Positions 1 to 35,257 of a stretch of 35,257 nt of DNA are shown here, one piece after another. The DNA lies in assembly GCA_019313185.1 (NCBI GenBank), contig JAFDBS010000206.1, forward strand, positions 1-35,257, given 5' to 3'. The notes below the pieces were generated by a model that was given only the letters and a program-made list of their open reading frames with translations, did no database searches and had not been told where the DNA came from. Source of the DNA: Deltaproteobacteria bacterium (lineage in GTDB: Bacteria > Desulfobacterota > Desulfuromonadia > Desulfuromonadales > BM103). The translations under genes were made by a program, and so were the position numbers. How positions within the stretch are numbered: position 1 is the stretch's first letter; every line of letters starts with the position of its first letter.

Positions 1-830
1 ATATCCTGTGAGGTCGCATTACCTCGATTAACAATGAAATTCGCGTGCAATGATGAGACTTCTGCCCCGCCAATGCACCACCCTTTCAAACCCGCATCTT
101 CGATAATCTTGCCAGGGGGACCTACCGACGCGTGCATGGATGCGGTACTGAGAAACACCGAACCGCAATTAGGTTGTTTCCGCGGGAATTTACCTCGCCT
201 TTCTCGCAAATCGTCGAGCATTAAACGACGGATCTTGCGGCGATCACCATACGGGCAGACGAGCTCAACCTCGACAACAATGGCGCCGATATCCTGGAGT
301 GCGCTTTTTCGATAGGAGAATTGGCATTCCTCTCGATTGAGCCAGTCGACCGTGCCGCTTCTGTCGACAATCTTGACGCGAGTTATGTGATCGCCAATCC
401 CGCGACGATGACTTCCCCCATTCATCAACACCAAGCCCCCCAGACTCCCTGGAATGCCAATGATATGCTCGAGACCGGCCAGACCGGCGTGTAAAGCTCG
501 CCGTGCCAAATTCGGCACCCAGACGCCACCGAGCGCCCGAACGGTCTGCCCGGAAATGGAGACGTTTCTGAATTCAGGACCGAGCTTGAGAACCACACCG
601 CGCAGGCCTGCGTCATCAAACAGCAAGTTGCTGCCTTGGCCAATCACGATCAGGGGGATGTCTTTTTCCGTTGTGAATTTCACGACTGCCGCCACTTGAG
701 CGACAGTCGACGGCTGAATCAAAAGGTCTGCCGGACCGCCAATTCGCCAGGTGTTCTGGGCGTTGAGGGGGGCATTTTTTTGAATACGACCCACATCCAA
801 CAGGCAAAGTTGTTCAAGTTGTGAATGCAC
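1..830 (-). CDS. murB: UDP-N-acetylenolpyruvoylglucosamine reductase MurB (3' end outside window)
   Basis: FAD-dependent cytoplasmic enzyme that reduces UDP-GlcNAc-enolpyruvate to UDP-MurNAc in peptidoglycan synthesis. I translated the minus strand from a GTG at 828-830 and the frame stays open to position 1, so the C-terminus is cut by the window edge. Visible motifs are the FAD-binding TWRIGGPAD near residue 32, GQGSNLL (about 65), GIPGSLGGLVLMNGG (about 125) and the late RGKFPRKQPNCGSVF block, all in MurB order. The short N-terminus and the KQPNCGSVF block resemble the Bacillus-type enzyme rather than the longer E. coli type. The start is uncertain: no ATG lies between the upstream in-frame stop (888-890) and this GTG, and only GAG sits directly before it. 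Confidence 0.93.
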   Translation of the reverse strand, partial: MHSQLEQLCLLDVGRIQKNAPLNAQNTWRIGGPADLLIQPSTVAQVAAVVKFTTEKDIPLIVIGQGSNLLFDDAGLRGVVLKLGPEFRNVSISGQTVRALGGVWVPNLARRALHAGLAGLEHIIGIPGSLGGLVLMNGGSHRRGIGDHITRVKIVDRSGTVDWLNREECQFSYRKSALQDIGAIVVEVELVCPYGDRRKIRRLMLDDLRERRGKFPRKQPNCGSVFLSTASMHASVGPPGKIIEDAGLKGWCIGGAEVSSLHANFIVNRGNATSQD

Positions 831-931
831 CTCGCTTTGCTTGGCCTTTCTTCTATAACCGTTAATGTATCGCTCTATCGCCGTAGATCATCACGGACAC
901 ACTTGATCGCAAAAATCTGGGTATATATCAA

Positions 932-956
932 GGGCTGTCCTTGGTTCGGACAGCCC
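932..956 (-). terminator. hairpin terminator downstream of hflC
   Basis: A perfect 9-bp stem (GGGCTGTCC/GGACAGCCC) with a 7-nt loop lies about 65 nt beyond the hflC stop. On the minus strand it is followed by TTGATATATA, only moderately T-rich. It is a plausible intrinsic terminator for the hflK-hflC transcript, placed before the next minus-strand gene murB. Confidence 0.55.
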
Positions 957-1020
957 GTCTGAATCTGCGTCAATGGCAGCGCTTCGGGCTCCGCCAGAGT
1001 GTGCCCGGGGACATGGCCGC

Positions 1021-1950
1021 TTACTGAGCTTTTTTCAAGTATTTATAATAGTCCGAGTCGGTTGAAATCACCAAACGACTGTTGCTCTTGATCCCGCTTT
1101 TGTAGGATTCCAAGGTGCGCAAGAACGCGTAAAACTCCTTGTCCTGGTTGTAGGCTTCGGCATAAATTCCCGCGGCTTCAGCGTCGGCAGCGCCACGGAC
1201 TTCAAGGGCTTTGCGATACGCCTCGGACCTGATTTCTTTCAGCTCACGTTCCATTTGGCCAAGGATTTCCGCTTTTTCACCTTCACCTTCGGACCGGTAC
1301 TGGGCGGCGACTTTTTTACGTTCGTTGATCATCCGCTCGTAAACGCGGGTTCGAACCTGCTCAACGTAATTGATCCTTTTGATCTGCACATCCAGCAGCT
1401 CAATTCCGTATTCCGGCGTGCTGGCGCGGGCTTTATCGAGGAGTCCCGCCAGGATATCTTCCCGGCCGACCAAGTCTTCAAGGGGAATTTCAACCCCCTC
1501 GACCTCAAAACGCTCAACGTTGCCTTCCTGGGGTTTGTAGTCTTTCCCCCGCACCAACTCAACCAGCAGCCGGCCGGACACGGCATCGCGCACCACCGAA
1601 TCGATGATATCATCCAATCGGCTTTGGGCACCCCGTTCAGTCGCCACGGTTTTGTAGAACAGGAGCGGGTCGACAATCCGCCAGCGGGCCGTGGTATCGA
1701 CCCAGATAAATTTCTTGTCTTTGGTCGGGATCTGATTCGGATCGCCATCCCACTTGAGAATCCGTTGTTCAAAACGATTGACGTTCTGCACGAACGGCAA
1801 TTTAAAATGCAGGCCGGGCATGATCACGTCGCCTACCGGCTTGCCGAATTGGGTGACGATCGCCTGTTCTGCCTCATTGACCACAAACAATCCGTTCGCA
1901 GCGACAAACGCCACAATTGCAATCAGTATGATGATAATTTGCTTTTTCAT
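1021..1950 (-). CDS. hflC: HflC, SPFH/band-7 membrane protease modulator
   Basis: HflC forms a large inner-membrane cage with HflK that surrounds and modulates the AAA protease FtsH. The 309-residue product has an N-terminal transmembrane anchor (about residues 4-22), then a band-7 domain beginning NEAEQAIVTQFGKP and GLHFKLPFVQNV, and a long charged helical region (about 195-265, rich in E, K, R and A) typical of stomatin/prohibitin relatives. Length matches the family. Its ATG overlaps the hflK stop by 4 bp (ATGA), so the two are one operon with translational coupling. An ATP-independent scaffold role follows from the family; nothing here points to a different job. Confidence 0.96.
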   Translation of the reverse strand: MKKQIIIILIAIVAFVAANGLFVVNEAEQAIVTQFGKPVGDVIMPGLHFKLPFVQNVNRFEQRILKWDGDPNQIPTKDKKFIWVDTTARWRIVDPLLFYKTVATERGAQSRLDDIIDSVVRDAVSGRLLVELVRGKDYKPQEGNVERFEVEGVEIPLEDLVGREDILAGLLDKARASTPEYGIELLDVQIKRINYVEQVRTRVYERMINERKKVAAQYRSEGEGEKAEILGQMERELKEIRSEAYRKALEVRGAADAEAAGIYAEAYNQDKEFYAFLRTLESYKSGIKSNSRLVISTDSDYYKYLKKAQ

Positions 1951-2969
1951 TTGGCGCCTCCTTCCATTTGCTTGCGCAGGGGCAACAATGGCAGCAGGCC
2001 ATCACTGGTCTCATCGAGGATATACGTTTCATCGAAACGTGGGAGGATCTCTTCCAAGGTTTCCAGGTGAATTCGCCGACGTGTGACATTGGGCGCTTTA
2101 CGGTATTCGGCAAGAAGGGCTAAAAACCGATCCGTTTCACCCCGGGCTTTATTGATCCGCTCGATGGCATAACCCTCTGCCTCCTGCAGGGCCTTTTTGG
2201 CCTCACCTCTGGCCCTTGGCACTTCACGGTTGAACTGTTCGCGAGCCTGGAAGATCAGACTTTCCTTTTGTTGCTCGGATTCATTGACTTCGTTGAATGC
2301 TGCTTTGACCGGATCCGGGGGCGTGACGTCCTGAAACTTTACCGTCACGATCCTCACCCCGATGTCATAATCGTTCAAGGTTTGTTGAAGATCGGCCTCA
2401 ATATCCCCTGCCAACTGAGCACGTTCTGTGGTCAACACTTCCGTGACGTTGGCATTGCCAATTGCTTTGCGAACCATCGCCTCGCATATGTCGCGAATCG
2501 TCTCCACCGGGTTCTTTATGCGGAAAATGAATTTAAAGGGGTCAGCCACTTGAAACTGAACGATCCATTCAACGTCGCTGACATTGAGATCGCCGGTTAA
2601 TGTCAAGGATTCTTCTTCGAGACCTTTTTTCGTGTAAGTCGACCTTACCCCAGGCGCCACTGTTCGAAAACCAAACTCCTCTTTGAGAACCCTCCCCGTT
2701 TGCACCAGATAGACTTGGTCGATGCCGAAGGGAAGCTTGAAGTGGAGTCCTGGGTCAGAATAACCGGCAAATTTCCCGAAACGCAGGACAACGCCCGTCT
2801 CTTCGGTATCAACCTCATACATGCTGCTGTAGCCACCAATCACCAAGACGACAATTACCACCAATAAGGGCAAAACCCCTTTTTGGGGGCTAAATTTTTT
2901 CTTCAAATGGTCTTTGATTTCAACAATCTTTTTTTCCAGATCGTCGGGTCCAGTGCCCCAGTCTTGCAT
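1947..2969 (-). CDS. hflK: HflK, SPFH/band-7 membrane protease modulator
   Basis: Partner of HflC in the FtsH-modulating inner-membrane complex. I place the start at 2969 rather than at the longer open frame, because the minus strand reads AAGGAGG, 6 nt, ATG there, and the protein then begins MQDWGTGPDDLEKK, like other HflK proteins (340 aa). Order of parts: short cytoplasmic N-terminus, transmembrane helix (about residues 32-50), band-7 domain (EETGVVLRFGKFAG, GLHFKLPFGID), then a long coiled helical segment (about 215-290, AREQFNREVPRARGEAKKAL). The Gly-rich N-terminal region of enterobacterial HflK is much shorter here. The stop overlaps the hflC start by 4 bp. Confidence 0.96.
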   Translation of the reverse strand: MQDWGTGPDDLEKKIVEIKDHLKKKFSPQKGVLPLLVVIVVLVIGGYSSMYEVDTEETGVVLRFGKFAGYSDPGLHFKLPFGIDQVYLVQTGRVLKEEFGFRTVAPGVRSTYTKKGLEEESLTLTGDLNVSDVEWIVQFQVADPFKFIFRIKNPVETIRDICEAMVRKAIGNANVTEVLTTERAQLAGDIEADLQQTLNDYDIGVRIVTVKFQDVTPPDPVKAAFNEVNESEQQKESLIFQAREQFNREVPRARGEAKKALQEAEGYAIERINKARGETDRFLALLAEYRKAPNVTRRRIHLETLEEILPRFDETYILDETSDGLLPLLPLRKQMEGGAK

Positions 2970-3398
2970 TCGAAACCTCCTTAATTCTATCGGGAATGAT
3001 GTTATATGCTTGCCAAACAATCATATATGACAGCTTGAATGCTCTTATGTATAACAGGTTTGGCCAAGGAAACAAACTGTCATAATCGATTCCGTGGAAC
3101 CGAAACCGATCGCGACATGTTATCACTGTTGGGTAACGGCAGAACACGTCCATTGCTAACTGCCTTTCGTAAAAAGGCTGATTTGATGCTCATCTTTTTT
3201 TAGTTTAAAACAGAACACCGCACCAGGCAGGCAATACAGGACGATTCTGGTAATCTTTAAGTGCGGAAATTAAACCGTCTTTTATTTATAACTATTTGGT
3301 TTTATTAAAATAAAAATTTACAAGGCTGGCAAATGGCTGCAAACAAACAATTTTTGACGAATGATGTTTTATAAAAACATCAAAATTTCAGTGAGTTA
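2970..3398. other. AT-rich intergenic region without a convincing gene
   Basis: This gap lies between the start of hflK (minus) and the plus-strand unit at 3399-3634. It must hold the hflK promoter, but I could not pick a good -35/-10 pair. The part from about 3180 to 3390 is strikingly A/T-rich with many A and T runs, as is common upstream of sigma-54 promoters with bent DNA. No open frame here has a ribosome-binding site. Confidence 0.6.
3362..3382. promoter_or_regulatory. perfect inverted repeat, possible operator
   Basis: TGATGTTTT-ATA-AAAACATCA: 9-bp perfect arms with a 3-bp centre. It sits just upstream of the sigma-54-like element at 3399-3414, so a DNA-binding protein here could act on that promoter. 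Symmetry suggests a dimeric protein site; no family is assigned. Confidence 0.5.
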
Positions 3399-3414
3399 TG
3401 GCACAAATCTGGCT
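3399..3414 (+). promoter_or_regulatory. sigma-54 (RpoN) type -24/-12 promoter
   Basis: The sequence TGGCACAAATCTGGCT matches the sigma-54 consensus TGGCACGrNNNTTGCW at nearly every defined position (A for G at position 7, G for T at position 13). The invariant GG (3400-3401) and GC (3412-3413) are exactly 10 bp apart. A start site near 3425 would leave a leader of about 45 nt before the 29-codon gene at 3469. I did not see another match this good in the window. Confidence 0.6.
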
Positions 3415-3468
3415 TATCAGGGTTATTGACTTGCAATTCGGCAAGCTGTAACCGGAAGGAGATGGACC

Positions 3469-3558
3469 ATGTTGATCAGTTTTGTAGCCTCGCTCGTCTC
3501 TTATATTTCGATCATTGTCGTTGCTCAATTGGCTTGGCTGTTACGTAAAGGCCGCTAG
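3469..3558 (+). CDS. 29-residue single-helix membrane protein
   Basis: A 29-codon gene not recognised as any named small protein. It begins MLISFVASL and ends AWLLRKGR: a hydrophobic helix of about 22 residues followed by a positively charged Arg-Lys-Gly-Arg tail, which predicts one membrane span with the C-terminus in the cytoplasm. Support for its being real: AAGGAG lies 7 nt before the ATG, a sigma-54-like promoter lies about 45 nt upstream of the ATG counted from its predicted start site, and a strong terminator starts 42 nt after the stop. It therefore forms a complete one-gene transcription unit. KdpF, CydX and similar small subunits have comparable size, but their partner genes are absent, so I assign no function. 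Confidence 0.65.
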   Translation: MLISFVASLVSYISIIVVAQLAWLLRKGR

Positions 3559-3599
3559 AACTGGCCTGCCGCGACATTCTAATAAAGAGACAAGGAAAG

Positions 3600-3634
3600 G
3601 GGCGACACTGTTGTAACAGTTGGTCGCCCTTTTT
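3600..3634 (+). terminator. bidirectional intrinsic terminator
   Basis: A GGGCGAC/GTCGCCC stem with an inner ACTG/CAGT pairing is followed by TTTTT on the plus strand. This ends the 29-aa unit. On the minus strand the same hairpin is followed by TTTCCTTGTC, so it can also end the antiporter gene that converges from the right. Confidence 0.85.
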
Positions 3635-3702
3635 GCGCAGGTGCTCAAGACCTGGCTTGGACTGGACGCAATTGCCGGCATTGGGTGAGTTTTTGACACA
3701 GG

Positions 3703-4881
3703 TCAGCGATTGATTGAAACGTCTCCGCTTGCGATGAGCGCCCGTTTGGTCATGATCGGGCCAAACAATTCAAAGACAATTGTGCCGCCTATGACGACCG
3801 GCATGATGATGTTGTTGAGGTCTTGGAAACGTTGGCAAGCGTACAAAGCCATACCCAAAGCGATCCCGGCCTGAGGCATTAATCCCATCCACATATGCCG
3901 GCAAACCATCTTGTCGGCCCCGCTCCACTTGGCACCAATGTTCGAGCCGAGGAACTTGCCCAGTACTCTCAGGCAGACATAAATCAGAAAAACAGACCCT
4001 GCGGTAAAAATTGCCTTTAAGTGTAAAGACGCACCTGAGAGCACGAAAAACAAAGTCAGGAATGGCCACTCGATCCCCTCAACCGCATGGAATGGCCGCG
4101 CATGATGTTTCGCCAAATTGGCAACCACGCTCCCCATTGCCATTGAGGACAGGATGAAAGACACCTCCATCCAGAACGCAATGCCGGCACACAAGAAGAC
4201 AAAACCCAGCGCCTCGACCAGGGTGGGTTCACCAGGCTTGACCCGGCCGGTCAAAAAGGCCATCGGAATGCCCATTAGCACGCCGAGAATGATGGCGCCG
4301 GCCACATCCCAAAGGCCAGTCAACAAGATCACGGAAGCACCCTGGCCGCCGGATAATGCCATGGTCATCGACAGGACCACTGTGAAAAACACCACTCCCC
4401 AGATGTCGTCAATGCCGACGACACCCAGCAATACGTCTGTAAACGGGCCTTCTGCGTGGGTCTCCTTGACAACATCGACCGTTGCTGCCGGAGCCGTCGC
4501 GGGTGCAATCGCGCCAAGCAATAATGCAGCCGGGAGGGACATGCCAACTATCAGCATGCCCAGCGTGACAAGGGCGGCTGTTATGATCACTTCAAACAGA
4601 GAAATGCCCAACACGTGACGGCCTGATTTTTTGAGAAATGGGATGGTCAGCTGTCCTCCTAAAAGAAACCCGATCATCACCAACGCCATATCGGCCACAG
4701 CAGGAAACCAGCGGTGTCCAACTTCGGGAATAATGTCGAGCACTGACGGTCCTGCGATAAAGCCAAAGACCATCAGCAGTGACACCCGGGGCAACCATGT
4801 ATTCCGCCCGATCAAATCCGTCATCAAGCCCACAAAAAAAAGCAGGCCCAGGGTCAGGAAAAAGTTGGTAAAGTCGACCAT
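3703..4881 (-). CDS. CPA2-family cation:proton antiporter
   Basis: Integral inner-membrane protein with about 12 hydrophobic segments along its whole length, of the Na+/H+ exchanger (CPA2/Kef/NapA-like) family. It is the membrane domain only (392 aa from this ATG), with no TrkA-N or USP tail. Seen motifs: PRVSLLMVFGFIAGPSVLD, then APATAPAATVDVVKE (the unwound helix region), then VVGIDDIWGVVFF. Its paired aspartates IDD match the double-Asp ion site of electrogenic exchangers, which suggests Na+/H+ or a similar exchange. Start choice is weak: the ATG at 4881 lacks a Shine-Dalgarno, and a GTG at 4926 would add 15 residues but also lacks one. It stands alone, convergent with the 29-aa unit. Confidence 0.9.
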   Translation of the reverse strand: MVDFTNFFLTLGLLFFVGLMTDLIGRNTWLPRVSLLMVFGFIAGPSVLDIIPEVGHRWFPAVADMALVMIGFLLGGQLTIPFLKKSGRHVLGISLFEVIITAALVTLGMLIVGMSLPAALLLGAIAPATAPAATVDVVKETHAEGPFTDVLLGVVGIDDIWGVVFFTVVLSMTMALSGGQGASVILLTGLWDVAGAIILGVLMGIPMAFLTGRVKPGEPTLVEALGFVFLCAGIAFWMEVSFILSSMAMGSVVANLAKHHARPFHAVEGIEWPFLTLFFVLSGASLHLKAIFTAGSVFLIYVCLRVLGKFLGSNIGAKWSGADKMVCRHMWMGLMPQAGIALGMALYACQRFQDLNNIIMPVVIGGTIVFELFGPIMTKRALIASGDVSINR

Positions 4882-5205
4882 AAATTGAAAGTCTGGCGCC
4901 CTTGAATTGCTTTTATAATGACTCACTGCCCGTTAAAAAAGAATGCCTTGTCGAGTAATGATAGCAAATCTTAGGCGTTTTGGAATATCTGCCGGACCGC
5001 ATGGGTAACCATAGAAACCGAAGCGGGTTGAGAACCATGCTGTTGGTTGTTGAAGGCTTGCGCTCTCTCAATAGTCCGCTTGCAGACCTGATGGGTTTTT
5101 TGTGGCACTGGCGTCCTGAGACGGGACAATCCACCCCGCGTTCAAATGACGAGACTGTGCTTGCTGCCCGCCGCAAAGCAAGGTCATGGGTCAGTGAGAC
5201 GGAAA
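4882..5205. other. intergenic region, nothing convincing
   Basis: Overlapping open frames exist on both strands (about 87-88 codons each), but they shadow each other, have no ribosome-binding site and resemble no family. The region should hold the antiporter promoter and the 3' end of the ferritin-receiver transcript. I see no clear hairpin with a T-run. Confidence 0.5.
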
Positions 5206-6093
5206 CTAGTGCAACCTCTTGTTTTCTCGAGGCGGTGGCGAATTGAGTATTCGGCTTATCGCATTGCAGATCTGTTGGACAGAGGATGGTTTAGGTAAGA
5301 ACGCGATCTTTGACGTCACTAAAAAGTTGAGGTCTTCACTGCGCTTGGTGTCGCTGAAGAAAATGAAGCGATATTCCAATTCAGGGGCGAGGGTCAGCGC
5401 TTTTTTGTACATTTCAATGCCTCGGATTTTCGGTGTATTAACCTCAGAGAGTATCAGGTCGAAATGGCCTTTCCGGATTTGGGCGAGGCCTTCATCTCCA
5501 TCTCGAGCAACCGTTACCTCTGCCTCATCCATTAGCAAGGCTTTGAGCATGATGGCCGTGGCCAGATCGTTTTCAACGATCAAAACCCGATTTTTGGTTT
5601 GCTGACGGAGCCTGCGAACCCTCTGCAGAAGACTTTCCCCCTGCGGAATATCTGAAATGAAATTTTGAATCCCTATTCGATGCTGGTCGATTTTGGCCGC
5701 GGCCTTCTCAAAGTCTTCACCCAAACCTTTCGATGCGCTGATGGTGTAGATAAAAGCTTCATTCCATTCTGAGAATTCGATCTCGGCAATGATATCGATG
5801 ATGTCATTTGACTTTAACTCACCTCTGTCGAGCGCGTTTTGTGCGCTGATGATTGGTTGGTCAATCTTGCGCCGGAAATCATCATCGAAATAAATGGCAG
5901 CAGGAGCGAGACGTGCGATGGGGAGAGACTCCATCGTTTTTCGGAGTAATTTCAGATGCTCCCGCTCCTCAACTGCAAGGTGATGCAAAAAACCGGATAG
6001 CTTTTTGTCATCGCTGAAACAAACTGCAGCCTCAGAGTATAAATTTGCGGCCGCGTTTTCAACTCCTATCATCCAGAACAGAATTTCGTTCAC
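5206..6093 (-). CDS. ferritin-like domain fused to a degenerate response-regulator receiver
   Basis: 295 residues from a GTG at 6091-6093, chosen because AAGGAG precedes it by 5 nt; longer in-frame starts lack this. Residues about 1-145 are a four-helix ferritin/rubrerythrin-like bundle with likely metal ligands E12, E43xxH46, E106/E109 and H138. Residues about 168-285 are a CheY-like receiver (VLIVEND, LILSEVNTP, FFSD, FLPKP). The conserved Ser (S247) and Lys (K268) remain, but the acidic pair is E174/N175 and the phospho-acceptor Asp is Glu (E217). Phosphorylation is therefore doubtful and the receiver may be locked or purely a binding module. There is no output domain. It may sense iron, oxygen or redox state through the diiron bundle. 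Domain calls are from pattern; the function is inference. Confidence 0.8.
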   Translation of the reverse strand: MNEILFWMIGVENAAANLYSEAAVCFSDDKKLSGFLHHLAVEEREHLKLLRKTMESLPIARLAPAAIYFDDDFRRKIDQPIISAQNALDRGELKSNDIIDIIAEIEFSEWNEAFIYTISASKGLGEDFEKAAAKIDQHRIGIQNFISDIPQGESLLQRVRRLRQQTKNRVLIVENDLATAIMLKALLMDEAEVTVARDGDEGLAQIRKGHFDLILSEVNTPKIRGIEMYKKALTLAPELEYRFIFFSDTKRSEDLNFLVTSKIAFLPKPSSVQQICNAISRILNSPPPRENKRLH

Positions 6094-6301
6094 ACGCGCT
6101 CCTTGTTGATGTCCAGTCATTGCAACAGCAAGATTGAAACGACCCAAAGCGCATCCGGACATCACCAATGAAAATCGTCAAAAAAATAGAATTCTTAACA
6201 GCTTAAGGAAACCATCGCAACTTAAAAAGCTTTTTTATGTTGTTGAAGACCATGATTTTGATATTCTCGCAACGTTCCGTGAACAATCCCATGCCATTTT
6301 G

Positions 6302-6340
6302 CAAAAAAAGCCCCGTAGCCAGGAGGGAGAGCCACGGGGC
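6302..6340 (-). terminator. strong intrinsic terminator, minus strand
   Basis: GCCCCGT/ACGGGGC stem (6310-6316 with 6334-6340), extended after one mismatch, with seven T on the minus strand directly after it. It ends a leftward transcript that must begin at higher coordinates. That transcript carries the 32-aa ORF at 6508-6606 and cannot be the ferritin-receiver gene, which starts to the left of the hairpin. Confidence 0.85.
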
Positions 6341-6378
6341 AAAGGGTTTAGTAAAGACAAACTTTTGTGACGTTTGCC

Positions 6379-6504
6379 TTAAACATATGTTACTAAAAAG
6401 GTGACCTTTGGGTCAAGTTTCAGCAGTTCCATATCGTGCCAAATGAAGAGACAGCGTTGCCATTTGTCCGGATGCTTTTGCAACAAGGACCCATGAGAAG
6501 GCAT
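6379..6504 (-). CDS. possible 41-residue protein
   Basis: A 41-codon ATG frame starts 3 nt after the stop of the 32-aa ORF and ends before the terminator at 6302-6340. The product is polar and aromatic (LQKHPDKWQRCLFIWHDMEL) and matches no family I know. There is no good Shine-Dalgarno, so translation would depend on coupling. It could equally be the untranslated 3' part of the transcript. Confidence 0.25.
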   Translation of the reverse strand: MPSHGSLLQKHPDKWQRCLFIWHDMELLKLDPKVTFLVTYV

Positions 6505-6507
6505 TGT

Positions 6508-6606
6508 TCACTTGCCAGACAGCAAAAAGATCATCAGCTTTATGCCCGCGATGGCGATAAACAGGTAAAGAAGGACCAACAAGGTTATTTCTATCTTTTC
6601 ATTCAT
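6508..6606 (-). CDS. 32-residue single-helix membrane protein
   Basis: A 32-codon frame: charged start MNEKIE, a hydrophobic stretch of about 24 residues (TLLVLLYLFIAIAG and on), ending LLSGK. This predicts one membrane span. The Shine-Dalgarno is weak (GCGGA, 4 nt before the ATG), and that is the main doubt. Support: a minus-strand transcript evidently runs through here to the strong terminator at 6302-6340, and no other plausible gene explains it. Not recognised; no function assigned. Confidence 0.45.
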   Translation of the reverse strand: MNEKIEITLLVLLYLFIAIAGIKLMIFLLSGK

Positions 6607-7002
6607 TGGTTCCGCTTTCGTATCTTTGGTCTCCGAACCGGACTGTTATCTTAACATGCCATTGGCAAGCAAACGAACGTGTCAAAACGCAATCGTTTCA
6701 TCAACAATGCACACATCGGACCTGTGGTTTTGCACATGCAATCCGCTTGATTGGCGAAGACCCAAAGTCATATTCAACGTTGATCAACAAAGCAGTCTTT
6801 TTCATTCGAGCGGGAACTCCCTCACAAAATGATTCCAGCGTGCTGAGGATTCTAGGCTCCGTAATTCGAACAACCAATGTCTGACGCCAATGCTCTGCAA
6901 GTTTGAATTTTACCAGCAGATCGATGGTGGCAAGGCCTTCAGCCTCTTGTGCAGTCCAACCACCTTGTCACAGCAGTCCTGCGTGAGAGGGCCCCGAAAT
7001 CT
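6607..7002. other. gene-poor region upstream of the arsenate pair
   Basis: No convincing complete gene. On the minus strand one frame is open from 6967 down to a TGA at 6701-6703 (88 codons), with protein-like composition (GLATIDLLVKFKLAEHW, RILSTLESFCEGVP) but no good start; an internal ATG would give only 34 residues. It may be a decayed gene. Promoters for the leftward small-protein transcript and for the rightward arsenate pair must also lie here. Confidence 0.4.
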
Positions 7003-7016
7003 TCCAAAAAATTGGA
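7003..7016. promoter_or_regulatory. short inverted repeat upstream of the arsenate pair
   Basis: TCCAA-AAAA-TTGGA, arms of 5 bp, ends 81 nt before the GAPDH start codon. It is a candidate operator for a repressor of the GAPDH-arsJ operon. It is weak on its own: ArsR-type sites are AT-rich and symmetrical like this, but no arsR gene is in the window. Confidence 0.25.
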
Positions 7017-7097
7017 TCAAAAGAACTTGTCAGGATGGAGATCATCAGGCATGTTAAGCAACTGGAACCTGGGACGAAGATCAAGGAGGTCAGGCAC

Positions 7098-8135
7098 ATG
7101 AGTGTTCGCGTGGGCATCAACGGTTTTGGTCGAATGGGTCGTCTTGCCTTGCGAGTCGCCTGGGATTGGCCGGGTTTGGACATTGTCCATCTCAACGAAA
7201 CCAAGGGAGGGCCCGCTGTCGCTGCCCACCTGCTTGAGTTTGATTCTGTTCATGGTCGCTGGTTGAGAAACATCGAGGCCCATGACAGGTCCATCTCGAT
7301 CGACGGGACTTCGGTCACTTTCAGCGAAGAAAGGTCTCCCGGCAAGGTGAACTGGGCCGAACGCGGCGTGGATATCGTTATCGAGGCAACTGGTAAATTC
7401 AGGAGCCCGGCATTACTGGAACCATATTTCGACAGGGGGGTCAATACGGTGATTGTCGCAGCACCTGTGAAAGAAGGAGCTCTCAATATCATCATGGGCG
7501 TCAATGACCACCTTTATCAGCCCGGTCGGCACAGGGTCCTGACTGCTGCCTCCTGCACGACAAATTGCTTAGCTCCAATCGTTAAAGTCCTGCATGGGCA
7601 CATCGGGATTGAGCACGGCGTGATTACCACCCTTCACGACCAGACCAACACCCAAGTTATTGTTGATGCACCGCACAAAGACTTGCGTCGTGCGCGGGCG
7701 GCCAGCCTGTCACTGATCCCGACGACCACCGGCTCAGCAACCGCTATTACTCTGATTTATCCTGAGCTGACAGGAAAGCTGAACGGCCACGCGGTGCGCG
7801 TCCCATTGCTGAATGCGTCCCTGACCGATGCGGTTTTTGAAATGCAACGCCCTGTCGATGCCGAGGAGGTCAACGATTTATTCAGGGACGCGGAGCGAAC
7901 ATATCTCAAAGGAGTTCTTGGGGTTGAAGAGCGTCCGCTGGTCTCTGTTGATTTTAAAAGCGACCCCCGCTCTTCGATTATCGATGCCCTGTCGACAATG
8001 GTTGTTGATGGCACGCAACTCAAGGTGCTGGCCTGGTACGATAACGAAATGGGCTATGTCCACCGCATGATGGAACTTTGCCGAAAAGTCGCCTTATCAT
8101 TGCAGCCGCTCCGGACAGATGACTGCTCTGCGTAA
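7098..8135 (+). CDS. ArsJ-associated glyceraldehyde-3-phosphate dehydrogenase
   Basis: In arsJ operons this GAPDH paralogue uses arsenate in place of phosphate and makes unstable 1-arseno-3-phosphoglycerate, which ArsJ exports; this gives arsenate resistance. The 345-residue protein has the NAD-binding start [13 protein letters not shown], the catalytic [12 protein letters not shown] with the active-site Cys, the HDQTNTQ loop, and the C-terminal WYDNEMGY. Start at 7098 fits AAGGAGG 8 nt upstream; an upstream in-frame ATG at 7035 lacks this. It overlaps the next gene, arsJ, by 17 bp, so they are co-translated. The association with arsJ, more than the sequence, decides the arsenate role over glycolysis. 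Confidence 0.92.
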
Positions 8136-9339
8136 TTATATTCTTGTCACCGCTTCGTACTGGGGGTTTACCCTCACCGATGGTGCCCTCAGAATGCTCG
8201 TGCTGCTGCATTTCTATGCACTCGGCTACTCGGCGTTCAAGATTGCCCTGTTGTTCGTTTTGTATGAATTCTGTGGTGTTGTCACCAACCTCATCGGAGG
8301 TTGGGTCGGCTCGCACTTTGGATTGAAGATCACGCTCTCTTCGGGTTTGGCTCTGCAGATCATCGCCTTGTTGGCATTGGCGTTGCTTGATCCGGCTTGG
8401 AGCGAACCCTTTTCTGTCGCCTATGTGATGGGGGCTCAGGCTTTGTCTGGCATTGCCAAGGACCTGACTAAAATGAGCTCGAAAAGTGCCATCAAGGTTC
8501 TGATTCCCGATAATGCACAGGGAACTCTCTTTAAATGGGTGGCCGTTCTGACCGGATCGAAAAATGCCCTGAAAGGAGCAGGCTTCTTTTCCGGCGGCAT
8601 TTTGCTGACTTGGCTCGGCTTCCGGGCATCTCTGATTGCCATGGCAGTTGGGTTGGTGGTGGTTTTGGCCATCAGTGTTCTCAGTCTGCCCAAGACCCTT
8701 GGGCGGGCAAACATCAAAGTCCGCTTTTCCAGGCTTTTTGCAAAAAGTCGTGAGGTCAACCTTCTGTCAGCGGCACGGCTCTTCCTGTTTGGTTCCCGGG
8801 ACATTTGGTTTGTTGTCGGTTTACCGGTGTTTCTTGCCGGCAGCCTCGGCTGGGATCACACCGAGATTGGTGGATTTATGGCGTTTTGGGTGATCGGCTA
8901 TGGGGCCGTTCAGGTTCTCGCTCCAAAACTACTCAGCCTTTGCCTCGGCGATGGACCGCCTCGTGGCGGTTCGGCATCAATCGGTTCTTTTGTGTTAGCC
9001 CTTCTGACCGGTCTGATCGCGCTCGGTGTCGGACTCAACCTCTCTCCATGGGTGACCGTTGTCTGCGGTTTGGCTTTGTTCGGCGTGATTTTCGCGATCA
9101 ATTCCTCCTTACACAGTTACCTCATCCTGGCTTACACTGAAACCGACCAAGCGGCATTGAATGTCGGCTTTTATTACATGGCCAATGCCATTGGCCGCCT
9201 GATTGGCACCCTGCTTTCTGGAATGCTTTTCCAATGGGGAGGGTTAGACGCGTGCCTGTGGGTGTCTGCAGCATTTGTTACGATCGCCGGCTTGATTTCA
9301 CTCATGCTTCCCCGCGGCAACACATGTCGATTCTCCTAA
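8119..9339 (+). CDS. arsJ: ArsJ, organoarsenical (1-arseno-3-phosphoglycerate) efflux MFS permease
   Basis: A 406-residue inner-membrane protein of the major facilitator superfamily with about 11-12 hydrophobic helices from start to end. Recognised as ArsJ by its N-terminus ([19 protein letters not shown]), by [16 protein letters not shown] near residue 110, by [12 protein letters not shown], and by its position directly after a GAPDH paralogue. Known family role: export of the arsenylated 3-phosphoglycerate made by that GAPDH. The ATG lies 17 bp inside the end of the GAPDH gene, indicating translational coupling. No arsR, arsC or phosphatase gene is next to it. Confidence 0.93.
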
Positions 9340-9669
9340 CCAACGCCTGTACGTGTTTGCAGACTACCCGCAGTGAAGTCAAGATGTCCTGATGCTCTGA
9401 TCAGAGCACGCCTGTTTTCGGGCTTGTGAGAAATCAAGACATCTCAATCCATCTCGTGCAACGCTGCCGTTGGATTCTATTTAAACGGGCATCGGCTGAG
9501 GTCATGCCTTCAAAAACCTAACTTTAGTTTTATACTTTCCACTCTTTCGTTATATTGCACTTTCCTCTGGCTTGCATTAAACATAAAGACACCTTGAAAC
9601 GTTTGTCTGTCTGATTTGGAACTTATGTGAGTTCCTGCGGAATGTCCGCAACACAAATTGTTATTCACT
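9340..9669. other. intergenic region between arsJ and the riboswitch
   Basis: No gene. It holds a 16-bp perfect palindrome (9393-9408), a surrounding AGATGTC/GACATCT repeat (9382-9388 and 9438-9444), and AT-rich sequence at 9510-9600, where a promoter for the riboswitch transcript would be expected. TATACT at about 9530 is the best -10 candidate but lacks a good -35. Confidence 0.5.
9393..9408. repeat. 16-bp perfect palindrome after arsJ
   Basis: TGCTCTGATCAGAGCA, 54 nt after the arsJ stop. In RNA it would fold as a short hairpin; it has no T-run after it, so it is a poor intrinsic terminator. It could be a transcript-end stem or a protein site. Confidence 0.45.
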
Positions 9670-9748
9670 CCGAGAAGGGCAAACCTGTAGCAATGCAGGG
9701 ACGCAAAGTCTCAGATCCGCCCCAGCGGATGGCTGGACTGCCGAAGAG
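9670..9748 (+). ncRNA. cyclic-di-GMP-I (GEMM-I) riboswitch aptamer
   Basis: The segment carries the invariant GEMM-I core in order: GGGCAAACC (9677-9685), a stem CCTGTA/TGCAGG closed by a GCAA tetraloop (9688-9693 region), GGGACGCAAAG (9698-9708), a second stem ATCCGC/GCGGAT with loop CCCA (9715-9730), then GGCTGGACTGCCG. The GNRA loop and the second stem are the expected docking partners of this class. Ligand: the second messenger cyclic di-GMP. It lies upstream of two hairpins (9741-9777 and 9800-9836) and the membrane-protein gene at 9923. The 3' strand of the aptamer (CCGAAG, 9741-9746) is also the 5' arm of the first hairpin, so aptamer folding and termination should compete. Confidence 0.92.
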
Positions 9749-9777
9749 CTGGTTATCTTTTGCTGAACTTCGGTTTT
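9741..9777 (+). terminator. riboswitch expression platform, first terminator
   Basis: CCGAAG (9741-9746) pairs with CTTCGG (9768-9773), with inner AGC/GCT pairing, and is followed by TTTTCTCT. Because its 5' arm is shared with the 3' end of the aptamer, ligand binding that stabilises the aptamer would disfavour this hairpin. That predicts an ON switch, but the direction is inference. Confidence 0.6.
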
Positions 9778-9795
9778 CTCTGGAGGGGGGAGTAA

Positions 9796-9873
9796 ATGGG
9801 AGCCCACCTTGATTTTCGAAGGTGGGCTCTCATTTTCTCAGTGCATTTTCTCCGTGAACCATCTCCCTTCTGA
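9796..9873 (+). CDS. possible 25-codon leader peptide
   Basis: ATG at 9796 follows GGAGGGGGG by a few nt, so a ribosome could start here. The frame runs 25 codons (MGAHLDFRRWALIF...) and ends 49 nt before the membrane-protein gene. Its first codons form the 5' arm of the second hairpin, so translation would open that hairpin. No similarity to known leader peptides; it may be fortuitous. Confidence 0.3.
   Translation: MGAHLDFRRWALIFSVHFLREPSPF
9800..9836 (+). terminator. second terminator between riboswitch and gene
   Basis: An 11-bp perfect stem (GAGCCCACCTT with AAGGTGGGCTC, 9800-9810 and 9819-9829), 8-nt loop, followed by TCATTTTCTC. It is the stronger of the two hairpins. Transcription must pass it to reach the gene at 9923. 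Confidence 0.75.
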
Positions 9874-9922
9874 CGGCTGATGCTCAGCAAGCCATGATTT
9901 CAACAATTCAAGGAGGGGGATT

Positions 9923-10273
9923 ATGTTTTCTGTTTGGGCAATCATTTCCTGTGTTCTGCTAGTGCTGATCATGTGGCTAACCTATGCTCTGCAGAAAGAA
10001 CGCGAACAAAACCTGTGTTTGGCAAATGAGCTTATCGCTGTCAAAGCCGACAGTTTGTCCAACCACCACAGTTCGGAACTGCTGACCTCTTCAAGGGGTG
10101 AAGCGTCAGCCACCAACACATGTTTTTTCAGCCACGAATCCTGCGCCCAAACGGCTCCATACAAAACGCTGGGTTCTACCCACCAATCGTCATCAAAGCC
10201 TGACAAGGCCTCCCGCATCGATCGCCGAGGAGGGGCACAGTTGCTGAATTGTTCGGTCAAGTTTCAAGATTGA
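9923..10273 (+). CDS. 116-residue one-helix membrane protein under riboswitch control
   Basis: Unrecognised. It begins MFSVWAIISCVLLVLIMWL, a transmembrane helix at about residues 4-22 without a cleavage site, followed by a short charged helix (LQKEREQNLCLANELIAV) and a polar, Ser/Thr-rich tail with a few Cys that looks unstructured. A bitopic protein with a roughly 90-residue soluble tail is predicted. The start is well supported: AAGGAGG precedes the ATG. Upstream lie a cyclic-di-GMP-I aptamer and two hairpins, so its production should follow cyclic di-GMP, linking it to surface attachment, motility or envelope functions. The tail could be less conserved than the start. Confidence 0.75.
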   Translation: MFSVWAIISCVLLVLIMWLTYALQKEREQNLCLANELIAVKADSLSNHHSSELLTSSRGEASATNTCFFSHESCAQTAPYKTLGSTHQSSSKPDKASRIDRRGGAQLLNCSVKFQD

Positions 10274-10665
10274 GGAGTTGACCAAACCATCTTATAACGG
10301 GTTTTGGTCAACCACGGCGGTTGAAATGTCACGGATAAGGTTGATGACTGTCCGGGTTTGCCCTTTTGAAAATCAAACGACTCAGCTTGGCAACAGCTGC
10401 TCGCCTCTCTGAAGTCTTCTAAAAACGCCAGAGTTCCTGCGTACTCAACAACGTCCTGGAGTCGATCAGCAATAAACAGGCTGCAGTGGGTTGAAGGCCT
10501 TTGGACCGAACAAGGGGTCAAGACCATCCAGGTCCGTTTGTCCACAGACTCTTTCCCGCTTCTGATTTCTGTTTCATCGCCGAGGGACCTGTTGCTTGAA
10601 TCCACCCTTGACCGGCCGGCTTCGCATTGTCAATCGACTATGTCCGCAAGTGCTTGCTTCCTGTT
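10274..10665. other. intergenic region between convergent genes
   Basis: Apart from the inverted repeat at 10277-10312 I see no firm feature. A 113-codon minus-strand frame covers most of it but overlaps the repeat and the end of the upstream gene, so I do not call it. Confidence 0.45.
10277..10312. repeat. inverted repeat at the end of the riboswitch-controlled gene
   Basis: GTTGACCAAA (10277-10286) and TTTGGTCAAC (10303-10312) are perfect 10-bp arms around 16 nt. It begins 3 nt after the stop of the 116-aa gene. No T-run follows on either strand, so it would be an mRNA 3'-end stem or a protein site rather than a classic intrinsic terminator. Confidence 0.55.
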
Positions 10666-12153
10666 CTAATGTTTGCCTGACGGCAAGGTTTTCAAGTCAT
10701 CAAGCATGTCTTGAAGGTTTTTCTGTTGTGCCCACCGACCGTTTGCAAACACGCCATAGTCGGCCCCGCCCATCGCCGAAGCAAACCGGGTTGAGTTGCC
10801 AAAGAAAAGCCACTGTTCAATCCATTTCATTTCAATGCCCTCGTCAAAGGGGTTCTTTGCCTGTGGCAAACCTTCTGCCACCCCAGCCTCCCAGGCCTGA
10901 CTCAATATTTTGGTGGCCTGCAAGGTCATGTGGTTGGTGGTTTGGATCGACTTGTCAAGCCTCGCAAAATGGCCGTCTACCCATTGCCCGCTGTGACATC
11001 CACGGCAGACCGTCTTCATGGCCTGTAGACGCCTGGCCATTTCCTGTTCATCGATTAAAAACTTGGCAACTGGCTCCCCGCTCAATTCGGTCGGCAAGTT
11101 CAGACCACCTTGATTGACGATCTGTGTCGTATCGGCGGCAATCGGATGGGGATGGGCATAAGGCAGGCCAAAAATCCGCCAAGGCAGTCTGTCGTTCATC
11201 CGATGGGTGCGTTTGGCCAGAGTCTGCCCGTTGTCATCGTGGATCAGGCTAGCGTGGCACGTCGCGCAGGTGGGTGCTGTAAAATCTTTGCCAACAATCC
11301 ATGGGACAGCGTCATAGTTCCAGTTCTTATCCATCGATTTTTGAATGTTGCCATGAACACTCACCGAATATACTTTGTAAGCAGGGACATCTGGCCCCTT
11401 GTGACACTGCGCGCAGGTGTAAGGCTTGCGTGCGGTTTCAATGGAGAATTGATGTCGCATGTGACATGAGGAGCACGCGCCTGTCGAACCGTCCGGATTG
11501 ACACGTCCCACACCATTGTTGGGCCAATTCGATAGGGCCAGAAAATCCATCTTCCCCATTGCTGTCTCGCGGGTCTCGGTTCCTGTCACCCTGACTTCCG
11601 TCCCGTGGCATGACAAACAGGAATCTGCATTCGTCTGCTCGTCTGGCGCATGCATGCGCATCAGGGTCCCGTCGACTTCATGAGGTCCGTTGATGTTTTC
11701 AATCATCATCTGGTAGACAGGGTTTCTGACCAGGTTGCCATGCGCCTGACTCATCAAGTTGTGCATGTATTCTTGCTTTTCAACGGGATGGCAGACTGCA
11801 CAATCACTGGGCGACACAACAGTATGAATGGAATAACCATTATGGTCAAAACTGTCTGGGTGGTCCTCTGCATTCATGGTGTGGCATTCGGCACAACCAA
11901 CTGCGCTCCCGGACAGGTTTTCGGCAATACGGCTTGCAGAGATACGGCGCTCTTCATCTTTCTTGGCCAAACCTTCTGCTGGACTGACTGATGCGTGACG
12001 GCTGTTTTGCCAATCGCCGACGATTCCAGGCGTTACGATTTCATGACATCCCAAACAATTTTCCGTCTCTTCGCTCAAATTGGCGGCAATGAGTGCATTG
12101 GGCAACCAAAAGGTGCAAGTGACAAAAACAACCATGAGTGTCCCAATCTTCAT
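10666..12153 (-). CDS. octaheme c-type cytochrome, hydroxylamine oxidoreductase family
   Basis: A 495-residue secreted multiheme protein: signal peptide (about 1-23, ending LIAA), then eight CXXCH haem motifs at about residues 33, 87, 118, 179, 227, 247, 296 and 383. Spacing and segments such as WPNNGVGRVNPDGSTGACSS and YTCAQCHKGPDVPAY match the HAO/octaheme family, whose members oxidise hydroxylamine or hydrazine or reduce nitrite or hydroxylamine in the periplasm. The C-terminal GGADYGVF segment carries a Tyr; whether it is the cross-linking Tyr of true HAO needs an alignment, so oxidase or reductase cannot be told apart. Start 12153 is set by GGAGG upstream. No quinol-oxidising partner (NrfH/NapC or cytochrome c554-like) is adjacent. 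Confidence 0.9.
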   Translation of the reverse strand: MKIGTLMVVFVTCTFWLPNALIAANLSEETENCLGCHEIVTPGIVGDWQNSRHASVSPAEGLAKKDEERRISASRIAENLSGSAVGCAECHTMNAEDHPDSFDHNGYSIHTVVSPSDCAVCHPVEKQEYMHNLMSQAHGNLVRNPVYQMMIENINGPHEVDGTLMRMHAPDEQTNADSCLSCHGTEVRVTGTETRETAMGKMDFLALSNWPNNGVGRVNPDGSTGACSSCHMRHQFSIETARKPYTCAQCHKGPDVPAYKVYSVSVHGNIQKSMDKNWNYDAVPWIVGKDFTAPTCATCHASLIHDDNGQTLAKRTHRMNDRLPWRIFGLPYAHPHPIAADTTQIVNQGGLNLPTELSGEPVAKFLIDEQEMARRLQAMKTVCRGCHSGQWVDGHFARLDKSIQTTNHMTLQATKILSQAWEAGVAEGLPQAKNPFDEGIEMKWIEQWLFFGNSTRFASAMGGADYGVFANGRWAQQKNLQDMLDDLKTLPSGKH

Positions 12154-12222
12154 TCTTTCCTCCGTTGTTGAAACTGCTGGACGACAGGGGTTGGCCACAA
12201 TTCCCATCAATAAATTATTTTT

Positions 12223-12242
12223 TTTTAATGTTTATATTAAAA
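12223..12242. promoter_or_regulatory. AT-rich inverted repeat over the octaheme promoter
   Basis: TTTTAAT-GTTTAT-ATTAAAA, 7-bp arms with 6-bp spacer. It overlaps the probable -10 (TATAAA on the minus strand, 12236-12231), so a bound protein would block transcription. The regulator is unknown. Confidence 0.45.
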
Positions 12243-12257
12243 CAAGGCGCTTGTCAA
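12231..12257 (-). promoter_or_regulatory. sigma-70-like promoter of the octaheme cytochrome gene
   Basis: On the minus strand a consensus -35 TTGACA (12257-12252) is followed by TATAAA (12236-12231). The spacer is 15 bp, shorter than the usual 17, so the promoter may be weak or need an activator. The ATG is about 80 nt downstream. Confidence 0.45.
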
Positions 12258-13007
12258 AATAGTTTGGCTCATCGCTTACGCGCTGACATCGCCCCACCGG
12301 GAGCAGTTTTTAGTAACTGCAACAACAAATACAGAAAGTTTGGTAATCATTTTTCCCTGCCTCAAGGGCTCTTTCAGGAATCAATCCGCTGCCGGCCAGC
12401 ACATATTTGAGCAAGTCCATGGCTTGCCGGATTTTGGCGGGCTGCCACCTGCTCGAGCGTTTCGCCATGTTCAAAACAGACCCTGTTGTCCAAACGCTGG
12501 CGAGCCAAGCTGAGATCAATCAGCTGCTTTTGGCAAAACTCATTGAGGGGGCTTGCTCGGTGTACCCAAATGGAGGTTCGTCATTGGAGCAGACGATCTG
12601 GCCATTTCGCAACAAGCTGCTTGACTCGAGCAGACGGTTGAATGGCGGCCATTCGCCAGCTGACCCTGCAACATCTAGGCAGGTCATAACAAGAGTGCAC
12701 AGCGCTTCACGGCGCAGATTCCATCCCCTCTGGACTTGGTTGTCAAAATATCCATAGAGTAAGCGTCAGGCCATCGTATTCTTGTTGTGTATCAAAAACC
12801 TGCGAGGTTTTGCTGCCCTCTCAAAGTCATCGATGAATTGGGCGATGGTTTTTCTGATTTCGGTACGGTAAATGTCCATGCTTGGTCCTGTTGGCCTGGC
12901 ATCGGTGAGCCGCCGCTCGGTTGCGAAAGCCACTCTGCAAATATTTTATTTATTAAAATATATAATATTATATATGAATATGTTAAGGAAATTTTGCCGC
13001 GCCCCGG
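12258..13007. other. gene-poor region, possible degraded coding remnant
   Basis: Several short frames on both strands interrupt each other. On the minus strand two adjacent frames look protein-like: one ends at a TGA near 12520, another carries RVCFEHGETLEQVAAR near 12450. Together they suggest a frameshifted remnant. I recognise no family. The right end (about 12938-12990) is extremely A/T-rich. Confidence 0.35.
12958..12975. repeat. 18-bp perfect AT palindrome downstream of the exporter gene
   Basis: ATATATAATATTATATAT. It lies 33 nt beyond the stop codon of the putative metal exporter and is embedded in A/T-only sequence. A similar palindrome lies in that gene's promoter region (14102-14115). 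Confidence 0.5.
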
Positions 13008-14036
13008 TTAAGATTCGACCCACAGGCCAATCAGGCCTATTAACAGCCCAATCGCAAAGTTGATCCCTTTGATTTTTAAGAAATCCCCACGCGATTCGGC
13101 AAGCAGGGGCAACATGCCGTGACCGTCCTGCACAATGGAACTGGCGAGAAGCAGACTGAAGGGCGCCAGGTTTTGGCTGTAAAGAGTCAGGAAGACCAGA
13201 TGCGGTCCTGATTCGGGAATCAGGCCAAGCAAGCAGGCTGAAAACAGGAGCAAAGTTTGATGTCTTTGGAGCCAGTTGGCCAGGTCAATGGTATCGATCA
13301 AGTAGCCAATCAGCAGCAATGCTGCGAAGGTCCAGATAAAAATACGTGGAATGTGCGTCAAAAACACATGTTTCCAAAGATGGTTTTCGAGGAATTCGTT
13401 TGGAACCGTCAGCACAACCAACAAGGCTGCGCCTGCTGTGATCAGCAAGGTCCAGCGTAACCAGTTCCAAGTATCCGGCCCCCATAACCCGGTGCACACA
13501 CCAACGATAAACAGGCCAAGCGTAATCAGCAACACACCGCGGGGCACGTTGCATTCTCGTATCTGCCTCAATAAATCCTTGGTTGGTGTGCAGGCACATG
13601 ACTCATGCTCATGGGTCTGGTGATTGCTACAGTGTTTTGACCACCGGCCGAACACGTTCTGCGGAAGGCGATCGGTCAATACTCCTGAGATAACGCCGAC
13701 TGCAAACAAGACCAAAAAGAGCCAGCCCGCCGTGTCAGGGACCATCGACAGCATTACAAATGCTTCGTCACCACTTGTGGCGATCATTGCTGCCACGACG
13801 GCGCCGGGCGAGACCATGCCGTGCAGATAAAGCGACACCACGGCAAAAGCTCCAAGGCAACCAGGCGTAACACCCATTAGGGCGGCAAAAACGTACTGCT
13901 GCCACGCTCCGCCGGGCAACCTTTTCTGCCAGAACTTGCGGCCCAACACGTTGACGGATTCGATGACCAGCATCATCACAAAGACGAAACCTGTAATCAT
14001 CAGGGCCTGCTTCAGGCTGCCTGAAACCAATTCCAT
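13008..14036 (-). CDS. putative 10-TM heavy-metal exporter (ArsP_2/DUF2899-like)
   Basis: A 342-residue inner-membrane protein with about ten hydrophobic helices. It matches the family called putative arsenic or manganese transporter (ArsP_2): the N-terminal half has GVTPGCLGAFAVVSLY and ATSGDEAFVML, and the C-terminal half repeats the theme as GLIPESGPHLVFLTLY and SIVQDGHGMLPLLAESR, an internal duplication typical of permeases. The middle loop (about 130-160) has a His/Cys cluster (HCSNHQTHEHESCAC) that could bind metal ions. Substrate is not proven for the family; export of a metal or metalloid is inference, helped by the arsenate pair 4 kb away. It is divergent from the 39-aa gene at 14208. 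Confidence 0.82.
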   Translation of the reverse strand: MELVSGSLKQALMITGFVFVMMLVIESVNVLGRKFWQKRLPGGAWQQYVFAALMGVTPGCLGAFAVVSLYLHGMVSPGAVVAAMIATSGDEAFVMLSMVPDTAGWLFLVLFAVGVISGVLTDRLPQNVFGRWSKHCSNHQTHEHESCACTPTKDLLRQIRECNVPRGVLLITLGLFIVGVCTGLWGPDTWNWLRWTLLITAGAALLVVLTVPNEFLENHLWKHVFLTHIPRIFIWTFAALLLIGYLIDTIDLANWLQRHQTLLLFSACLLGLIPESGPHLVFLTLYSQNLAPFSLLLASSIVQDGHGMLPLLAESRGDFLKIKGINFAIGLLIGLIGLWVES

Positions 14037-14096
14037 GACGGCTGTCCGTTCACTGCCTGGGTGAGACCGAGGGAAAACGCCTTAGACGTCTTTAAA

Positions 14097-14125
14097 TATA
14101 AATATATTAATATATATATTGACAA
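14097..14125 (-). promoter_or_regulatory. promoter of the metal exporter gene
   Basis: TTGTCA (14125-14120, minus strand) followed after 17-19 bp of AT sequence by TTTATA/TATATT. The same bases read TTGACA on the plus strand (14119-14124), so divergent promoters may share or compete for this site. Confidence 0.4.
14102..14115. promoter_or_regulatory. AT-rich palindrome in the exporter promoter
   Basis: ATATATTAATATAT, 14 bp, perfect, lying in the spacer of the exporter promoter. AT-rich symmetrical sites of this kind are used by ArsR/SmtB-type metal regulators; no such gene is in the window, so the regulator is unknown. Confidence 0.4.
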
Positions 14126-14150
14126 CTTCTTTGCCTGCTGCCATCATATA

Positions 14151-14165
14151 CCCATATTCTATGGG
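14151..14165. promoter_or_regulatory. short inverted repeat upstream of the 39-aa gene
   Basis: CCCATA-TTC-TATGGG, 6-bp perfect arms, 42 nt before the start codon at 14208. It could be an operator or a leader hairpin. A possible promoter TTGCCT (14131-14136) with TATTCT (14155-14160) overlaps it. Confidence 0.35.
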
Positions 14166-14207
14166 ACAATCGCTCAAAGTAAACTATTCACAACCGTGGA
14201 GATTGAT

Positions 14208-14327
14208 ATGAAAACCACACCAACCTTCACCCGCACCCTGCTCAATGGAGTTCGGGTTCTTTATGTTCTCTCGACAATCGCTATTGTGCTGATGACCATT
14301 TCGGCAATTTTCTTCGGCGGGATTTAA
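14208..14327 (+). CDS. 39-residue single-helix membrane protein
   Basis: It begins MKTTPTFTRTLLNGVRVL, a basic amphipathic start, then a hydrophobic span (LYVLSTIAIVLMTISAIFF), ending GGI. One membrane helix with the N-terminus in the cytoplasm is predicted from the positive charges. GGAG lies 8 nt before the ATG, which supports translation. It is divergent from the metal exporter and 150 nt ahead of the Rap1a-like gene on the same strand. Not recognised; no function assigned. Confidence 0.55.
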   Translation: MKTTPTFTRTLLNGVRVLYVLSTIAIVLMTISAIFFGGI

Positions 14328-14477
14328 AATGGAGTCGGGTCACGGCCGTCAAATTTGTTAAAAAAATAAAAGGCAGGGCGGATCCAGGGGAGTTCAAAAT
14401 AATGCCCGGATTGTATAAAATGGACCCTAGCAGTCAAACGTCTCAGGCTCCCCCGTTTATCTTCAAGGAGAAAAACC

Positions 14478-14858
14478 ATGAGAGCAGTTATCAGCGGAAT
14501 GGCCCTAACCCTCATTTTGTGGACAGTGAGCCATGCCCAGGAGCAACCTCGCACCGTCGGAGTCTATAAAGACCATATCAGTGCCGACCGGAAGAAAGGG
14601 GCCACCGTGGATCATACCCTGCACCATATGCTTTATCTGACCGGAATCGGTGATGGGTTTCGAATTATCAATAAACACAGATTGGCTCGAGGCGAGTCGC
14701 CCCTCTATTGCGTGCCGGATGATACCTTGTTGGGTGGGGCTGACTACATGAAAATTCTGGACAACGCATTGTTTCGAACCGATTCGTCAATCGAAAACCA
14801 TCTACCTGTTGCCGAAGCGATGCTGATTGCCCTGGTTGCCGAATACCCCTGCGAATAA
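14478..14858 (+). CDS. secreted Rap1a/Tai-like protein
   Basis: A 126-residue protein with a signal peptide (about 1-20, cut after SHA). The mature part has the pattern of the Rap1a/Tai family: YLTGIGDGF in the first helix, a Cys in SPLYCVPDD, and the closing NHLPVAEAMLIALVAEYPC with a second Cys that can form a disulfide. Serratia members neutralise type VI amidase effectors, but the domain is widespread in proteins of unknown role. No effector or T6SS gene is near, so I would not call it an immunity protein. CAAGGAG lies 8 nt before the ATG. Confidence 0.65.
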   Translation: MRAVISGMALTLILWTVSHAQEQPRTVGVYKDHISADRKKGATVDHTLHHMLYLTGIGDGFRIINKHRLARGESPLYCVPDDTLLGGADYMKILDNALFRTDSSIENHLPVAEAMLIALVAEYPCE

Positions 14859-15009
14859 ATTTCAGGTTGGTTAGGACAGAGGACGACCGCAGACAGAGAG
14901 CAAAAGAAAGACAACAAACCCTTCAAGATCGATATTTTCGACGGCTGCTTTTCCAGGCGGAAGCTCGTTTCGGGAGTCATGCAAAAGGTTTGCTTCTGAA
15001 TGATTTGAT

Positions 15010-15025
15010 GGCATCTTAAGATGCC
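15010..15025. repeat. 16-bp perfect palindrome
   Basis: GGCATCTTAAGATGCC in the gap between the convergent Rap1a-like and flavoprotein genes. It can form a hairpin but has no T-run on either side. It may act as a weak transcript end for either gene. Confidence 0.4.
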
Positions 15026-15077
15026 GCAACCCAACGGTATTGACGATTGAAAAGGCGAATTGACCACGCCATAGGAA

Positions 15078-16340
15078 TCAAGTTTTTGTCGACCCAGTTT
15101 GGCAAGGTGCGGCGTTTACTCCAGCAAGATAGCCTGTTGACCAGCAAACCTGAAGGTTGTAGCCGCCGGTCGGCCCATCGATGTCGATCATCTCACCGGC
15201 AAAAAACAGATTCTCAACTTTTTTCGACCGCATCGTGCGCATATCAATATCGTGCAAGGACACGCCACCAGCCGTGATAATCGCGCGGGAAAACCCCTCA
15301 CAACCGGTAACCTCAAGGTCCAAGGCTTTAAAAAGCCGAAGCAAACGGCGCCGTTCCTCCCGCGTGACCGAATGGCATTTTTTATTCACGTCAATCTCTG
15401 ACAGGGTCAAAAAAACCGGGATCAAGTCCCGAGGCAGGAGGTTTTCCAGGGAATTTGCAAACGCGTGGTTGGCATGAGCCGTGAGTTCACGTTGCAAGCG
15501 CTTGTCGAACAAGTCTTCGGAAACGGCCGGCTTGAAATCGATCTGCAGTCTGACCGGACCCTTTTGAAGTAAAGAGCGAATTGTGTTGCTCATATCCAGA
15601 ATGATCGGCCCGCCAATGCCGAGTTTGGTAAAAAAGGCTTCTCCAAAGCGTTCATCGGCTTTTTGTCCGTCGGCCCAGACACTGATTGAGACATTTTTCA
15701 AATTGAAACGGCTCACGCGTCCTGTCCATTTTGCACCCAATCTGACAGGCATTAACGCCGGTTCAGCCGGAACCAATTGATGCCCACAGGCCGACGCCCA
15801 GGCAAAGCCGTCGCCGGTGCACCCTGTTTCCGGGTAGGAAAGCCCGCCGGTCGCCAAAATCACACTGGTCGAAGTCAAGGCTCCCTTTGGGCCTATGACC
15901 GAGCGGACCCGGTGGTTGGAAACCATCAGTTCTCGTACTGGGCAATCGGTCATCACTTTAACACCGGATTGCCTGACAAAGGTTACCAATGCCTGTTGCA
16001 CCGATCGGGCATCGCCAGTTTTTGGAAAAACCCTTTGACCGCGCTCGACCTGGAGTTCGACTCCCATGTTTTCGAAAAAAGCCATCGTCTCATTGACGCC
16101 AAACGTATAAAGCGCGGTGAGCAGCGCCCGGCCCTTTTGACCAAATGCCTTCACAAAGCTCTGGGGATCCGTTTGGTAGCTTGTCACGTTGCAACGTCCT
16201 TTGCCTGTCAAGAGAATCTTTGCACCGCAAACATGATTCTTCTCCAACAGCAAAACGTCGGCACCCTGTCGTGCGGCACAACCGGCGGCGAACATCCCGG
16301 CAGCACCCCCGCCGATCACAATGACGTCGTGGTGGGGCAT
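15078..16340 (-). CDS. YhiN/HI0933-like FAD-dependent oxidoreductase
   Basis: A 420-residue cytoplasmic flavoprotein of the HI0933/YhiN (BaiN-related) family. It starts with the dinucleotide-binding HDVIVIGGGAAGMFAA and LLLEKN, then the family signature KILLTGKGRCNVT (about residue 42), VILATGGLSYPETGCTGDGF (about 160-185), and the closing FAGEMIDIDGPTGGYNLQ, which gives the second FAD contact. Length is as expected. AAGGA lies 9 nt before the ATG. The substrate of the family is mostly unknown; the BaiN role in bile acid metabolism is specific to gut clostridia and should not be transferred. It is a single gene here, divergent from the S1 protein. Confidence 0.9.
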   Translation of the reverse strand: MPHHDVIVIGGGAAGMFAAGCAARQGADVLLLEKNHVCGAKILLTGKGRCNVTSYQTDPQSFVKAFGQKGRALLTALYTFGVNETMAFFENMGVELQVERGQRVFPKTGDARSVQQALVTFVRQSGVKVMTDCPVRELMVSNHRVRSVIGPKGALTSTSVILATGGLSYPETGCTGDGFAWASACGHQLVPAEPALMPVRLGAKWTGRVSRFNLKNVSISVWADGQKADERFGEAFFTKLGIGGPIILDMSNTIRSLLQKGPVRLQIDFKPAVSEDLFDKRLQRELTAHANHAFANSLENLLPRDLIPVFLTLSEIDVNKKCHSVTREERRRLLRLFKALDLEVTGCEGFSRAIITAGGVSLHDIDMRTMRSKKVENLFFAGEMIDIDGPTGGYNLQVCWSTGYLAGVNAAPCQTGSTKT

Positions 16341-16446
16341 GTGTAGTCATCCTTCTTCGTCAAAATGGGGGTCAAGCCCGGCCCTGAAATGATCCGCAAG
16401 ACAGCAATGCGGTTCCCCTTTAAAAAAGTTTCGCGTGTTTTCGACC

Positions 16447-16475
16447 ATGACAGAGCCAGCAAACCTGCCTATACT
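16447..16475 (+). promoter_or_regulatory. sigma-70 promoter of the S1-domain gene
   Basis: ATGACA (16447-16452), 17-bp spacer, TATACT (16470-16475). Both elements are close to consensus and correctly spaced. It would give a leader of about 115 nt that holds two hairpins. Confidence 0.6.
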
Positions 16476-16499
16476 GGTGGAACGATGGGATGGGATTGC

Positions 16500-16557
16500 C
16501 GGGTCGCCAGACCCGCATCCAAACAGCATTGCAGGGGCCGCTCTTGAAACCAGCGGC
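16500..16557 (+). promoter_or_regulatory. structured 5' leader of the S1-domain gene
   Basis: Two perfect stems: CGGGTC-GCCA-GACCCG (16500-16515) and GCCGCT-9 nt-AGCGGC (16537-16557). They lie between the promoter and the ribosome-binding site. Ribosomal protein S1 of E. coli controls its own mRNA through a structured leader; the same could hold here, by analogy only. Confidence 0.4.
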
Positions 16558-16600
16558 TGACCACGTATCATTTGAGAACGTTACCATACAGGAGAGAATG

Positions 16601-17785
16601 ATGACCGACAACACTTTTGACCGCGGCAATTCTGCAGAAGGTGAAGACTTTGCTGCCATGCTTGAAGAAAGCATGACCGGAATGGCCAAGCTGGAGCCAG
16701 GGCAAAAAATCAATGCAACAATCTTGCAGATCGGCGATGAATGGGCATTCCTTGATGTTGGCCAGAAAGGAGAAGGGGTTCTGGACGTCAAGGAACTGCT
16801 CGATCCCGATGGTCAACTGACGGCCAAGCAAGGAGACAGGATCGCTGTTTATTTTCGTTCTCGCGCAGGCGGAGAATTGCGTTTTACGACCAAACTGGGC
16901 GGTGGTGGGGCCGGAACCGCCCAACTCGAGGAAGCCTGGCAGAACAAGATTCCGGTAGAAGGCCGGATCGAGAAAGAGATCAAGGGTGGTTATGAGGTGT
17001 CTCTTGCCGGCAATGTTCGCGCTTTCTGTCCCCACTCCCAAATTGGCTTACGTCGCCATGACGACCCATCAGAGCTGATTGGCCAAAAATTTTCTTTTCG
17101 AATCAAGACATTTGGTGAACAGGGCCGAAATATTGTTGTCTCTCATCGCGCGATCCTTGAAGAGGAACGGCAGCAGCTGCGTGAAACATTGAAACAAACC
17201 CTTGAAGTCGGACAAGTGCTTTCGGGAACGGTGACCCATATAGAGAATTTCGGAGCGTTTATTGATATCGGTGGACTGGAAGGGTTGCTGCCGATCTCGG
17301 AGGCCGCTTACGGGCGCATTGATCGTCTCGATGAACTTCTTGCAGTCGGGCAAGAGATTGACGTCGCGGTCAAGAAAATCGATTGGGAACAGGACCGTTT
17401 CACGTTCAGCCTCCGGGACACCCAAGCCGATCCATGGGGCAAGGTTGCAAATCTGTACAAAGTCGGCGAGTCACGCACCGGCAGCGTGTCCCGATTGACA
17501 AAATTCGGTGCATTCATCACCCTCGATGACGGTATTGACGGTTTGTTGCACATCTCAAAGATCGGCGGGGACCAGCGAATCAAGCATCCTAAAGATGTTT
17601 TGCACGTTGGCCAGGTGCTCAATGTCGTGATTGAGAATATAGATCTCAATCAGCGGCGCATATCTCTGGCCATGGCTGCCGAAACATCAGGGGAACCCGA
17701 AGAAACCTCGTATCACGAACCTGGCAAGGCCAACATGGGGACATTCGCCGAACTGTTCAAGAAGGCCCAAAAGAAACGTAATTAG
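16601..17785 (+). CDS. four-S1-domain RNA-binding protein (S1-like)
   Basis: A 394-residue cytoplasmic protein made of four S1/OB-fold RNA-binding repeats after an acidic N-terminus: about residues 30-95 (EPGQKINATILQIGDEWAF), 110-175 (GRIEKEIKGGYEVSL), 192-262 (GQVLSGTVTHIENFGAFIDI) and 280-352 (GSVSRLTKFGAFITLDDGID). It ends with a basic KKAQKKRN tail. True ribosomal protein S1 has six repeats, so this is a shorter paralogue, acting as a translation or RNA-stability factor by inference. Two ATG codons are adjacent (16598 and 16601); the second is 6 nt from AGGAG and is preferred. Confidence 0.88.
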   Translation: MTDNTFDRGNSAEGEDFAAMLEESMTGMAKLEPGQKINATILQIGDEWAFLDVGQKGEGVLDVKELLDPDGQLTAKQGDRIAVYFRSRAGGELRFTTKLGGGGAGTAQLEEAWQNKIPVEGRIEKEIKGGYEVSLAGNVRAFCPHSQIGLRRHDDPSELIGQKFSFRIKTFGEQGRNIVVSHRAILEEERQQLRETLKQTLEVGQVLSGTVTHIENFGAFIDIGGLEGLLPISEAAYGRIDRLDELLAVGQEIDVAVKKIDWEQDRFTFSLRDTQADPWGKVANLYKVGESRTGSVSRLTKFGAFITLDDGIDGLLHISKIGGDQRIKHPKDVLHVGQVLNVVIENIDLNQRRISLAMAAETSGEPEETSYHEPGKANMGTFAELFKKAQKKRN

Positions 17786-18092
17786 CCTATTGGGCTTCTT
17801 GGCTGCGCCGTGGCAGGGCGTTTTGGCAGCTCAAAAATCGTGTTTTCTGCAAACGCCCAGAGCAACGCCAAAAGCCGGCCACTGCCTAGCATTTCGAGGG
17901 GCAAAGCAAGTCGCCCGTACGACCCCGTCCTCCTTGACTGGTCTAATTGGGATTGCAATGGCGGTCGAGGCATCGGAAGCCGTTAGCCTCAATTCACTCA
18001 GGCCTTTGCCTCCTTTTTTTGTGGCGTATAGTTCTGCCAAGTTGTATTTATAAAGCTAACCTTAACATGACCATCCAACGAGGATCCCAATA
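17786..18092. other. intergenic region, nothing firm
   Basis: Short frames on both strands (87 and 69 codons) overlap each other without ribosome-binding sites. It should hold the promoter of the gene at 18093; I could not assign elements with confidence. No clear terminator for the S1 gene. Confidence 0.4.
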
Positions 18093-18896
18093 ATGCGACT
18101 GAAAATTGTCCTGGCTTTGCTCCTTGTGATATTCACCCATTCGCTGTCAATTCCCGTTCTGGCCAAGGAAGATGGCAAGGTCGCCTTGGACATCACAGCC
18201 CTGTCTCCCGAATCCAACAGCACTCTCGGACTCAAAGAGAAGCTTTATATTCGGATTGGATACGAGTGCAACCAGCCTGTCCGTTTTCGCATCATGGCGC
18301 TGCTGAACGGCGAGTTGAGCAAAGTCGGTGCAAAAACAGATCTCCCCCCTCTTCATTCAGCCGGCTCCGGCGAGGCTCTGGCCTGGCTCAGCTTCGATAA
18401 CACAACCCACATCGACACCTTGCGGGTGATTGCTAACAGTGCCGACTGGCAACCCCTCACCCAGAAAGATTTTCCAGTCGACTTACGCTGGCAGCAAAGT
18501 GTGGTCGATACAACCCGCCAAACTCCCGATTGGGTTACGGCCCTCACGCGCAAACAGAAGCTAAAAGCAGAGTATATTTATGATCCAGAACCGATTGAAA
18601 AAGAGACTGTGATCGACTTGATTTTTTTCATCTGTCTGGTTTCCATACCGCTGTATCTCTACATTCAGGTTCAGATGCTCAGACGTTACGAAGGCCGCTG
18701 GAAAGAGCTTGCTGCAATCCCTCTGATCTCCCTGATGCCCTTGATTCTGGTGTCGATTGCCGGGATCGGCATGGAATTCCGGCTGTGGATTATCTTTATC
18801 TTTCGGGGGACACCCTTTGCCCTCACTTATCTGGTGCTGCTCTGGCTGATCAAACGTTTACGGTCCAGCCCGGCTCCGAAGCCTGGCAAGGTCTAA
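18093..18896 (+). CDS. unknown membrane protein with a periplasmic domain
   Basis: 267 residues, unrecognised. A signal peptide (about 1-24, ending VLAK) leads into a roughly 145-residue extracytoplasmic domain, predominantly beta by pattern (ITALSPESNSTLGLKEKL, YIRIGYECNQPVRFRIMAL), followed by about three transmembrane helices (about 168-190, 205-228, 231-252) and a short basic tail. The layout, a periplasmic sensor-like or carbohydrate-binding-like beta domain on a small membrane base, is reminiscent of accessory envelope proteins. GAGG lies 9 nt before the ATG. Followed 132 nt later by the Sel1-repeat gene on the same strand; co-transcription is possible. Confidence 0.7.
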   Translation: MRLKIVLALLLVIFTHSLSIPVLAKEDGKVALDITALSPESNSTLGLKEKLYIRIGYECNQPVRFRIMALLNGELSKVGAKTDLPPLHSAGSGEALAWLSFDNTTHIDTLRVIANSADWQPLTQKDFPVDLRWQQSVVDTTRQTPDWVTALTRKQKLKAEYIYDPEPIEKETVIDLIFFICLVSIPLYLYIQVQMLRRYEGRWKELAAIPLISLMPLILVSIAGIGMEFRLWIIFIFRGTPFALTYLVLLWLIKRLRSSPAPKPGKV

Positions 18897-19028
18897 ACTG
18901 GCATTCAAGTGTGTCTGATGATAAAAAGAATCAGGCTATAGCCATACAGAATCATAGAGAAGAACCCATAGGAGAATTTACCGCAAGGATGGATTGTAAG
19001 AGATCCCGGTCATTACAAGGAGGTTGTT

Positions 19029-19724
19029 ATGCCACGCTGTATCCCAGCCATGATCACCTGTTTCCTTTTGGTTTTGATGGTTACCCAGTCGATAGCGGAA
19101 CCATTGGACGACGCCCTCGGGTCCTATCAATCCGGAAACTACCAACAGGCAATCGACCAATGGACTGCGGAGGCCAACAATGGAAATGCGGAAGCCCAGT
19201 ATATTCTGGGTTTTATGTACACCTATGGACAAGGGATTCCCATCGATTATGACGCTGCCGTGAAATGGTATCGTCTTGCCGCGGACCAAGGTCATGCCAA
19301 AGCTCAATATAACCTGGGCGTTATGTATGCCAATGGTGAAGGTGTTGAACAAGACTTTAAAACCTCCGCAGCATGGTTTTTGAATGCAGCCGAACAGGGG
19401 CATCCCCGCGCCCAGTACAATTTAGGGGTTCAATATGCCAACGGCCAAGGTTTGGCCCAGGACTACACGTTGGCCGCAAAATGGTTTGCCGAGGCGGCCG
19501 GACAGTCCAATGCCAATGCCCAGAACAATTTGGGCTGGTTGTATTTCAAGGGCAGTGGCGTCCAGCAGGACAATGTTGAGGCATATGCCTACTGGTTGCT
19601 CGCTGCAGCCAACGAAAGCGAATCTGCCGAGCAAAACCTGGCTATGATCAAAGATCAGATGACTGAAGCACAAATCGCTGAAGCACGACGCCGGGCTGAA
19701 CAGTTAAACAACAAGGCCGAGTAG
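19029..19724 (+). CDS. secreted Sel1-repeat (SLR) protein
   Basis: 231 residues with a signal peptide (about 1-23, ending SIAE), then an N-terminal TPR-like helix pair and four Sel1-like repeats of about 36 residues, each with the pattern A-QY-LG-MY--G-G (AEAQYILGFMYTYGQGI, AKAQYNLGVMYANGEGV, PRAQYNLGVQYANGQGL, ANAQNNLGWLYFKGSGV). Sel1 repeats fold as an alpha-solenoid for protein-protein contacts, so this is a periplasmic adaptor; the partner is unknown. AAGGAGG precedes the ATG. It converges on tpm with an 11-bp gap. Confidence 0.9.
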   Translation: MPRCIPAMITCFLLVLMVTQSIAEPLDDALGSYQSGNYQQAIDQWTAEANNGNAEAQYILGFMYTYGQGIPIDYDAAVKWYRLAADQGHAKAQYNLGVMYANGEGVEQDFKTSAAWFLNAAEQGHPRAQYNLGVQYANGQGLAQDYTLAAKWFAEAAGQSNANAQNNLGWLYFKGSGVQQDNVEAYAYWLLAAANESESAEQNLAMIKDQMTEAQIAEARRRAEQLNNKAE

Positions 19725-19735
19725 CTTGTACAGCC

Positions 19736-20407
19736 TCACCGACCCCGATTGCCCCGGCGTTCCAGAAGAAGCGCGAGTTCGTCCAACTGTCTAACCCCTC
19801 GGGCAGCAAGGGCTTGATGAGACCAGAGGACATCCTCTCGAGCAAGCAGTTCGATACGGAACTGAGCGTTAAACAGCGCTTGGACTTCGGAGACCGGCAC
19901 AGCAAACGGCGGGCCGAAGGTCTCCTGTTGGTTATAGTCATAACTGACCAGCAGGACTTTGCACCCTGGCATAAGCAAATCCGCTAGTTTTGAGGCATAG
20001 CGGCATCGCATGTCATACGGTTGTGCAACCAGAGCACCGCGGTCGTAAACGCCGTCCACATCGGCCAATTCAGATGCATTGAGGTCAAAAAAATCACCGC
20101 AATAGAGCCGGCATGTTGGGCTGCTAAAGATGACAAGATCATCCCGTTCCGTGACCTCGTAGTTCAGATTGTTTTCTACAAAAAAAGATTCGATTGCCAG
20201 CTGACTGATCTCTACACCGATCACTGGGCTGCCCTGCTCGGCGATCCAGAGCAAATCAGGGCTTTTGCCGCACATTGGAACAAACACACGACTGTGTTCC
20301 TTAAGATTCATGGTCTCGAAGAACCGGGTAAGGAAGTGGTGCGGCTGGTCCAAGTGAAAACCGATTTCGTTCTTCTGCCATCGTTCGTGCCAGAAATGTT
20401 CGTCCAT
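19736..20407 (-). CDS. tpm: thiopurine S-methyltransferase (TPMT family)
   Basis: A 223-residue cytoplasmic SAM-dependent methyltransferase. It opens DEHFWHERWQKNEIGFH, diagnostic for bacterial TPMT, followed by VFVPMCGKSPDLLWIAEQG (the SAM-binding loop, about 42-60), GVEISQLAIESFF, and VYDRGALVA. Members methylate sulfur, selenium or tellurium compounds; some confer tellurite resistance by making volatile methyl compounds, so metalloid detoxification is possible here. The ATG at 20407 is chosen because AGGAGG lies 8 nt upstream; a GTG three codons earlier would sit on the ribosome-binding site. Confidence 0.93.
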   Translation of the reverse strand: MDEHFWHERWQKNEIGFHLDQPHHFLTRFFETMNLKEHSRVFVPMCGKSPDLLWIAEQGSPVIGVEISQLAIESFFVENNLNYEVTERDDLVIFSSPTCRLYCGDFFDLNASELADVDGVYDRGALVAQPYDMRCRYASKLADLLMPGCKVLLVSYDYNQQETFGPPFAVPVSEVQALFNAQFRIELLAREDVLWSHQALAARGVRQLDELALLLERRGNRGR

Positions 20408-20549
20408 GCTCGTCACCTCCTCTTCAAGAAAACCGGGCTCCGGTTAGCTTGTCGGATTATTCTAACAGACCTGTTTGTCCAGCTCTGCTGTTTTTATCTT
20501 GGCGTGAATTGCTGCTGGCCCGGTATAATGACCATAAAAGGTTAGTTCA

Positions 20550-21185
20550 ATGGCTGACGATCCCGTCAAAATCGTTCTGTATCGCTGGGCCGGGACCTGG
20601 GGGCCCTTCAGGATCAAAATCCCCTGTGGAGAATGCTCACTGACCAAAGATGTGATCCGCGACACCTTGTCAAACGAACTCGATGGCATCCCAACTGAAC
20701 TGGTGATCCGGGAATGGCTTACAGAATGGTGGCAGCCTCTTTTCAAAGGAGGCTGGCATGCACCGATCGTCATGGTCCAGAACAGGGTCATCAGTCAAGG
20801 ACGGGCGCTTAATCGCGGGCTGCTCACCGAGGCCGTGATCCAAGATTATGCGCGCAGAACCCCTCTGACCGGCAATCACCTTTTCGGCAAAAAGACCTGT
20901 CCCCATTGTCAGCGCGCAAAGGAATATTTACAGTCAGCTGGAATTGATTTCCGTGATCATGATGTTGTGAAAGAGCCGCGTGCGCTTTACGAAATGTTAG
21001 CCCGGGTCAAGCCCATGATCGGCCCTAAAACACCGATCACCGTACCGCAAATCTGGCTTGATGGCCATTATATCGGCGGTGCTGAGCAGCTGAGTGAAAC
21101 GTTGCACTGCCAGGTCGAACCCAACCCGGAACGTGGGCAGTGCTCTCTCTCCAAAGCTGACCACACCGCAGGGCACAAAACCTAG
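20550..21185 (+). CDS. two-domain glutaredoxin/thioredoxin-fold protein
   Basis: 211 residues. The N-terminal half (about 5-105) has a thioredoxin-like fold pattern with a CGEC motif (about 26-29) and a cis-Pro segment HAPIVMVQNRVISQG. The C-terminal half (about 108-190) is a glutaredoxin with active site CPHC (about 116-119), the cis-Pro TVPQIWLDGHYIGG and GAEQLSETL. Two redox-active motifs in one cytoplasmic protein could pass electrons internally. No partner reductase lies next to it. Stands alone, divergent from tpm; the weak Shine-Dalgarno leaves the start slightly open. Confidence 0.82.
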   Translation: MADDPVKIVLYRWAGTWGPFRIKIPCGECSLTKDVIRDTLSNELDGIPTELVIREWLTEWWQPLFKGGWHAPIVMVQNRVISQGRALNRGLLTEAVIQDYARRTPLTGNHLFGKKTCPHCQRAKEYLQSAGIDFRDHDVVKEPRALYEMLARVKPMIGPKTPITVPQIWLDGHYIGGAEQLSETLHCQVEPNPERGQCSLSKADHTAGHKT

Positions 21186-21495
21186 AACCCTTCTCGGATT
21201 TTTTCAATCCCTCTGCGCTACGTTTGCCGCCAGCTCGTCTCCTTCAGAGAAAACTTTTCGACACGCACAACAGGCGTTAGGTTATTCTCGCTGCCCGTCC
21301 CGGTTAACTCTCAATTCACGATAAGATCGTGCTGCTGGCGCAATTCTTCTTATCTCTTTTGCCCATGCCGTTCTCTCCATTGTTGCCAAAACGCCAACTC
21401 AGAGCTTGCAGTTTCCATACAATGTGATAAATTTGCAAGTACCTATAAATACACGGCAATTCAGCCAATCAAGGTCCTGGAAACCGGAGGGGTTC
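21186..21495. other. intergenic region upstream of the ELWxTDGT lipoprotein gene
   Basis: No gene. The 3' end (about 21415-21460) is A/T-rich and probably carries the promoter of the lipoprotein gene. I looked for a second cyclic-di-GMP aptamer here and found no GGGACGCAAAG core. Confidence 0.45.
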
Positions 21496-23217
21496 ATGAT
21501 GCAATGTCGACCAACAGTGTTGCAAGGGCTTGTGACCTTATGCGTGTTAACACTTCTTACCCTGTCCGGATGTGGAGGGGGCGGCGGCGGTGATGATGGC
21601 GACAATCAACCTCCGCCCGGCGACTTTCTGCTTTTCTACGGTGACAATGACAATGTCGCCGGGGACGGTCTGTTTAAAATCCAAGACGACAATTTAGTGC
21701 CGGTCAAAAAGATCAACTTCAGTGGGCAAAGTCGTATTCAAAGCTTCGCTCCGTTCGGCGACAAAACAATTTTTGTTGCGTGCGACAACCGGGGGTGCGA
21801 GCCCTGGATTACCGACGGAACAACCGGGGGAACGCAAATCGTCCGTGACATTAACCCTGGGCCAGGAGACAGCAACCCGCAAGATTTTCTGCTCTTTGCC
21901 GAGAGTCTCTTCTTTACTGCCTTCGACCCGATTGATGGACGGGAGCTTTGGCGAACCGATGGTACCGAGGCCGGCACAGTCCGGGTTGCCAATATCGGCA
22001 TCGAAAACCCCCTGAGCCCGTCCACGCCGCAGAGCAGCAATCCGGGAGATCTCACGGTCTTTAAAGGGGCTCTGTTTTTCTCCGCGGACACCGGTCCCTA
22101 TGCGCCAAACCCTAACCGTTACGGCAGAGAACTCTGGAAAACCGATGGCACTGAGATAGGAACCGTACTGGTCAAAAATATCGGGGCTGACGATATCCAA
22201 CAAACTTTCAACGGTGATCCGAGAGGACTGACCGTTTACAATAATTATCTTTATTTTTCGGCCGACGACGGTCCGTTTGCCGTTACACGCTATGGCAGAG
22301 AACTTTGGAAAACCGACGGTACTGAGACCGGAACGATTCTTGTCAAAAATATCGGCATTGATCCAGATGATCCAAACCGAGCTTATGACGGTGCTCCCCA
22401 AGAATTCATTGTCTTCGATAATGCGCTTTATTTTTTCGCAGATAATGGGACAAACGGCTTTGAGCCGTGGAAAACTGACGGCACGGAAGCGGCCACATCC
22501 TTGGTCAGAAATCTCGGTGATGACTCCATTTCCCCATCGCCCGCCACTGCAGACGACCTGTCCTATTGGACAGAATTCAACAACCAGCTTTACCTTGCCG
22601 CCGGAGAGCTCTGGAAAACTGATGGCACTGAGGCAGGCACAACTCTTGTCACGGATATTAATGACACTGTCCTCTCCGTGGTAGCCAACCGTGACGATGT
22701 GTTCGAGGTCTTCAATGGCCAGTTGCTGTTTTTTGCCGATGACGGTGAAAACGGCTTCGAACCGTGGGTGACTGACGGGTCACCAGAGGGGACAGCGCTG
22801 CTTGAGGCCATATGGAGTGGAAATCAACCGATAACTGCCTCCAACCTGAGGATGCTGACCATTTTCAACGGCCTGCTCTATTTTTCGGCGGAGAACGGCA
22901 CCAGCGGTGTAGAAATTTTTGTGACTGACGGGGTCGTCACCAATGGAACAGATGCCAAACTGCTTTACGACCCCAACCGGGACGAAACCGGCATAGCGCC
23001 AGGCTCCGATTCCGGTTACCGAGATCATTTCGGCCCAAATTCACTGAACGGAGTGCTCTACTTTTCGGCATACAATGGCGTGAATCGCAACGGGGTTGAA
23101 ATCTGGAAATCGGCTGGTTTGGGCATCGACAACTGGCGCAGTAGCAATCAGGCCGGAGCCGTGGTCCGCCTGGTGGAAGATTTGAATCTTGGACCTCCAG
23201 ATGGCGCCCTGCCATAA
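21496..23217 (+). CDS. lipoprotein with ELWxTDGT repeats
   Basis: 573 residues. Signal peptide II with lipobox L-S-G-C26, a Gly/Asp linker, then about eight tandem units of roughly 50-65 residues, each carrying ELW-(K/R)TDGTE-GT: examples ELWRTDGTEAGTVRV, ELWKTDGTEIGTVLV, EPWKTDGTEAATSLV, EPWVTDGSPEGTALL. Between them comes a second conserved strand pair (LYFSADDG, LFFTAFD). Such ELWxxDGTxxGT repeat proteins probably fold as a beta-propeller on the cell surface; ligand unknown. Start at 21496 is supported by GGAGG 5 nt upstream; a longer frame from 21406 would spoil the signal peptide. Convergent with the next lipoprotein, sharing a terminator. Confidence 0.85.
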   Translation: MMQCRPTVLQGLVTLCVLTLLTLSGCGGGGGGDDGDNQPPPGDFLLFYGDNDNVAGDGLFKIQDDNLVPVKKINFSGQSRIQSFAPFGDKTIFVACDNRGCEPWITDGTTGGTQIVRDINPGPGDSNPQDFLLFAESLFFTAFDPIDGRELWRTDGTEAGTVRVANIGIENPLSPSTPQSSNPGDLTVFKGALFFSADTGPYAPNPNRYGRELWKTDGTEIGTVLVKNIGADDIQQTFNGDPRGLTVYNNYLYFSADDGPFAVTRYGRELWKTDGTETGTILVKNIGIDPDDPNRAYDGAPQEFIVFDNALYFFADNGTNGFEPWKTDGTEAATSLVRNLGDDSISPSPATADDLSYWTEFNNQLYLAAGELWKTDGTEAGTTLVTDINDTVLSVVANRDDVFEVFNGQLLFFADDGENGFEPWVTDGSPEGTALLEAIWSGNQPITASNLRMLTIFNGLLYFSAENGTSGVEIFVTDGVVTNGTDAKLLYDPNRDETGIAPGSDSGYRDHFGPNSLNGVLYFSAYNGVNRNGVEIWKSAGLGIDNWRSSNQAGAVVRLVEDLNLGPPDGALP

Positions 23218-23254
23218 GGTCCGTTTCCCTGACTGAACCACTTTTGAGGCAAAA

Positions 23255-23282
23255 AGCCGAAACGCTGTATAGCGTTTCGGCT
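23255..23282. terminator. bidirectional terminator between two lipoprotein genes
   Basis: A perfect 12-bp stem AGCCGAAACGCT/AGCGTTTCGGCT with loop GTAT. On the minus strand it is followed by TTTTTGCC (strong), on the plus strand by TTCTC (weaker). It ends the transcripts of both convergent genes. Confidence 0.9.
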
Positions 23283-23313
23283 TTCTCATGGAACGCTTTA
23301 ACTATGGATTTAA

Positions 23314-24456
23314 TTATTCCATCAATTCCATAAATATAGTGGAATTGTAGGGTACGTCCAACTGTTCTGCAAAGAAAGCTCCCGAAGTGGCCTCAACGTC
23401 ATAGCTTTCTTTCTCTGGCAAAAGCAACTTGAAGTTTCCATTGTGGTAACAAGTTGTCTCATCGTTGACATCCAAGAGATCGCAATCCGCTAAACAATCC
23501 AGATCTCCAGCACATTTCTCTGTGCACAAATCCTTGGTATCCGCCACATTGATCGGCACCTCGTCGGTTTGCACAAAGGTGAGGACGGTCGGCAGCTGAG
23601 CACTGTTGTAAGCTGTAACAGTAACAAAGGGCGATTCATTCTCGGCAACCGCCAGCTCTTGGCAGGAATCTCCCATGGTCGCCGTGTTGGTGATCGGTAC
23701 GGCGACCAAGCCATCGATATAGGAAGTCGCTTTGAAAAAATCACCTTCGATTATTCTAAACGCGGTCGGCGGCATTTTATAGTACCCATCCATCTCTTTG
23801 AAAGCCTTTTTAGGATCAATATCGATGGTGAGACTAACCGCATTGTCCTCTCTGTTAAGACAAAAAGGCTTGCCAGAATCATTGCCGTCATTGGAATTGG
23901 CTTGATCCCCGACATAAAGAAGCTTCAAACCTGACTTGGTGCCGCTTGGAATGTCAAGCTCGAAATAACTGCCATCATTTTCTTCGATATAATTACACAA
24001 CTTGGCGGGTTTTCCCTTACTATTTCCATGGCGTATGTTGTATTCAGGACCGCTGCAATTGTTGTTGGGATGCTTATTGTCTGATAAAACCAGCCGGACC
24101 TGACTAAAGCAGACGTCATCACCGTTGTCGGGAAGAGGCACCTTGAATTGGGCGAGTGGCAAAGTCACCTCGTTTGGATAATCGAGAATATTGACAACAA
24201 AAGGGTTCCCATCGGAATCAACGACTGAATTGTAACGCGTCGGGGTATTGCTGCCCACGATACCCACTTCTTCAATGGAAAGCACAACGGCATTGTAATT
24301 CTCCCAATTATCGGTCAGGGAAACGCTGACCGTGCCTGTTGTCGCAGACACCGAACTGCCGCCGTCACTGCCGCCTCCCCCGCCACAGGAAATCAACGTT
24401 ATGGTCAACGCCACTGTCAGCACGGCACACAGTCCATCAATCCAAAGCTTTTTCAT
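23314..24456 (-). CDS. DUF4382-like lipoprotein
   Basis: 380 residues from the ATG at 24456 (GGGAGG upstream). Signal peptide II with lipobox L-I-S-C24 and a Gly/Ser linker, then TGTVSVSLTDNWENYNAVVL and LSIEEVGIVG, the typical opening of DUF4382 (a carbohydrate-binding-like beta-sandwich). Later parts contain several Cys (CTEKCAGDLDCLADC near residue 325), probably disulfides, and a final beta-rich region. Located at the outer membrane or cell surface by its lipid anchor. Ligand unknown; the DUF4382 assignment rests on the first 50 residues. Confidence 0.8.
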   Translation of the reverse strand: MKKLWIDGLCAVLTVALTITLISCGGGGGSDGGSSVSATTGTVSVSLTDNWENYNAVVLSIEEVGIVGSNTPTRYNSVVDSDGNPFVVNILDYPNEVTLPLAQFKVPLPDNGDDVCFSQVRLVLSDNKHPNNNCSGPEYNIRHGNSKGKPAKLCNYIEENDGSYFELDIPSGTKSGLKLLYVGDQANSNDGNDSGKPFCLNREDNAVSLTIDIDPKKAFKEMDGYYKMPPTAFRIIEGDFFKATSYIDGLVAVPITNTATMGDSCQELAVAENESPFVTVTAYNSAQLPTVLTFVQTDEVPINVADTKDLCTEKCAGDLDCLADCDLLDVNDETTCYHNGNFKLLLPEKESYDVEATSGAFFAEQLDVPYNSTIFMELME

Positions 24457-24679
24457 TTCGACCTCCCGGGTAAAAGACAAACGGTTTGACAACATGTTGA
24501 CTGAATTGAGACTTCAAAGAGTATAAGTCTATTAGAAAATAGCCGAAAAACAATAAACCGATAGTTAGAGAACACTATAACCTTGGGCAGAGAACGCCGC
24601 TGAACTGGCCGCTGACAACGGAAAGCCTTTAGTCATAACAGATCAAGACATCCGTTGCGGAACGGTAGAGAGAAATCAG

Positions 24680-25447
24680 CTAAAACCTGATCAACGCCCC
24701 GGCATATGGGCCGTCAAAGCTGGCATCGATGACCACATCATCTTCTTCCACATCTATATCGAGATAGCGATAGCCGGCATACAGACCGACAAGCGGGACG
24801 GGTGAAAACTCAATCTGCGCGTCGAGATCCAGAAAGCTGTTGCCATCATATTCGAGGTAACCGGCCCGCGCCGCCACCCCAAAAAAGTCTGCAAGCGCCA
24901 CACGCCCGCGGAGCCCGATGGTCGGCACGGGGACACTGATCGATTCAGAAACTTTCAGTCCTGAAAGGCGATCCTTCATGTCGATACTGGCGTCGATATA
25001 TTTAACCGATACTTCCGGGCCAAGCTGCACTCGGGTGGGCAAATCATCAAAATTAATCAAGTGCCAGGCCAGGGCAGCCTCGTAGATATCGATATCCACA
25101 TCGCTTTTGACCTCGGAGCCGGCTGAGAACACTTCACCGTTGAATGTAATGTCCTCTGAAAGCGTACCATCACCGGAGAACTCGATTGGTAAATACCCAC
25201 CGAAAAGACGTAGCGGACCAACTTGCAACGCAGCGTCCAAAACGAAATCTTCACTGTCGTCGAATCCCAGGTCGTCGTCCATGTCAACCTTGGTCCCTTC
25301 GAGCCCCCCACCGGACACGGCGAAATCGCCATCGGGTGTCAACTTTAAATAGCCTGCCTTAAACGAAAACAGTTCGTCAGCAGACACAGGCGAAACAATC
25401 AAACCAATGAGAAGAATAAGCAAGAACGCTTGCTTGGCGATAGACAT
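24680..25447 (-). CDS. outer-membrane beta-barrel protein
   Basis: 255 residues from the ATG at 25447. Signal peptide (about 1-23, ending VSAD), then alternating hydrophobic/polar strands ending in a C-terminal Phe (YAGALIRF), the signature of BamA-inserted barrels. Strand-like segments include FSFKAGYLKLTP, PLRLFGGYLPIEF, VGLYAGYRYLDIDV. Short turns rich in Asp and Glu (DMDDDLGFDD) may bind cations. Size suggests an 8- to 10-strand barrel. Role not recognised. Start choice: GGGGGA is upstream of this ATG, not of the two earlier ones. Confidence 0.8.
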   Translation of the reverse strand: MSIAKQAFLLILLIGLIVSPVSADELFSFKAGYLKLTPDGDFAVSGGGLEGTKVDMDDDLGFDDSEDFVLDAALQVGPLRLFGGYLPIEFSGDGTLSEDITFNGEVFSAGSEVKSDVDIDIYEAALAWHLINFDDLPTRVQLGPEVSVKYIDASIDMKDRLSGLKVSESISVPVPTIGLRGRVALADFFGVAARAGYLEYDGNSFLDLDAQIEFSPVPLVGLYAGYRYLDIDVEEDDVVIDASFDGPYAGALIRF

Positions 25448-25716
25448 GGCGTCCCCCGTTTTAATGGCTTTCATTCGAAAATTCTGGATGGACAATAAAT
25501 ATTTTCCTTAACCGTGATGTGAGCAAAGCCTGTGCCCAATTGTACTCCAATGCCCTAAAAAATCTGATTTTATAATCAATCCTGATGGTTAGAACACGAT
25601 GAGGGGTTTTGACAGCTGAATCACTGGTCCGCCAAAATGAAAACCGTTGACAATCTGTGACAACGGGCACTGCCAAAAGGCGCACGTCAATATCGAAGTT
25701 GCCTTCAAAACGGCCG

Positions 25717-26172
25717 CTAGACAGGACTGGACCCAAAGTTTACCACGGTTGCGGCGATGGCCAGGTACCGGGCCGCCTTGCCGAGACTGACGAGAATGAG
25801 AAAACGCGCCCAGCCAACCTTGAAAAGGCCGCCGACCAGGCAGAGAGGGTCACCGATAATCGGTATCCAGGCAAACAACAATGACCAGCTGCCGAAACGT
25901 GTATAGATTCTCTCCGCTTTCTGTCGCTGACTGTCGTCGATTCGCAGAAGCCTTTGCCATAACAGTGGACCACCCCATAGCCCGAGCAGATATGTGGTCA
26001 AAGCCCCGAGACTATTGCCCAGAGTCGCCACAACAACGCTTGCTGCGGGATCATGCTGGTTGACCAGCAATAAGACGAGCATCCATTCACTGCCCAGCGG
26101 CAAGAGGGTGGCAGCCAAAAAACTCAATATAAAAAGGGCAATGTATCCGTTGGCAAGAAGCCACTCGTCCAT
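25717..26172 (-). CDS. YqaA/DedA-family membrane protein
   Basis: A 151-residue inner-membrane protein of the small DedA/VTT (YqaA) group. It shows SFLAATLLPLGSEWMLV, the re-entrant helix motif, then ATLGNSLGALTTYLLG, SWSLLFAWIPIIGDPLC and LGKAARYLAIAA, matching E. coli YqaA in order and length. DedA relatives move lipid carriers such as undecaprenyl phosphate; the YqaA branch itself is uncharacterised. The ATG at 26172 has GGAG 6 nt upstream; an ATG at 26190 is possible. Divergent from the GDSL gene with a 117-bp gap holding a long inverted repeat. Confidence 0.88.
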   Translation of the reverse strand: MDEWLLANGYIALFILSFLAATLLPLGSEWMLVLLLVNQHDPAASVVVATLGNSLGALTTYLLGLWGGPLLWQRLLRIDDSQRQKAERIYTRFGSWSLLFAWIPIIGDPLCLVGGLFKVGWARFLILVSLGKAARYLAIAATVVNFGSSPV

Positions 26173-26224
26173 GGTTGTCTCCAAATTCATTCAGCGAAGG
26201 TCCTGGCCAGCTTTATGGTTGGCT

Positions 26225-26281
26225 CTTTATTTCTAGACCAGAAATATGCCAAGATTAGTCAATAACGTTCTAGAAATAAAG
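26225..26281. repeat. 13-bp inverted repeat in a divergent promoter region
   Basis: CTTTATTTCTAGA (26225-26237) and TCTAGAAATAAAG (26269-26281), perfect arms separated by 31 nt. The right arm ends 8 nt before the GDSL start codon and overlaps its ribosome-binding region. It may be a two-site operator for both divergent genes or an mRNA hairpin limiting translation. Confidence 0.6.
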
Positions 26282-26289
26282 GTCTGATC

Positions 26290-26913
26290 ATGAACCTCTT
26301 CCTTCGCAGGGGTCTCGGCCAGCTGGTCTTGCTGGCCTTGGTCGTTGTCACAGTTGGCTGCGAGTCGCCCCCACAACTCAAGCTGTTGCCGCCGGAAGCA
26401 GTGATCGTGGCCTTTGGCGACAGTTTGACTCGGGGGACAGGGGCAGGCAAAGGAGAATCTTATCCCGAGGTTCTTGGCCAGCTGCTGCGTCGCAAAGTGA
26501 TCAATGCCGGGATTCCCGGCGAGGTGTCCGCCAAGGGGCTGGACCGCTTGCCGGGTGTGCTTGAGCGATATCAACCAAACCTGGTCATTCTTTGCCACGG
26601 CGGCAACGATTTTCTCCGCCGTTTGGACCGTGATCGCACGATCGCGAATATCCAGGCGATGGTGTCGATGATTCGCGAGCGCGGGTCTGATGTCATTCTC
26701 GTCGGCGTGCCTCAGCCGGGGTTCTTCCTGGAGCCCCCTGAATTCTACCGCGATATTGCCTTAAGCCTCCAGATCCCCTACGAAGGCGAGATTGTCAGTG
26801 CCCTGCTCAATGATGATCAGCTGAAAAGCGACACCATTCACCCCAATGCGCAAGGCTATCGGTTGATGGCGAAGGCAATCCATAACTTAATTCAGGATTC
26901 GAAAGGAATTTAG
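26290..26913 (+). CDS. GDSL/SGNH-family lipoprotein esterase (TesA-like)
   Basis: 207 residues. Signal peptide II with lipobox T-V-G-C24. The SGNH hydrolase blocks are in order: block I VAFGDSLTRG with nucleophile S45, block II Gly in VINAGIPGEVSAKG, block III GGND (about residue 102), block V SDTIHPNAQGY with the catalytic Asp and His. It resembles TesA/arylesterase proteins, which cleave acyl or aryl esters in the periplasm, but here the enzyme is membrane-anchored. Weak Shine-Dalgarno (AAAGG) within an inverted-repeat arm. Stop is 6 bp before the ygiQ start, so the two are co-transcribed. Confidence 0.92.
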   Translation: MNLFLRRGLGQLVLLALVVVTVGCESPPQLKLLPPEAVIVAFGDSLTRGTGAGKGESYPEVLGQLLRRKVINAGIPGEVSAKGLDRLPGVLERYQPNLVILCHGGNDFLRRLDRDRTIANIQAMVSMIRERGSDVILVGVPQPGFFLEPPEFYRDIALSLQIPYEGEIVSALLNDDQLKSDTIHPNAQGYRLMAKAIHNLIQDSKGI

Positions 26914-26919
26914 GGCGTA

Positions 26920-28755
26920 ATGGTTGACGGCCGTGATGCGAAACAGCAAAACCAGCGCGCACGTTTTCTGCCGACCAGTCGAGCGGACATGTCGTGCCGC
27001 AACTGGGATACGCTTGACGTGTTGTTTGTGACTGGCGATGCGTATATCGATCACCCGGCGTTTGGAACCGCATTGCTGGCACGGCTGCTCGAAGCACACG
27101 GCTTTCGGGTCGGCATCCTCGCCCAGCCAAACTGGCGCAGTCTAGACGATATGCGCCGGCTCGGTCGGCCGCGCCTGTTTGCAGCCATCTCGGCGGGTGC
27201 AATGGATTCGATGGTCAATCATTATACGGCGGCAAAAAAAGTTCGCAACGATGATGCCTATACGCCTGGTGGTCGGGCCGGAGCCCGGCCGAACCGGGCA
27301 ACGATTGCTTATACAGCTGCCATCAAAGGAGCGTTCAAAGGCGTGCCGACCGTCATCGGCGGCATTGAGGCCAGTCTGCGCCGCTTGGCGCATTATGATT
27401 ATTGGGACGATGCCGTTCGGCGATCCATTTTGGCTGACAGCAAAGCAGACCTGCTGGTCTACGGCATGGCGGAAGACGCTTTACTGGAACTGGCCCGACG
27501 GATGGCAAACGGCGACACCATCACCAAGGTCCGCGATCTGCGGGGCACAGCGTTTCTTGCCAAATCCTGTCCACCCGGTGCAGTTGAGCTGCCCAGCTTC
27601 GAGGATGTGTCGAGACATGGCACAGACTTCAACAAAGCATTTCGTCTGGCCAGCGACGAAACCAACCCTCACCATGGCCGAACGCTCGCTCAAAAGCATG
27701 GAACACGTTGGCTCGTCGTCAATCCACCGTCATTCCCGTTGACGGAAGAAAGCCTCGATCGCCTTTACGCTCTGCCCTTTACCAAGCAGCCTCATCCGGA
27801 CTATACCGAGGCGATCCCAGCCTACACGCAGATCAAGTTTTCGATCACCAGCCATCGCGGTTGTTTCGGAGGATGCGCGTTCTGCGCAATCACGCACCAC
27901 CAGGGGAAAATCGTGCAATCACGCTCGAAGGATTCGATCAAGGCCGAAGTCGACCAATTGTCCCGCCATCCCGAGTTCAGAGGGACCGTGACGGACGTTG
28001 GCGGCCCAACCGCCAACATGTACGGCCTTTTCTGCAATAATGCATCGGCACAGGCGAACTGCCGCCGAACGAGCTGTCTTTATCCCCAGCCGTGTCCGCA
28101 ACTTGATATGTCCGATCATCGGCTGGTCGAGTTGCTGAGCGCCCTGCAAAAACATCCTGCGGTCAAACACCTCTTCGTTGCTTCGGGCCTTCGTTTTGAC
28201 CTGTTAAAACACCAGCCGGATTATTTCGCTCGCCTGCTCAAACATCACGTCGGCGGTCGACTCAAAATCGCCCCGGAATCAGTTCGCTCCCGCGTAACTG
28301 ACGTGATGCGCAAACCGGGCCCAAAAGCCTTTGCAGAGTTTCTGGCCCGGTTTCGCCAACAGAGTCAGGCTCTTGACAAAAACCATGTTATCGTCCCATA
28401 TTTCATCAGTGGACACCCGGGATCGACCCTAAACGACATGATCGAGGTTGCGCTGTTCCTCAAACAGCACAACTTACGTGTGGAACAGGTTCAGGAGTTC
28501 ACCCCGACGCCTGGCTCGTTGGCCACCTGCATCTATCATACAGGCTCTGACCCTCTGACCGGGGAAGCCGTCCATGTTCCTCGCTCGGCAAAAGACAGGC
28601 GACTGCAAAAAGCACTTTTGCTTTGGCACATTCCAGAGCAATGGCCTGACGTTCTTGAGGCTCTACGGCTTTGCGGGCGCGAGGACGCGGCCAGGCGGCT
28701 GCGTCCTGACCGACCGCGCTCGATGCGCAGGGCCAATTCGTCTCGACCCGGCTGA
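26920..28755 (+). CDS. YgiQ-family radical SAM protein
   Basis: 611 residues, cytoplasmic. The N-terminal domain (about 30-250, [30 protein letters not shown]) is the cobalamin-binding-like UPF0313 region; the radical SAM core has the Fe-S triad CFGGCAFC (about residue 318) and [15 protein letters not shown]. All diagnostic YgiQ blocks are present. Shorter than E. coli YgiQ (about 740 aa), with a smaller C-terminal part. Substrate unknown for the whole family; some members were linked to hypoxanthine or methylthio chemistry without firm proof. Directly follows the GDSL gene. Confidence 0.92.
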
Positions 28756-28803
28756 CGATCTCGCTTGTCATTCAATTCGAACTCTCTGCTGAACGGAAAG
28801 CTG

Positions 28804-29451
28804 ATGGAATTTAACCTGAATACTATTGAAGCGCGCGTGCTGGGCTGCCTGATCGAAAAGGAATTGGCGACACCGGAGTACTATCCTCTGACCCTGAACG
28901 CCTTAACCAGTGCTTGCAATCAAAAATCCAACCGGGCACCGGTTCTGGCATTAGGCGAATCGGACGTCCAGCAAGCGCTGGACAGTTTACGCCGGCGTCA
29001 ATTCGCCCATGTTTCTGCCGAAGGAGTTCGCTCCGTCAAATACTGTCACAATCTCGAGGGCCTGCTAAAACTTGAGCCCTCGGAGTTGGCCGTCTTGGCG
29101 GAATTGCTGCTTCGCGGCCCTCAGACCCTTGGCGAATTGCGCAGCCGCGCTGCGCGCATGCACCCATTTGCCGACCTTGCGGAAGTCGATGAGAGCCTTC
29201 AGGCACTGCTTGGCCGAGATGAACCGCTCGTTGCCAAACTGGCCCGTCAGCCAGGACGAAAAGAAAGCCGGTATGCGCAGCTGCTTGGCGGCATGCCCGA
29301 GGTCAATGAAGGCGCGTCTGACACACCCCTGTCCGAACAGACCTCGCATCAGGACCGAATTGCCGCACTGGAATCAGAAATGGCCAACCTCCGACGCGAT
29401 TTTGAAGCGATGCAAAAGGATTTGGCTCAGTTCAAAGCCCAGTTCGAGTGA
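28804..29451 (+). CDS. yceH: YceH family protein (DUF480)
   Basis: 215 residues, the same length as E. coli YceH. Opens NLNTIEARVLGCLIEKELAT and continues TPEYYPLTLNALTSACNQKSN, the DUF480 signature, with two winged-helix domains (about 1-80 and 85-160), then a C-terminal coiled coil (about 175-214, ALESEMANLRRDFEAMQ). Winged helices suggest DNA binding, but the role is unknown. GGAAAG precedes this ATG; an earlier ATG-less extension exists. Same-strand neighbour of ygiQ and pabB. Confidence 0.93.
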   Translation: MEFNLNTIEARVLGCLIEKELATPEYYPLTLNALTSACNQKSNRAPVLALGESDVQQALDSLRRRQFAHVSAEGVRSVKYCHNLEGLLKLEPSELAVLAELLLRGPQTLGELRSRAARMHPFADLAEVDESLQALLGRDEPLVAKLARQPGRKESRYAQLLGGMPEVNEGASDTPLSEQTSHQDRIAALESEMANLRRDFEAMQKDLAQFKAQFE

Positions 29452-29481
29452 AGCGGATTTTTCACAGTCCGTTTGCCTGAC

Positions 29482-31212
29482 ATGACTGAATTTGCCGTCC
29501 TCTTCGATCCAGCCAAGCAGCAATGGATTCGGTTTTGCCATCCTGTCGAGGTCTTGGAAGTCACCAGTCTAACCGAGGTTGTTCCAGCTTTGGAGTATCT
29601 GGAACAGCGTGTTGAGCACATGGGATTGTTCGCTGCAGGATATGTGAGCTATGAGGCTGCGCCCGCCTTTGACCCAGCGCTCAAGACAAAGCCGCCACAG
29701 TCTTTGCCACTCCTTCGGTTTGGACTGTTCGCTAAGCCGACAGCTTGCTGCCTGACCCAACCAAAAAACAACTTTGCCGAGAACCTCTGGTCACCTCAAA
29801 TCACGCAAAAAGCGTTTTCCAGAGCAATTCAACAGATACACCGGGCCATCGCTGCTGGCGAAACCTATCAAGTCAATTACACATTTCCGCTCCTGACAGA
29901 TTTTGCCGGTGATCCGTGGCTTTTCTTTCAAAGTCTCGTTTTTGGCCAAAAGGCTGACCACGCCGGATATCTCAGCGCTGGCCGATGGGCGATCTGTTCT
30001 GCCTCTCCCGAGCTGTTTTTCCAACGGCACGGCACGCTGATTACCATGCGCCCGATGAAGGGAACCTCAGCCCGCGGCAGAACCCTTGCTGAAGACCGTA
30101 TCCGTGCCGAAGAGCTGTTCCGGTCCGCTAAGAACCGTGCGGAAAATGTCATGATTCTCGACATGGTCCGCAATGACCTGGGACGTCTGGCTCCACCCGG
30201 CGAGGTGAAGGTCGAAAATCTCTATCGGGTTGAAAAGTATCCCACCGTCTGGCAGATGACCTCGACCGCCTCAGCGCAAACGGATGCAAACCTCGCAGAG
30301 GTGTTCACCGCGTTGTTTCCCTGTGCATCCATTACCGGGGCACCAAAGGCCCGCACGATGCAGATTATCGCTGAACTGGAGCACGGACCTCGCCAAATCT
30401 ATACCGGAACGTTCGGCTGGCTTGGCCCTGGACGTGTCGCCCACTTCAGTGTTGCAATACGGACCGCGTTGGTCGATCGTCAGCAACAAAGTGCGACCTA
30501 CGGGGTTGGCGCCGGGATCACCTGGGATTCGGTCGGAGGCGATGAATATGCCGAATGCCTGGCCAAATCTGCCGTGCTCAACTATCCCAAGGCAGCGATC
30601 GCCTTGATCGAAACGCTGCGCTGGACCCCGTGGCATGGTTATTTCTTATTGGCTGAGCATGTCGACCGCCTGCTGGCCTCTGCTGCGTATTTTGACATCC
30701 CGGTGGGTGAGAACGCTGTGCGCGATTGTCTGGCCGATCTCGCCGGCAGATTGCCTCGGTCACCATGCAAGGTTCGACTGCTCCTCAACAGGGATGGCAG
30801 CATGGACTGCCAGCATACCCTTATTGAACCGGCCATGCGGGACAAGCCAATGCGGCTGCAACTCGCGCTAGACCCCGTCGACGACCGGGACATCTTTCTT
30901 TACCACAAAACCACTCACCGCAAGGCTTATGACCAAGCGTTGGCCAGGCGCCCTGAAGCGGAGGAGGTGTTGCTTTGGAACCAGCGGAGGGAAGTGACGG
31001 AATTTTCTGTTGGCAATTTGGTTGCACTCTTGGACGGCGAATGGCTGACCCCCCCACTTACATCCGGGCTTTTGCCCGGCAGTTACCGGAGCTATCTGTT
31101 GAAGAAACAGGTCATCAGAGAGCAAAAACTGACCATTGAAGACCTGCCGCGCTGCGAAAAACTGTTTTTGGTTAACGCTGTGCGAAAATGGCAGCGCGTC
31201 GTTTGGGGATGA
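29482..31212 (+). CDS. pabB: aminodeoxychorismate synthase component I fused to 4-amino-4-deoxychorismate lyase (PabB-PabC)
   Basis: A 576-residue bifunctional enzyme for p-aminobenzoate (folate) synthesis. Residues about 1-370 are the PabB chorismate-binding domain: GETYQVNYTFPL, MRPMKGTSARG with the Lys that marks PabB (TrpE has Ala), ASITGAPKARTM and YTGTFGW. Residues about 375-576 are a fold-type IV PLP lyase (PabC): HGYFLLAEHVDRLLASA, FLYHKTTHRKAYD with the PLP Lys, EVTEFSVGNLV, GLLPGSYRSYLL. The glutamine amidotransferase PabA is not in the window and must act from elsewhere. Start is uncertain between ATG 29482 and a TTG three codons earlier; neither has a strong ribosome-binding site. 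Confidence 0.93.
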   Translation: MTEFAVLFDPAKQQWIRFCHPVEVLEVTSLTEVVPALEYLEQRVEHMGLFAAGYVSYEAAPAFDPALKTKPPQSLPLLRFGLFAKPTACCLTQPKNNFAENLWSPQITQKAFSRAIQQIHRAIAAGETYQVNYTFPLLTDFAGDPWLFFQSLVFGQKADHAGYLSAGRWAICSASPELFFQRHGTLITMRPMKGTSARGRTLAEDRIRAEELFRSAKNRAENVMILDMVRNDLGRLAPPGEVKVENLYRVEKYPTVWQMTSTASAQTDANLAEVFTALFPCASITGAPKARTMQIIAELEHGPRQIYTGTFGWLGPGRVAHFSVAIRTALVDRQQQSATYGVGAGITWDSVGGDEYAECLAKSAVLNYPKAAIALIETLRWTPWHGYFLLAEHVDRLLASAAYFDIPVGENAVRDCLADLAGRLPRSPCKVRLLLNRDGSMDCQHTLIEPAMRDKPMRLQLALDPVDDRDIFLYHKTTHRKAYDQALARRPEAEEVLLWNQRREVTEFSVGNLVALLDGEWLTPPLTSGLLPGSYRSYLLKKQVIREQKLTIEDLPRCEKLFLVNAVRKWQRVVWG

Positions 31213-31449
31213 CCGACTTTTAAGCATCTTCAGCTCTTGGGCAAGGGGCGACAGATCGTGGCTCTCTCCTCATCTAACGCGGATTGAAGACCGTCATCTC
31301 CAAGTGTGGCGCCCCGCTTGCGTTGCGGACAATAACGCGATCGGCCTTTGCCTGTTGCGTTTGATTTCCTGTCAGGGCGTTGTCGCGTCGTTTCTAACCC
31401 AAGAGTTTCAGCGCTTGTCTTGTGGCCAGTTTTATCCTAACGTATCAAA

Positions 31450-32166
31450 ATGCGCCCGGAATCAACAATCGTTCCAACAATCCACCAAAAAATGGACCAT
31501 TTCGTCGCCCGATGGCTGGAGTCAACCTCGGACAGACGCCCTTTTCTCCATTGTCGCCAAGGATGCGACAAGTGTTGCAGCATGGCTGTTCATGCCACGC
31601 ACGACGAGGCGGTCGGGATAGCCCGACGATTAACCGAAGACCAGTCCCGGCGCCTTGCAGAGTATGTTGACGGCCTGAAGGAAGTTCTTGCCTGCGGGGT
31701 ACAGTTCAGGGACTACTTGCGCTGGCACCCGCAACGGGTTGGTCACTGCCCTTTCCTGTCAGAGGCATCAACGTGCGGAATTTACGCGCAGAGGCCACTG
31801 TCTTGCCGAGCCTTGCTTTCGACGCGGCCCGCTGCATGGTGCGCAACCGATCTTGCCGCTTTGGACGACTGGGACCGAGAACTTTACCGGCAGAGTCTCG
31901 ACCCAGAATTCGTCGCCTGGCCGTCTCATTTCATTGCCGCCACCCAGACTTACGCACGAGACCTCGAAGCGCATTTACTCGCCCGGCAAAAGTCGCGTTA
32001 CGGCTGGTCACTCAGTGGCAATTTTCCGCTGTTGGTTTGGCTGGAGCGGGAGCATCAGGTGAGTCACCGCCCCCTGGATGTTTGCTTCCGTCGCCTTACC
32101 GGCCTGAATGCCGAATCACTCTTCGTCCTTGATCTCGACCCGAGCAAAACCTCAACCACCAACTGA
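31450..32166 (+). CDS. YkgJ-type cysteine-cluster protein
   Basis: 238 residues. The N-terminal half has the Cys pattern of the YkgJ family (zinc or iron-sulfur binding): FLHCRQGCDKCCSMAV (four Cys, about 34-43), HCPFLSEASTCGIYAQRPLSCR (three further Cys). The consensus CpfL...CsiY..RP..CR is well matched. The C-terminal half is unique to this protein. Family role unclear. The start is weak: no Shine-Dalgarno at 31450, and an internal ATG at 31492 is also possible. It precedes the HIT gene by 13 bp. Confidence 0.82.
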   Translation: MRPESTIVPTIHQKMDHFVARWLESTSDRRPFLHCRQGCDKCCSMAVHATHDEAVGIARRLTEDQSRRLAEYVDGLKEVLACGVQFRDYLRWHPQRVGHCPFLSEASTCGIYAQRPLSCRALLSTRPAAWCATDLAALDDWDRELYRQSLDPEFVAWPSHFIAATQTYARDLEAHLLARQKSRYGWSLSGNFPLLVWLEREHQVSHRPLDVCFRRLTGLNAESLFVLDLDPSKTSTTN

Positions 32167-32179
32167 GAAAGGGCAGCCC

Positions 32180-32605
32180 ATGTTTGCCTTGCATCCACAG
32201 CTTGCCGCTGACACGTTCTGCCTGGGAAACTTTCCCTTGAGCCAGGCCCTTCTGATGGATGATGCCCGTTACCCCTGGCTTATCCTGGTCCCCCGCCGCG
32301 ACGGCTTGCGTGAAATTTTCGAACTCAACCCGGAAGATCAGCAACAGTTTCTTTGGGAATCCTGTCACCTGGCAGAGGTCCTCTGCCGTCATTTCCAAGC
32401 GGACAAAATGAATATTGCGGCCCTGGGCAACATGGTCCCGCAGCTGCACATCCATCACATCGTCCGTTATCGCTCTGACGCGGCCTGGCCGAAACCGGTT
32501 TGGGGCGTGCAGACCGCGGTCAGCTACCAGCCCGATCAAAGGGCCGCTCTTTGCAGGGCGCTGATCCCCCAATTTCAGCAATTTGACAGCTGCATAAAAT
32601 TTTAA
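32180..32605 (+). CDS. HIT-domain nucleotide-binding protein
   Basis: 141 residues, cytoplasmic histidine-triad protein. The motif QLHIHHIVRY replaces the first His of HxHxHxx with Gln, as usual in this proteobacterial branch; the catalytic middle His is retained. Also seen: WLILVPRR and DKMNIAALGNMVPQ, and the closing AAWPKPVWG. HIT proteins hydrolyse nucleoside phosphoramidates or dinucleoside polyphosphates. Start 32180 is supported by AAAGGG upstream and by the natural N-terminus. Co-directional with the cysteine-cluster gene. Confidence 0.9.
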   Translation: MFALHPQLAADTFCLGNFPLSQALLMDDARYPWLILVPRRDGLREIFELNPEDQQQFLWESCHLAEVLCRHFQADKMNIAALGNMVPQLHIHHIVRYRSDAAWPKPVWGVQTAVSYQPDQRAALCRALIPQFQQFDSCIKF

Positions 32606-32670
32606 TCATGTGCATTGACGGGCCCACCTGGTGTATGCTTGACAACCAATGCGTGTTCTATTGACTTCTT

Positions 32671-33237
32671 ATGCTTAATATTGGCGACCCAAAACTCCTG
32701 GCCTACCTCCGCGACCTGCCCTCAGGATATCTGCTTGATCTCCTCGCGGACAACAACGGAATCGACGATCAGCTGATCAAGCTGGTGTTGCAAGAACGTG
32801 GTTACACCCCGGACGAGGTTGCTGAGAGGGTGAACCGTCGTCGCCACGGGCGCCTTCCGCGGCGGCCAACATTATGGCGTATAGCGCGATGGGCCAGCCT
32901 GTTCAATGCCTGTCTGGTGTCAATTTACAATTTAATCGGTTTTCAAGGTCTGATGACGTCTGTGGACACCTATCGCTTGCCGTTGGTGACCCTGACGATA
33001 TTGAGTGCTGGATTTGGGTTTTTCTTGGGTTTTAAGTTGACCACATGCATCTACCAGGGCAGCCAGAACCAGCTTTATTGCGGTTTTCCCGTTCCGGTCG
33101 GCTATGTCAACCTGGAGACAGGACGGGAAACCTCGGCCGGCGGTGCCCGACTGGTGATGATCATGGCCTGCAATGCGACGGTCGGGGTGACCTTCACCGT
33201 GTTCCCGATCATCCTGATCTCACAAATCGTCCTGTGA
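32671..33237 (+). CDS. unknown small membrane protein
   Basis: 188 residues, unrecognised. The first 60 residues are soluble and helical (YLRDLPSGYLLDLLADNNG, LVLQERGYTPDEVAERVNRR), resembling a short UBA-like or helix-hairpin segment, then a basic stretch and three hydrophobic helices (about 70-92, 105-126, 162-186). No signal peptide, so the N-terminus is predicted to be cytoplasmic. No Shine-Dalgarno stands out. It sits between the HIT gene and hisI on the same strand. Confidence 0.65.
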   Translation: MLNIGDPKLLAYLRDLPSGYLLDLLADNNGIDDQLIKLVLQERGYTPDEVAERVNRRRHGRLPRRPTLWRIARWASLFNACLVSIYNLIGFQGLMTSVDTYRLPLVTLTILSAGFGFFLGFKLTTCIYQGSQNQLYCGFPVPVGYVNLETGRETSAGGARLVMIMACNATVGVTFTVFPIILISQIVL

Positions 33238-33401
33238 TCAGGTGCCCATGCATGATTGTTCAGACTTCGCCCAGAGCGAAAAGGGCGATGCAACCGATTC
33301 AGATCAGCCAACTGCCACCGCACCCCGCAGGTGGCCAAGGTTAGCAGTGGCATTGACCGATGAGGCTGAGTTGCCCTTTCACCCACCTGACCTTGAAACA
33401 G

Positions 33402-33430
33402 TTGACACCCCACGAGTAAGCAGGTAATAA
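33402..33430 (+). promoter_or_regulatory. probable hisI promoter
   Basis: Consensus -35 TTGACA (33402-33407), 17-bp spacer, weaker -10 TAATAA (33425-33430), ending 38 nt before the hisI GTG. Supports a transcription start for hisI-hisG separate from the upstream genes. Confidence 0.45.
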
Positions 33431-33468
33431 ATGGCATTTTCAAACATCACTGCTGGAGGCCGAAGATC

Positions 33469-33849
33469 GTGACAACAATCAATTTCGACAAAATGGGCGG
33501 ACTGATTCCCGCCGTGATCCAAGACCACGAGACCGGAGAAGTGCTGATGGTCGCTTTTATGGACCAGAAGACCCTCGACAACACCCTTCGCGACGGCAAG
33601 ACCTGGTTTTACAGCCGCAGCCGCAATAAATACTGGATGAAAGGGGAGGAATCAGGGAACACCCAAGACGTCGTCGAAGTTTACACGGACTGCGATGCCG
33701 ATACGGTTGTGATCAAAGTCAAGCAAAACGGCCCCGCGGCTTGCCACACCGGCAACCGAAGCTGCTTTTACGTCAAATGGGAAGACGGCCAGTGGGTGGA
33801 GCATTCCAAGCCTTTGTTCGACCCTGACGAGGTCTATAAGAAAAAGTGA
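33469..33849 (+). CDS. hisI: phosphoribosyl-AMP cyclohydrolase HisI
   Basis: 126 residues, third step of histidine synthesis (opening of the adenine ring of phosphoribosyl-AMP), cytoplasmic, Zn-dependent. Diagnostic blocks: EVLMVAFMDQKTLDNTL, TWFYSRSRNKYWMKGEESG, VYTDCDADTVVIKVKQNGP and ACHTGNRSCFY, which includes the metal-binding Cys and Asp residues. Monofunctional (no HisE pyrophosphatase domain). Starts at GTG with GGAGG about 9 nt upstream. Followed on the same strand by hisG. Confidence 0.96.
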   Translation: MTTINFDKMGGLIPAVIQDHETGEVLMVAFMDQKTLDNTLRDGKTWFYSRSRNKYWMKGEESGNTQDVVEVYTDCDADTVVIKVKQNGPAACHTGNRSCFYVKWEDGQWVEHSKPLFDPDEVYKKK

Positions 33850-33994
33850 CCGCCCATCTGAACGCCTAACGGTCAGCCGGCCCCACCACCGGGCGGGCAC
33901 GTCAACGGCACAAAAAGGTGGGTGTGCGTTCCCCTATCGATTCGCCATAACCCAAGGACACCTTAACTGAGCTATCAAAGGACAAGAGAGAACG

Positions 33995-34870
33995 ATGAGC
34001 AAAGAACTCAAATTCGGTATACCAAAGGGCAGCCTGGAGCAGGCCACTGTCGACTTGTTCGCCAAAGCAGGCTGGAAGATCAAGACCAGCTCGCGCAGTT
34101 ATTTTCCGACAAGCGATGATGACGAACTCAAATGCAGCCTGGTGCGCCCGCAAGAGATGGCCAAAATCCTCGAACGCGGCAAACTTGACGTTGGCATTGC
34201 CGGTCGCGACTGGGTCCGAGAAAATGATTCCGACGTGGTTGAAGTCGGAGAAATGGTCTATTCGAAGGTGTCGCGGCGCCCAGCCCGCTGGGTTTTGGTT
34301 GTCGGTCCTGATTCCACTGTAGAAAAACCGGAAGACCTGTCCGGCGGCACCATCTCAACGGAACTGGTCGACTTCACGAAGCGTTACTTCGCCGAGAGAA
34401 ATATCCCCGTCAATGTCGAATTCTCCTGGGGAGCCACGGAAGCAAAAATTTTGAAGGGCTTGTGCGATGCAATCGTTGAAGTCACAGAAACCGGCTCCAC
34501 GATCAAGGCGAACAACCTGCGTATCGTCTGCGAGTTGATGGAGTCTGTGCCCGTTCTGATCGCCAATAAAGACGCCTGGGAAGATCCCTGGAAACGCGCC
34601 AAAATTGAACGTATTCACACCATGCTTCAGTCTGCACTGCGTGCAGAAGGCATGGTCGGTCTGAAGATGAATGCTCCCGGCGATAAGGTCGACGCCATCA
34701 CGCAACTTTTACCAAGTTTAAACCAGCCAACAGTTGCCCATCTGTACAATTCTGATTGGGTATCAATCGAAAGCATTCTGCCGGAAGCCGATGTCCGGAA
34801 GATCGTCCCGGAGCTGATGAAACTTGGTGCCGAAGGGATTGTCGAATATCCCTTGAACAAGATAATCTAA
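33995..34870 (+). CDS. hisG: ATP phosphoribosyltransferase, long form HisG
   Basis: 291 residues, first and feedback-controlled step of histidine synthesis (PRPP + ATP). The catalytic part begins [18 protein letters not shown], contains [13 protein letters not shown] and the PRPP loop [18 protein letters not shown], and the C-terminal 75 residues ([40 protein letters not shown]) form the ACT-like histidine-binding domain of the long form, so no HisZ is required. AAAGGACAAGAGAGA precedes the ATG. A T-run (34897-34904) follows 26 nt after the stop, without a clean hairpin. Confidence 0.96.
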
Positions 34871-34900
34871 GCTGACAGCACCTGCCGGGGGCCAGTTTTT

Positions 34901-35155
34901 TTAATGGACCTGGGCGGGTGCAATGCTCCGCCCTGTCCACACTCCCATCCCGACCTTTCTCACCATTTCCGCCACTGAACCACAGGTGACGACAGCATTA
35001 AAGGTCTGAGGGCCGGCGTTCTTCTGCCGGACCATGAAAACGTCGCCGGACCGAGCATCTGACAATGCGAATTGCAGAAAATTTCCTTTGCTCTGGTCTG
35101 GACAGCAATCGACGAGCAGGTTATGCTCCGAGAGCGATATCAGCGTATTAGACAT
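34901..35155 (-). CDS. possible small protein of 84 residues
   Basis: The frame begins MSNTLISLSEHNLLVDCC and has protein-like composition and alternation (NFLQFALSDARSGDVFMV, GSVAEMVRKVGMGVW), but the sequence before its ATG lacks a Shine-Dalgarno, and a longer version starting at 35236 is possible. It overlaps a plus-strand frame that has better initiation signals. Unrecognised. Confidence 0.35.
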   Translation of the reverse strand: MSNTLISLSEHNLLVDCCPDQSKGNFLQFALSDARSGDVFMVRQKNAGPQTFNAVVTCGSVAEMVRKVGMGVWTGRSIAPAQVH

Positions 35156-35165
35156 GGAGGAAATG

Positions 35166-35257
35166 ATGAGCAACCGAAACCACCCACCGGACAAGTCATG
35201 CTCAAGCTGTGCTGCGGTCTGGCAAAAACATGGCACAACCAGTTGCTGGAGCGACCC
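35166..35257 (+). CDS. start of an unknown Cys-containing protein (runs off window)
   Basis: ATG at 35166 is preceded by GGAGG at 5 nt. It reads MSNRNHPPDKSCSSCAAV and then a third Cys (TSCWSDP) before the window ends, so it is partial. A CxxC pair followed by Cys suggests metal binding. The frame is open upstream to an ATG at 35034, but only the start here has a ribosome-binding site. Unrecognised. Confidence 0.4.
   Translation, partial: MSNRNHPPDKSCSSCAAVWQKHGTTSCWSD

Follow-up and report, generated by a model that had tools for sequence, protein, structure and literature searches.

A small gene between hflK-hflC and a Na/H exchanger-family gene

The window, which is the whole 35,257-nucleotide stretch of DNA analysed here, contains a 682-bp intergenic region that holds a 29-codon open reading frame, MLISFVASLVSYISIIVVAQLAWLLRKGR, on the forward strand (3469-3558; ATG at 3469, TAG ending at 3558). 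Upstream of this frame lie the divergent hflK-hflC genes (TIGR01933, TIGR01932), and downstream a convergent gene of the Na/H exchanger family. The frame is led by an AAGGAG ribosome-binding site (3456-3461, forward strand) and encodes a predicted one-helix membrane peptide. Among shuffled versions of the intergenic region, 0.1% contain a frame of at least 25 residues with a ribosome-binding site and a helix of transmembrane grade. Downstream, at about 3595-3634 on the same strand, a hairpin with a T run forms a Rho-independent terminator with a folding energy of -23 kcal/mol (z -4.3); it was not among the terminators picked up by a simple scan.

On the 5' side, a sigma-54-type -24/-12 promoter occupies positions 3399-3414 and is preceded by an inverted repeat at 3362-3382. 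The first-pass annotation had proposed these two elements, the AAGGAG site, the short frame and the strong terminator as the parts of an independent gene. Each is found where it was placed and exceeds chance.

A peptide family of the Desulfuromonadales

Iterated profile searches covering 136 genomes of the order, 277 of the class and a phylum sample of 395 delimited the family. The peptide is carried by 16 genomes, all belonging to the Desulfuromonadales, and no carrier outside the order appears in the class or the phylum sample. In the first protein search of relatives, the matches fall within the same family and order and have near-constant length, and a DNA-level search for orthologs returns only the gene itself. 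Several low-scoring protein matches were dropped as internal pieces of other proteins. The distribution is patchy, with most sampled genomes of the peptide's own taxonomic family giving no match. No Pfam or NCBIfam model covers the peptide in the profile search, and a PDB profile search yields no meaningful match.

The copies are each 29-32 residues long and share 24-55% identity, and every one has an AGGAG-type site shortly 5' of its ATG. Frame, length and ribosome-binding site are thus conserved, and the pattern of change is that of coding DNA: the second codon position is the most conserved (mismatch 0.51, 0.37 and 0.64 at positions 1, 2 and 3), and the BLOSUM similarity is 39.6 in frame, compared with roughly -2 to -3 for the alternative frames, which contain stops and show no similarity, so that conservation is confined to the coding frame. 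The first-pass annotation had proposed aligning the 29-residue frame in related genomes, with loss of the frame counting against the gene; since the frame is kept in 16 genomes of the order, this objection falls away and the independent small gene is borne out. The 3469-3558 frame is therefore strongly supported as a real, independent, monocistronic and conserved small gene that has escaped annotation, and the Desulfuromonadales gain a conserved family of small proteins.

Along the peptide, F5, L9 and Y12 are invariant (16/16), and Q20 is glutamine in 12 of the 16 copies. The net charge of the C-terminus is positive in 15/16, and that of the N-terminus is 0 or -1. By the positive-inside rule, the basic end of a membrane helix stays inside; a basic C-terminus and a neutral or acidic N-terminus therefore predict an N-out/C-in orientation. 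In one genome, a second copy of the gene (G074:C165:5392, L081) lies on the same contig and is interrupted by a TGA; it appears to be a duplicate in decay.

The flanking genes differ between clades. G002 has genes for an RNA methyltransferase and a glycosyltransferase on the two sides. G034 and G070 have htpX as the divergent gene (profile-tested in G034), and their copy of the small gene leads into one for a sulfide/dihydroorotate-dehydrogenase-like flavoprotein (profile-tested in G070). In G043, G023, G135 and G051, the translated N-terminus of the divergent gene reads by eye as RNase HI. Both hflK and htpX are membrane-proteolysis genes. The adjacent hflKC pair had been taken as a clue to an envelope role; with different neighbours in other clades this clue is not supported, even though htpX is the divergent gene in one genus, and the location carries little functional information. 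As the hflKC neighbourhood is not conserved, any envelope role has to be argued from the peptide.

A sigma-54-type promoter in a subset of carriers

The -24/-12 element, TGGCACAAATCTGGCT (TGGCAC-N5-TGGCT, 3399-3414, forward strand; predicted start ~3425), has the GG-N10-GC spacing and one mismatch to TGGCAC-N5-TTGCW. A pattern of this type is expected 0.07 times per 35-kb window, and its strict version appears in 0/2000 shuffles of the 107 bp 5' of the ATG; a bare GG-N10-GC is common, occurring in 31% of shuffles of the same 107 bp. The exact extended promoter TATGGCNNNNNTNTGGCW has three matches in the genome, and that of the small gene is the only intergenic one. The other two are identical in sequence and lie inside coding-like membrane-protein sequence upstream of another membrane frame. 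A pattern scan of genome contigs for promoter, ribosome-binding site and ATG gives 70 stretches, by our estimate about the number expected by chance; among them, 2 are recognised as known orthologs, both in Desulfuromonas MAGs.

Across the family, TTATGGC-N7-TGGC(A/T) is invariant in the genome of the window, G002, G115 and G025, which span two families, while almost every column of the spacer and of the downstream sequence varies. An element resembling it, TGGCGTATTTTTCGCA, is present in G109. The -24/-12 element is thus conserved in 4, probably 5, of the 16 genomes. Most of the other carriers lack the -12 GC and instead have a sigma-70-like pair, consisting of TTGAAA and a -10-like hexamer 16-18 bp downstream. 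The genome of the window contains rpoN together with enhancer-binding activators, namely nine activator genes of NtrC size (457-514 aa) and larger ones.

The sigma-70-like pair of the relatives bears on a different reading, in which a genuine gene has, in this genome, an active promoter of sigma-70 type or one read by another factor, the -24/-12 match being accidental. The TTGAAA held by most relatives at the aligned position would fit this reading, yet the corresponding hexamer here is CAAAAT, and a simple scan of both strands over 2950-3750 found no sigma-70-like promoter. An element that stays invariant in four genomes of two families while its surroundings change also argues against coincidence, and we regard an accidental match as improbable. 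Sigma-54 control of the small gene in this genome is well supported by the promoter sequence and its conservation. The first-pass proposal of such control is supported here and in G002, G115, G025 and probably G109, and is in line with the rpoN and activator genes of this genome; it does not extend to the whole family. Since most relatives do not have the -24/-12 element, the family as a whole would not need sigma-54, and its use appears to be specific to certain lineages.

A conserved block upstream of the promoter

On the 5' side of the gene, 15 copies align without gaps over ~80 bp, covering an A-tract, TTGAA and an IHF-like core. Here, the conserved block spans 3338-3408 on the forward strand, its best-conserved part is the A-tract (3373-3377) and the IHF-like site TTTCAGTGAGTTA lies at 3386-3398, at a homologous position in most relatives. 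IHF sites usually lie farther from the -24 element than this core, which abuts it. Most relatives have a core with 0 or 1 mismatch at the corresponding position; taken alone, the match in this genome is not significant (p 0.19). Compared with the IHF consensus WATCARNNNNTTR, as quoted in PMC7962754, the site has one mismatch. At the promoter of the small gene, no enhancer site that an activator could bind was found.

A sequence model of the block (R1), built from 14 of the 15 upstream regions, was searched against 136 genomes. It gives 14 strong sites, which are without exception promoters of this gene, in 14 Desulfuromonadales genomes, and the next match is weaker by orders of magnitude. The block was therefore rejected as a marker of a regulon. 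Its weaker matches comprise the A-tract and IHF-like core upstream of unrelated genes.

Most copies that do not have the -24/-12 element retain the same ~80-bp block, but with the sigma-70-like TTGAAA promoter. A tentative proposal, to which we give somewhat less than even weight, is that the upstream control block would have been kept while the sigma factor was switched between sigma-70 and sigma-54 among clades, wiring the peptide to different signals. The locus may in that case offer a simple test case of a small gene that changes its sigma factor while the upstream control DNA stays.

The inverted repeat, TGATGTTTT-ATA-AAAACATCA (3362-3382), has perfect 9-bp arms, and dinucleotide-shuffled versions of the 682-bp intergenic region contain such a repeat in 1.7% of cases. 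A role as a regulator site is not supported. The palindrome is not conserved in relatives, its centre at ~-53 from the predicted start is nearer than an enhancer would usually be, and the conserved A-tract beside the IHF-like site falls in its right arm. We regard the repeat as at least partly fortuitous.

The combination of A-tract, TTNAA and CAG-N2-GGTTATGG recurs across the order upstream of unrelated genes (for example L260, L264, L239 and L244) and is commoner than its reversed control; it resembles a site of IHF type or one associated with promoters. At another locus (L241, G030:C241, match 6924-6980), a weakly similar block lies 5' of a different 33-residue one-helix frame, MAGLLIFMLVFFPLILGCAELAKHFNHHDRHQH, which has a ribosome-binding site and a terminator-like hairpin and is possibly a second small peptide under similar control.

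Proposed role of the peptide

We infer, with a confidence slightly above even, that the gene encodes a signal-inducible, sigma-54-switched inner-membrane peptide of one helix that modulates a larger membrane complex. Sigma-54 RNA polymerase and an NtrC-type activator would switch the gene on in response to a signal, probably assisted by DNA bending at the adjacent IHF-like site. The 29-residue product would insert into the inner membrane as a single span, predicted to be N-out/C-in with a basic tail, and may act as an accessory helix of the larger complex, with F5, L9, Y12 and the mostly conserved Q20 marking the contact face. CydX, KdpF and MgtS are single helices that dock on larger membrane proteins, and their general layout is the same. 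This layout is also that of AcrZ, which docks on AcrB (PMC7267776). Unlike in layout, no relation of the peptide to these four is detectable in Pfam, NCBIfam or PDB. A partner complex, if found, would add one more to the few membrane peptides whose roles are known.

The main rival is a PspG- or YohP-like stress peptide that acts on the lipid bilayer or the proton-motive force itself, with no partner complex as its target. A small hydrophobic helix with a basic tail would suit such an action, as would the divergent neighbours, hflK here and htpX in G034 and G070; against this, the neighbours are not conserved, and the conserved polar Y and Q within the helix suggest a specific contact. PspG is larger than the 29-residue peptide and is activated by PspF. 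In E. coli it is likewise a small inner-membrane protein with a sigma-54 promoter, and its gene lies outside the main psp operon; the sigma-54 control of pspG is described in two papers (PMC2763126, PMC3068692). In the genome of the window, which is 86% complete, no match to PspA (PspA_IM30) and no activator of PspF size among the full-length activator matches were found, and the peptide has no family match; membership of a phage-shock (Psp) regulon was therefore rejected. YohP of E. coli, at 27 residues, is a small bacterial membrane protein of similar size; it is linked to nutrient starvation and stationary phase, is induced by stress and lowers the membrane potential (PMC12719787). It differs from the present peptide, which has the conserved F/L/Y/Q pattern and a distribution restricted to one order. 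On balance, action on the bilayer is rather unlikely.

Size and a one-helix layout with a basic tail are also shared with toxins of the TisB/Hok type, and the second copy with an internal TGA in one genome could likewise belong to a type I toxin-antitoxin locus regulated by an antisense RNA. Such a locus is very improbable here: the promoter is conserved and activatable, most carriers are single-copy, side chains inside the helix are conserved, the 2950-3750 scan offers no sigma-70-like promoter for an antisense RNA on either strand, and the locus has no Rfam match. An accessory helix of a larger membrane complex is the reading that we retain.

Other observations

In this genome and in several relatives, a hypE-like gene is followed by a frame (here G000:C255, L279:1754-1945) for a protein of 60-65 residues with two helices and no Pfam or NCBIfam match. 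Its second helix, YVSIVVAAQIATRVV, resembles the peptide (hhalign probability 76%, P 2.4e-5, in a comparison of hydrophobic helices), but the protein is twice as long, begins with an additional helix that bears W, P and R motifs and lies at another locus. Elsewhere in the window, the reverse-strand frame at 5206-6168 has a C-terminal response-regulator receiver domain and a weak rubrerythrin/COQ7-like match at its N-terminus. A c-di-GMP-I-GGC riboswitch, above the gathering score, lies at 9669-9746 on the forward strand, upstream of a 116-residue frame at 9923-10273.

Follow-up and report, generated by a model that had tools for sequence, protein, structure and literature searches.

A c-di-GMP-I riboswitch with an unusual arrangement of downstream hairpins precedes an orphan membrane protein gene in a member of the Desulfuromonadales

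The forward strand of the window, the whole 35,257-nucleotide stretch of DNA analysed here, carries a GEMM-I riboswitch upstream of an orphan gene that encodes a small membrane protein. It is best read as an ordinary switch of known type, probably an ON-switch, with an unusual, putative expression platform. As read from the sequence, its two downstream hairpins are arranged unlike those of nearly all its neighbours. In the model that we favour, with a probability of roughly one half, the switch turns transcription on through exclusion of the first of these hairpins when ligand is bound.

The aptamer (9668-9748, + strand), with its helices P1, P2 and P3, almost certainly belongs to the c-di-GMP-I (GEMM-I) class, as a sequence-only reading had proposed. 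It matches the covariance model RF01051 at 9668-9745 with 66.3 bits, well above the cut-off of 35 (model positions 1-87), and RF03167, the c-di-GMP-I-GGC variant, at 9669-9746 with 63.5 bits against a cut-off of 59 (E 6e-13, full model 1-80). The P1 strands lie at 9668-9672 (5') and 9742-9748 (3'). The model register places the equivalents of the ligand-contacting G20 and G21 at 9678-9679, of C46 and A47 at 9704-9705 and of C92, the ligand-pairing base (C75/C92; PMC9262584, PMC6274999), at 9741. All of the RF01051 contacts are present, namely G at 9678, A at 9705, C at 9741 and a confirmed G-C pair between 9679 and 9704, and this canonical set (G20, A47, C92 and the pair G21-C46) makes c-di-GMP the predicted ligand. 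The motifs of the core stand where the sequence-only reading had put them, but the core is complete and not, as that reading had it, nearly so: with its full-length match and three-helix aptamer, the window differs from RF01051 at no defining position, the downstream hairpins falling outside the family definition. Identity with the GGC variant was rejected despite the passing score, because the distinguishing G at the A47 position is absent; the RF03167 consensus reads GCGAAG (G47; GGGACGCGAAg), whereas the window has GCAAAG with A at 9705. That 'GGC' names G20, G47 and C92 is our own reading of this consensus. Just 5' of the aptamer, at 9619-9651, are two adjacent inverted repeats, GGAACT..AGTTCC and TGCGGA..TCCGCA, which could be operator or leader hairpins.

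The switch is one of many in its genome. In the assembly (2.47 Mb in 258 contigs, 86% complete), at least 13 c-di-GMP-I aptamers score above the cut-off of RF01051. Five of these 13 have G21-C46 (the window, one on contig C89 and three on contig C83) and the other eight have the flipped pair C21-G46, one of them, on contig C110, together with the A20 of cGAMP aptamers. The aptamer on C89, the most similar one that a DNA search found within the genome (76% identity), precedes an ON-type terminator of the plain kind (-17.5 kcal/mol), a point in favour of ON polarity in the window. Among the genes behind the other switches are those for a multicopper oxidase, an M14 carboxypeptidase, a glucosaminidase, an Asp/Glu racemase-like protein, an OmpA lipoprotein and a DUF11 protein, together with three whose products lack a Pfam match; most targets have a signal-like N-terminus. 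The three aptamers on C83 (L135) all have OFF-type distal hairpins carrying CUUCGG; two lie 222 bases apart before the exported DUF11 protein and one precedes the OmpA lipoprotein.

That the window aptamer senses 3',3'-cGAMP rather than c-di-GMP is improbable. A20, the cGAMP determinant, is frequent in close relatives of this order, including one of the sister loci described below (L053), and the genome itself has both the pilM-like A20 aptamer on C110 (L013) and a GGDEF domain (L158) whose GHxxGS motif is Hypr-like. The window, however, has G20 and G21-C46, whereas the solved cGAMP riboswitch has A14, C15-G40, A41 and C75 at the equivalent ligand-contact places (PMC6274999). Membership of the cGAMP class (GEMM-Ib), which requires A20 with C21-G46, was rejected on these bases, making that ligand unlikely. 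The genome holds seven GGDEF domains. The domain at L158 (G000:C105:18109-18576) carries the motifs GHLVGS and GGDEY, resembling the D-to-S substitution seen in Hypr cGAMP cyclases; this change (D348S) has been described for cGAMP-making Hypr enzymes (PMC6456294), and the GHxxGS motif was mapped to it by a residue correspondence made in this analysis. L158 and the A20 aptamer on C110 suggest that cGAMP signalling operates alongside c-di-GMP in this genome.

Hairpin 1 (9741-9781, + strand) pairs CCGAAG (9741-9746) with CTTCGG (9768-9773) and is followed by TTTTCTCT. Sequence and folding both bear out the earlier observation that CCGAAG serves at once as the 3' P1 strand and as the 5' arm of the first hairpin. 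The C92 equivalent is also the first base of the hairpin, and its pair C9741-G9773 closes the stem, sequestering the ligand-pairing C together with the 3' P1 strand in the manner of the pilM type of ON-switch. Since hairpin 1 uses both, it and the ligand-bound aptamer are mutually exclusive, which implies ON polarity if hairpin 1 or its consequence ends transcription. The region is more stable than its dinucleotide shuffles when folded (z -5.1). At the end of the U tract the hairpin-1 ensemble (-46.7 kcal/mol) is more stable than the aptamer ensemble (-35.1) by approximately 11.6 kcal/mol, so that ligand would be needed to hold the aptamer; equilibrium folding of this kind takes no account of kinetics or of the actual binding energy of the ligand. 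By the standard of its own genome, hairpin 1 is, on these models, a poor terminator: its stem has -8.8 kcal/mol versus -17.5 to -27.2 kcal/mol for eight ON-type switches, a range that leaves out C110, whose hairpin could not be well defined, and its U tract (TTTTCTCT) is short and broken.

Two further elements follow the stem of hairpin 1 on the same strand. The first, TTTTCTCTGGAG (9774-9785), is complementary to the 5' P1 strand and the bases that follow it, CTCCGAGAA (9668-9676), and approximately nine of these pairs are kept in three related loci. The second is a G-run, GGAGGGGGGAG (9782-9792), with two potential partners: the 5' P1 strand and the 5' arm of hairpin 2, where it might act as an antiterminator. 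In the absence of ligand, the 3' P1 strand would pair with CTTCGG and the 5' P1 strand with the following TTTTCTCTGGAG, which would destroy the aptamer, and transcription would end weakly at hairpin 1 or else at hairpin 2. With c-di-GMP bound, P1 would be held and hairpin 1 would not form; the G-run would then be free to pair transiently with the 5' arm of hairpin 2, allowing more polymerase to reach the gene. Folding supports this G-run step at two sister loci and does not support it at the window. The competition between hairpin 1 and the aptamer follows a logic measured for the Geobacter metallireducens ON-switch pilM, where the terminator sequesters C75, the ligand-pairing base (PMC9262584). 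In both, the ligand-pairing C is drawn into a hairpin along with the 3' P1 strand, and this hairpin and the aptamer are mutually exclusive. The window differs from pilM, a cGAMP sensor, in having G20 and G21-C46, in a hairpin 1 far weaker than the ON-type hairpins found elsewhere in the genome, and in the strong second hairpin that comes next.

This second hairpin (9795-9839, + strand) has a U-rich tail and resembles a strong intrinsic terminator, with a stem at approximately 9795-9834 of -29.4 kcal/mol; the sequence-only reading was thus right to place a second and stronger hairpin behind the first. Its U tract is modest in the window, and its A-rich 5' flank makes it possibly a bidirectional terminator. 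The exact sequence of the hairpin was not found in viral contigs, and no consensus promoter was found between it and the orphan reading frame. A reading frame of 25 codons at 9797-9874 has its ATG at the base of hairpin 2, where the preceding G-run could serve as a ribosome-binding site; an ATG occurs at the equivalent place in the sister locus L052 and is absent in L053.

In all modelled states, with and without the aptamer, hairpin 2 predominates at equilibrium, and the predicted blocking of its 5' arm in the window is 0.42 in both cases. Because it prevails in either state with no predicted coupling to the aptamer, it may simply terminate most transcripts. As a terminator of this unconditional kind, it would leave the switch mainly to set the length of a short leader RNA (approximately 110 or 170 nt), and the gene would be reached only by read-through, an account to which we give about half the credence of the ON-switch. 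Its stability and its presence throughout the models favour this account, while the modest U tract speaks against it, as do two non-syntenic loci that keep the same layout before genes for exported proteins, which argues for a role in controlling those genes.

Comparison with relatives shows how the window departs from the usual platforms. Among the 58 relatives, 54 carry c-di-GMP-I aptamers, and two types of platform are seen among them. In the first, a segment complementary to the 3' P1 strand follows closely on the aptamer and leads into a U-run, as in the pilM ON-switch (PMC9262584). In the second, a distal terminator carries CUUCGG in its 5' arm or loop and is blocked there by a free 3' P1 strand, as in the Clostridioides difficile switch Cd1, which is of the OFF type. 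At 22 of 30 loci with distal hairpins, a set that includes a few weak hairpin calls, the 5' arm is predicted to be blocked more once the aptamer is lost, the OFF direction. At L088, L090 and L149 the loop or 3' arm of the distal terminator also has a complement of 10-11 bases to the 5' P1 strand (UUAUCGGAGA), which enables the hairpins there to capture one P1 strand or both.

An OFF-switch in the window would work along the lines of the second type: without ligand the 3' P1 strand (CGAAGA) would pair with the loop of hairpin 2 (UUUUCG) and block it, and ligand would free the terminator. Like Cd1 and most OFF-type relatives, the window has a strong distal terminator approximately 55 nt past the aptamer, and in most relatives with such a terminator its 5' arm or loop contains CUUCGG and the predicted polarity is OFF, as was measured for Cd1 (PMC9262584). 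In the window, by contrast, a separate proximal hairpin holds the sequence that complements the 3' P1 strand; hairpin 2 is without CUUCGG and retains towards the 3' P1 strand just a weak loop match of six pairs, and the modelled coupling is zero. We regard an OFF-switch as a long shot for these reasons, and the ON-switch through hairpin 1 as the better reading.

The layout of the window recurs behind two other aptamers, at L052 (G014, strain IMCC39146) and L053 (G004). Behind the aptamer, all three loci have in the same order CUUYGG (in hairpin 1), a stretch rich in U that contains GGAG or GGGG, a G-run and a strong hairpin 2. Pairing of the U-rich stretch and GGAG/GGGG with the 5' P1 strand and the next bases gives -12.2, -15.1 and -11.3 kcal/mol across the three, and pairing of the G-run with the 5' arm of hairpin 2 gives -8.5, -9.0 and -8.8 kcal/mol. 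When the trio was aligned with MAFFT, hairpin 1 came out misplaced; the P strand is identical across the trio and so offers no covariation on that side. Over 136 genomes, a broadened search pattern for this layout matched the three loci, behind aptamers, and five other places (G089, G119, G026, G133 and G134), of which the four that were read as sequence have no aptamer in front.

No synteny was found among the three loci in the flanks compared, and the genes behind the platforms differ: they include those for proteins of 142 and 296 aa that lack a Pfam match, and for a beta-helix protein recognised by a weak match. Freeing the aptamer strands lowers the predicted blocking of the hairpin 2 5' arm from 0.57 to 0.38 at L052 and from 0.46 to 0.13 at L053, the ON direction and the opposite of the prediction for most of the 30 distal-terminator loci. 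The aptamers of L053, the window and L052 are 81-88% alike and are joined to the same platform, yet L053 has A20 where the other two have G20; the same layout may thus serve cGAMP at L053. We tentatively propose, as an idea with the odds against it, that the trio represents a third GEMM-I platform, in which complements of both P1 strands are brought together in one proximal element (CUUYGG, U-run, GGAG/GGGG) and a G-run links this element to a distal terminator, turning OFF into ON, while the change between G20 and A20 would let one platform serve two second messengers.

The gene downstream (P0001, 9923-10273, + strand) encodes a protein of 116 aa with an N-terminal membrane helix and a disordered polar tail. 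AlphaFold models a single confident helix at residues 2-46 and leaves the tail disordered, in agreement with the one-helix orphan described from the sequence. The 58 relatives yielded no homologue (the best match, with E 0.004, reaches 37% across 54 residues in the low-complexity tail). None was found in 84,980 species genomes, where protein-based scans detect close relatives only, or in viral contigs and plasmids, and no relative in Pfam, NCBIfam, PHROGs or the PDB. With its codon score of 0.009 per codon, lower than in any of the 22 long window ORFs compared and negative in the last half, this want of homologues in any collection searched could mean that the ORF is not a gene. We consider this unlikely: a ribosome-binding site, AAGGAGG (9910-9916, + strand), lies 6 nt 5' of the ATG, and the first 29 codons, which encode the membrane helix region, have a typical score of 0.18. 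When 9837-10313 was shuffled 20,000 times with its dinucleotides preserved, an ORF this long from an early start arose in 6% (1.8% with ATG), one with such a ribosome-binding site once and one with such a hydrophobic start 13 times, for features that had been picked after the ORF was seen. P0001 is probably a real gene, either fast-evolving or young.

The suggestion that P0001 is a new c-di-GMP effector found no support, given that a regulated gene is not the same as an effector. Exported targets without a Pfam match also follow the switches at L001, L011 and L012, so a target of this kind is unremarkable in this genome. P0001 is instead a candidate surface or envelope component. Directly 3' of its stop codon, at 10276-10313, is a hairpin (TTGACCAAACC..GGTTTTGGTCAA) with no U tract on either strand, and a multihaem cytochrome gene (10666-12210, - strand) is convergent with P0001.

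These observations place a small orphan membrane protein under predicted c-di-GMP control, in a genome that holds 13 or more GEMM-I switches and may use two second messengers. Should the platform function in the proposed way, the window and its two sister loci would show how both a reversal of polarity and a change of ligand can arise through small rearrangements around the same aptamer.
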